DNA from: Campylobacterota bacterium
GTDB lineage: Bacteria; Campylobacterota; Campylobacteria; Campylobacterales; Hydrogenimonadaceae
DNA: 42,062 nucleotides
Assembly (NCBI GenBank): GCA_013153475.1
Contig: JAADEJ010000084.1
Coordinates: 1 to 42,062 of the forward strand
Direction of reading: 5' to 3'
Positions 1 through 42,062 of this stretch are shown here, one piece after another. Every line of letters begins with the position of its first letter. Position 1 is the first letter of the stretch. A program made the translations under genes and the position numbers. Below the pieces are notes generated by a model. The model saw only the letters and a program-made list of their open reading frames with translations. It made no database searches and had not been told where the DNA came from.

Positions 1-1166
1 CGGGAGGCGTTGACAACCTCGATGGCCCCGCCGAAACTCTTTTCGATAATCATTCGGGACATAAAGAGTCCCAATCCCGTTCCCTTGGCGGCGTGTTTGG
101 TGGTGAAGTAGGGCTCAAACACCCGCTCCATCACCCCCTCCTCGATCCCGCCGGCCGTATCCTCCACCTCCACCACGGCCCACTCCCCCTCTTTACGCAC
201 ACGCACGCAAAGCTCACGCTCCCGACTCTCCCTGGCCCTGAACGCGTCCTTGGCGTTTTGCAAAAGGTTGATCAGCACCTGGCTTAGCTCGTTGTTGACC
301 CCCCGCACCTTCACATCCGGATCAATCTCCAGATGAAGGGTAATCCGGGCGTTCTCCAGGCTCTTTCGCATAATCTGCAACGCCTCTTCCACACTCTCGT
401 TGAGCGTAAAGAGGGTTTTGGGTTTGTCGGGTTTGAAGAAGTTGATAAAATCCTCGATAGTCTGGGACATATTCTGAATCATCCCCTTGGCCTCGCCGTA
501 AACCTGCTCCACCTGCCCGTGTTCCCCTCTTAGCGCCGCCTTTTTGAGGTTAAAGAGCGAAAGGGCCAGCTCGGTCAGGGGTTGGCGCCACTGGTGGGCG
601 ATGTTGGCCATCATCTGCCCCATCATCGCCATACGCGACTGCATAAAGAGCATCTTCTGCTTCTGCTCGTTTTTGGCCACCTCCTCGCGTACCCGCTCCT
701 CAAGGTGACGGTTAAGCTCATAGAGCTTTCTGGTCTGAAGCCGCACCCGCTCCTCCAGCGTGCGGTTGAGCTGTTCGAGCTCGCGCTCCTTGTTCTCCAG
801 CGCGATCTTTAGCTCCACCTCCTTGGTCACGTCGTAGCGGATGGCGATAAACTCCTCAATCTCCCCCTCCTTGTCCAGAATGGGGATGATGGTGGTATTG
901 ACATAGAAAGTTCTGCCGTCCTTGGCCAGATTCTTGACCGTCGATTTGAAGGTCTTTTTGGCCAGAATCGTCTCCCAGAGCTTTTTAAAGTTGGACTTGG
1001 GCACATCCGGGTGGCGGACGATGTTGTGGTTTTGGCCGATCAGCTCATCCCGGCTGTAGCCGGAGATTTTGCAAAACTCGTCGTTGACAAAGGTGATGAT
1101 GCCATTAATATCGGTCTTGGAGACAATGTTGGAGCTCTCAATCGCCTCTTTATACTGCTTGAACAC
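1..1166 (-). CDS. PAS-domain sensor histidine kinase (3' end cut by window edge)
   Basis: Not in the ORF track because the stop lies outside the window; I translated it from the minus strand. It starts at a GTG 14 bases after the nirDL stop, with AGAAGGGGG upstream. The N-terminal ~120 residues form a PAS domain of the Aer-like kind common in Campylobacterota (HNIVRHPDVPKSNFKKLW). A long charged coiled coil follows, then a HisKA-type H box (NIAHQWRQPLTEL, His is the expected phosphoacceptor), an N box (NNELSQVLINLLQNAKDAF), and the ATP-lid motifs DTAGGI and GTGLGLFMS. No membrane segment is seen in the visible part, so it is probably cytoplasmic and senses a diffusible or redox signal through PAS. 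It is likely cotranscribed with the siroheme decarboxylase upstream. No response regulator is visible in the window. Confidence 0.9.
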   Translation of the reverse strand, partial: MFKQYKEAIESSNIVSKTDINGIITFVNDEFCKISGYSRDELIGQNHNIVRHPDVPKSNFKKLWETILAKKTFKSTVKNLAKDGRTFYVNTTIIPILDKEGEIEEFIAIRYDVTKEVELKIALENKERELEQLNRTLEERVRLQTRKLYELNRHLEERVREEVAKNEQKQKMLFMQSRMAMMGQMMANIAHQWRQPLTELALSLFNLKKAALRGEHGQVEQVYGEAKGMIQNMSQTIEDFINFFKPDKPKTLFTLNESVEEALQIMRKSLENARITLHLEIDPDVKVRGVNNELSQVLINLLQNAKDAFRARESRERELCVRVRKEGEWAVVEVEDTAGGIEEGVMERVFEPYFTTKHAAKGTGLGLFMSRMIIEKSFGGAIEVVNAS

Positions 1167-1180
1167 CCCGTGCCCCCTTC

Positions 1181-2170
1181 TTAGGCGTGGTGCGCCTCCC
1201 ACTCCGCGAACTCGTCAGAGAAGTAGCGGATGCGCACCTTTTTGAACTCCCTGGTGGAGTAGAGATAGGCGTACTCTTTGACCCCGATCTCCTCAGCCAT
1301 CTCCGCCACGACGCTTTCAACCTCCTCTTTGCTCCTGCCGTGTACCATGGAAAAGAGCGGGTAAGGCCACTGCGGGTAGACAGGCCGCAGGTAGCAGTGG
1401 CTGACGGCGCTGTAGGCCGCCACCGTCTCGCCAATCGCCTCGGCCCGCTCCTCGGGTACCTTCCATACCACCATGGCGTTGGCCTTGAAACCGGCCTTTC
1501 GATGGTACAAAATGGCGGCAAAGCGCCGCATGATGCCCGCTTTTTGCATCCGTTCGGCCGCTTCGGCCAACGCCTGCACGCTCACCCCCAACCGCTCGGC
1601 CAGCGGGGTAAAGGGCTCGGCGACGGGAAGAATATCCTCCTGGAGCCCCTTGATCATCTCATAATGGATCGGCTCCAGCGTCATGGGCTCTTTTTTGGCC
1701 CGTTTGAGCCGCTCCTTTTTGGCCCGATCCCCCTTGACATCCAGTTGCACGGAGATTTTGAACATCTTTTTGGTCGGCAAGATCACATACTCTTTCGTCC
1801 CAGACATTTCCGCCAGTTTTTCTACCGTCTTTTCCAACCCCAGCCTGGAATCGGGCGCCACGGCCAGGGTAAACCAGAGGTTGAAGTCGTGGTCGCGCTC
1901 GTAGTTGTGGCTTACCCCCGGATGGGCGTTGATAATCTCGGCGGCCCGCTCGATGTCGTCCGTTTTAAACGCCACCAGCGAACTTTTGTACCCCAGCGAC
2001 TTGGTATCGAAAATCGCCGAGGTCTGGCGGATCACTTTTTCATCTTTGAGCCGCTTGTAGAGCGCAAGCAGTTCCTCTTCACTGCCGCCCAGCGTCTTAG
2101 CCAGCTCGGCGAAGGGGCGTTGGGCAACGGGAAAACGCTTTTGAATGAGGGTAAGAAACTCTTTTTCCAT
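1181..2170 (-). CDS. nirDL: Fused siroheme decarboxylase of the NirDL (AhbA/AhbB) type
   Basis: A tandem AsnC/Lrp-like protein in which two winged-helix plus RAM-like units are fused (roughly residues 1-160 and 175-329 from the chosen start). Both halves keep a VSH-x-Y-x-R signature (VSHNYER in the first, VSHCYLR in the second), the hallmark of siroheme decarboxylases rather than of amino-acid-responsive regulators. In the heme d1 pathway this family turns siroheme into 12,18-didecarboxysiroheme in the cytoplasm. The ORF track starts it at 2251, but a TATAAT at 2202-2207 on the minus strand overlaps that longer N-terminus. I prefer the ATG at 2170 (MEKEFLTLIQ, 329 residues), preceded by CGGGACGG; ATG 2185 is possible. 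It lies about 10 kb from the other nir genes but shares their promoter type. Confidence 0.88.
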   Translation of the reverse strand: MEKEFLTLIQKRFPVAQRPFAELAKTLGGSEEELLALYKRLKDEKVIRQTSAIFDTKSLGYKSSLVAFKTDDIERAAEIINAHPGVSHNYERDHDFNLWFTLAVAPDSRLGLEKTVEKLAEMSGTKEYVILPTKKMFKISVQLDVKGDRAKKERLKRAKKEPMTLEPIHYEMIKGLQEDILPVAEPFTPLAERLGVSVQALAEAAERMQKAGIMRRFAAILYHRKAGFKANAMVVWKVPEERAEAIGETVAAYSAVSHCYLRPVYPQWPYPLFSMVHGRSKEEVESVVAEMAEEIGVKEYAYLYSTREFKKVRIRYFSDEFAEWEAHHA

Positions 2171-2201
2171 ATCCGTCCCGGTCATATAAATTGTCGTCAC
2201 C

Positions 2202-2244
2202 ATTATAGGCTGTTTGCCTTTACCCTTTCCTTGATACCCGTCAG
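2202..2244 (-). promoter_or_regulatory. Probable nirDL promoter with degenerate FNR-type box
   Basis: On the minus strand a perfect TATAAT occupies 2207-2202. Upstream, CTGAC-GGGT-ATCAA at 2244-2231 is an FNR/DNR-type box with one perfect half site and two mismatches in the other. Its centre (2237.5) is 30.5 bases from the first base of the -10 hexamer, within one base of the class II spacing seen at the better boxes in this window. No -35 hexamer is visible, which fits an activator-dependent promoter. Confidence 0.5.
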
Positions 2245-2261
2245 CAAACACCCCGCCGTTT

Positions 2262-2270
2262 TGCTACAAT
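2262..2270 (+). promoter_or_regulatory. Probable addA promoter, extended -10
   Basis: TGCTACAAT forms an extended -10 (TACAAT at 2265-2270). It lies 21 bases before the addA ATG and would give a leader of about 15 bases carrying the AGGGGGATC ribosome site. No -35 is recognised. Confidence 0.45.
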
Positions 2271-2291
2271 CATGGAAAAAAAAGGGGGATC

Positions 2292-4979
2292 ATGGAGCGC
2301 CTGCTCTCTCTCAAAGCCAGCGCCGGGAGCGGCAAAACCTTCTCGTTGGCGGTCCGCTACCTGGCGCTTTTGTACAAAGGAGCCCGTCCCGCCGAGATTT
2401 TGACCGTCACCTTCACCAACAAATCGGCCAACGAGATGCGTGAACGTATTGTGCACTACCTGCGCCGTCTTGAGCATGAACCCGACTTTCTTAAAGCCCT
2501 TGCCCAAACAAGCGGGCTTTCGACCGACACACTCCTGCAAAAACGGGGCGACCTTCTTAAAAGAGTGCTCAAAAGCGACCTCTACATCATGACCATCGAC
2601 GCCTTTTTGCAAAAGATCGCCCGGCGCTTCGGCCACTACGCCGGGGTTGATCCCGACTTTGAGGTAGGCCCCGACGACACGCAGGAGGTCTGGGAGCGCT
2701 TTTTGGCCCGACTGGATCCCAAACGCTTTGAGGAGCTGGTGGCTTTTGGCAGACTCTACGCCGACCCGGCCTTAGCTTTTGAACTGCTTTACGAAAAAGA
2801 CAAAGAGCTCCCCCCGCCGTCCCCCTACCCCGACGGCCCCTACCCCCTGGCCCGCTACCGCAAACTCCAGGCGCAGATTCTCCCGCTTTTACAAACGTGC
2901 AGTGCCAAAGCCAAGGAGCTTGTCCAAAAAGAGCCCGAAGCCTTCCTGGCCTCCAAGGTCATCGAAAACGCCCTTGAAAAAGGGACGCTCTTTTATCCCC
3001 GCTCTCTTTTTAACAAATGCAAAAGCGACACGTTGGAGAGGCTCTTTTTTGAGCTTATAGAGGCCGCCGGGGCCCACCTGCGACGCAAAGAGCGCTATAT
3101 CCGCGCCTCCGTGCGTGACTTTTACGAAACCTACCGAGACGTCAAAGCGCGACTGCACCAAACCCGCAACCGTCTCGATTTCAAAGATATAGAACATCTG
3201 GTCTATCGCCTTTTACAGGAAGAGGGAGGCATTGAGCGGGAGTTTCTCTATTTTCGCCTCGATACCCGCATCCGCCACATTCTCATTGACGAGTTTCAGG
3301 ACACCTCCATCACCCAGTGGCGCATCTTTGAGCCGCTTGTCGAAGAGATCGCCTCCCGCCGGGACGACTTTCGCTCCTTTTTCTACGTGGGCGACACCAA
3401 ACAGGCCATCTACCGCTTTCGGGGCGGTCACAGCCGGCTCTTTGACGAAGTCTACCAATCCCTCAAACCCTTTGGCATGGCGCAAAACAGCCTGCGTGTC
3501 AACTACCGTTCGCTTCCTGAAATCGTCCATTTTGTCAACAGGCTTTTCGATCTTGACGAAAAACCCAACGCCGACACCGGCGGCTACGTGGAGGTTTGCC
3601 TCAACCCCTTTCTCAAACACGCCGGGAGCGTCCCCCGGCACGACTGGCAAGAAAACCTGCTTGGATCCTTGCGCACGCTCCTTGACGCCGGGGCCGACCC
3701 AAGCGACATCGCCATCCTGACCTTCCGCAACCAGACCATCCTGGAGCTGGCCGACTTTGTTCACCAAAACCTTGGGCTTACGGCGGTCACCACCACCCGC
3801 CGTCAGGTGATCCGCCAACCCAAGGCGCGGGCGGTGATCCACCTGCTCAAATACCTCTATCACGGCGAAAAGGCGGCCCTTTTTAAAGCCGATTTTCTCA
3901 CCTTTGTCGGCCAACCGCTCGATAGCGCCGTCGACCTTTCGCCCCACGGCCGTCCGGCACGGCTGATCAAAGAGGTGCTCACGCGCTACCGGCTCTGGGA
4001 CGAGGCGACGTTGCGCCTGCTGGAACACGCCATGACATACGACGACCTGGCCGATTTTGTCCACGAAATTGAAAACTACGAAGAGGAACTGCCGCCCAAA
4101 AGCGTTGAGGGGCTCAACATCATGACCGTCCACAAGGCCAAGGGGCTGGAGTTTGACCATGTGATCGTGCTGGACGCCCCCCTGGATGACACCCCCGACA
4201 ACCTCATCTTCGACTACGAAGGGCTGACGCTCAAAGAGATTCGCGTCAAGCTCCCCCGCCTGGAGCTGGCGGATCCGACGTTTAAAACCACCTTGCAAAA
4301 AGAGCGGGCGCTGATCTACCAGGATGCCCGCAACCGCGAGTATGTGGCCTACACCCGCGCCAAACGCTCCCTGTTTGTGCTCAAAAACGAGAAAAAAAGC
4401 GCCTTCGTGGCCCTGGAGGCAAAGGGTATCGGCCCCATGAGGCGCGGCACGCTCTCCCCCAACCGCCGCCCCCGTCCCAAGCCGGCCCCCAAGCCCCCGC
4501 AAACCCGGCTCCGCTCTTTTGGCAAACAAAACTACCGCAAAGAGAGCGCCTACTCGCCCAACGACTACGAGGCGATCTACCTGGGACTTGCCGCCCACGC
4601 CCTTTTTGAAACGGGAGGCAACGATTATGCCCTCAACCGCTACGGCGCCTACTGCGACTACGAAAAGGCAAGGGCGCTTTATGAAAGGGCCAACGACCAC
4701 CCGCCGTACCGGGCGCTTTTGAAAGGGCAGGTTTTTCGCGAAGTCCCCTTTGTCTTTACCGACGCCCGGGGCGAAAAGCGCCACGGGGTGATCGACCTGC
4801 TGATCGAGAGAGAAAACGAGGTGATCATTATTGATTACAAGTCGGCCAAACCCGAGGATGAGCGCCCCTACATCGAGCAGGTGCGCTTTTACCAAACGGC
4901 CATGAAAGCCATTAAAGGCAAACCGGCCCGGGGGTATCTTTTCTATCTGGATACCCTGACGCTCAAGGAGGTAGAATGA
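2292..4979 (+). CDS. addA: AddA/RecB-like helicase-nuclease
   Basis: An 895-residue UvrD/RecB superfamily 1 helicase with a C-terminal PD-(D/E)XK nuclease, the A subunit of AddAB, which processes double-strand DNA breaks for recombination. Visible motifs in order: Walker A SAGSGKTFSLAVRY near residue 10; motif Ia TVTFTNKSANEMRERI; Walker B/DEXX ILIDEFQDTS near 335; motif III VGDTKQAIYRFRGGHS; MTVHKAKGLEFDHVIVLD; motif VI region YVAYTRAKRSLFVL; nuclease core GVIDLLI...IIIDYKSA near 850. It is shorter than the Bacillus AddA, as is usual in Campylobacterota. Its TGA overlaps the addB ATG (ATGA), so the two are translationally coupled. The start at 2292 is set by AGGGGGATC eight bases upstream. 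Confidence 0.95.
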   Translation: MERLLSLKASAGSGKTFSLAVRYLALLYKGARPAEILTVTFTNKSANEMRERIVHYLRRLEHEPDFLKALAQTSGLSTDTLLQKRGDLLKRVLKSDLYIMTIDAFLQKIARRFGHYAGVDPDFEVGPDDTQEVWERFLARLDPKRFEELVAFGRLYADPALAFELLYEKDKELPPPSPYPDGPYPLARYRKLQAQILPLLQTCSAKAKELVQKEPEAFLASKVIENALEKGTLFYPRSLFNKCKSDTLERLFFELIEAAGAHLRRKERYIRASVRDFYETYRDVKARLHQTRNRLDFKDIEHLVYRLLQEEGGIEREFLYFRLDTRIRHILIDEFQDTSITQWRIFEPLVEEIASRRDDFRSFFYVGDTKQAIYRFRGGHSRLFDEVYQSLKPFGMAQNSLRVNYRSLPEIVHFVNRLFDLDEKPNADTGGYVEVCLNPFLKHAGSVPRHDWQENLLGSLRTLLDAGADPSDIAILTFRNQTILELADFVHQNLGLTAVTTTRRQVIRQPKARAVIHLLKYLYHGEKAALFKADFLTFVGQPLDSAVDLSPHGRPARLIKEVLTRYRLWDEATLRLLEHAMTYDDLADFVHEIENYEEELPPKSVEGLNIMTVHKAKGLEFDHVIVLDAPLDDTPDNLIFDYEGLTLKEIRVKLPRLELADPTFKTTLQKERALIYQDARNREYVAYTRAKRSLFVLKNEKKSAFVALEAKGIGPMRRGTLSPNRRPRPKPAPKPPQTRLRSFGKQNYRKESAYSPNDYEAIYLGLAAHALFETGGNDYALNRYGAYCDYEKARALYERANDHPPYRALLKGQVFREVPFVFTDARGEKRHGVIDLLIERENEVIIIDYKSAKPEDERPYIEQVRFYQTAMKAIKGKPARGYLFYLDTLTLKEVE

Positions 4980-7147
4980 AGCTGATCGTCCTAAGCACCG
5001 GCCGCCGGATCAGGGAGGTCTCCCAACACCTCCCCCAGGGCATGAGCGACACCTACATGAGCATCGGCGAGTTTTTCACCAAAGCCGTCGTGGTACCGGG
5101 CAAACGGCGCATCGACCACGACCTGCGCAAAAGCTACCTCTACCGGGCCATGGAGACAACGGACTTTACGGTACTGGGGCTTAGCCGTGACTTCCTGCGC
5201 TTTTTCAAAAACGCCGACACGCTCTTTAAACTCTGGGGGGAACTGGCCAAGGAGGCGGTGGCTATTGAAAACGTCAGCCTGGCCGACACCTACGCCGAAT
5301 ACGGGGAGCACCTGCAAATCCTGCAAGCCCTTCGGCAACGCTACCGAACCCTTTTGGAGGCGGACGGCTTTTATGATGAGCCGGCGGATGAGGCGTGGGA
5401 GATCAACACCCCCTTTCTTGAGGCTTTCGAGGCGATAGAGCTGGAGGTTTCGGGCTACCTGAGCCGTTTTGAGCGGGCCGTCTTGTCGCGTATGCCCCAA
5501 AACGTGATCCTGCGCTTTGCCGTCACCCCCTTCAACCAACCGTTGATCGCCAAGATGTTTGAGAAGGCACCGGCGCCCGGGTGCTACACCTATGACTTCA
5601 AGGCCCAAAGCGTGCTACGGCACACTCCCCTGCCCCCCGTCGCCCACGTGGAAACGGCCCACTTTGAACAGCGAATCTGGCAGGTGCACTACGCCCTGGC
5701 CTCGCTTATGGACTTTGAGCAAAAGGGCCTGAGCCCTGAGCGCATGGCGATTATTCTGCCCGACGAGAGCATGGCCGAGTACCTGCGCCTTTTTGATGAA
5801 ACGGGCAACCTCAACTTCGCCATGGGCGAACCCTTTACCCAAAGCCCCCTCTATCTCACCCTCAAGGCCCTGCACGCCTACCTGAGCGACAACGACCCGT
5901 CGGCCTACCAGAAGATCGCCGACAAACTGGCAGATTTCCAGACGCGCGATCTGCTCACCTTTATAAAAGAGGAGGCCACCGAGAGGGAGCTGGCGCTGAT
6001 TGATGAGCAACTGCATAAAATCGAACGGCTCCGCCCCTACCTGCCGAATGAACGCGACCGCCTGCTTCACTTCGTGCTACAGCGGCTGGCGCCTCTTCGC
6101 TTTGACGACACCGACGGCGGGCGCGTGACGGTCATGGGCGTGCTGGAGAGCCGGGAGGCGACCTTTGACGGGGTGGTGATACTCGATTTTAACGAAGGGA
6201 CGGTGCCCAACGTGGATGAGGCCGACTTCTTTTTAAGCAGTGCCGTGCGCCAAAAGGCGGGCCTGCCGACCAGAAAAGAGAAAGAGGCGCTCCAAAAGCA
6301 CTACTACGCCCAGATTCTGCGCCGCGCCAAAGAGGTACGCATCGCCTACGTGCAAAACGAGGAGCAGGGCCCCAGCCGCTTTTTGTATGAGCTGGGACTC
6401 AACGAGGGCGAGGCGGTACAGGCGCGCTACGAAAAGCTCCTTTTCTCTTTTGCCCCCGATCCCGACCCCTACGATTACGAAAACCGCCCCATCCCACGGC
6501 CCGACACCCTCTACCCCAACACCCTGGCCACCCTGCTGGAGTGCTCTTTGCGCTACTATTTTCGCTATGTCTTAAAACTCAAAAACGAGATAGAAGAAGA
6601 CAATTACAACTTCGGCACCCATTTTCACGAGGCCATTGAGAGCGTGCTGGCCCCCCGCCCCCGTTTTGAAGACCCCGACGCCTACTACCGGGCAGTGATG
6701 GAGGCGCTTTTAAAAGAGAACGACCCCGCGCGCCGCTACCTGATTCTAAGCCGTTGGGCCGACAAGATCGCGTGGTTTTGCAAAAAAGACTTTCCCCGCC
6801 TCCAAAACCCCTATAAAGTGGAGCGGTTTGAGCAAAGCCGCCAACTGGCGGGCTTTACCCTGCTGGCACGCTACGACCGGATGGACGATGAGGCGGTGAT
6901 TGATTACAAAACCGGCCAACCCAAAACGGCCGACGAGATTCAGGCGCTCTTTTACCAGGTGATCTTTCAAAAAACACCGCTCTTTTACTACTTAAAAACC
7001 GGCAAGATCGAGGACAAAAGCGTTACAGCGCCCGACAAACGGCTGACGGAGATATTGCAAGGGCTTGATTTCACCGCCCGCCGAACCGACAACCCCCAGG
7101 CGTGCCGCTTTTGCGACTACCGGTTTATGTGCCGGGCGGAAAGCTGA
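4976..7147 (+). CDS. addB: AddB-like nuclease/helicase-related subunit
   Basis: 723 residues. The partner of AddA, with an inactive helicase-like N-terminal half and a C-terminal nuclease domain. The nuclease core shows as HFHEAIE near residue 545 and ARYDRMDDEAVIDYKTGQP near 635. The four cysteines expected for the AddB [4Fe-4S] staple are present: one in LLECSLRYYF and three in CRFCDYRFMC at the extreme C-terminus. An intact Walker A is not evident at the N-terminus, as in other epsilonproteobacterial AddB proteins. It overlaps addA by four bases and ends 23 bases from the convergent hepT stop, with no clear terminator between them. Confidence 0.92.
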   Translation: MKLIVLSTGRRIREVSQHLPQGMSDTYMSIGEFFTKAVVVPGKRRIDHDLRKSYLYRAMETTDFTVLGLSRDFLRFFKNADTLFKLWGELAKEAVAIENVSLADTYAEYGEHLQILQALRQRYRTLLEADGFYDEPADEAWEINTPFLEAFEAIELEVSGYLSRFERAVLSRMPQNVILRFAVTPFNQPLIAKMFEKAPAPGCYTYDFKAQSVLRHTPLPPVAHVETAHFEQRIWQVHYALASLMDFEQKGLSPERMAIILPDESMAEYLRLFDETGNLNFAMGEPFTQSPLYLTLKALHAYLSDNDPSAYQKIADKLADFQTRDLLTFIKEEATERELALIDEQLHKIERLRPYLPNERDRLLHFVLQRLAPLRFDDTDGGRVTVMGVLESREATFDGVVILDFNEGTVPNVDEADFFLSSAVRQKAGLPTRKEKEALQKHYYAQILRRAKEVRIAYVQNEEQGPSRFLYELGLNEGEAVQARYEKLLFSFAPDPDPYDYENRPIPRPDTLYPNTLATLLECSLRYYFRYVLKLKNEIEEDNYNFGTHFHEAIESVLAPRPRFEDPDAYYRAVMEALLKENDPARRYLILSRWADKIAWFCKKDFPRLQNPYKVERFEQSRQLAGFTLLARYDRMDDEAVIDYKTGQPKTADEIQALFYQVIFQKTPLFYYLKTGKIEDKSVTAPDKRLTEILQGLDFTARRTDNPQACRFCDYRFMCRAES

Positions 7148-7170
7148 CGCCGGGTAGAAAACGCCGACAC

Positions 7171-7527
7171 CTACTGCGCGTCGGCCGCATCGTCCAAAAC
7201 GGTTTTAACCACCTTTTTGATACGGGGTAGATACTCCCGTATCACCCCCTCAATCAGCGCGATATTGACCCCTTCGTAATCGTGGGCAATAAAATTCCTC
7301 ACGGCAAAAGCGCCGCGAATATCCTCTTTTTCAAACCGCGCAAGAATCTCAAACGCCATGGCGTTTTGCAGGCGGCCAAACTGTTCGGCGATAGCGACAA
7401 GATGCATCAATAGAGCCGGTCGGGCAAGTTTTTCATCTTCCAACGCCAACGTGACACCGCCGTACTGGTTGACAATCTCCTCAATCAGCGCGATCTTTTT
7501 CCCGATAAGCTCTAACGCCTCATACAT
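7171..7527 (-). CDS. hepT: HepT-like HEPN ribonuclease toxin
   Basis: 118 residues, all-helical, of the HepT/DUF86 HEPN family. The catalytic R-x4-H motif with the following Tyr is intact (RNFIAHDY near residue 79), as expected of an RNase toxin of type VII toxin-antitoxin systems. It overlaps the mntA gene upstream by eight bases, so the antitoxin is made first and translation is coupled. By analogy with studied pairs, MntA would silence it by adding AMP to the tyrosine of the motif. The toxin activity is inferred from the family, not shown here. Confidence 0.85.
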   Translation of the reverse strand: MYEALELIGKKIALIEEIVNQYGGVTLALEDEKLARPALLMHLVAIAEQFGRLQNAMAFEILARFEKEDIRGAFAVRNFIAHDYEGVNIALIEGVIREYLPRIKKVVKTVLDDAADAQ

Positions 7528-7831
7528 AAACCGCTCCCCTTAAAACCCGGCGATCCTTCAGTCCCGTCTCATCACACAAATCCACCGGTCGGCCAAATCG
7601 GCGCGCAAGCCGTTGCCGCAAATCCTCTAAATACAAAAACCCGCGTATCCCCCCGAAACGGCGCACAAACTCTGGTGTGGTTTGGATGACAATATCAATA
7701 TCGCTCCATCCGTCGGCCTCGCCCTTTGCCATACTGCCAAACAGCCCGATACGCGCGATACCGTCCTTTTCAAGCTCATCTTTGATCGCCCGCAGGTACG
7801 CCAAAAGCGCCTCTTTATTCACCGTTTCCAT
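7520..7831 (-). CDS. mntA: MntA-like minimal nucleotidyltransferase antitoxin
   Basis: 103 residues. The nucleotidyltransferase signature is complete: LFGSMAKGEADGWSDIDIVI (GS...DxD) near residues 30-50, followed by a conserved VDLCDE stretch near 85. This matches the small antitoxins that AMPylate HepT. The pair sits between addAB and the siroheme branch with no sign of a mobile element. A TATAAT lies only six bases upstream of the ATG, so the transcript may begin at or very near the start codon and no ribosome site is visible. Confidence 0.85.
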   Translation of the reverse strand: METVNKEALLAYLRAIKDELEKDGIARIGLFGSMAKGEADGWSDIDIVIQTTPEFVRRFGGIRGFLYLEDLRQRLARRFGRPVDLCDETGLKDRRVLRGAVYV

Positions 7832-7837
7832 GGTTTC

Positions 7838-7843
7838 ATTATA
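7838..7843 (-). promoter_or_regulatory. Probable mntA-hepT promoter (-10 TATAAT)
   Basis: On the minus strand TGATATAATG contains a perfect TATAAT with a TG extension. Typical spacing puts the transcription start at about 7831, the A of the mntA ATG. The FNR-type box at 7860-7873 is too close for class II activation in this direction. Confidence 0.5.
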
Positions 7844-7859
7844 TCACAGCGACCCGGTT

Positions 7860-7901
7860 TTGATATCCATCAAGCACCTTTCAAGCGCCTTGTGATAAGA
7901 T
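7860..7901 (+). promoter_or_regulatory. FNR-type box and -10 for the siroheme branch gene
   Basis: TTGAT-ATCC-ATCAA at 7860-7873 is a perfect palindromic FNR/DNR-type site. Its centre (7866.5) is exactly 29.5 bases from the first base of TAAGAT (7896-7901), which sits inside TGTGATAAGAT. That places the box at about -41.5 from the predicted start at ~7908, the class II activator position. It drives the plus-strand precorrin-2 dehydrogenase, linking siroheme/heme d1 supply to denitrification control. Confidence 0.65.
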
Positions 7902-7928
7902 CGGTTTTAGTCCAAAAGAGGAGTCGGC

Positions 7929-8504
7929 TTGGCCTATTTTCCGGCGTTTTTGAAACTTGACAACCGTAAGGTACTGTTGGTTGGGGGCGGGTATATCGCG
8001 GGAGAGAAGCTCGAAAAACTGCTCGATTTCACCTCCGACATCACCGTCGTGGCCCCCCAGATCTGCAACGACGTACAAAAGATGATCAACGCCCGTCAGC
8101 TCACTTTTCACCACCGTCCCTATGAGCCTTCAGACCTGGAGGGGGTCTTCATGGTCATCGTGGCGGTCGATGACCTGCGACTGCAAAAAGAGATCTACGA
8201 AAGCTGTCAGAGCCGTCACATTCTTTGCAACAGCGTCGATTCGGTCGATTATTGCGACTTTATCTTCCCCTCCTACACCCGCAAAGGGGACCTGACCGTC
8301 GCTTTTTCCACCTCCGGGGTTTCTCCCTCGGTGGCCAAGTACCTGCGCCGGGCCATGGAGCGCGCCATTCCCGACTCTATCGCCGACTTTTTGGAGGAGA
8401 TGAAGGCGCTTAGAGCCTCTTTGCCCAAAGGCAAGGAGCGAATGCGTCTGCTTGATAGCAAAGCCAAAGCCTACATTGAAAAACTTTTCGGCAAGGAACT
8501 ATGA
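7929..8504 (+). CDS. Precorrin-2 dehydrogenase / sirohydrochlorin ferrochelatase
   Basis: 191 residues, the length of a stand-alone Met8p/CysG N-terminal module. It has an N-terminal Rossmann fold (VLLVGGGYIAGEKLEKLL), the central ICNSVDSVDYCDFIFPSY-like segment and the STSGVSPSVAKYLRR motif of the family. It oxidises precorrin-2 with NAD and inserts iron, yielding siroheme, the precursor decarboxylated by NirDL. Together with nirE at 12.2-12.9 kb this completes uroporphyrinogen III to siroheme. The start is a TTG with AAGAGGAG six bases upstream. The promoter carries a perfect FNR-type box. Its stop overlaps the next gene (CTATGATG). Confidence 0.93.
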   Translation: MAYFPAFLKLDNRKVLLVGGGYIAGEKLEKLLDFTSDITVVAPQICNDVQKMINARQLTFHHRPYEPSDLEGVFMVIVAVDDLRLQKEIYESCQSRHILCNSVDSVDYCDFIFPSYTRKGDLTVAFSTSGVSPSVAKYLRRAMERAIPDSIADFLEEMKALRASLPKGKERMRLLDSKAKAYIEKLFGKEL

Positions 8505-8890
8505 TGTTTTCCAAAAAACTCGTCTTCGTTTTAATGGCCGTTTTCGCTTTTTTGGCCATCTCCGCCTTTTTGGCCAACCTGCCCGAAAAGAAAGACCCCG
8601 CCGTCATGGCTTTCATTGAGCCACACTTTCCCTACACCTTCACCAAGACCCTCGGCGGCCTCGACCTGATAGACAGACGCACCGGCGAAAAGCTTAAACT
8701 CGACAACGCCAAGGTCTTCCTGGCCTACGACCACTACCTCAAGGGGTGGGGAGAAAAGCACCTCAAACTACAAGGAAGCACCTTGACCCTCACCGACGAC
8801 AACGGCTCGGTCAGCACCCTCGCGCTCACCCCCACCCAACGCACCTTTGTCAGGAAGTTTTTCTTCCAACAGCCGTCGCAGTCGCGCTGA
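8501..8890 (+). CDS. Unknown small membrane-anchored protein
   Basis: 129 residues, not recognised. It begins with one hydrophobic segment (residues ~6-26, LVFVLMAVFAFLAISAFLANL), likely an uncleaved anchor or signal. A soluble, probably periplasmic ~100-residue part follows with no cysteines or recognisable motif. It overlaps the ferrochelatase stop by four bases, so it belongs to that operon and its FNR-type promoter. Its last 41 codons are antisense to the 3' end of the thioredoxin-like gene on the other strand. Coding is supported by position and ribosomal coupling rather than by homology. Confidence 0.7.
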   Translation: MMFSKKLVFVLMAVFAFLAISAFLANLPEKKDPAVMAFIEPHFPYTFTKTLGGLDLIDRRTGEKLKLDNAKVFLAYDHYLKGWGEKHLKLQGSTLTLTDDNGSVSTLALTPTQRTFVRKFFFQQPSQSR

Positions 8891-9235
8891 GTCCACCGGC
8901 CCTTTGAGAGGATCGGCCAAAAAGCGCTCATCGGGCGTCAGCAGAAAAAGCGTGGGATATACCAGGGTATAGAGCAGTTCGACGGGGTAGTCTTCATACT
9001 CTTTAATCACCACTACCGGCACGGTGCGGGTGTTAATACAGCGTGAAAGGGTCTCATCGGCGTTGATATCCGCGATGACCTTTTTGCACGCCTCGCACCC
9101 TCTTTCAATCACCAAAACCGCCATCGGTTTGCCGCTTTGTCGGCTAAGCGCCAACGCCCGATCAAACTTCCCCTGCCACCGCACCGGCTCCGCCAGGCAG
9201 AGCGATACCAAAAACAGCGCCGTCCATAGCCGCAT
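8768..9235 (-). CDS. Periplasmic thioredoxin-like protein
   Basis: 155 residues with a signal peptide (LWTALFLVSLCLA, cleavage near 15). The thioredoxin-like fold has a redox pair CEAC at residues 47-50 and a cis-proline-type segment YPTLFLLTPDERFL near 113-126. It resembles the small thioredoxin_7-type proteins found beside c-type cytochromes, perhaps reducing apocytochrome or peroxidase thiols. Its ATG follows the peroxidase stop with no gap. The fold ends near residue 130. The remaining ~26 residues are Gly/Glu-rich and lie antisense to the upstream gene of the other strand, so they look like a read-through tail. Confidence 0.8.
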   Translation of the reverse strand: MRLWTALFLVSLCLAEPVRWQGKFDRALALSRQSGKPMAVLVIERGCEACKKVIADINADETLSRCINTRTVPVVVIKEYEDYPVELLYTLVYPTLFLLTPDERFLADPLKGPVDSARLRRLLEEKLPDKGALGGGEREGADRAVVVGEGQGASL

Positions 9236-10354
9236 CTACCGCACCTCGTAACCGACCGGATCGCCTTCGAGACTTTTTAAAAAAGCCGTGATCTGCCCGA
9301 TCTGCTCTTTCTCAAGCGTCAGGCCCAGTTGATGGCGGGCCATGATACGCACCGCCTCTTCGAGCTTCTCGACCGCGCCGTTGTGGAAATAGGGGGCGGT
9401 ACGGGTGACATTCCGCAAAACGGGAACCCGAAACAAAAACATCCCCCCTCTGCCGTGAAAACCGCCCAGATCATCAAACGGATAGGGGGTATCTTTGGGT
9501 TTTTGCCAATGAAATCCCGCGAAATAGCGCTTCCCGTCAATCCAGCGCGACACGGGGGCCAGCAGACCGTTATAGGGGCGCAAAGGAAAACGCTGCAAGC
9601 TCTGCCCGCCGACGCTTACGCCGTTATGGCACCCTTTGCATCCGATGCGCAAAAAGAGGTTCAACCCCGCCAACGCCCTGCCCTCAAGCGCCCCGTCATC
9701 GCCTTCCAGAAAATGATCAAACGCCCCGCGAGTCAGCAATGTCCGCTCATAGGCGCCGATGGCTTTGGTGACGGTATCAAACGTGATCCCCTCCTTGGGG
9801 AAAACCTCGGCAAAAGCCGCCACGTAGAAAGGGTCGGCCCGAAGACGCGCCACCACCTCTTCCGGTGTCATGGCCATCTCAAAAGGCGCCTGCAACGGCC
9901 CTTTGGCCTGATCCTCCACATCGGGACTTCGGCCATCCCAGAACTGCCGTTTGGCCAACGCGGCGTTGAGCACGGTAGGAGAGTTCAGGTGTTTGGGATT
10001 ACTCAGACCGTGGTAGCCGACGGCGGTGGGGCGGTTGTCGTCACCACCCTCTTCCAGAATATGGCACGAGGCGCAACTGAGAGTGCGGTCTTTGGAAAGC
10101 AGCGGGTCAAAATAGAGCCGTTTTCCCAACGCCGTCTTTTGGGCGTTTAACGGATTGGCCGGGTTGTCGACAAGTTTTCGGGCCGCGTCCCAGCTTTTCG
10201 GAATGGGCCTAAAGCCTGCTTCCAGCGCCGTTTTACGCAGTGATGCGGCGGAGAGTTCCGACGTTCTTGGGGTGGGAGCCGGTATAAAAAAGCCGTTGAA
10301 ATAGAGACTCAGTACCGCCAGGGCGATGAGGAGAATGGTCAGGTGAATACGCAT
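9236..10354 (-). CDS. MauG/cytochrome c peroxidase-type diheme protein
   Basis: 372 residues. An N-terminal hydrophobic stretch (residues 4-22) exports or anchors it to the periplasm. Two c-heme sites are seen: CASCH at 94-98 and CKGCH at 239-243. The spacing, the FWDGRSPDVEDQAKGPL stretch and the LRNVTRTAPYFHNGAV stretch near 320 are those of bacterial diheme peroxidases (CCP/MauG family). It would reduce hydrogen peroxide with electrons from periplasmic cytochromes, or oxidise another substrate as MauG does. The thioredoxin-like gene follows without a gap. Upstream lies its own -10 and a direct-repeat operator next to an AraC gene, so it is probably regulated by that AraC protein. Confidence 0.92.
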   Translation of the reverse strand: MRIHLTILLIALAVLSLYFNGFFIPAPTPRTSELSAASLRKTALEAGFRPIPKSWDAARKLVDNPANPLNAQKTALGKRLYFDPLLSKDRTLSCASCHILEEGGDDNRPTAVGYHGLSNPKHLNSPTVLNAALAKRQFWDGRSPDVEDQAKGPLQAPFEMAMTPEEVVARLRADPFYVAAFAEVFPKEGITFDTVTKAIGAYERTLLTRGAFDHFLEGDDGALEGRALAGLNLFLRIGCKGCHNGVSVGGQSLQRFPLRPYNGLLAPVSRWIDGKRYFAGFHWQKPKDTPYPFDDLGGFHGRGGMFLFRVPVLRNVTRTAPYFHNGAVEKLEEAVRIMARHQLGLTLEKEQIGQITAFLKSLEGDPVGYEVR

Positions 10355-10374
10355 GAAAACCTCCTTTTACAAGG

Positions 10375-10439
10375 AGTATAATGAAAAAAGAGGGAAAAAA
10401 ACCGTCTCTTTTTGGCACAATCGGAACTCTTTTTGTCAC
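10375..10439 (-). promoter_or_regulatory. Peroxidase promoter with direct-repeat AraC-type operator
   Basis: On the minus strand GTGACAAAAAGAG (10439-10427) and GTGCCAAAAAGAG (10418-10406) are direct repeats of 13 bases with one mismatch. They are 21 bases apart, two helix turns. A TATACT -10 lies at 10380-10375, which puts the downstream half site just above the -35 position. This is the standard geometry for AraC-family activators, and an AraC gene ends within the distal repeat. Confidence 0.6.
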
Positions 10440-11344
10440 GATCCGAATTTTTTGAGCGCCTTGGGGTGGATACCGAATGTTTCGTAAAAGAGCCGGCTGA
10501 AATAGCCCTGGTGCGAAAAGCCGACCCGGCGGGCTACCTCCCCGATACTCATCCGCTCTTCCCGTAACAGTTCGTTGGCCTGCTGAAGACGCAGAGTTCT
10601 GACATAGGCACCGACCGTCTGGCCGTAAACCCGTTTAAAAGCGCTTTTGATTCGGGTGGTGTTCGTGGCGCACGCTTTGGCCAGTTCCGCAATGGTGGGC
10701 GGGTTCGCGTAAGAAAGCGCCAGACGCTCCCGCACGCAACGGGCTACCCTCAACGATTCGGCGTCGATTCGCTCATCCACCAGCTCCATCAGCCCGAAAC
10801 GGTGCAAAAGAAGCGCCATGACGGCATATTCCAGGCGCATGGCGGCCATGGGACGCGCCCGGGCGCTCTTTTGGAGAATCTGTTTCACATAGTAGTACGA
10901 CAACGCGTCAAGCGGCGCCCGGTCCACCTCCCTGAGCCCCCGCAAAAGCGACACTGCGCCATAGAGGTGGTCGATGGGATCCTCGGCGCGAAAACCGAGG
11001 TAACGCTTAAGATAAAAATCGGCCACGGCCACGGCGAAAATGTGGCTGTCTGGCATCACTTCCAGCTCAATCTCCGCGGGGCCCGCCGCATAGACAAGGC
11101 TATCCCCCTCATGCCCCTTCAGCCGTGCCGTCGCGGTTGTAAAGCGGCAATCACCCGAAAAGGGCAAAACCAGCAGAATGAACCTGTCCCGATTATGTAC
11201 CCGGTAAGACCACCCGCCGTCCGTACGCAGATCGAAAAAGAGCAGACCGTTGGAAATGTCCACCCGCTCCGCCCGGGTGCCCCGACGCTGTGTCACCTGC
11301 CGCCGAAACCGCCCCTCGCCGGCATTGAAAAAGAGGCTCTCCAC
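10436..11344 (-). CDS. AraC-family transcriptional regulator
   Basis: 302 residues. The N-terminal ~180 residues form a beta-rich, cupin-like sensor region without a recognised ligand motif. The C-terminal ~100 residues carry the double helix-turn-helix of AraC/XylS (TIAELAKACATNTTRIKSAFKRVYG, then SIGEVARRVGFSHQGYFSRLF). The start is a GTG that shares one base with the stop of the short-chain dehydrogenase gene (TAGTG), so the pair is coupled and lies at the end of the heme d1 operon. A two-turn direct repeat before the peroxidase gene immediately downstream is its most likely target. The ligand is unknown. Confidence 0.9.
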   Translation of the reverse strand: MESLFFNAGEGRFRRQVTQRRGTRAERVDISNGLLFFDLRTDGGWSYRVHNRDRFILLVLPFSGDCRFTTATARLKGHEGDSLVYAAGPAEIELEVMPDSHIFAVAVADFYLKRYLGFRAEDPIDHLYGAVSLLRGLREVDRAPLDALSYYYVKQILQKSARARPMAAMRLEYAVMALLLHRFGLMELVDERIDAESLRVARCVRERLALSYANPPTIAELAKACATNTTRIKSAFKRVYGQTVGAYVRTLRLQQANELLREERMSIGEVARRVGFSHQGYFSRLFYETFGIHPKALKKFGS

Positions 11345-12156
11345 TATGCAAACCCGTAATATTCCCGAACCCGTCGCTCAAAATCCTCATCGCTGAGCTC
11401 CCGGCGCATGGGAATGAACTTTTTGGCTTTCTCACCCGCCGTCATACGGGCCGGGGCGTCGGGGTTTTGGTCAATCCAGGCTATCAGGCGGGCCACTTCC
11501 TCCGGGTCATTCCCGCCGTTGATCTCCTCCACGATCCGGGGGGCCAGGGTGGAAGCCAAAACAGCATAGGGGCTGTCGGATTCAAACGTCCGCGGCTCTT
11601 TGACCAGGTTGCTACGCGCAAACTCCGTATCAAAAAAACCGGGCAGAATCGAATGGACACGGATATGAAACGGTGAAAGCTCATACCGCAACGAGTCGGT
11701 AATCCCTTCCACGGCATATTTGGTCGCGTTGTAAAAAGTCAGCAGAGGCAAGCCGATCTTTCCCAAAAAGGAGCTGATATTCACGATGACCCCGCCATTT
11801 TCGCGCATCTTCGGAATCGCCGCGCGGGTCACGCGCAACAGTCCGAAAACGTTCACCTCAAACTGCTCGCGCATCAGCGTCTCATCCACATACTCCACGG
11901 CACCCACCAGGCCGTATCCGGCGTTGTTGACCAGCAAATCCAGCCGTTCTATACTCTCCAACGCCGCGCGTACGTCGGCATCGTCACGTAAATCGATCAA
12001 AAGGGGCGTCAGGTTTTTGGAAGCGACATCGGCAAGTCTGTCGGGGAAACGGGTAGCGGCAAAGACCCTGTACCCTTCGGCGGCCAGGTGCACGGCGGCG
12101 GCACGCCCCATGCCGGACGACGCGCCCGTTACAACGGCGACGCGACGTCCGGCCAT
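11344..12156 (-). CDS. Short-chain dehydrogenase/reductase
   Basis: 270 residues, classical SDR. It shows the NAD(P)-binding TGASSGMGRA at residues 10-19, NNAGYG near 88, a serine in NISSF, and the catalytic YNATK near 152. The ATR after the second strand favours NADP. It sits one base after nirE and one base overlaps the AraC start, so it is firmly inside the nir operon. No dehydrogenase of this family is established in heme d1 synthesis, and the substrate cannot be read from the sequence. It could act on a tetrapyrrole intermediate or belong functionally with the AraC gene. Confidence 0.9.
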   Translation of the reverse strand: MAGRRVAVVTGASSGMGRAAAVHLAAEGYRVFAATRFPDRLADVASKNLTPLLIDLRDDADVRAALESIERLDLLVNNAGYGLVGAVEYVDETLMREQFEVNVFGLLRVTRAAIPKMRENGGVIVNISSFLGKIGLPLLTFYNATKYAVEGITDSLRYELSPFHIRVHSILPGFFDTEFARSNLVKEPRTFESDSPYAVLASTLAPRIVEEINGGNDPEEVARLIAWIDQNPDAPARMTAGEKAKKFIPMRRELSDEDFERRVREYYGFA

Positions 12157-12157
12157 C

Positions 12158-12904
12158 TCAGCCCCTCTCCGCGATCCACTCCAGGTGGGGCTTGAGCTCG
12201 ACCACCCGGCCTACCACGATCAGGGCGGGGGTAGGAAGTTGGGCGGCTTTGACCTTTTCGTAGATCGTCTCCAGCGTCCCCGTAACCGTCCGCTGGTCGG
12301 GCGTGGTTCCCCGGCTGATTACCGCCGCGGGTGTCGCGGGATCGCGGCCGACACGTATGAGATTGTCGGCAATGTTTTTAAGATTATGCAGGCCCATCAA
12401 AAAGACAATGGTCTCATCGGCACGCATACTCTCCCAGTCAACCTGGCTATGCTCCTTGTTGGGCGCCTCATGGCCGGTGACCACTTTAAACGACACCGCC
12501 ACTCCCCGGTGCGTTACCGGTATGCCGGCGTAGGCGGGCACGGAGATCGCCGAGGTTACGCCGGGAATGAACTCAAAAGCCACGCCACGCTCTTTGAGAT
12601 ACTTGGCCTCCTCGCCGCCCCGTCCAAATACCAGCGGATCACCGCCTTTAAGACGCACTACCCTGTCATGCTTGAGAGCGTTTTGGTAGATAACTTCGTT
12701 GATCTGCTCCTGCGGCAGGGTATGACGGCCGTCCTCTTTGCCCACATAGACAAACTCACACCCCGCCTTGGCCTCTTTGAGAATATCGGGGTTGGCCAGG
12801 CGGTCATAGATAATCACGTCCGCCTCCCTTACAACTCTTAACGCTTTGACCGTCAACAGGTCAATATCACCCGGCCCGGCCCCTGTCAGATAGACTTTAC
12901 CCAT
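12158..12904 (-). CDS. nirE: Uroporphyrinogen-III C-methyltransferase
   Basis: 248 residues, the SUMT family (CobA/CysG C-terminal/NirE). It uses two S-adenosylmethionines to convert uroporphyrinogen III to precorrin-2, the entry step to siroheme and heme d1. Family motifs are clear: YLTGAGPGDIDLLTVKAL at the start, VRLKGGDPLVFGRGGEEA near 84-101, PGVTSA near 115 and PVTHRG near 129. Its place between nirJ and the dehydrogenase suggests the heme d1-dedicated NirE, although it could also serve siroheme for other enzymes. It starts 28 bases after the nirJ stop. Confidence 0.93.
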   Translation of the reverse strand: MGKVYLTGAGPGDIDLLTVKALRVVREADVIIYDRLANPDILKEAKAGCEFVYVGKEDGRHTLPQEQINEVIYQNALKHDRVVRLKGGDPLVFGRGGEEAKYLKERGVAFEFIPGVTSAISVPAYAGIPVTHRGVAVSFKVVTGHEAPNKEHSQVDWESMRADETIVFLMGLHNLKNIADNLIRVGRDPATPAAVISRGTTPDQRTVTGTLETIYEKVKAAQLPTPALIVVGRVVELKPHLEWIAERG

Positions 12905-12932
12905 TTTTTACCTTTACAGTTTATAGCCATTC

Positions 12933-14063
12933 TCAATTATCCACTCCCGCTCTCTCATCTTCCGTGAGATAGCAGGAGGGGTCTTCCGCCCACAAATTAC
13001 CGCTCATCGCCCAGGCCCGGCTGCGACTGCCGCCGTTACAGATATCGACCACGCCGCAATCCGCGCATTTGCCGCCGAGTCTTCGGGGGTGTTCTCTGAG
13101 CCTTTTAAGCAGGTTATTCTCCTCATCCAGCCACAACGCGTCAAAGGGTTTTTGGGTCATGTCGCCGATATACTCGGGAAAAAAGGGGTCGGGTTTGACG
13201 CGTCCCATCCAGTCAATGTTCACCAGCTTTCTGCCCGCGCTGTTGCCGCCCCAGTTTTTTAGCCGCCGGGCCATCTCCTCTTTGAGCTGGGGATAGCGCT
13301 CAGCGAAACGGCGCAAAAACAAAACGGCGTCCATCTCCATGTTGCCGGTGACAATATCGATCCCCCGCCCCGCCTCATGGTAGGCAAACGCCTTGTCAAT
13401 CATGAAGTTCACATACTCCCTGCGCGCCTCGGGGGTGATGTCGATTTTCAGGTTCTCCAGCCCCCGACCGCTGTAGACCAGGTGGGAGATATAGATCTTA
13501 TCAACCCCTATCTGCTCGGCCAGATCGAAAATGGGGTAAAAACTCTCTTCGGTCTCTTTGGTTAGCGTAAAGCGGATCCCCGCGTTACCCCCGTGTTTTT
13601 GAATGAGCGCAATGGCGTCCAGGCTTTTGCGATAGGCCCCCGGCAATCCCCTGAAATCGTCATGCACCGCCTCAATGCCGTCAATGCTGATACCGATATA
13701 GTTGAAAGTCTCAATAATTCTGTCCACATTTTTGGGGGTAATATACAACCCGTTGGTGGAGAGGTAGGTGACGATTCCCTCGTTTCGCATCGCCTCGGCG
13801 ATTTGGAAAATATCCTTGCGAATGAGCGGCTCACCGCCGCTGAAGATCACAAACTTGATGCCGCCGGCTTTAAGACGGGGAATCTGGGCGAGAATAAAGT
13901 CGGTAGAAAGAAAATCCTCCTGGTTCGGATCGGCGTAGCTGTAGCAGTGCCGACAGGCAAGGTTGCAGCGGTTGGTGAAGTTCCAGATGGCAATGGCGCC
14001 GTCCAGCGAGCGCTCCGGCTTGCCGGCGGTGACGGAAGCGATGAGATTGGAGAGCCGAAACAC
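12933..14063 (-). CDS. nirJ: Heme d1 biosynthesis radical SAM protein NirJ
   Basis: 376 residues. It has the radical SAM cluster motif CNLACRHCYSY near residues 33-42 and the GGEPL SAM-binding motif near 77. A C-terminal SPASM-like cysteine set (CADCGVVDIC...C near 337-366) can hold a second iron-sulfur cluster. NirJ removes two propionates from didecarboxysiroheme as part of installing the oxo groups of heme d1, in the cytoplasm. It begins with a GTG directly after the nirF TAA. The name is supported by the nirE and nirF neighbours; related AhbC/AhbD proteins differ mainly by pathway context. Confidence 0.93.
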   Translation of the reverse strand: MFRLSNLIASVTAGKPERSLDGAIAIWNFTNRCNLACRHCYSYADPNQEDFLSTDFILAQIPRLKAGGIKFVIFSGGEPLIRKDIFQIAEAMRNEGIVTYLSTNGLYITPKNVDRIIETFNYIGISIDGIEAVHDDFRGLPGAYRKSLDAIALIQKHGGNAGIRFTLTKETEESFYPIFDLAEQIGVDKIYISHLVYSGRGLENLKIDITPEARREYVNFMIDKAFAYHEAGRGIDIVTGNMEMDAVLFLRRFAERYPQLKEEMARRLKNWGGNSAGRKLVNIDWMGRVKPDPFFPEYIGDMTQKPFDALWLDEENNLLKRLREHPRRLGGKCADCGVVDICNGGSRSRAWAMSGNLWAEDPSCYLTEDERAGVDN

Positions 14064-15308
14064 TTAGTGCCTTTTCAAATCGGTAGGAACCGTTACGGGT
14101 GTTTTTTTTGTAACGTTTTTAGTCTGCGATGCCGAAGGAATTGTGCCGATTTTTGGCCGGGGTGAAACGGTTTTGGGGGTATAGACAAAGATACCGGAAG
14201 GCCGGGGCACCTGCCACTCCAGATTCAGCCACCACTTCTCGGGATCGGGATCATCAACTTTGTAAGCCTGCACCATATCTTTGTCGTTGACGGAAAAGTA
14301 GAGATACGGTTCATTGGGCGACCAGCGCACATGAAGAATTTTACCCGGGAACATAAACCCGCGGACCACTTTGAGGGTATGGGCATCGACAATCTGCACA
14401 ATGGGAAAATCTTTGCCGCTGAATGTCACCGCCAGCCATTTCCTGTCCGGACTGAGCGCCGTAAAGACCGGATTACCCTGAACATCAATCGCTTTGACAA
14501 AATGGAAGTCATGATCAAAGACAAAAACCTTTTTGTTGCCCACAGCCGGAATAAAGAAGTAATCGCCGCTGATACTCCAGAAACCGAAATGGGGCACCTT
14601 GAGAATGCGCTCTTTTTTGCCCATCTGCAAAGGCACCTTGCGGTACGCCATGGTATCAAGATTCAGCACCCCGACGGCTTTGTCGTTGAAAAAACCCACC
14701 ACATAGAGATTTTTATCGATCATCGCGTCAAAAGGCACGGCGCCGGCGTTCTCGATCTTTTTATACAGCTTGAAAGAGGGGGTTTTGGCCTTGGGCGTCA
14801 TATCTTTCATCACCCACAACTCGTCGCTGTCCATACAGGCAAAGACCAGGTAGTCACCGTACTCTTTGATACCCACGTTACGACTACCGGTTTTGATGGT
14901 TTGAAGCGGATTGAGGTCTCTATCGAGTATCTCGACGGTTTTGTTGTCGTAGTTGGCCACCGCCACATAGTTGTCGCCGATAATAAACCCGATGGCGCTT
15001 TTGCTGGTCTTATACTCTTTGACCTTTTTCTCTTTCTCCGGATCAAATTTGATCACATAACCGTCACGGGTAATGGCGTAACCGTCACGCTCCCTAAACT
15101 TCACCACGGCATGGTTGAAATTGTGCATGCCTGTAATCTCATTGGTCAGCATATTGTGTTCAATCACGGCCAGAGCAGAGTTCTCACGCTCCACAACAAA
15201 GAGTTTATCTCTGGTTTTGGGAAGGATCGAAGCGGGATCTTTTACCGGCTCTTTGGCCGTTGCTATCACAACGATACCCAGTAATGTAACCAGTTTCCAC
15301 CACGTCAT
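14064..15308 (-). CDS. nirF: Heme d1 biosynthesis protein NirF
   Basis: 414 residues. An export signal (residues 4-18, WKLVTLLGIVVIATA) is followed by a beta-propeller related to the d1 domain of NirS but without a cytochrome c domain, as in NirF. Propeller repeats show as VVERENSALAVIEH, VAVANYDNKTVEILDRD and LLVAVTFSGKD-like blades. NirF acts late in heme d1 formation in the periplasm, where it can bind the d1 product. No lipobox is seen, unlike some pseudomonad homologues. The last ~35 residues (Pro/Lys/Thr-rich, KTVSPRPKIGT onward) are an extra low-complexity tail. Its ATG overlaps the nirC-like stop. Confidence 0.88.
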   Translation of the reverse strand: MTWWKLVTLLGIVVIATAKEPVKDPASILPKTRDKLFVVERENSALAVIEHNMLTNEITGMHNFNHAVVKFRERDGYAITRDGYVIKFDPEKEKKVKEYKTSKSAIGFIIGDNYVAVANYDNKTVEILDRDLNPLQTIKTGSRNVGIKEYGDYLVFACMDSDELWVMKDMTPKAKTPSFKLYKKIENAGAVPFDAMIDKNLYVVGFFNDKAVGVLNLDTMAYRKVPLQMGKKERILKVPHFGFWSISGDYFFIPAVGNKKVFVFDHDFHFVKAIDVQGNPVFTALSPDRKWLAVTFSGKDFPIVQIVDAHTLKVVRGFMFPGKILHVRWSPNEPYLYFSVNDKDMVQAYKVDDPDPEKWWLNLEWQVPRPSGIFVYTPKTVSPRPKIGTIPSASQTKNVTKKTPVTVPTDLKRH

Positions 15309-15610
15309 TTTTTATCCTTGAATGAAAGTATGTAGTCGGCCAGCGCTTCAAGTTGACTGGCGTTAAGGTCATCAAAAGCCGGCATAGAGTTGCGGCGGTA
15401 TCCCAACATTTTATATGTGCCCTCCGGATCCACTATCTGCGCGATAATTCTGCCTTTGTCCCGATGGTTCGCTATGGTCTGAAACGAGGGGCCGAAAGCC
15501 TCGGCTGTTTGATGATGACATCCCCAGCAATAGGTTTTAAAAAGTTTTTCACCTTCCGAAGAGGCCGATAAAACGGCACCCGCAAATATCAGTAGCCATA
15601 TCTTTTTCAT
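15305..15610 (-). CDS. nirC: Small monoheme cytochrome c (NirC-like)
   Basis: 101 residues with a signal peptide (IWLLIFAGAVLSAS) and one heme c site CWGCH near 28-32. The likely distal methionine is in NSMPAFDDL near 76. The mature protein of about 85 residues is a class I cytochrome of the NirC/c55x type coded next to nirF in denitrifiers, where it can donate electrons to NirS or take part in d1 maturation. It overlaps nirF by four bases and follows the pentaheme gene by eight. The specific NirC name rests on gene order. Confidence 0.78.
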   Translation of the reverse strand: MKKIWLLIFAGAVLSASSEGEKLFKTYCWGCHHQTAEAFGPSFQTIANHRDKGRIIAQIVDPEGTYKMLGYRRNSMPAFDDLNASQLEALADYILSFKDKK

Positions 15611-15617
15611 AGCTCTC

Positions 15618-16727
15618 TCACTTCACTACAGTTTCAACCCGTTTCATCAGTAACGGCTCAATCAACTCGCGTTCATCTATGCCTGCCGCCGCCGCGCAGG
15701 AGGGCTTGGCAAGAATCACGAACATTTCGGCCACCATTCTATCATTTTTATGCAAAGAAGGGACCTTGTAACGCAACGTTTTTTCTCCCCTTGCGGGAAT
15801 ATTGTTTTCAAACTGCCTCTTTTTCGCAAAGTAGGGGATGCCGACCCGTTTGCCGTTACCATCCTCAAACTCTACATAAAAAGCACCTTGTTTGTCTTCT
15901 GTTGGATCGTTTTTGTAATTCTGCCAAATAGTTTTGCCATCACGCACAATCCTCAGGCGCAGGTATTTCATCCGCGCGGGCTGAATAATAAGAGGATGAT
16001 CCATTCTATTTTTCAGGGTGACAACAACCTCTCCATTACGGTTTTCTAGCACAATATCAACACTTTTTTCCCGCATTTGCGCATCATGGATACCGGCAAA
16101 ATAGTGGCTTCGGTGACGGTTGCGCGACTTCTTGTTCATCTTTTCAACCGGCCCCTCAATGTAGGGCATATGACATTTAATGCACGAACGGCTGTCCTGT
16201 TTCTCATCCATCGCTTTGAAAATAAGTACCCCTTCACTGTTACGTTTGTGTGAGTGACATCCCATGCAGGCATATTTGTCATAGATGGGACTTTTGACCG
16301 ACGCGTGCTTGTCACTGTCATCCGGGTTTTCCAAAGAGCCGTATAGGGAAGGCTTGAAACCTTCCGCCTGTCTGGCGAGCGTTATCTCATCAAACTTGTG
16401 CGATTTTTTGACATAGGCAATCTGGTGACAGTAAAAACAGGAAACCGCATCTTTTTGTTCCTGATGAATCGGATTGGGTGTCGTTTTTCCCGCTTCCATA
16501 TCGGCAAGATTCCTGGCAGCAGGCATATGGCAACGCCCACAATCATAGACGGGAATTTTCTGCGCCACCTTTCTGTGCAATGTATCGTTAAACCACCCTT
16601 TCGCATGCCAGGAGGTCTGGTATTCATCGTAAATATCCGGGTGACATTCATTGCAGGATTTATTTGTAAGATATTTTGCAGAGAAAAGTGAAGTGACAAC
16701 GAGAAGCGGTAACATGAGCGCTTTCAT
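15618..16727 (-). CDS. Pentaheme cytochrome c with beta-rich C-terminal domain
   Basis: 369 residues, periplasmic (signal MKALMLPLLVVTSLFSA). Five CxxCH sites: CNECH at 25, CGRCH at 63, CFYCH at 97, CMGCH near 150 and CIKCH near 182. Extra histidines lie between them, as in cytochrome c554/HAO-related multiheme folds. From about residue 215 the protein has no heme site and alternates beta strands (DIVLENRNGEVVVTLKNRM), like an immunoglobulin-type domain. It is the first gene after the nirS terminator and heads the nirC-F-J-E group. Its role is not known; it may feed electrons to NirS or to a d1 maturation step. A ribosome site AAGGTG precedes the ATG. Confidence 0.87.
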   Translation of the reverse strand: MKALMLPLLVVTSLFSAKYLTNKSCNECHPDIYDEYQTSWHAKGWFNDTLHRKVAQKIPVYDCGRCHMPAARNLADMEAGKTTPNPIHQEQKDAVSCFYCHQIAYVKKSHKFDEITLARQAEGFKPSLYGSLENPDDSDKHASVKSPIYDKYACMGCHSHKRNSEGVLIFKAMDEKQDSRSCIKCHMPYIEGPVEKMNKKSRNRHRSHYFAGIHDAQMREKSVDIVLENRNGEVVVTLKNRMDHPLIIQPARMKYLRLRIVRDGKTIWQNYKNDPTEDKQGAFYVEFEDGNGKRVGIPYFAKKRQFENNIPARGEKTLRYKVPSLHKNDRMVAEMFVILAKPSCAAAAGIDERELIEPLLMKRVETVVK

Positions 16728-16762
16728 AACAAAACACCTTGTTGAAAGAGAGATTTAAAGAG

Positions 16763-16791
16763 GAAAAACAACCTCCCCGCGGAAGGGGAGG
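16763..16791 (-). terminator. Rho-independent terminator after nirS
   Basis: On the minus strand CCTCCCC-TTCCGC-GGGGAGG forms a seven-pair GC stem followed by TTGTTTTT. It begins about 17 bases past the nirS stop. It separates the nor-nir structural genes from the downstream cofactor genes, which must rely on read-through or on a promoter I cannot identify. Confidence 0.85.
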
Positions 16792-16807
16792 GGCATAAAA
16801 CGGCTGC

Positions 16808-18517
16808 TTACGCACCCGGAATATGCTGACGATGCTCAACAGAGTAGGTGAAAGTCGGCGTCGTCAGGTTGTAGATATATTTGATGAACTTACCGGTTTT
16901 GGCATCATAGATACCAATCCGTCCGGTTGTCCACTCAGAGATAAAGGTCCACTTGCCGTGGTTCGCAGGCTCTGCGTGGAGCAGGCGGGGTTGAACCGGA
17001 TTTTTGACACGTTTACCTTTTTTGGCAGTATAGGTGACAAGTTTCTCTTTGGAGATTTTGGAGTCAACCTCTTTGCCTTTGACAGTCTGATACTGCGTAG
17101 CATCCCAGGTTTGCAGAATTTTACCGGTATGCGCATCAATCAGATGACCTTTCTTCTTGCCAACCTCGATGATGCGATCGGTCTCAAGGGTCTCTTTGTT
17201 GATCAGGTAGACTTTATTGTAGTTTTCGGGTGAACCGAGAACACAGTCAGACCAGATGTAGGGGGTGTCTTTGCTGGTTCCGACAAACAGACCGCCGCCC
17301 GCGGTCGGTACGTTGGCAACCACTTTCCAGTTATTATCCCAAATGACCACGTTACCGACGTTCATGCTGTTGGTAGCATGGAGTTGGCCATATTTTTCGT
17401 TATACCAGGAGCTTCCCTGACCCGGGTGGGGCTTGGTGCCGGGACCGGTATAGACTTTGGCCGCCAGTTTTTTGGTTTTGAAGTCAACAATACCCATGAC
17501 ATCACTGCCCTGAGAGGCGATCATATAGTAGCGTCCGATTTCAACGCCTTCGTTCAGGAACGCGTCGTGCAGGATTTTACCGATGTTCGGAATGTCACCG
17601 ACAATCGGGAATCCGGGTTTGGAGTAGTCAACAATGTAAACATGACCGCCGTCTTTGAGCGCAAACGCGAAATAGGGGCCGTAAGGCGTATCGGCAATGG
17701 AAGCGACACGGCTGGAAACAATGTTGCCGTCAGGATCAATCACACCGGCAGTTTGATAAACTTTGAGCGGCTCCAGCGTCAACGCATCACACAGGACCGC
17801 ACCGCCGGGATTGTAGTTACCGGCCATAACATATTTACCGTCGGGGGAAACAGCCAGACCGCGAGACTCCTGTCCTACCTGAACGCTGGCAAGCGCAGGC
17901 TGTCCGGGAGCCGCCAGGTCAAACATGGTCAGACGGCCGGAGCGGCTGATGGAGTAGGCGTAGCGGGGCATCCGTTTGTTGGTGACGGTTACGTGAACCG
18001 CAAAGCCCGCTTTGTGGCGCGAGAGAACCTTTCCGTTTGTACCGTCGATAAAGTCAACCAAAGAGGCGTCACGCTCGGTAGCGAAAACAATATCCATTAC
18101 GCTGTCAACATCGGTCGCGTGAGGATATTTTTTGGCCAATGCTTTGCGATCGGCCAGAACCTTCCAGGTTTTTTTGACCTCATCCAGGCTCAAACGAAGC
18201 TCTACGGTGTTTTTCCAGTTCATCAGCCACTCGACCATGCCGGCGGCATCGTCTTTGCTGAAGAGATGTTTCCACTCAGGCATCGCTGTACCGGGGCGAC
18301 CGTTAAGAATGGTTTCCGCCAGCATCTGGGCATTTTTCTTCTTCAGCGCTTTGGGGCGAAGATCGGATCCGACACCACCCTGGTGAATCGGGCCGTGACA
18401 TCCCTGACACTCTTTTTCATAAACTTTGGCGAAATCCATATTCGAGGTGCCGGCATAAAGCGATCCGGTCACCATGGAGGCTGCCGCCGCCATGCTCAGA
18501 AGCTTCGCAATCTTCAT
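16808..18517 (-). CDS. nirS: Cytochrome cd1 nitrite reductase
   Basis: 569 residues. Signal peptide to about residue 22 (SLYA), then a cytochrome c domain with CQGCH at 37-41 and a probable Met79 ligand (GTAMPEW). A long d1 propeller follows, with the proximal heme d1 ligand likely His175 (FAVHVTV) and a distal-pocket His364 (PHPGQGSSW). It reduces nitrite to NO in the periplasm. The segment aligned by eye with the second distal histidine of pseudomonad NirS (THP) reads GTSKDTPYIWSD here, with Ser415 in place of His. The C-terminal part (RLLHAEPANHGKWTFISEW) also diverges. NirN is an alternative, but length and the norB neighbour favour NirS. AAGGAG precedes the ATG, and a GC hairpin lies in the leader. 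Confidence 0.88.
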   Translation of the reverse strand: MKIAKLLSMAAAASMVTGSLYAGTSNMDFAKVYEKECQGCHGPIHQGGVGSDLRPKALKKKNAQMLAETILNGRPGTAMPEWKHLFSKDDAAGMVEWLMNWKNTVELRLSLDEVKKTWKVLADRKALAKKYPHATDVDSVMDIVFATERDASLVDFIDGTNGKVLSRHKAGFAVHVTVTNKRMPRYAYSISRSGRLTMFDLAAPGQPALASVQVGQESRGLAVSPDGKYVMAGNYNPGGAVLCDALTLEPLKVYQTAGVIDPDGNIVSSRVASIADTPYGPYFAFALKDGGHVYIVDYSKPGFPIVGDIPNIGKILHDAFLNEGVEIGRYYMIASQGSDVMGIVDFKTKKLAAKVYTGPGTKPHPGQGSSWYNEKYGQLHATNSMNVGNVVIWDNNWKVVANVPTAGGGLFVGTSKDTPYIWSDCVLGSPENYNKVYLINKETLETDRIIEVGKKKGHLIDAHTGKILQTWDATQYQTVKGKEVDSKISKEKLVTYTAKKGKRVKNPVQPRLLHAEPANHGKWTFISEWTTGRIGIYDAKTGKFIKYIYNLTTPTFTYSVEHRQHIPGA

Positions 18518-18569
18518 ATTTTCTCCTTCATGGGATTGGTTGATTTTAGGTTTCCTCCCCTATTGCCGA

Positions 18570-18589
18570 GGCGCGACCAGGGCCGCGCC
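18570..18589 (-). other. GC-rich hairpin in the nirS leader
   Basis: In the minus-strand RNA GGCGCGGC-CCUG-GUCGCGCC gives an eight-pair stem including one G-U pair. It lies 12 bases after the stop of the 52-residue ORF and about 50 bases before the nirS start, with no U-tract after it. It therefore looks like an RNA processing or stability element rather than a terminator. Confidence 0.5.
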
Positions 18590-18600
18590 CGCCTTCAGCC

Positions 18601-18759
18601 CTATTCTCCACCCTCTTCCAGGCGTTTTTTCTCCTGAAAGTAGATGAAGAACATCGGTATAACGACCACTGTATGCAAGAAGATCGTCAACGTTAACGGT
18701 CCCTGGTTCAACCAGGCGAACAGGTTGCCGCATGCGACATCAGTACATGCTTCCCACAT
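18601..18759 (-). CDS. 52-residue single-span membrane protein between norB and nirS
   Basis: Too short for the ORF track. The ATG has an excellent ribosome site (AGGAGTAAACT-ATG). The product starts MWEACTDVACGNLFAWLNQG, with cysteines at 5 and 10, then a hydrophobic span LTLTIFLHTVVVIPMFFIYF (residues ~22-41), and ends in a charged tail KKRLEEGGE. That predicts one membrane helix with a short N-terminal Cys-containing segment. I do not recognise a family. Its position between norB and nirS, in the same orientation, suggests an accessory or anchoring role in nitrite or NO reduction. Confidence 0.72.
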   Translation of the reverse strand: MWEACTDVACGNLFAWLNQGPLTLTIFLHTVVVIPMFFIYFQEKKRLEEGGE

Positions 18760-18794
18760 AGTTTACTCCTTCAATTCTTATAGTAAATATAAAC

Positions 18795-18821
18795 CGTAAG
18801 AAAAATCGACATTTTCCTACG
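18795..18821 (-). other. Hairpin between norB and the 52-residue ORF
   Basis: The minus-strand RNA CGUAGGAAAA-n7-UUUUCUUACG can form a ten-pair stem with one G-U. No U-tract follows, so it is not a standard terminator. TACTAT at 18785-18780 just downstream could be a -10 for a separate orf52-nirS transcript, but no FNR-type box is placed for it. Confidence 0.35.
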
Positions 18822-18834
18822 ATTCAGAACATTT

Positions 18835-20286
18835 TCACGCAGCTGCCGCTACGCTTTCGCTCTCTTTTTGTGAAACCTCCTGACCGATGGTCAGAAGATC
18901 CCAGGCCAGGTAGACAAAGCCCACCAGCGTCACGATACCCATCACCAGCCGCCAGGCTTGTGCCTGTACGTACCAGGGGAGCTCCTGGGCAATGAAGAAA
19001 GCGTCCCAGCCGCCGCCAAGGTCCGCCCGCTCAACCAACACCTGCTCGTATCCGGCAATGGTCAGCGCTACAGCCATGCCAAGCACACCGAAGATGATCA
19101 AAAAGAGCGACATCTTGGTTTTAAAGGTCATGGTCATCTTTTTAATACCGTATGCGCCCTGGACGCCCAGATACATCATCCCAATCAGAATGGTCGCATA
19201 AGCGCCAAAGAAGGCCAGGTGGCCGTGGGCCGCCGTAAACTGTGTACCATGGGTATAGATGTTCACCTGCGGCAGAGTATGGAAGAAGCCCCAGATACCA
19301 GCACCCAGGAAGTTTCCGAACGCGTTGGAGGCGATCCACGCCATGGCCGGGCTGTTTTTGACCGCCGTACCGGCACCGCCGGCTTCCGCATGGCCCTGCT
19401 CTTTACCCCAGTCATACAGTACGTGCACGAACATCGCCACCAGCGGCACCGGCTCGAGGGCACTGAAGAGCGCACCGATCTCCCACCAGTACTCAGGCGT
19501 TCCGATCCAGAAGTAGTGGTGACCCAGACCCAGGATACCGGAACCAAAGAGCATCAGCACTTCAATCCAGAGCCACATCTCCACGATTTCACGTTTGGCG
19601 TCCAGAATTTTGATTAGAGCGTAAGCGGCCAGGGTTCCGACAAAGACTTCCCAGGTCGCCTCAACCCACAGGTGGATAACCCACCACCACCAGTACTGAT
19701 CCATGGAGATGTTGTCGGTAAAGAACATACCGCACAGATACAGACCCGCCAGCGCGAAGAGGTTGGCCACCATGACGGTCATGATACCCGTCTTCTTCTC
19801 AGACTTCAGATAGGTGAAGAATACATTATAATAGAAGACAAGCACAACCGCCACGATACCGATGTCAGCCCAGCGCGGTGCCTCCAGATATTCACGGCCT
19901 TCGTTAATGAACCAGATGGTCGATTCACTGCCCGATCCCACCTGAATGAAGATGTAGACCAGTACCACCACGGCCACCGCCGCCGTCAGAATCCAGAAAG
20001 CCAGTTTGCCCAGCGCGATACCGACCGCTTCATGTCCCGTTTCATCGGGAATCATGTAATAGACCGAACCGATCATCGCATAAAGCATCCAGACCACCAG
20101 GGCGTTGATGTGCACCATCCGCGCCACGCTGAAGTCAAAGAGTTCAAACAAAAATCCGGGATAGAGAAACTGAATGGCGGCAATCAGCCCCATCAGAAGC
20201 TGGGCACCGAAAAGCACCAGCGCGACCCGGAAATAGTTCATCGCAAGCTTTTGCGATTCATATTTCAATTGACCGTTAATGAGCAT
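18835..20286 (-). CDS. norB: Nitric oxide reductase large subunit
   Basis: 483 residues from the ATG at 20286, which has AAGGAGG five bases upstream; the ORF-track start at 20340 lies inside norC and is not used. A heme-copper oxidase-type membrane protein with about 12 spans. Expected ligands are present: ARMVHINALVVW (low-spin heme His), VIHLWVEATWEVF (FeB His and the nearby Glu), LGHHYFWIG (two FeB His), and AAHGHLAFFG (b3 and b His). It reduces 2 NO to N2O with electrons from NorC. It lacks the fused N-terminal extension of quinol NorZ, so this is the cytochrome-dependent cNOR type. It overlaps norC by 11 bases. Confidence 0.95.
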   Translation of the reverse strand: MLINGQLKYESQKLAMNYFRVALVLFGAQLLMGLIAAIQFLYPGFLFELFDFSVARMVHINALVVWMLYAMIGSVYYMIPDETGHEAVGIALGKLAFWILTAAVAVVVLVYIFIQVGSGSESTIWFINEGREYLEAPRWADIGIVAVVLVFYYNVFFTYLKSEKKTGIMTVMVANLFALAGLYLCGMFFTDNISMDQYWWWWVIHLWVEATWEVFVGTLAAYALIKILDAKREIVEMWLWIEVLMLFGSGILGLGHHYFWIGTPEYWWEIGALFSALEPVPLVAMFVHVLYDWGKEQGHAEAGGAGTAVKNSPAMAWIASNAFGNFLGAGIWGFFHTLPQVNIYTHGTQFTAAHGHLAFFGAYATILIGMMYLGVQGAYGIKKMTMTFKTKMSLFLIIFGVLGMAVALTIAGYEQVLVERADLGGGWDAFFIAQELPWYVQAQAWRLVMGIVTLVGFVYLAWDLLTIGQEVSQKESESVAAAA

Positions 20287-20941
20287 GAGTACCTCCTTCA
20301 AGACGCTTCGCCGATTGCGAGAAGTTGCGAGGGAATCCATTGGTGTCGATGGCGCTCATATGTTTCAAAAACGCCACCAGCGCCACGGCTTCCTCTTTGG
20401 TAATACCAAGGTTGGGCATCATCCGCGCATGGGTAGGATATTGGGAAGGATGCATCAAAAATTCGGCCATCGCCTCCTCTTTGCTCGCTTTGCCCGTAAT
20501 GCCGGTCATGGTGCCGTCGTTCCATTTGGGATCCAGCCACGCTTTGGTCAGATCGGGCGCGTAGTAGGCGCCGTTACCCAGCAGGGTATGGCAGTTCATA
20601 CAGTTTTTGGCCTGAGAGGTCAGCTTGCCGAGATGCAGCAGTTTTGCCGCCTCCTCAGCGCTCCACTCTTTGCCGAAAAAGGTCTCTTTTTCGCCGATTA
20701 CCGGCACTTCGTGACCCCGTTTGTCATCGAACTGATAATCAATATGGTAGTTGATGACCGAAGCGGCGGGAATCCGCTTGGTAATGCCGTTTTTAAGATC
20801 CTCGTCACTTCCCATACTAATCTGTCCCATCGTATCAAACGTCAGCCATATCAGCAACACGGTGGCCACACCCGTGACCCATGCCGCCGAACGGCGCCAA
20901 AACGGTATGCTTGTCCATACCGACGCACTCTTCTTGCTCAT
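20276..20941 (-). CDS. norC: Nitric oxide reductase cytochrome c subunit
   Basis: 221 residues. One N-terminal membrane span (AAWVTGVATVLLIWLTF, ~19-35), then a periplasmic part with a single heme site CMNCH at 114-118 and the NGAYYAPDLTKAW motif typical of NorC; the methionine ligand is in HARMMPNLG. It passes electrons to NorB. It is about 70 residues longer than pseudomonad NorC, the extra length lying between the span and the heme site. The ATG at 20941, with GGAGG four bases upstream, is preferred to the GTG at 20944. It overlaps the upstream gene's stop by one base (TGATG). Confidence 0.94.
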   Translation of the reverse strand: MSKKSASVWTSIPFWRRSAAWVTGVATVLLIWLTFDTMGQISMGSDEDLKNGITKRIPAASVINYHIDYQFDDKRGHEVPVIGEKETFFGKEWSAEEAAKLLHLGKLTSQAKNCMNCHTLLGNGAYYAPDLTKAWLDPKWNDGTMTGITGKASKEEAMAEFLMHPSQYPTHARMMPNLGITKEEAVALVAFLKHMSAIDTNGFPRNFSQSAKRLEGGTHAH

Positions 20942-21303
20942 CACGCCTCCTTTAATGATTTGGTAGTTTGCCCATCCTCGACCGGGTCGTAGCGGTTCTC
21001 GGACTCCTCGATCAGATAAAAGTAGAGATGGGGGGCAAAGAGGTAGATCACCATGGCCACCATCAATACTTTTGTCGTGAAGGGGTTGCTCTGTACCCGC
21101 TGCGCCAGGTCATACAGGCTGTAAGCCTGCAATATCCAGAAGAAATAGCCGAAAGGCTGCCATTTTTTGGGAACAAAACCCATCTTGGAGAGGGTAATCA
21201 ACGCGGCGTAACCGACTCCGAAAACCAGAACCAGCGTCGCCATGACGAATATTCCCAAAAACTCATCCGGTGCCAGTTGGGGCATATGGATGACCGATTC
21301 CAT
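20941..21303 (-). CDS. Unknown membrane protein heading the nor operon
   Basis: 120 residues from the ATG at 21303 (AAAGGAGTGTC before it); the track's 21321 start has no ribosome site. It is hydrophobic, with two or three predicted spans: residues ~13-36 (LGIFVMATLVLVFGVGYAAL), a weaker one around 52-66 (FGYFFWILQAYSLY), and ~79-97 (VLMVAMVIYLFAPHLYFYLI). The C-terminus is charged. No metal-binding motif or family is recognised. It is the first gene behind the best FNR-type promoter in the window and its TGA touches the norC ATG, so it is likely needed for NO reductase assembly or function. Confidence 0.82.
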   Translation of the reverse strand: MESVIHMPQLAPDEFLGIFVMATLVLVFGVGYAALITLSKMGFVPKKWQPFGYFFWILQAYSLYDLAQRVQSNPFTTKVLMVAMVIYLFAPHLYFYLIEESENRYDPVEDGQTTKSLKEA

Positions 21304-21367
21304 GACACTCCTTTCTTTCAAGCACGGCCTTATCTTGAATATTTATTAATGGATAAGGCACGGGATA

Positions 21368-21409
21368 ATTATGACTGTTTTTGTCGGACTCAATGTTGAT
21401 TTATATCAA
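21368..21409 (-). promoter_or_regulatory. FNR-type promoter of the nor-nir operon
   Basis: TTGAT-TTAT-ATCAA at 21396-21409 is a perfect palindromic FNR/DNR-type box. On the minus strand CATAAT (21373-21368) lies with its first base 29.5 from the box centre, giving a start near 21361 and a box at -41.5, the class II position. The leader to the first ATG is about 58 bases. Confidence 0.72.
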
Positions 21410-21526
21410 GAAAATTATGTGTTTTTCTTAGTTTCGATTATTTATACTAAATTAAAATGAGGACAATGGAAGAGTTAAACAATATTTTTGATGAAAAAAA
21501 TTTCCTATTTTTTCGACACTTTTTTG

Positions 21527-21898
21527 TCACTTCTCATATTCGATACAGCGGGCCGCGAAAAAGGGACGCTCGTAGGCATCGGAGACGAAGTAATCGCCCT
21601 CCAGCCGCCACCCCAGCGATCGCCTGATAATAATGGACTGGGCACCCTTGCGTATAACACGGTTTTCACATATGACCGGCTTGCCCTCTTCAAAACTTTT
21701 TTTCACCCGCGCCATCCGATCGGTTGTCACCGCATAGTGCAGCGCGATGGCCAAAGCCAGAAAAAGCGCCACCGCCGGCAGCCCCTTTTTCCGCGCCCTC
21801 TCTGTCATGAAAGGTCGTGTGACCACAAAAAGTGTTACCAAAAGAATCACACCCGAAAGAATCAGGTAGGCCCCTTCTATATATAGAAACTTTTCCAT
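21527..21898 (-). CDS. Unknown two-span membrane protein
   Basis: 123 residues from the ATG at 21898 (GGGATGGAAAAG, weak ribosome site AGCGGG). The longer track ORF starts inside the promoter region and is not used. Two hydrophobic segments (residues ~7-27, GAYLILSGVILLVTLFVV, and ~41-57, LPAVALFLALAIALHYAV) are followed by a ~65-residue soluble part with two cysteines (CENRVIR and ARCIEYEK). No family is recognised. It lies between the nor and Crp/Fnr promoters and its own upstream region holds a near-perfect FNR-type box, so it may belong to the denitrification regulon. Confidence 0.78.
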   Translation of the reverse strand: MEKFLYIEGAYLILSGVILLVTLFVVTRPFMTERARKKGLPAVALFLALAIALHYAVTTDRMARVKKSFEEGKPVICENRVIRKGAQSIIIRRSLGWRLEGDYFVSDAYERPFFAARCIEYEK

Positions 21899-21936
21899 CC
21901 CGCTGCCGCTCCGTTTTCGTGAAACTCTACGGGACA

Positions 21937-21979
21937 ATAGTAGCCATTCTCGTTCGCGTGATGCCTTGATCCCGGTCAA
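21937..21979 (-). promoter_or_regulatory. Probable FNR-type promoter for the 123-residue membrane protein
   Basis: TTGAT-CCCG-GTCAA at 21966-21979 is an FNR-type box with one mismatch. On the minus strand TACTAT (21942-21937) has its first base 30.5 from the box centre, one base off the class II spacing. The same box is 67.5 bases from the divergent plus-strand start, where it fits less well. Confidence 0.5.
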
Positions 21980-22027
21980 TCACGCATAAATCGGACTATT
22001 TTTAACTTATTTTCAGTCCCACCCTCC

Positions 22028-22033
22028 TATAAT
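22028..22033 (+). promoter_or_regulatory. Probable promoter (-10 TATAAT) for the 61-residue ORF and the Crp/Fnr gene
   Basis: CCTATAATG contains a perfect TATAAT about 30 bases before the GTG at 22063. The predicted start is near 22040, leaving room for the AAGGAGATGAAAC ribosome site. No -35 hexamer is clear. Confidence 0.55.
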
Positions 22034-22062
22034 GAACGCCCTATCGGCCAAGGAGATGAAAC

Positions 22063-22248
22063 GTGGATATTGTGTTGACCCTCGTCTTTTCGATCGTGAT
22101 GCTCTTTTTCATGATCTACCCCGCCATGCGGATCACCGAGTGGATCGATGCCCGTTATCCGATCCCTGAAGCCTACTACCGACCCGTCATGCTGCTGATT
22201 GTCGTTCTGCTCTCCCTGGGAATCGGACTTTTTCTAAAATTTGCCTGA
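22063..22248 (+). CDS. 61-residue two-span membrane protein
   Basis: It starts at a GTG with AAGGAG seven bases upstream. Residues ~3-20 (IVLTLVFSIVMLFFMIYP) and ~42-60 (VMLLIVVLLSLGIGLFLKF) are membrane spans, joined by a loop with two YP turns (DARYPIPEAYYRP). No family is recognised. It lies 17 bases before the Crp/Fnr regulator in the same orientation and is probably cotranscribed with it. Confidence 0.75.
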   Translation: MDIVLTLVFSIVMLFFMIYPAMRITEWIDARYPIPEAYYRPVMLLIVVLLSLGIGLFLKFA

Positions 22249-22265
22249 TCGCAAAAGGATAGACC

Positions 22266-22907
22266 GTGACAGAGAAACTCAAATCGTTTTACCTTTTCAA
22301 AGACCTCGACGACAAAAGCCTGGCCCGGCTTGACGAAATCTCCAATGTCATTGAGTATAAAAAAGGTTCTATTCTCTTTTTCGAAGGCGATAAAGCCGCC
22401 AACCTCATTATTCTGCTTGAAGGTATTTTACAAGTCTACAAAACCGACCAGAAGGGCAATAAAGTCATTTTGCACCACTTCTTTCCGGTGGATGTCATCG
22501 CCGAAATTGTCAACTTCGAGCATATGCACTACCCCGCTTCGGCCGAATTCGAAAGCGACGGCAAGGTTTTGAGCATCAACTACGATACCTTTGAAAAAGA
22601 GTTTCTCAAAAATCCCGACATCTCCTTCGCGTTCATCAAATCTTTAAGCAAAAAGATCAAATATCTCGAAAACGTCATCGCCACCAACATGGTCATGAAC
22701 TCCACCGCCCGGGTCGCCAAGTTTTTGTGTGAAAACGGAGACAAAATATCCAAGCTCAAAAAGAGCCACATCGCCGCCAATCTCAACATGACCCCCGAAA
22801 CCCTCTCGCGTATTCTCAAAAAACTCTCCACCATGGGACTTATTGAAAAACAGAAGGATGAAATCCTGATTCTGGACAAAGAGGGACTGGAAACTTTTTA
22901 TCTTTAA
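22266..22907 (+). CDS. Crp/Fnr-family regulator without FNR cysteines
   Basis: 213 residues from a GTG start (AAAGGATAG upstream). An N-terminal cyclic-nucleotide-binding-type beta barrel (residues ~15-110), a long dimerisation helix (~120-145), and a C-terminal winged helix. The recognition helix reads NMTPETLSRILKKL: its E-x-x-S-R matches the FNR residues that read TTGAT half sites. The only cysteine is in FLCENG, so the four cysteines of an FNR [4Fe-4S] cluster are missing. It is thus more like DNR/NnrR or Campylobacter NssR, which respond to NO or nitrosative stress. Several TTGAT-N4-ATCAA boxes in this window are its likely targets. The sensing chemistry cannot be read from the sequence. 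Confidence 0.9.
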   Translation: MTEKLKSFYLFKDLDDKSLARLDEISNVIEYKKGSILFFEGDKAANLIILLEGILQVYKTDQKGNKVILHHFFPVDVIAEIVNFEHMHYPASAEFESDGKVLSINYDTFEKEFLKNPDISFAFIKSLSKKIKYLENVIATNMVMNSTARVAKFLCENGDKISKLKKSHIAANLNMTPETLSRILKKLSTMGLIEKQKDEILILDKEGLETFYL

Positions 22908-22958
22908 ATTTTTTTTGTTTACCTTCTTTAGTTTTACTTCTTATTTTTATCAATCTCT

Positions 22959-23000
22959 TTGACAAATATCAAGAATAATTCAGGGTCCCTTCTGTAGAAT
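22959..23000 (+). promoter_or_regulatory. FNR-type promoter of the nap operon
   Basis: TTGAC-AAAT-ATCAA at 22959-22972 is an FNR-type box with a single mismatch. TGTAGAAT supplies TAGAAT at 22995-23000 with a TG extension. The -10 begins exactly 29.5 bases from the box centre, so the box would be at -41.5 from a start near 23007. The leader is about 100 bases. Confidence 0.68.
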
Positions 23001-23109
23001 TGTTTGGTGTTGGAATCTAAGCGCCCAGATTCAAGAAATGTTTAAATTACATTCTTTCTGTCTGGGCGCCTGGCGGTTCCAGAAACGTGCAAAATTACAG
23101 GAGGTAAAT

Positions 23110-25914
23110 ATGTCATCCATGTCACGACGCGACTTCCTCAAGAGCGCAGCGGCCGCAACGGCCGCAAGCGCTGTCGGGATGTCGGTTCCGAGCGAAGTTG
23201 AGGCCAAAGCCAACGCAGCCGAAGCAGGCTGGCGCTGGGACAAAGCGGTTTGCCGCTTCTGCGGTACCGGCTGCGGTATTATGGTCGCAACCAAAGACGG
23301 CAAGATCGTTGCCGTCAAAGGGGACCCCGCCGCACCCGTCAACCGCGGTCTGAACTGTATCAAAGGATACTTCAACGCCAAAATCATGTACGGTGCCGAC
23401 CGTCTGACCACTCCGTTGCTGCGGATGGATGAAAACGGCAATTTCAGCAAAAAAGGCAAATTCCGCCCTGTCAGCTGGAAACGCGCATTCGACGAAATGG
23501 AACGTGCCATTAAAAAAGCGCTCAAAGAGGGCGGCCCCGAAGCGGTTGCCGTATTCGGTTCCGGCCAGTACACCATTCAGGAAGGTTACGCCGCGGCCAA
23601 AATGATGAAAGCGGGCTTCAGGTCCAATGCCATCGACCCCAACGCCCGCCACTGTATGGCATCTGCGGTTGTCGGCTTCTTCCAGACTTTCGGTATCGAC
23701 GAGCCCTCCGGTTGTTACGATGACATCGAAATTACCGATACCATCGTTACCTGGGGCGCCAACATGGCCGAGATGCACCCGATTCTGTGGGCCCGCGTCA
23801 CCGACCGCAAGCTCTCCGATCCCGATCGTGTGAAGGTCGTCAACATCTCCACCTATCGCCACCGCTGTTCGGATCTTGCGGATATGGAGATCATCTTCCG
23901 CCCCGGTTCCGACCTGGCCATGTGGAACTACCTGGCCCGCGAGATTGTCTACAACCATCCCGATGTCATCGACTGGGATTTTGTCAAAAAACATATCATT
24001 TTCGCCACCGGCTTCGTTGAAACCGGCTACGGTATGCGTATGCCCGATGAAGCGAAAAAACTGGGTTACAGCGACAAAGAGCTTGAGACCATCAAACAGG
24101 AAGCCAACCACACCGTTACAGAACGTGAAGCACCCGGTCTTGCTCCCTTGGGTTATAAAGCCGGCGACAACATGAAAATGGTTCACCGCGGCCACGCTCT
24201 CGGACACTGGGAGATCAGCTTTGAAGAGTTCAAGAAAGGTCTGGAACCCTATACACTCGACTATGTCGCCAGTGTCGCCAAGGGTGACCCGGACGAAAGT
24301 ATTGAAAGCTTCAAGAAAAAACTTGAAACCCTGCGCGACCTCTACATCGACAAGAGCCGCAAAATGGTCAGCTTCTGGACCATGGGTATGAACCAGCACT
24401 ACCGCGGTTCGTGGGTTAACGAGCAATCCTATATGGTTCACTTCCTGCTGGGCAAACAGGCCAAGCCGGGCAACGGCGCCTTCTCTCTGACCGGTCAGCC
24501 CTCCGCATGCGGTACGGCCCGCGAAGTCGGTACCTTTACCCACCGTCTGCCCGCCGATATGCTGGTCAAGATCCCCAAACACCGCGAAATCGCCGAGAAG
24601 ATCTGGAAACTCCCCAAAGGTACCATCAACCCGGTGGGCTATCAACATATCATGAACATCCATCGCCAGATCGAAGATGGCAAAATCAAGTTCGCGTGGG
24701 TCAACGTCTGTAACCCCTACCACGATACGGCCAACGCCAACCACTGGATCAAAGCGGCCCGTACCATGGACTGCTTCATCGTCACCTCCGACGGTTATCC
24801 CGGTATTTCGGCCAAAGTCTCCGACCTGGTTCTGCCTTCGGCCATGATCTACGAAAAATGGGGATCCTACGGTAACGCGGAGCGCCGTACACAACACTGG
24901 CGACAACAGGTTCTGCCTGTGGGTGACGCCATGAGCGACACCTGGCAGTGGATTGAACTTTCCAAACGCTTTACCGTTAAAGACGTATGGGGTGAAAGCA
25001 CCATTAAAGGCGGTAAAAAACTGCCCAACGTCATCGAAGAGGCCAAGAAAATGGGTTACAGCGAAGATACCACCATGTTTGAGATCCTCTTCGCCAACGA
25101 TTATTATAAAAGCTTCAAAGCCGATGACCCCATCGGAGAAGGTTTTGACAACACCGAAGTCTTCGGTGACAGCCGAAACGTTCTGGGAAGTGACGGAAAA
25201 CCCTGGAAAGGCTACGGCTTCTTCATTCAAAAAGCGCTCTGGGAAGAGTACCGCAAATTCGGTGCCGGCCACGGACACGACCTGGCCGACTTCGATACCT
25301 ACCATCGCGTCCGCGGTCTGCGCTGGCCCGTTGTGGACGGCAAAGACACCCCCTGGCGCTTCAACGTCAAATACGATCCCTATGCGCGTAAATACGCCAA
25401 GCCGGGCGAAGAGTTCAACTTCTACGGTCCTGCGCTTAAAGTGCTCAAACGCGGTAACCTCAAAAAGATCGATCCCGCCAAAGGCAAGATCGACCTGCAC
25501 GGCAAAGCGAAGATCTTCTTCCGCCCCTACATGGATCCGACCGAACAGCCGGATAAAGAGTACGACACCTGGCTCTGTACGGGTCGTGTGATCGAGCACT
25601 GGCACAGCGGTACCATGACCATGCGCGTCCCCGAACTCTTCCGCGCGATGCCCGAAGCCTTCTGCTACATGAACCCCAAAGACGCCAAGGCCAAAGGCCT
25701 CAAAGACGGCGATCTGGTCTGGGTGGAAAGCCGCCGGGGCAAAGTCAAAGCCCACATCAAAACCCGTGGACGGAACCGGCCTCCCCGCGGTCTGGTCTTC
25801 GTACCCTGGTTCGATGAGCGGGTCTTCATTAACAAAGTATGCCTGGACCACACCTGCCCGATGTCCAAACAGACCGACTACAAAAAGTGTGCGGTCAAAA
25901 TCTACAAGGCGTAA
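23110..25914 (+). CDS. napA: Periplasmic nitrate reductase catalytic subunit
   Basis: 934 residues from the ATG at 23110 (AGGAGGTAAAT before it); the track start at 23038 is upstream of the ribosome site. The twin-arginine signal [16 protein letters not shown] directs folded export. The [4Fe-4S] cluster motif [11 protein letters not shown]...CIKGYF is near residues 45-80. The molybdenum ligand is the cysteine of NARHCMAS near 180. It carries bis-MGD and reduces nitrate to nitrite in the periplasm with electrons from NapB. The length suits the long NapA of Campylobacterota rather than the ~830-residue enteric form. Two hairpins follow the stop. Confidence 0.97.
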
Positions 25915-25921
25915 TGTCTTT

Positions 25922-25968
25922 GCCGACCGGCCCCGGCCGGCGGCTGATTTGAGCGGGAAACCGCAAAT
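25922..25968 (+). other. Paired hairpins between napA and napG
   Basis: GCCG-a-CCGGC-CCCG-GCCGG-CGGC (25922-25944) is a nine-pair stem with one bulge. ATTT-ga-GCGG-GAAA-CCGC-AAAT (25947-25968) is a second stem with a GAAA tetraloop. Neither is followed by a U-tract, so they more likely stabilise or process the napA message than terminate it. Confidence 0.55.
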
Positions 25969-25992
25969 TTCATAAAAAGGTGGATTGAGTCT

Positions 25993-26829
25993 TTGAACAC
26001 TCAAAATCCGAAAAAAGAAGTCAAACCCAAAATCACCGAACGTCGGCGATTTTTGACCATTATGGCCCAAAGCGTAGGACTCTCGGCGCTGGGCGGCATT
26101 ATCTGGACCGGCTACGTGGAAGAGGCCAAAGCCTCGCCGCTGCTGTTGCGTCCGCCGGGCGCGCTGCCTGAAAGCGACTTTCTGCGCACCTGCATCAAAT
26201 GCGGTCAATGCGCGGAAGCGTGTCCTTACGACACGCTGCTGATGGCCAAACCGGGAGACGGCCTGCCGATGGGTACCCCCTACTTCATCGCGCGGGACGT
26301 GCCCTGCTATATGTGCCCCGACATCCCCTGCGTACCCGTCTGCCCGACCGGCGCGCTGGATCAGGAGTCAGTCAGCAGCGAAAAGGACGGCAAAGAGGTT
26401 CTGGACATCAACAAAGCCCGCATGGGCCTGGCGGTGGTGGACCATGAGTCTTGCGTTGCCTATTGGGGTATCCAGTGCGACGCGTGTTACCGGGCCTGTC
26501 CCATTCTGGGTCAGGCAATCACCATCGAGTTCATGCGCAATGAACGTACCGGAAAACACGCCAAACTGGTCCCTATCGTCCATGCCGACCACTGTACCGG
26601 CTGCGGGCTCTGCGAGCACGCCTGTGTCACGGAAAAAGCGGCCATCTTTGTTCTGCCGCGCGAAGTAGCCATGGGTAAAGCCGGTGACTACTATGTCAAA
26701 GGTTGGGACAAAAAAGACCAGGAGCGCATCAAACAGCGCGACCTGAAAAAACTGACCACTGAAACCGAACGGAGCGCCAAAAAGCCGCAGGATTACCTGA
26801 ATATGGATGAGGAGTTGTTCGATGAGTAA
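25993..26829 (+). CDS. napG: Ferredoxin-type protein NapG
   Basis: 278 residues from a TTG start; no ATG precedes the twin-arginine signal ERRRFLTIMAQSVG (residues ~15-28), so the TTG is needed. Four cysteine groups follow: CIKCGQCAEACPYD, CYMCPDIPCVPVCPTG, CDACYRACPILG and CTGCGLCEHACVTEKAA, for four [4Fe-4S] clusters. With NapH it forms the quinol-oxidising route to NapAB in species that lack NapC, as here. It overlaps napH by eight bases. Confidence 0.95.
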   Translation: MNTQNPKKEVKPKITERRRFLTIMAQSVGLSALGGIIWTGYVEEAKASPLLLRPPGALPESDFLRTCIKCGQCAEACPYDTLLMAKPGDGLPMGTPYFIARDVPCYMCPDIPCVPVCPTGALDQESVSSEKDGKEVLDINKARMGLAVVDHESCVAYWGIQCDACYRACPILGQAITIEFMRNERTGKHAKLVPIVHADHCTGCGLCEHACVTEKAAIFVLPREVAMGKAGDYYVKGWDKKDQERIKQRDLKKLTTETERSAKKPQDYLNMDEELFDE

Positions 26830-27652
26830 GCTCTACAAATACCGCTATCTAATCGCGCGGCGGGCTACACAGATCGGACTGCTCTTTCTCTACTTCGCGG
26901 GCAACGCCTGGGGCTGGAAAGTGCTGCAGGGCACACTGAGTTCCTCGGAGCTCTTCGGCGCCATTCCCCTGGCCGATCCGTTCGCGGTTTTACAGATGCT
27001 CTCCGCCGGCGCGGTCATGGGCGTCAACGTCTTTATCGGCGCGGCCATTATCATCCTCTTTTACGGGGTGGTAGGCGGCCGGGCATTTTGCAGCTGGGTC
27101 TGTCCGGTCAACATGATCACCGACCTGGCCAACTGGCTGCGGCGAAAACTGCTGCTTGACAAAGTGGAACGCAAAGTGTGGGTCAGCCGCAACGCCCGTT
27201 ACTGGGTGCTGGGCCTCTCCCTGGTGGTTTCGGCCGTCACCGGCCTGGCCGCGTTTGAGCTGGTTAGCCCCATCACCATCTTCAACCGGGGCGTGATCTT
27301 CGGCATGGGGATGACCGGCGGGGTATTGCTGGCTATCTTCCTTTTTGACCTCTTTGGGGTCAAAAACGGCTGGTGCGGCCACATCTGCCCGCTGGGCGGC
27401 GTCTACTCGATCATCGGCAAATACAGCCTGATCCGGGTAGCCCATAACGAGCCCAACTGCACCCTTTGTATGAAATGCAAAGAGGTCTGCCCCGAGTCGC
27501 AGGTGCTTTACATGATCGGCAAAAAGAGTCAAATTGTCGACATGGGTGAATGCGTCAACTGCGCACGCTGCATCGAAGTGTGCGACGACGACGCACTTGG
27601 GTTTAGCATTCGAGATTTCGCAAAAAGTAAATCCAAAGGAGAAATACAATGA
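26822..27652 (+). CDS. napH: Ferredoxin-type membrane protein NapH
   Basis: 276 residues from the ATG at 26822 (GAGGAG upstream), an eight-base overlap with napG. Four membrane spans alternate with cytoplasmic CxxxCP-type motifs (CSWVCPVNMI near 86, CGHICPLGGV near 190). A C-terminal pair of ferredoxin clusters follows (CTLCMKCKEVCPES and CVNCARCIEVCDDDA). It takes electrons from menaquinol and passes them to NapG. The start at 26807 given by the track has no ribosome site. Confidence 0.95.
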   Translation: MSKLYKYRYLIARRATQIGLLFLYFAGNAWGWKVLQGTLSSSELFGAIPLADPFAVLQMLSAGAVMGVNVFIGAAIIILFYGVVGGRAFCSWVCPVNMITDLANWLRRKLLLDKVERKVWVSRNARYWVLGLSLVVSAVTGLAAFELVSPITIFNRGVIFGMGMTGGVLLAIFLFDLFGVKNGWCGHICPLGGVYSIIGKYSLIRVAHNEPNCTLCMKCKEVCPESQVLYMIGKKSQIVDMGECVNCARCIEVCDDDALGFSIRDFAKSKSKGEIQ

Positions 27653-28224
27653 AAAAATTGATCTTAACGGCACTTTCCGCCGCCGTCGTGCTCAGCTTCA
27701 CCGCGTGCGCCGGCAACAACGGAGAAAGCGCCGTCAAAATGGACGAGCAGGAGCTCAACTCCAAAGCCGCTCCGATCGTAACGGAAGAGGAACTCGGCCT
27801 TCGCGACGAGAACCTTTATAGCGAAGATGGGGTAGCCCCCGTCAAGGCTGATTTCAGCCGCCCCGCACCCGGCCAGGCCAAAACCTTCGAGCGCTCCTAT
27901 GAAAACGCGCCGCCGCTCATTCCCCACAGCGTGGACGGCCTGCTTCCCATTACCAAAAACAACAACGCCTGCCTGGGATGCCATATGCCCAACGTTGCCA
28001 AAAGCATGGGAGCCACGCCGATTCCGCCGACCCACTTCATGGACTTCAGAACCCAGAAAAAATTGGATCACCTGGCGCAACAGCGTTTCAACTGCTCTCA
28101 GTGCCATGTTCCCCAGGCCAACGTCAAACCGCTGGTTGAAAACAAATTTACCGCCGGTTACCGCAATCCCGAAGAGAAAAAACGCTCCAACCTCATCGAC
28201 ACCCTTAACGAAGGGGTCAAATAA
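27649..28224 (+). CDS. napB: Diheme cytochrome c subunit NapB
   Basis: 191 residues with an N-terminal signal (LILTALSAAVVLSFTACA). The cysteine at 20 could make it a lipoprotein, although FTAC is not a canonical lipobox. Two heme sites, CLGCH near 108 and CSQCH near 147, and the NAPPLIPHSVDGLLPI segment identify NapB, which passes electrons to NapA. It overlaps napH by four bases. Confidence 0.95.
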   Translation: MKKLILTALSAAVVLSFTACAGNNGESAVKMDEQELNSKAAPIVTEEELGLRDENLYSEDGVAPVKADFSRPAPGQAKTFERSYENAPPLIPHSVDGLLPITKNNNACLGCHMPNVAKSMGATPIPPTHFMDFRTQKKLDHLAQQRFNCSQCHVPQANVKPLVENKFTAGYRNPEEKKRSNLIDTLNEGVK

Positions 28225-28225
28225 G

Positions 28226-28747
28226 ATGGCGGATAGTGGGAGACGGAGGCTTTTCGCCTCCCTCTCCGCCCCTTTCAAAGAGGCCCCCAAATTGCCCAAC
28301 CCCATTCGCCCTCCTTACGCTTCCGATCCTTCGCTTTTTCAGACGCTGTGTGTAGAGTGCCGTGACAAACCCTGCGTTTCCGCGTGTGAAGAGTCGATTA
28401 TCGAGCCAGACGCAAAGGGCATACCAAAACTTGTTTTCACGCAAAAGGGGTGTACATTCTGTGAAGCCTGCGCCGATGCCTGTCCTGCGGGAGTTTTAAG
28501 CGACAAGTCGCTAAACTTCCTCGACGCGACGGTAGAGATAGATATACTCAAATGTATGGCGTGGCACCAGGTGATGTGCCACAGCTGCAAAGAGCCGTGT
28601 CTTGAAGACGCCATTGCGTTTCTGGGCCTTTTCCGCCCCTCTATCGACCCGATGCGATGTACCGCGTGCGGATGGTGCCTTTCGGTCTGTCCGTCCGACG
28701 CCATTACCATTGTACAAGGGAAAAAGGATCAACCATGCGACTCTTGA
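28226..28747 (+). CDS. napF: Cytoplasmic iron-sulfur protein NapF
   Basis: 173 residues from the ATG at 28226, one base after the napB stop, with GAAGGGG upstream. The track's 27899 start is internal to napB. Cysteine groups: CVECRDKPCVSAC, CTFCEACADACPAG, CHSCKEPC and CTACGWCLSVCPSD, giving three or four [4Fe-4S] clusters. There is no signal peptide, so it is cytoplasmic. NapF is thought to help load or activate NapA before export. Confidence 0.92.
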   Translation: MADSGRRRLFASLSAPFKEAPKLPNPIRPPYASDPSLFQTLCVECRDKPCVSACEESIIEPDAKGIPKLVFTQKGCTFCEACADACPAGVLSDKSLNFLDATVEIDILKCMAWHQVMCHSCKEPCLEDAIAFLGLFRPSIDPMRCTACGWCLSVCPSDAITIVQGKKDQPCDS

Positions 28748-29697
28748 CATTCTGTTTTCTAACCCTCTGGAGTACCCTGATGGCTGCAACGGCCGTCAAA
28801 CCCGCGTATAGCATTGATGTAGACGGCAATGTAGTCGAATTTGTTCGAGAGAGCAACACCCTTTATATTGCCACAGATGTGGGAAAGCTGGAAATTTACG
28901 ATTGGCAGGCACGTCAAAAAAAAGAAGAGATCATCTATCCTGATATTCACGATTTCCTGGGTGATCCCATGAAACCGAAAATTTTCGGCGTCGATATAGC
29001 ACCCGATCATCAGACACTGGTCATTATGGTGCAAGATGAAAATGGCGAAAGGATTCTCTATCTGCGCACAGCCGATGGCAAACAGACCCGCTTTCTGGAT
29101 AAAAATGACCACATTCAAATGCGTGAAGCCCGTTTCATAGACACCAATCACTTGCTGGTTGCCACCATGAGCAATGAGATGCTCTACTTCTCCATCAACC
29201 CCAAAAAGATTCTTTGGCGTAAACAGCTCAGTCTTTCCACCTTCTCCGATTTTCAGTTGAACGAAGATCGCACCAAAGTGGCAAGCACCTGTGAATCGGG
29301 CATCGTCTACGTGGTCGATGTCAAAAGCGGCAAAATTCTCAAGACCCTTGAAGGGGGGAACAAAGACAACGTTTTCAAAGTCGATTTCAAAAATTACAAA
29401 GTCCTGGCCTGCGGGCAGGATCGCAAAGCGGTTCTCTACTCGTTGGGATACGATACGCCGATCATCTATCCGACCCAATTTCTCGTCTATGCCGGCGCGT
29501 TGAACGCCCAAGCGACGTTAAGCGCTTTTCAATACAACGAAAACAATGAGATCGCCATTTTCGACAACGCGACCAAAAGCGAAAAATATCGTCTGATCGG
29601 TCAACACTCGGTACTCAACACCATTCTTTTCGTGGATGACAAAACCCTTATCAGCTCATCCGATGACAACCACATCTTAATTTGGAGGCTTCCATGA
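28735..29697 (+). CDS. napL: Periplasmic beta-propeller protein NapL
   Basis: 320 residues from the ATG at 28735, which overlaps napF by 13 bases. The export signal LLTFCFLTLWSTLMAATA is followed by WD40-like blades (NTLYIATDVGKLEIYDW, RTKVASTCESGIVYVVDVKSGKIL, KTLISSSDDNHILIWRLP). NapL is an accessory protein found in the nap operons of Campylobacterota. It affects Nap activity but its biochemical role is not settled. No heme or metal motif is seen. Confidence 0.9.
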   Translation: MRLLTFCFLTLWSTLMAATAVKPAYSIDVDGNVVEFVRESNTLYIATDVGKLEIYDWQARQKKEEIIYPDIHDFLGDPMKPKIFGVDIAPDHQTLVIMVQDENGERILYLRTADGKQTRFLDKNDHIQMREARFIDTNHLLVATMSNEMLYFSINPKKILWRKQLSLSTFSDFQLNEDRTKVASTCESGIVYVVDVKSGKILKTLEGGNKDNVFKVDFKNYKVLACGQDRKAVLYSLGYDTPIIYPTQFLVYAGALNAQATLSAFQYNENNEIAIFDNATKSEKYRLIGQHSVLNTILFVDDKTLISSSDDNHILIWRLP

Positions 29698-30050
29698 ACA
29701 TTTCCAGTATTGTCGTACAGGTTCGGCAGGAGCATGTCGACGAAGTGGTCGAAACACTCAAAAACGCCGATTTTTGCGACTACCATTTCCACGACAAATC
29801 GATCGGCAAAATCATTGTGACGGTAGAGGGAGAGAATATCAGCGAAGAGATCGGTAAAGTCAAACAGATTCAGGCACTGCCCCATGTCATCTCGGCCGAG
29901 ATGATGATGGCCTACAGCGAAGAGGAACTCGACGCCGAGCGCAGCAAACTGGAGATGGGCGGTCCCAATGTCCCCCCTATGCTCAACGACGACTCCATCC
30001 GCGCCGAAGATATTGTCTACAACGGCGACCTGAAGAAAAAAGATATTTAA
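29694..30050 (+). CDS. napD: Nitrate reductase maturation chaperone NapD
   Basis: 118 residues from the ATG at 29694 (ATGA overlap with napL). The N-terminal ~85 residues form the ferredoxin-like NapD fold (ISSIVVQVRQEHVDEVVETL; GKIIVTVEGENISEEIG). It binds the NapA twin-arginine signal in the cytoplasm to hold back export until cofactor loading. A ~30-residue acidic C-terminal extension goes beyond the enteric protein. It is the last gene of the nap operon, before a terminator. Confidence 0.92.
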   Translation: MNISSIVVQVRQEHVDEVVETLKNADFCDYHFHDKSIGKIIVTVEGENISEEIGKVKQIQALPHVISAEMMMAYSEEELDAERSKLEMGGPNVPPMLNDDSIRAEDIVYNGDLKKKDI

Positions 30051-30075
30051 AAGGGGAGGCTCATTTCCCCTTTTT
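30049..30075. terminator. Bidirectional terminator between napD and the minus-strand gene
   Basis: AAAAGGGGA-GGCTCAT-TTCCCCTTTTT is a GC-core stem flanked by an A-run on one side and a T-run on the other. It serves the plus-strand nap operon and the converging minus-strand genes. The stop of the minus-strand gene lies in the loop. Confidence 0.82.
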
Positions 30076-30528
30076 GCCTACTTCCGCCACAGGCACAAGT
30101 TCCGCCAATTCCGCTTCCTGCATAATTCTAAAACGGTTTTCGATCTGCAAATAGCGTACCACTTCAGCGGGTGAAAGAAATTTGCCGAACTTTCTGGCAT
30201 AGGCCTCCTGCAGTCGCAACGCCGCCGCGTTGACGTCGAACCACTCCTTGAGCAGCTTTTGGGCGGTTTGGGCATCCAGATCTTTCTGCGCTTTGATATA
30301 CCGCATCATGATGCCGAGCTTTTCACCCAGAACCGAAGCCATTTTGAGCTGATACTCGTCATAGAGCTTCCCAAAAGCTTCCCGTTTCTCTCCCTGAAGT
30401 CCCATAGAAGCCAGAACCACCGCTTTTTTCTCGGCCATCTTGGCGATCATCACCAGCTGATTCTCGTCATTGGGCAGCGCCAGGGCCGCCACCGCCGCCA
30501 AAGAGAGTGCCAGAATCCATTTTCTCAT
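30061..30528 (-). CDS. Unknown helical periplasmic protein
   Basis: 155 residues with a signal peptide (WILALSLAAVAALA). The mature part is highly helical and charged, rich in Ala, Glu, Lys and Leu, without cysteine or a known motif. It follows the next gene upstream by 13 bases, with AGGAGG before its ATG, so the two form a small operon convergent with nap. A Spy/CpxP-like role is conceivable from size and helicity, but no diagnostic LTxxQ motif is seen. Confidence 0.78.
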   Translation of the reverse strand: MRKWILALSLAAVAALALPNDENQLVMIAKMAEKKAVVLASMGLQGEKREAFGKLYDEYQLKMASVLGEKLGIMMRYIKAQKDLDAQTAQKLLKEWFDVNAAALRLQEAYARKFGKFLSPAEVVRYLQIENRFRIMQEAELAELVPVAEVGKKGK

Positions 30529-30541
30529 TTTTTTCCTCCTT

Positions 30542-31141
30542 CTATACGTGTTTCAGTCGCATGACACCAAAAAGCCCTTCATCCCGTTTTTCGATAATCA
30601 GCTCCGAGTCAACCGGAGGACGACGGTTTTCGAGCACATCCACAAGGTCATGCAATACAGCCCCGAAATTCTGAAAAAGCGGCACCTTGATCTCCGCAAT
30701 TTTCGCGGCGGCGATTTCGGATGCTATTTTCTCCAACACACAGCGGTACGCGGCTTCGTTGGTCACAAACTGCAAATAGTAGTCATACATGGCATCGATG
30801 TTTTTCAACCAGGCCTGCCGTCCCTCTTCGGAAATGGTGGTAGCTTCCCCCACCCGACGACGCAGATCCTCCACGATCTCCCGCGCTTTGGCTTCCCTCT
30901 TAGCCACCACCTGCTCGATATCGTCACAATACCTGTGCAGTCGTGCCAGCATCTCTTCCGGTTTCATCTCCACCCCTTTGGGATGGTAGACGTGCTCTCT
31001 TTCGTTTTCAGGATTGAAATCGAACGCTTCCGCCAACTCCAAAGCGGCGCTGAGATAGTGGTATTTGTCGGGATTGTTCTTATCGAACATCACCCCTTTA
31101 TCGGATACTTTCGGCATAGGGCCGACATAAGCCAGTTTCAT
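30542..31141 (-). CDS. Unknown cytoplasmic protein
   Basis: 199 residues, start set by AAGGAGTGACAC-ATG. There is no signal peptide or membrane span. The N-terminus (KLAYVGPMPKVSDKGVMF) is followed by a long charged helical part (residues ~60-130, EEMLARLHRYCDDIEQVVAKRE) and a C-terminal beta stretch (SELIIEKRDEGLFGVMRL). I do not recognise a family. It has its own TATAAT and is cotranscribed with the helical periplasmic protein. Confidence 0.8.
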   Translation of the reverse strand: MKLAYVGPMPKVSDKGVMFDKNNPDKYHYLSAALELAEAFDFNPENEREHVYHPKGVEMKPEEMLARLHRYCDDIEQVVAKREAKAREIVEDLRRRVGEATTISEEGRQAWLKNIDAMYDYYLQFVTNEAAYRCVLEKIASEIAAAKIAEIKVPLFQNFGAVLHDLVDVLENRRPPVDSELIIEKRDEGLFGVMRLKHV

Positions 31142-31167
31142 GTGTCACTCCTTTTCACTGTTTTTGC

Positions 31168-31173
31168 ATTATA
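31168..31173 (-). promoter_or_regulatory. Probable promoter (-10 TATAAT) for the 199-residue gene
   Basis: GGATATAATGC on the minus strand contains a perfect TATAAT, about 27 bases before the ATG at 31141. It sits in the short gap after the His/Pro-rich gene, so this two-gene unit need not depend on trpB transcription. Confidence 0.55.
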
Positions 31174-31175
31174 TC

Positions 31176-31664
31176 CTATCGTCTCCTGATCGACCGGCGT
31201 ACCGGACGCTGTGCGGGACGGTTGACCGGCCGGGTCGGACGATTGAAGGCGGGATTTTTGATAGGCTGGATGGTAACGGGACCGCCGGGACGGGACGGTT
31301 TATGCGGTTTATGCGGTTTATGCGGTTTATGGGGACGGTGGGGCCGGTAGGGATAGGGTGGCACGGCATAGATGGGATGGGGCCAATAGACCCCTCCGTA
31401 AAATCCCCGACTGTCCCGAAGATCAACCCTCTCTTCCGTACCGTTGCGCCCTTCTGCCGCGTGAATGATCGCCTCTATACGGCTCTTGGCGATACCGTAC
31501 CGTTTCCCGGCTTCCGAAAAAGTGTGGCGTTTGGTATACATCTGTACCTTTTCACTGCCGTCCTGCACGACAAAACAGTGGGAGCGTTGCAGGTAACAGT
31601 GGGAAGTCGCCCACGCGCCGGAACCGAACAAAAACACACCCAGCCACAACCATCCTCTTCTCAT
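31176..31664 (-). CDS. Exported His/Pro/Arg-rich protein
   Basis: 162 residues with a signal peptide ([16 protein letters not shown]). The mature N-terminal ~75 residues hold two cysteines ([11 protein letters not shown]) and a helical segment ([20 protein letters not shown]). The rest is low complexity: a [20 protein letters not shown] tract and a very basic Pro/Arg end ([10 protein letters not shown]). The His-Lys-Pro repeats could bind metal or the cell surface, but this is a guess. Its ATG overlaps the trpB stop, a pairing with no evident functional link. Confidence 0.78.
31296..31331 (+). repeat. Four tandem 9-base repeats inside the His/Pro-rich gene
   Basis: CGGTTTATG is repeated four times without mismatch. 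On the coding strand it encodes His-Lys-Pro units. Such short perfect repeats are prone to slippage in whole-codon steps, changing the tract length without a frameshift. Confidence 0.9.
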
Positions 31665-32890
31665 GACGCATCTCCTTCGGAAGGCCAGGTCATTACCCCG
31701 TAGTTTTCCACCACGAAATCGATATCCTTGTCGCCCCGACCGGAAAGGTTGACCAAAATCGCATCATGGGGCACCTCTTTGGCCAATTTCATGGCATATG
31801 CGATGGCATGGGCGCTTTCAAGAGCGGGAATAATGCCTTCCATCTGACTGATGGCGTAAAACGCCTCAACGGTCTCACGATCTGACGCGCCGACCGACTC
31901 GACCCGACCCACTTCATGCAGATAGGCCTGCTCGGGCCCGACCCCCGGATAATCCAACCCGCTGGCAATGGAGTGCACCGGTGCGGGATCTCCGTTTTCA
32001 TCCTGTAAAAGTATCGATTTGAACCCATGCAGAACACCCGGTTTTCCATAAGAGAGGGTAGCGGCGTGTTCGCCGAGCTTCGTTCCCCTTCCCAAAGGTT
32101 CCACGGCATACAGCCGCACATCGTCATCGATGAACCCGCTGAATATGCCCATGGCGTTGGAGCCGCCTCCCACACAGGCAACGACATGATCGGGCAACTC
32201 TCCTCCGGTCATCTCCCGATACTGTTCCCGTGCTTCCAGCCCCACCACGCTCTGAAAATCCCTGACCATCAAAGGGAAAGGGTGCGGTCCCACCACCGAC
32301 CCGATCGCGTACATGGCGGTATCCAACTGGGCAAGATAGGCCTCGAATGCCGAATCCACCGCCTCTTTCAGGGTTTTCAGCCCATGGGTCGCAGGCACCA
32401 CTTTGGCCCCCAGAATCTTCATTCTCACCACATTGGGATGCTCTTTTTCTATATCCACTTCTCCCATATGAATCTCACACTCCAATCCGAAATGTGCCGC
32501 CGCCGTCGCCAACGCCACGCCGTGCTGTCCCGCACCGGTCTCGGCTATCAGCTTGGTTTTACCCAGGCTTTTGGCTACCAGCGCCTCAGCCATACAGTGG
32601 TTGAGTTTATGGGCCCCGGTATGGTTCAGGTCTTCCCGTTTGAAATAGAGTTGCGCCCCCCCGATCGCCTCACTGAGCCGCCTGGCGTGATAAACCGGCG
32701 TCGGACGTCCCTGATAATGCAGACGGATGCGCCGCAACTCACTCAAAAACGCATGGGATTTTCTGAGCTTCATATACGCTTCGGTAATCCGTTCAAACTC
32801 CTCTACCAGCTGCGGCGGTAAAAAAGCCCCGCCATAGGCTCCGAAATACCCCTTTTCGTCAGGCTGTGACTTCAAATACGGATGCTTCAT
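31661..32890 (-). CDS. trpB: Tryptophan synthase beta chain
   Basis: 409 residues. The PLP-dependent subunit that joins indole and serine. Motifs: [14 protein letters not shown] near residue 80-95 with the PLP lysine, ETGAGQHG near 111, [10 protein letters not shown] near 232 for phosphate binding, and LSGRGDKD near 380. Length and motifs match TrpB1, the form that pairs with TrpA, rather than the longer TrpB2. No other trp gene is in the window. It overlaps the His/Pro-rich gene by four bases. GGAGAGGGAG precedes the ATG. Confidence 0.95.
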
Positions 32891-32922
32891 CTCCCTCTCC
32901 TTTTTTTTTCTTTAAACCAGTC

Positions 32923-32939
32923 TAATACCCTTTGTATTA
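32923..32939. promoter_or_regulatory. Operator-like palindrome upstream of trpB
   Basis: TAATAC-CCTTT-GTATTA is a perfect inverted repeat with six-base arms, 33 bases from the trpB start. It lies where a trpB promoter would be expected and could bind a dimeric regulator. No matching regulator is in the window. Confidence 0.45.
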
Positions 32940-33016
32940 AAAAACAGTTAGAGCAAAACAATTCCGTCACCCCTTTCATTCCAATTTCTCGCAAAAACTT
33001 TTCAACCCAAATGTAG

Positions 33017-33022
33017 TACAAT
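33017..33022 (+). promoter_or_regulatory. Probable promoter (-10 TACAAT) for ade
   Basis: TGTAGTACAATGG contains TACAAT about 30 bases before the ade ATG, leaving a short leader with the GAAGGAGG ribosome site. No -35 is clear. Confidence 0.5.
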
Positions 33023-33052
33023 GGTTTCAGACAGACAGAAGGAGGCGTCATC

Positions 33053-34693
33053 ATGACGCAATGCCTGCACGCCAATCTGGTCGATATTCCGGCACGCTCA
33101 ATCTATCCCGCCCGAATCGAAATAGCGGAAGGCCGTATCTACCGCATCACACCGGTAGAAATGCCCGCCGCCACCTTTGTGTTACCCGGTTTCATCGATG
33201 CCCATATCCATATTGAAAGCAGCCTGCTCACACCCGCGGCGTTTGGCCGGGTGGCCCTGTGTCACGGAACCGTCGCGACGGTCAGCGATCCGCATGAAAT
33301 CGCCAATGTACTGGGAGAGCGGGGAATCGACTTCATGCTCGATTCCGCCGCCAAAACACCCATGCATATCTGCTTCGGCGCCCCGTCATGCGTACCGGCC
33401 ACGCCGTTTGAAACCTCCGGCGCCGTTCTGAACGCCGAATCGGTGAGCAAACTACTCAAAAATCCCCGTATCGGTTATTTAAGTGAGGTGATGAACTATC
33501 CGGCGGTCATCGACCGGGAGCCGGAAACCATGCGAAAGATCCGGGCTGCGCACCGTCTGAAAAAACCCGTAGACGGCCATGCGCCCGGACTGAGGGGTGA
33601 AAAGCTTCAACGTTATATCGAGGCGGGTATCACCACCGACCATGAATGTACCGATATCCGGGAAGCCCGGGAAAAGATAGCGATGGGCATGAAGATCCTG
33701 ATACGTGAAGGATCGGCGGCCAAAAGTTTTCAAACACTGATCCCGCTTCTGACGGAATCCCCTGAACATATCATGTTCTGCAGCGATGACAGACATCCGG
33801 ACGATCTGGTAGAGGGCCATATCGACCGTCTTGTCAGAAGAGCCGTCGCGGAGGGGTATGATCTTTTCAATGTCCTGCGTGCCGCCTGCCTGACACCCGC
33901 CGAACATTACAATCTTCCCGTCGGACGGTTGCGACCGGGAGACCGGGCCGATTTTGTCGAAGTCACGGATTTGCGGACTTTCCGTCACCTCGCCACCTAC
34001 ATCCGTGGCCGGGTAGTCGCACGGGAAGGCGCGCCGCTGCAACCTCTTTCCACCGAATCCCGGCCCAACCGTCTACCTTCCCGCACCGTACCCGCCGCCT
34101 ACCCGATCCATCCGAAAACAGGCTGCTCCCGCCTTCGGGTGATCGGTGCCCATGACAGAAAGCTGCAAACCGACAGTCTGACGCTTACACGCTCTTCCCC
34201 GCTTCCCGATCCCAAAACCGATATTCTCAAAATCGTTGTTCTCAACCGTTACGACCCCCACGCGCCCCCCGTTGTAGGATTGGTTCGGGGATTCGGTCTC
34301 AAACGGGGGGCCATCGCAGGATCGGTCGCCCATGACTCCCACAACCTTATCGCCGTCGGTTGTGACGACACATCCCTGGCCAACGCCCTGCAAGCCGTCA
34401 TCAACGCCGGGGGCGGCCTTGTCGCCGTAATCGGGGAAGAGCGGTTTCTTCTTCCTCTGCCGATCGCCGGACTGATGCAAAGCGGAGACGGATTTCATAT
34501 CGCTGAATCCTACCGAAAGCTCAAAGCGTTCGCCAAAGAGCGCCTGGGCACCCCCCTGAGCGATCCGTTCATGACGCTCTCTTTCATGGCCCTTCCCGTC
34601 ATACCCGAACTCAAAATGACCGACCGGGGGCTTTTTGACGTCACCCGCTTTCAGCCGACCGATCTTTGCATAAAGGAGCCACCATGCCGTTGA
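33053..34693 (+). CDS. ade: Adenine deaminase
   Basis: 546 residues, an amidohydrolase that converts adenine to hypoxanthine for purine salvage. Metal-binding motifs are intact: GFIDAHIHIESS near 45-56, the DGHAPGL near 170, TDHECT near 195, and the SDDRHPDDL motif typical of Ade near 243. Length matches the bacterial Ade family. It starts at an ATG with GAAGGAGG upstream and overlaps the permease gene by ten bases, so uptake and deamination are coupled. Confidence 0.94.
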   Translation: MTQCLHANLVDIPARSIYPARIEIAEGRIYRITPVEMPAATFVLPGFIDAHIHIESSLLTPAAFGRVALCHGTVATVSDPHEIANVLGERGIDFMLDSAAKTPMHICFGAPSCVPATPFETSGAVLNAESVSKLLKNPRIGYLSEVMNYPAVIDREPETMRKIRAAHRLKKPVDGHAPGLRGEKLQRYIEAGITTDHECTDIREAREKIAMGMKILIREGSAAKSFQTLIPLLTESPEHIMFCSDDRHPDDLVEGHIDRLVRRAVAEGYDLFNVLRAACLTPAEHYNLPVGRLRPGDRADFVEVTDLRTFRHLATYIRGRVVAREGAPLQPLSTESRPNRLPSRTVPAAYPIHPKTGCSRLRVIGAHDRKLQTDSLTLTRSSPLPDPKTDILKIVVLNRYDPHAPPVVGLVRGFGLKRGAIAGSVAHDSHNLIAVGCDDTSLANALQAVINAGGGLVAVIGEERFLLPLPIAGLMQSGDGFHIAESYRKLKAFAKERLGTPLSDPFMTLSFMALPVIPELKMTDRGLFDVTRFQPTDLCIKEPPCR

Positions 34694-35967
34694 TACGACT
34701 TCAGACCGAAGGGGTTGACTTCAAAACCGAAGCGACCGCGGGATTTAGTACCTTTCTGGCCATGCTCTACATCGTGCCCGTCAACGCCGCCATTCTCTCC
34801 CAGGCGGATATGCCCTTCGACGCACTGGTCACGGCCACCATTCTCATGACCGTACTGGCGACCGTTCTCAACGCGCTCTGGTCCGATACGCCCATCGCCA
34901 TGAGCGTAGGTATGGGCCTCAACGCCTATTTCACTTTCGGCCTTGTCAAAGGGATGGGTCTGGCATGGCAGACGGCCCTGGGCATCGTCTTTCTATCCGG
35001 CGTCGGCTATCTTGTCGTCAGCCTGACGCCGTTGAGACGCTGGATGATCGAAACCATTCCCCTCGATCTCAAACGGGCCGTCAGCGCGGGAATCGGCGCC
35101 TTTATCGCCCTGATAGGACTCGAACAGATGAAACTGGTCGTCGATTCGCCGGCCACACTCGTAACGTTGGGAAACCTGCACGATCCCAAGGTTTTGCTGG
35201 GACTTCTCGCTCTGACCCTGGCTGTCGTACTCTATGTCAGACACGTCAGAGGAGCCTTTATCCTCGCCATACTTGGCACCAGCGCCGTCGCCTGGATCAC
35301 AGGTATCGCCCCGCTGCCCAAAACACTCTTTGCCATGCCCGCTTCCGTCACGCCCATCGCCTTCTCCCTTGATATCCCTTCCGCTCTTTCTCTGTCGCTG
35401 TTGCCGGTCATTCTAACTTTCTTATTGACCGATCTCTTCGATACCATGGGAACGTTGACGGGTGTGGGTATGCGGGCCGGTCTCTTCGAGGGAGAGGGTA
35501 AAATCAAACTGCAACGCACCATCGAAGCCGATGCGGCCGCCACGCTTCTTAGCGGACTGATCGGCGTAAGCAGCACCACCTCGTTCATTGAAAGCGCCGC
35601 CGGGGTGGAAGCGGGAGGAAGAACGGGATGGACGGCGCTTTTTACGGCGCTATTCTTTCTGTTTACGCTTTTTCTGTTACCCCTTTTCGAGGCGATCCCG
35701 GGTTTTGCGATCTTTCCGATTCTCGTGGTGGTCGGGGCATTGATGTTCGCCGAAACCGCCCAAATCGATTTTCGCGACACCGCCGTTCTCATCGGCGGGT
35801 TTTTCATGATCCTGCTGATGCCTCTGACCTACTCCATCACCGACGGTCTGATGCTCGGCTCGTTGGCTTACGTCATCGCCAGAATCGCCAAAGACGGCCC
35901 CCGCCGCGTCGAAAAAGCGTTGTGGATATTCGCGGTCTGCGGACTGCTGCTTCTTTTTATGCTTTAA
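34684..35967 (+). CDS. Purine permease of the NCS2/AzgA type
   Basis: 427 residues from the ATG at 34684 (AAAGGAGCCACC before it), inside the 3' end of ade. About 12 membrane spans. Conserved AzgA-like segments: TEATAGFSTFLAMLYIVPVNAAIL at the start, GMGLNAYFTFGLV near 80, and TSFIESAAGVEAGGRTGWTAL near 305. It takes up adenine, guanine or hypoxanthine by proton symport. The pairing with ade points to adenine as the main substrate. Its stop overlaps that of the convergent small gene. Confidence 0.92.
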   Translation: MPLIRLQTEGVDFKTEATAGFSTFLAMLYIVPVNAAILSQADMPFDALVTATILMTVLATVLNALWSDTPIAMSVGMGLNAYFTFGLVKGMGLAWQTALGIVFLSGVGYLVVSLTPLRRWMIETIPLDLKRAVSAGIGAFIALIGLEQMKLVVDSPATLVTLGNLHDPKVLLGLLALTLAVVLYVRHVRGAFILAILGTSAVAWITGIAPLPKTLFAMPASVTPIAFSLDIPSALSLSLLPVILTFLLTDLFDTMGTLTGVGMRAGLFEGEGKIKLQRTIEADAAATLLSGLIGVSSTTSFIESAAGVEAGGRTGWTALFTALFFLFTLFLLPLFEAIPGFAIFPILVVVGALMFAETAQIDFRDTAVLIGGFFMILLMPLTYSITDGLMLGSLAYVIARIAKDGPRRVEKALWIFAVCGLLLLFML

Positions 35968-36173
35968 AGCAGACCCAATTCCGCCAAAATGGGCTCCAGT
36001 GCGCCAAACCGCGCCGCGAGGGCCTGGGCGAGCGTACCGAACCCCTTGTCCTCCGCATACCACTCCTCTACATGCTTCAACGCTTCGCTCTTTTGTGATT
36101 CACTCAACGTTTCATGGGCTTTGATCGCCTCTTTCAGGCGCTCGAGTTTCTCATGCTGTTTATGATGGGCCAT
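35964..36173 (-). CDS. 69-residue helical protein
   Basis: The start is set at the ATG at 36173 by AAAAAAGGAGAGACA; the track start at 36227 is upstream of any ribosome site. The product (MAHHKQHEKLERLKEAIKAH...) is charged and helical with an HxK-rich start, and has no cysteine or signal. No function is recognised. TATGAT (36200-36195 on the minus strand) and an FNR-type box at 36214-36227 lie upstream, but the box is only about 20 bases from the -10, closer than class II spacing. Confidence 0.72.
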   Translation of the reverse strand: MAHHKQHEKLERLKEAIKAHETLSESQKSEALKHVEEWYAEDKGFGTLAQALAARFGALEPILAELGLL

Positions 36174-36213
36174 TGTCTCTCCTTTTTTCAAACTATCATA
36201 GCACCAAACCCTT

Positions 36214-36227
36214 TTGATTCCCATCAA
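36214..36227. promoter_or_regulatory. FNR-type box between the small helical gene and the nosL-like gene
   Basis: TTGAT-TCCC-ATCAA is a perfect palindromic box in a divergent promoter region. For the plus-strand nosL-like gene, a weak -10 (GATAAA near 36280) would place it near -71.5, a known class I distance. For the minus-strand gene it would be near -32.5, overlapping the -35. Which gene it controls is not clear. Confidence 0.55.
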
Positions 36228-36294
36228 ACACCGAAACCAACCGGGACCATCAAACTTAATCGGAAATTAACACTCTTGCGATAAACTAGCGGTT

Positions 36295-36801
36295 ATGAAA
36301 AAAGCCGCCATCGTTCTTATCATGATCGCCCTGATCGTGTCGCTTTTTCTGGCTCTCGCCCAGAAACCGCACGCAAAAATCATCAAAACCGGCAATACCA
36401 AACAGGCTGTCATCGAGATAGAGCCGGGAGAGTATCAGTGCGCCCAATGCAAAATGCCCGTGGAAAAACGGGAGTATGCCGCACAAGTCGCTATAAAAAA
36501 CGGCAAAACCTGGTTTTTCGACGACATCGGATGTATGGCTTTGTGGCTGGGGAACCAGCCCTTCAGACAAAGCGCCGTCGTATGGGTCTATACACGCGAC
36601 ACCCACCGCTGGATCAACGGACGCGACGCCTGGTACACCCAGTTGGAAAACACACCGATGGGATACGGCTTCGGGGCCTATGAAAAACACGCCGAAAACA
36701 CGTTGAAGCTCGATGCGGTTATCGACCATATGCTCAAGGGTGAAAATCTCACCAATCATACTTACGCCAAAACGCTTCTTCAAAAGACAGGACACCGATA
36801 A
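36295..36801 (+). CDS. NosL-like copper-binding protein
   Basis: 168 residues. An N-terminal membrane span (residues 4-22, AAIVLIMIALIVSLFLALA) is followed by the NosL-type metal motif CAQCKMPVEKREYAAQ near residues 47-62 and the matching FFDDIGCMALWL near 79-90. NosL proteins bind Cu(I) and help build N2O reductase; related forms serve other copper enzymes. No nosZ is in the window. It runs two bases ahead of the SafE-type gene, a likely partner in copper handling. An FNR-type box lies upstream. Confidence 0.82.
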   Translation: MKKAAIVLIMIALIVSLFLALAQKPHAKIIKTGNTKQAVIEIEPGEYQCAQCKMPVEKREYAAQVAIKNGKTWFFDDIGCMALWLGNQPFRQSAVVWVYTRDTHRWINGRDAWYTQLENTPMGYGFGAYEKHAENTLKLDAVIDHMLKGENLTNHTYAKTLLQKTGHR

Positions 36802-36803
36802 CC

Positions 36804-37514
36804 ATGGAAGCCATCAATTTTCTCTCCATCGTCACCATCGCGTTTTTGGGAAGCTTCGGCCACTGTATCGGTATGTGCGGGGGGATCGTACTGGCCTACA
36901 CCGGCTCCAAGGTCGATCCAAAGTGGCACACGCTCCGCCAGTCCGCCGCCCATCTGCTCTACTCTTTGGGGCGTATCACCACCTACACCGTCATGGGCGC
37001 GATCTTCGGATACCTGGGCAGTGTGGCAACCTTTAGCGGCTATACCGTCGCCGCGCTCTTTACGCTCGCCGGCCTCGTCATGATCCTCACCGGCCTCTCC
37101 CTGATGGGCAAAATCCGTTTTCTCACACTCATCGAGCGCTCCGTCGGCCGTTTTGCGTGGTACCGACGGGCATTTTCGGCCCTGATGGAAGAGGGCTCTT
37201 TGTTCAGCTTCTACCTGCTGGGGATGCTCAACGGCCTTTTGCCCTGCGGGTTTGTCTACTTTTTCGCCGTCACCGCCGCCAGTACCATGAGCCCCTTCTG
37301 GGGCGCCGTGGTCATGTTTATTTTTGGTTTGAGCACCCTGCCCGCCCTCTTCTCACTCGGTTTTTTTACCGCCGTCATGCAAAAAGGGAGATGGCGCAAA
37401 ATCATGATAACCGTCGCCTCCGTCGCCGTGATTCTTTACGGCTTTTCCATGATCTACGACGGCTACAAGTTCTACAAACATCCCCAACGCTCTCTCCTGC
37501 ACTGTTGCGACTAA
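36804..37514 (+). CDS. SafE/DsbD-like membrane protein
   Basis: 236 residues with six spans, COG2836 type. It carries the signature GHCIGMCGG near residues 19-27 and the mirror motif NGLLPCGFVYFFAV near 140, the two half-repeats of the DsbD/SafE transporter fold. Members near copper-enzyme genes help move Cu or reductant across the inner membrane. The C-terminus ends HCCD, which may also bind metal. It is coupled to the nosL-like gene and converges with the Bat-type operon, leaving two bases between stops. Confidence 0.85.
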   Translation: MEAINFLSIVTIAFLGSFGHCIGMCGGIVLAYTGSKVDPKWHTLRQSAAHLLYSLGRITTYTVMGAIFGYLGSVATFSGYTVAALFTLAGLVMILTGLSLMGKIRFLTLIERSVGRFAWYRRAFSALMEEGSLFSFYLLGMLNGLLPCGFVYFFAVTAASTMSPFWGAVVMFIFGLSTLPALFSLGFFTAVMQKGRWRKIMITVASVAVILYGFSMIYDGYKFYKHPQRSLLHCCD

Positions 37515-37516
37515 AA

Positions 37517-38899
37517 CTATTTTTGCAACACATAGCGCCCGATCAGCCAGGGGCTTTCGGTCGGCTGGGGTTTTCCCACATTTTGGGAGACTTTTTTATG
37601 CGCCGACACGCCCTTTTTGGCCCCTTTTTTATCCAGGGCATGGGGCAAATGTTTTTTGACAAGAGCAAGGTTGTAACGGGCATCCGCGTCATCCCATAGG
37701 GCAAGCACCTTTCTATAAAAGTGGGCCGCCCGCTCCCACTTGCCCATTTTGGCGTAACAGTTGCCAAGATTATAGAGCTTGGCGCTCTCAAGCCTTGTGT
37801 CGGTGGTCACGACCCTGGCATACGCCTCGCACGCCTTGGCGTACGCCCCGAGCCTATAGTAGGCGTCTCCCAGGCTCAGCCACGCTTCCGCCCGGTTTGT
37901 CTTACGGGCCAGCGCTTCAAAAAGCTTCGCGCTCAAGCGGTAATCGCCCTGTCGATACGCCTCCTCGGCCCGGCGTATTGTCCAAAAATCGAGCAACCCC
38001 GCGCGCGCGTCGGGCACGCCGCCGGCCAACGCCAGCCACAACACCGCCGCCACTCTCCCGGCCCGCCCCACCGAAAAGAGCCCCAACGGCAGCAGCAACA
38101 CCGCCAACCCCAGCGGATAGTAGAAGAGCTCCGTATACTTGGTGATCTTCCCGGCCGGCTCGGCACTCTGCTCAAACCATAGCAAAAAACGGGCGTAACT
38201 CTCACCGTCTGCGTACACGCCGCCCGTCTCTTGGGCCAGACGCCGCCAGGCCCCCGCGCCCTCTTTTGCACCCATCTGCCAAACCGCCACCTTCAACCGG
38301 TTTTGACGGGCAATTTCAAGCACCGCTTGCCAATCCTTCGCATCCCACGCCCCCACGATCATCCAGACCCGTCCCCCCGAAGGTAGCAGTTTGGCGGAGG
38401 CTTTCAGGGCGTTAAGCACGCTCTTGGGTCTCTTGGGCGGCCGGGAGAGCGCCATCTTTGCCGTCAAATCGGCAACCGTCGCCAAATCCGCGCTCACCGG
38501 CACGGCCAGATAGGCTTGCGCGTCAAACCCTATAACCCCGACCTCCGTCTTCTTCTTGAGCCGCCCAATCGCCTCCGCTATTCGTTTACGTCCCTCTCGC
38601 ATCACCACAGGCGATGTCATATCCACCGCCACCGCTACATCGTTGCTTTTGGGGTAGATCACCACGCTTTGGCGCTCCACTACGGGTCTTGCCAGCGCCA
38701 AAGCCATAAAGAAAAAAGCACCGAAAATCAGCACATTGTGTCCCCGCCGTCCCAAAGCGTCGCCGTAAATTCGCAATCTCTGCAAAACCTCCGGCTCAAA
38801 AATCCGCTCCAGCGTATCTTTGTTGGTCTGAATCAAATAGACCAGCAATCCGGCGGGCACCAACATCAGATAAATAAACTCCGGATGCAAAAGCTTCAT
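37517..38899 (-). CDS. BatB-like von Willebrand A domain protein fused to TPR repeats
   Basis: 460 residues. Two N-terminal membrane spans (residues ~8-22 and ~56-71), then a vWA-like domain (NDVAVAVDMTSPVVMREGRKRI near 86-107), a third span near 255-275, and C-terminal TPR units (AEAWLSLGDAYYRLGAYAKACEAYARV; AKLYNLGNCYAKMGKWERAAHFYRKVL). The layout is that of BatB joined to BatC. The metal site that should read DxSxS reads DMTSP, so it looks degraded. It is the last gene of the MoxR operon, overlapping its neighbour by four bases. Confidence 0.85.
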   Translation of the reverse strand: MKLLHPEFIYLMLVPAGLLVYLIQTNKDTLERIFEPEVLQRLRIYGDALGRRGHNVLIFGAFFFMALALARPVVERQSVVIYPKSNDVAVAVDMTSPVVMREGRKRIAEAIGRLKKKTEVGVIGFDAQAYLAVPVSADLATVADLTAKMALSRPPKRPKSVLNALKASAKLLPSGGRVWMIVGAWDAKDWQAVLEIARQNRLKVAVWQMGAKEGAGAWRRLAQETGGVYADGESYARFLLWFEQSAEPAGKITKYTELFYYPLGLAVLLLPLGLFSVGRAGRVAAVLWLALAGGVPDARAGLLDFWTIRRAEEAYRQGDYRLSAKLFEALARKTNRAEAWLSLGDAYYRLGAYAKACEAYARVVTTDTRLESAKLYNLGNCYAKMGKWERAAHFYRKVLALWDDADARYNLALVKKHLPHALDKKGAKKGVSAHKKVSQNVGKPQPTESPWLIGRYVLQK

Positions 38900-39726
38900 G
38901 CGCTCTCCCCCCGATTGATCAGGAAAAGATAGATCAGCAGGGCCATGGCGCCGATAAAAAGCGGGTAGTGAAAGTAGTAACGCGTCTGCGCAACCGTAAC
39001 CTCGCGACGCATCGGCGGTTGACGCTTTGTCAAAGCCCGCAATCCCTCTTTTAACGCCAAAAGATCCACACCCGCCTTCTCAAACGTCGCCCGCAAACCT
39101 TTGGGCAGGGCGGCAATTCCTCCCAGAAGATAGAGTCGAATCCCCGCCTTTCTCACGGCCGACAACGCGCTTGAAAACGGCACCGACTTCGTCTCTTTTA
39201 TCTTGTCCGCCCACAAAACGATCATCCGCTCCCTGGCCGACACACCCCGCAAAAGGCGCACGGCACTCAGCAACGCCTCGGCCGTCAGCGCCGTTGCTTT
39301 CCAATGCTTGTCGCTTTGAAGAGCCACCAGCGCCGTCAACCCCAAACGGTCACTCACCGGCAGACATATCTGCCCCTTCCGTCCCGGCGCGATCAACAGA
39401 CCGACCCGCTCCCCGTCACGGCTTTGTATCCAACCGGCCAGCTCTTCACCCCTCTTTGTATCCAACCTGTCGGCCACCACCACCCAGGCCCTGTCGGCAT
39501 GCTCGATCTGCCGATGATAGCGCACCGTTACCGGCGAAGCCAACGCCGTCAACGCCCCCGCCCAGGCAATCCACTTGAAAATCTCAACACCCCACGCCCT
39601 GCCCTTTTGCCGGGCCAGACGCCCAATATGGGAAAAGTAGAGCAGATCCACCCGCATCGGGCAACGCCACTCGCAAAACAGAAAAAAAAGGGCCAGATAC
39701 AAGACCCATCCGTTCTCAAAGTGCAT
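38896..39726 (-). CDS. BatA-like membrane protein
   Basis: 276 residues from the ATG at 39726; the GTG at 39729 (track start) adds one residue and is equally possible. Spans at the N-terminus (WVLYLALFFLFCEW), near 50-65 (WIAWAGALTALASPV) and at the C-terminus (YPLFIGAMALLIYLFLI) enclose a vWA-like fold. The position of the MIDAS motif reads VVVADRLDT, so the metal-binding serines are missing. It is named from its place in a MoxR-DUF58-Bat series. Confidence 0.75.
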   Translation of the reverse strand: MHFENGWVLYLALFFLFCEWRCPMRVDLLYFSHIGRLARQKGRAWGVEIFKWIAWAGALTALASPVTVRYHRQIEHADRAWVVVADRLDTKRGEELAGWIQSRDGERVGLLIAPGRKGQICLPVSDRLGLTALVALQSDKHWKATALTAEALLSAVRLLRGVSARERMIVLWADKIKETKSVPFSSALSAVRKAGIRLYLLGGIAALPKGLRATFEKAGVDLLALKEGLRALTKRQPPMRREVTVAQTRYYFHYPLFIGAMALLIYLFLINRGESA

Positions 39727-40117
39727 CACGTGTCATCTCAATGAAAAGTTTTATGTAGCGTTTTGTCTCCTCATCCAACGGCGGCACTTCCTGGCGATAT
39801 TTATAACGCTCCAGTCGCGCCTCCAGCTCGGCCATGATCTCCTTTTGCCGCTTCTCTTTGGCCAACAGGCGTCCATACCGGCTCATGGTATAGGCTGTCT
39901 CTTTGGGACGGTTCATATCCATACGCTCCAGCCGTTCCAGCCATGCAAACCTTGGGTCCTGATTGCGAAACATCCGCCACAGTTTCGTTCCAAACACCAA
40001 TAACGCCGCCACAGCCGCAACCGCCGCGACTCCCACCCCAAGAAGCATATAAAAAGAGAGATCGGGAATGGGCAGGAGCGGTTTGATATCCCGCAAAGGC
40101 AGGGCATCCACGCTCAT
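39716..40117 (-). CDS. Single-span protein of the MoxR/Bat operon
   Basis: 133 residues. A short N-terminal part (LPLRDIKPLLPIPDLSF), one membrane span (MLLGVGVAAVAAVAALLVFG, ~24-43), and a charged helical cytoplasmic part. Proteins of this layout (DUF4381-like) often lie between DUF58 and BatA genes. Family membership is a guess from size and place. It overlaps the DUF58 gene by four bases and the BatA-like gene by about 11. Confidence 0.75.
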   Translation of the reverse strand: MSVDALPLRDIKPLLPIPDLSFYMLLGVGVAAVAAVAALLVFGTKLWRMFRNQDPRFAWLERLERMDMNRPKETAYTMSRYGRLLAKEKRQKEIMAELEARLERYKYRQEVPPLDEETKRYIKLFIEMTRDAL

Positions 40118-40950
40118 ATCCGCCCCCCAAAGAGCCGAATCAACCGTCCGAAAGGATCTTCGTCGGTATAGATTTTGACAAAACGGACCCGATGTTTGTG
40201 CAGATGGGCAAAGAGCGCGCGATCCAAAGCGATCCGCTCAGCCCTATAGCGCGCCGCCGCCTCTTTGCCAAACCGGGTCTGCAATGTCTCACCGCTTTCG
40301 GGATCAACCAGATGCACCCGGCCCAGCGGCTCGGGTCGCTCCTCAAACCGGTCTCTTACAATCACCGCAATGACCTCATGGCGACGGGCCAAAAGCCCAA
40401 GATCCGCCGGTGCCAGGAAGTCACCGATCACAAAAACCAGACTTCTGCGTTTCAGACGCCCGTACAGTTGGCGCATACCCGCCACATAGTCGCTTTTTAC
40501 CCCCACGACCCGTGCCTGGTCAATCTTTTGCACAAAGCCGTTGACCGCCGCAAGCCGTTTGGCCGGCCGTTCAACCTCCACGTGCCCGTCCTGAATCGAC
40601 ACGCCGATAAAACGATCCTGGTTTTTTACCGCCGAATAACCGATCACCGCCGCCGTCTCAACCACGACCTCCTGCTTGATACGCCGGGTCCCAAAGTAGA
40701 GACTGCCGCCCATCACGCAGGCGCAGACAATATTGAGCTGTCGCTCCTCGTGAAAGAGTTTGACATAGGGCTTTTGGAGCTTGGCGCTGATGGTCCAGTC
40801 AATCTTGCGCACATCGTCACCCAGTTGGTACTCGCGCAGTTCCGAAAAGTCAAACCCCTCCCCCCTGAAAAGAGACGGATTGTTACCGATCATCTCCGAA
40901 AAGACCTGCCGTCTTGTCTTGATCAGCAGGGTTTTAAGCTGTTTTCGCAC
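40114..40950 (-). CDS. DUF58 protein
   Basis: 278 residues from a GTG at 40950, with GGGTAGAAGG immediately upstream; the track start at 40995 lies inside moxR and is less likely. The DUF58 signature FDFSELREYQLGDDVRKIDWTISAKLQKPYVKLF is near residues 35-70. A vWA-like region follows (SLVFVIGDFLAP near 172). These proteins act with MoxR ATPases in envelope or stress functions. It starts 10 bases after the moxR stop. Confidence 0.88.
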   Translation of the reverse strand: MRKQLKTLLIKTRRQVFSEMIGNNPSLFRGEGFDFSELREYQLGDDVRKIDWTISAKLQKPYVKLFHEERQLNIVCACVMGGSLYFGTRRIKQEVVVETAAVIGYSAVKNQDRFIGVSIQDGHVEVERPAKRLAAVNGFVQKIDQARVVGVKSDYVAGMRQLYGRLKRRSLVFVIGDFLAPADLGLLARRHEVIAVIVRDRFEERPEPLGRVHLVDPESGETLQTRFGKEAAARYRAERIALDRALFAHLHKHRVRFVKIYTDEDPFGRLIRLFGGRI

Positions 40951-40960
40951 CCTTCTACCC

Positions 40961-41908
40961 TTACGGCGCCGGTACCGTATCCAACACCTCTTCAATCACC
41001 GCATCAGCCGTTATCTCCTCCGCCTCGGCCTCGTAGCTTAAAATCACCCTGTGGCGCATAACCGCCTTGGCCGTTACGGCCACGTCAACCGGAGAGACAA
41101 AATCTTTCCCCTTCAAAAAGGCGTGGGCACGCACCGCTTTGAAAAGGTCGATGGTGGCCCGGGGGCTGGCACCGTACATGATCCATTTTTCCAGCTTCTC
41201 AAGACCGTAACGCTTCGGCTCTCTGGTCGCAAATACCAGGTCCACGATATACTGCTCCACCTCCGGATCCATATGAATGGTCCGCACCGCCTCTTTGAGC
41301 CGGTTCAAATCCTCTACCGACGCGACCTCTTCAACGGCCGGGGTCGCTTGCGTCGAAACACGTCGGGCAATCTCCAACTCCTCTTCGGGGGTATTGTAGC
41401 CGACCACCACCTTCATCATAAAGCGGTCCAACTGCGCTTCCGGCAGGTTGTATGCACCCTCCTGTTCCACGGGGTTTTGCGTGGCCAAAACCAGAAACGG
41501 ACGGGGAATCGCGAAACTCTGCTCGCCAATGGTCACCTGGCGCTCCTGCATCACCTCCAAAAGTGCTGACTGCACCTTGGCAGGCGCGCGGTTGATCTCG
41601 TCAGCCAGCAAAAGATTGGTAAAAACCGGCCCGTGTTTGATACGGAACGTGTTGTTTTTGGGGTCATAGATCTCTGCTCCAATAATATCGCTGGGCAACA
41701 GGTCAGGCGTAAACTGAACCCTTTTAAAATCAAGCCCCAGAGCACCAGCCAAGGCGTTGACCGTCGTGGTCTTCGCCAGACCCGGCACACCCTCAAGCAA
41801 AATGTGCCCCTCACACAACAGACCGATCAGCAGACCGTCAACCATCTCCTCCTGGCCGACGACAACTTTTTTGATCTCACGGCGGATTTTTTCAATAACA
41901 GATGACAT
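40961..41908 (-). CDS. MoxR-family AAA+ ATPase
   Basis: 315 residues from the ATG at 41908 (GGAG eight bases upstream); the track start at 41935 overlaps the promoter. It has a Walker A LLEGVPGLAKTTTV near 46-59, a Walker B LLLADEINRAPAKVQSALLEVM near 107-128, sensor 1 ATQNPVEQEG, and the arginine-finger region GASPRATIDLFKAV near 265. MoxR ATPases act as chaperones for partner vWA proteins, here the DUF58 and Bat-like proteins downstream. The operon runs moxR, DUF58, single-span protein, BatA-like, BatB/TPR. Confidence 0.94.
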   Translation of the reverse strand: MSSVIEKIRREIKKVVVGQEEMVDGLLIGLLCEGHILLEGVPGLAKTTTVNALAGALGLDFKRVQFTPDLLPSDIIGAEIYDPKNNTFRIKHGPVFTNLLLADEINRAPAKVQSALLEVMQERQVTIGEQSFAIPRPFLVLATQNPVEQEGAYNLPEAQLDRFMMKVVVGYNTPEEELEIARRVSTQATPAVEEVASVEDLNRLKEAVRTIHMDPEVEQYIVDLVFATREPKRYGLEKLEKWIMYGASPRATIDLFKAVRAHAFLKGKDFVSPVDVAVTAKAVMRHRVILSYEAEAEEITADAVIEEVLDTVPAP

Positions 41909-41933
41909 TTCGGCTCCACGATATAGATGCGGC

Positions 41934-41939
41934 ATTGTA
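41934..41939 (-). promoter_or_regulatory. Probable moxR promoter (-10 TACAAT)
   Basis: TGTTACAATG on the minus strand contains TACAAT 25 bases before the moxR ATG. It lies between the end of the rRNA operon and moxR and gives a start near 41927, which excludes the longer ORF start. Confidence 0.5.
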
Positions 41940-41960
41940 ACAACAAAAGAAGAAAATGGG

Positions 41961-41991
41961 GATTAAAAATTTGGAGAGAGAGTAAACCTCC
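41961..41991 (-). terminator. Possible terminator after the 5S rRNA
   Basis: On the minus strand GGAG...CTCC is a short four-pair stem followed by AAATTTTTAAT. The stem is weak, but the place right after the 5S rRNA and the T-run suit the end of an rRNA operon. Confidence 0.4.
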
Positions 41992-42062
41992 AGTCCGGCG
42001 TCGACCTACGTTCCCACACCCGAGGGGTGCAGTATTATCAGCGCGGAGGGGCTTGACTTCCG
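41992..42062 (-). rRNA. 5S ribosomal RNA, 3' part
   Basis: The minus strand reads GAAGTCAAGCCCCTCCGCGC, then GATAATACTGC, GTGTGGGAACGTAGGTCG and the closing GCCGGACT. These are the conserved loop and 3' stem of bacterial 5S rRNA. The 5' half lies outside the window. The 3' end is placed from the GCCGGAC stem and may be off by a few bases. A 23S gene should lie beyond the window edge. Confidence 0.85.

Follow-up and report, generated by a model that had tools for sequence, protein, structure and literature searches.

A pentaheme cytochrome c with an immunoglobulin-like domain adjoins the cytochrome cd1 nitrite reductase gene nirS in Campylobacterota

The window analysed here, a stretch of 42,062 nucleotides from a Campylobacterota bacterium, carries genes of nitrite reduction and heme d1 synthesis on its minus strand, in the order nirS, PENTA, nirC, nirF, nirJ and nirE/cobA. 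The first of these, nirS (16808..18517), encodes a cytochrome cd1 nitrite reductase with Cytochrome c and Cytochrom_D1 domains. PENTA (15618..16727), the subject of this study, encodes an exported pentaheme cytochrome c of 369 aa with a C-terminal immunoglobulin (Ig)-like domain, as judged from its open reading frame and translation, its Pfam matches and its fold match to PDB 5ZE8. The genes that follow encode a nirC-like monoheme cytochrome c of 101 aa (15305..15610; assigned by its Cytochrome c domain, position and conserved synteny), NirF, a d1-type beta-propeller of the Cytochrom_D1 family without a heme c domain (14064..15308), NirJ, a radical SAM protein of heme d1 synthesis (12933..14063; TIGR04051 is its best match, under the strict cut-off), and a uroporphyrinogen-III C-methyltransferase, NirE/CobA (12158..12904; TIGR01469 above cut-off). 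Upstream of nirS, on the same strand, lie genes for a norB-like COX1-family subunit (18835..20340; PF00115 and synteny) and a norC-like monoheme cytochrome c (20276..20944; PF00034).

The gap between nirS and PENTA measures 80 bp and holds a terminator-like hairpin on the minus strand (16772..16791; CCTCCCCTTCCGCGGGGAGG + TTGTTTTT). Together with the domain matches, the hairpin bears out the initial annotation, which had placed the cytochrome gene between a nirS with its own terminator and nirC. Sites combining a hairpin with a T-run show no excess over shuffles across the 4-kb region. Among relatives, 29 of 60 nirS-PENTA gaps contain such a site, compared with 0.9 expected for shuffled gaps, and it is thus a recurrent element of this gap. 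It would probably allow nirS to be expressed above the genes downstream of it.

Behind nirE, genes for an SDR, an AraC-type regulator, a diheme peroxidase (CcpA/MauG-like) and a thioredoxin-like protein follow one another (8768-12156), and this group recurs, whole or in part, beside nirS or PENTA in several other Campylobacterota genomes (L063, L073, L075, L083, L085, L151, L181). A fused siroheme decarboxylase of 356 aa with two NirDL-like HTH/AsnC units (1181-2251) replaces separate NirD/L/G/H proteins. A protein of 168 aa with a CxxCKMP motif (36295-36801) has no Pfam match at 1e-4 and reads like a NosL-type copper protein.

The N-terminus of PENTA, MKALMLPLLVVTSLFSAKY, reads as a Sec signal peptide without a lipobox cysteine. 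The heme-binding region (residues 25-186; 16170..16655, minus strand) contains five CxxCH motifs, at residues 25-29, 63-67, 97-101, 154-158 and 182-186, and a scan of the sequence beyond residue 186 revealed no other. All five are invariant in alignments of 22 and 61 rows and are kept in 97 of 97 other relatives from which a full frame was extracted (29 and 68 from two sets, with few genes present in both). Extraction required at least four CxxCH, and every frame had five; this retention shows that PENTA is not a chance ORF. An AlphaFold2 model built from 61 sequences reached a mean pLDDT of 84.4 and a pTM of 0.84, and is poor in the loop 118-144. From about residue 222 to residue 369 (15621..16064, minus strand) the model is beta-rich, with pLDDT of at least about 95 across most of this heme-free domain, whose Ig-like character is further supported by the profile match to 5ZE8. 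Sequence and model are thereby in accord with the earlier description of an exported protein with five CxxCH sites and a heme-free beta C-terminal domain.

The sole Pfam matches of PENTA, to Cytochrome_C7 and Cytochrome_C554, are weak and lie over the heme region (for the latter, 26 bits over residues 25-101). A single good solved relative was found, PDB 5ZE8 (phmmer E 2.4e-10), the pentaheme cytochrome c552 of Thermochromatium tepidum (Chen et al., 2019). In a profile search, the match (E 6e-33) spans hemes 4-5 and the whole C-terminal domain, reaching residues 221-429 of the 5ZE8 chain and taking in the Ig-like domain of PENTA. In Foldseek, the model aligned with 5ZE8 from end to end (E 2.1e-20, TM 0.70/0.67, rmsd 5.7), and no other PDB entry among the 50 matches listed covers the whole protein. 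Both proteins combine five hemes with a C-terminal beta domain, at 20% identity; T. tepidum c552, unlike PENTA, comes from a purple sulfur phototroph, and we know of no link between it and nirS.

A pentaheme domain joined to an immunoglobulin-like domain characterises the PHC family, in which a study of cable bacteria has placed this fold together with Geobacter ExtKL (2025, PMC11976967). PHC proteins (cable-bacteria sPHC/lPHC, Geobacter ExtKL and the MccSep structures 9wt8/9wt9) share this layout with PENTA and match it weakly in sequence. PENTA scores far under the threshold of the ExtKL family itself (NCBIfam NF040886; 26.5 bits against a cut-off of 250), which has selenoprotein forms, and PHC/ExtKL genes are tied to ext clusters or cable bacteria rather than to nir. 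PENTA thus belongs to the T. tepidum c552/PHC fold, and its pentaheme plus Ig-like layout was already known. The beta-domain that had initially been taken for an addition within the nir operon is the Ig-like domain of this family and is not peculiar to PENTA.

Five histidines outside the heme motifs, His41, His51, His141, His208 and His244, are retained by all of 93 NirS-linked sequences and, with few exceptions, by 23 paralogues. Because their number equals that of the hemes, all five hemes can be bis-His ligated, and the conservation pattern suggests that they probably are. His160 and His205 are also well conserved, so that several assignments of the distal ligands are possible; His41, His51, His208 and His244 have aligned counterparts in 5ZE8. 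The candidate ligand His244 (15996..15998, minus strand; invariant in 84 clade-1 sequences, 9 clade-2 sequences and the 23 paralogues) lies within the Ig-like domain, which suggests that this domain closes one heme, likely by supplying His244 as its ligand.

The histidines also bear on whether PENTA could be an enzyme. It had been suggested that the protein belongs with the nitrogen-oxide enzymes of the c554/HAO group, in which case its substrate might be nitrite, NO or hydroxylamine, as for c554, HAO or NrfA, and it might shield the cell or make use of by-products of NirS. The weak Pfam matches over the heme region and the position beside norCB and nirS are consistent with such a role. Against it, the five invariant histidines suffice for six-coordination of all hemes and leave no obvious open heme, 5ZE8 is the sole whole-length fold match listed, and structures of c554, NrfB, HAO and NrfA are all absent from the 50 Foldseek matches listed for PENTA, which differs from the c554/NrfB/HAO group in its extra Ig-like domain and in having distal histidines enough for every heme. 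Nor is PENTA a missed NrfA, since the NrfA profile PF02335 matches nothing in the genome of the window, PENTA included. An enzymatic role therefore appears very improbable, and the histidines make an electron carrier the likelier reading of the sequence.

PENTA has a single non-heme cysteine, Cys344 (15696..15698, minus strand), which is confined to the main NirS-linked clade: it is present in 84/84 sequences of clade 1, in 0/9 of clade 2 and in 0/23 paralogues, and 5ZE8 lacks an equivalent. A different cysteine precedes heme 5 in clade 2 and in the paralogues (VCNT/VCST-like) as well as in 5ZE8 (LCQT). Clade 1 has lost this cysteine and has Cys344 instead.

The association of PENTA with nirS holds well beyond the window. 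In a first set of 397 Campylobacterota genomes, orthologues (E at most 1e-73) were found in 25, all of which have NirS, itself present in 52 of the 397 (hypergeometric P 1.7e-25, with kinship ignored). In 18 of these 25 genomes PENTA lies directly behind nirS, in two about 1.7 kb behind it, in two within about 6 kb and in three elsewhere. A second set, drawn from GTDB genomes (mostly Hydrogenimonas, Sulfurimonas, Sulfurovum and Nitratifractor MAGs), overlaps partly with the first and is not independent of it (for instance, L169 and L151 are the genes of G003 and G047, respectively). Here, nirS lies at most 300 bp upstream of PENTA in 65 of 80 loci, and six more start at a contig edge or close to one. 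For five loci with no nirS in the vicinity, nirS proved to lie elsewhere in the genome in all five cases. Where both flanks could be read, nirS is immediately upstream in 55 of 59 loci. A homologue survey had been set beforehand as a test of the proposed coupling to nitrite reduction; orthologues are not mostly found away from nir genes, and pairing with nirS and co-occurrence with NirS extend the coupling across the phylum.

In a midpoint-rooted tree, NirS-linked sequences stand apart from the Campylobacterota paralogues, with a support of 94/98 for the dividing branch. Two paralogues (L188:7293-10992 and L191:7216-10909) are divergent to genes for a COX1-family protein of ~560 aa and a partner of ~205 aa, which are possibly an unusual NO reductase. 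A search of plasmids gave only two weak matches, one in an Aeromonas record that is unannotated around the match and one in Sulfurovum, away from nir genes. In the open-licence PMC literature, no description was found of a NirS-linked pentaheme cytochrome or of a clade with its own invariant cysteine; the fold is known, and the linkage to NirS looks new.

Conserved pairing might be a matter of operon history, with PENTA serving as a periplasmic electron store or wire of general use, without a role specific to NirS. Paralogues of the same family have mixed neighbours in the same genomes, PHC proteins elsewhere are tied to extracellular electron transfer (PMC11976967), and relatives can lose PENTA, all of which would suit a general carrier. 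This explanation is nonetheless rather unlikely, because the pairing with nirS is kept across several families and Cys344 is invariant within its clade, both of which argue for selection on a NirS-related role.

PENTA is absent from 27 of the 52 NirS genomes. These include two genomes of the same genus whose NirS is 90-92% identical to that of the window. In a congener without PENTA (G199), nirS is followed directly by nirC on a short nir contig. It follows that NirS does not need PENTA, which is accessory. In another genome (G238; L085:10842-11246), a 134-aa remnant of PENTA sits directly behind an intact nirS; it keeps the first CxxCH and the C-terminal end and has lost the middle, a sign of decay. 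Exchange of PENTA for another gene was considered and set aside: in relatives, the gap between nirS and nirC is either short (G145, G307, G009) or occupied by a thioredoxin-like ORF unrelated to PENTA (L086, L088), which fits simple absence better than replacement.

Fold, histidines and gene order are together best accommodated by an electron carrier that serves NirS, and we give about an even chance to PENTA being a dedicated, dispensable electron-transfer partner of this enzyme. The protein would be a soluble periplasmic cytochrome with the T. tepidum c552/PHC fold; it would hold several electrons and hand them on, and would not bind nitrite or NO. Electrons would presumably flow from PENTA to the heme c of NirS through physical contact between the two proteins, and the customary small donors, either NirC or cytochromes of the c551 type that receive electrons from the bc complex, would act alongside it. 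Cytochrome genes adjoining nirS have a precedent in the nir operons of Pseudomonas stutzeri, where the NirT, NirB and NirM cytochromes serve electron supply; PENTA, unlike NirT, is not of the NapC/NirT family.

Several points weigh against a donor role, among them the absence of PENTA from 27 of the 52 NirS genomes. The T. tepidum relative is reportedly described by its authors as a low-potential protein, and such a potential is far from ideal for NirS. At E 1e-6, none of the 25 PENTA genomes gave a match to the NapC/NirT-type quinol dehydrogenases (PF03264), which could feed a low-potential carrier, a result that likewise disposes of PENTA itself as a NapC/NirT-type protein. Among NirS genomes, two without PENTA and none with it carry NapC-type genes, numbers too small for any conclusion. 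The genome of the window encodes a bc-type cytochrome b, and electron supply to NirS in Sulfurimonas denitrificans has been assigned to the bc complex and its cognate cytochromes (review, PMC6682613). A further point is that heme d1 genes also adjoin PENTA, in 37 of the 59 loci.

This last observation leads to the main rival to the NirS-donor reading, in which PENTA accepts, in the periplasm, the electrons set free during heme d1 maturation, as NirF and NirC form the keto groups and as the dilactone and the acrylate double bond arise, and passes them on, perhaps to NirS. The usual order is nirS-PENTA-nirC-nirF, with nirC, nirF or nirJ at most 1.5 kb downstream of PENTA in those 37 loci. NirF and NirC have been shown to introduce the keto groups of heme d1; one of the schemes proposed casts NirC in the part of electron acceptor, and the step that forms the dilactone was left open (2026, PMC13168839). 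Moreover, NirN was not found in PENTA genomes. It is equally missing from the 20 PENTA-less NirS genomes examined, so PENTA is no simple substitute for NirN. PENTA-less genomes whose nir loci were read keep nirC/F/J, and heme d1 synthesis presumably proceeds in them all the same. Gene order also binds PENTA more tightly to nirS than to nirC/F/J: among the 55 loci with nirS immediately upstream, 37 also have maturation genes downstream and 18 have nirS only, and none of the 59 loci has maturation genes without nirS. At one locus too short for this count (L154), nirF lies downstream of PENTA and nirS on another contig. Gene order thus favours NirS over NirF/NirC as the partner, and a function in maturation, the strongest competitor, is on balance unlikely.

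The apparent lack of NirN extends to all 45 NirS genomes searched with the Cytochrom_D1 profile (25 with PENTA and 20 without), which have NirS and NirF and no clear NirN. Two genomes show an additional weak match to this profile, and G365 shows two additional strong ones, in frames that are far longer (655 and 985 aa). Some other route must consequently accomplish the last dehydrogenation of heme d1 in this phylum. One speculative extension, which we regard as improbable, is that Campylobacterota finish heme d1 without NirN and that PENTA, where present, is the anaerobic, periplasmic electron sink for dilactone, keto-group and side-chain oxidation by NirF/NirC, with electrons returned to NirS and Cys344 marking the specialised form.

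How NirS is supplied with electrons, and where the electrons of heme d1 maturation go, are poorly known outside Proteobacteria. Among denitrifying Campylobacterota of vents and sulfidic sediments, a whole clade encodes a pentaheme cytochrome beside nirS, and close relatives lack it; nature here provides a comparison, with and without the protein, of how cytochrome cd1 receives its electrons. Given the 45 genomes without a clear NirN, the way in which heme d1 synthesis is completed in the phylum is a separate, testable question. For the T. tepidum c552/PHC fold, the linkage to nirS provides a physiological setting, one found in many deep-sea and sulfur-oxidising Campylobacterota.
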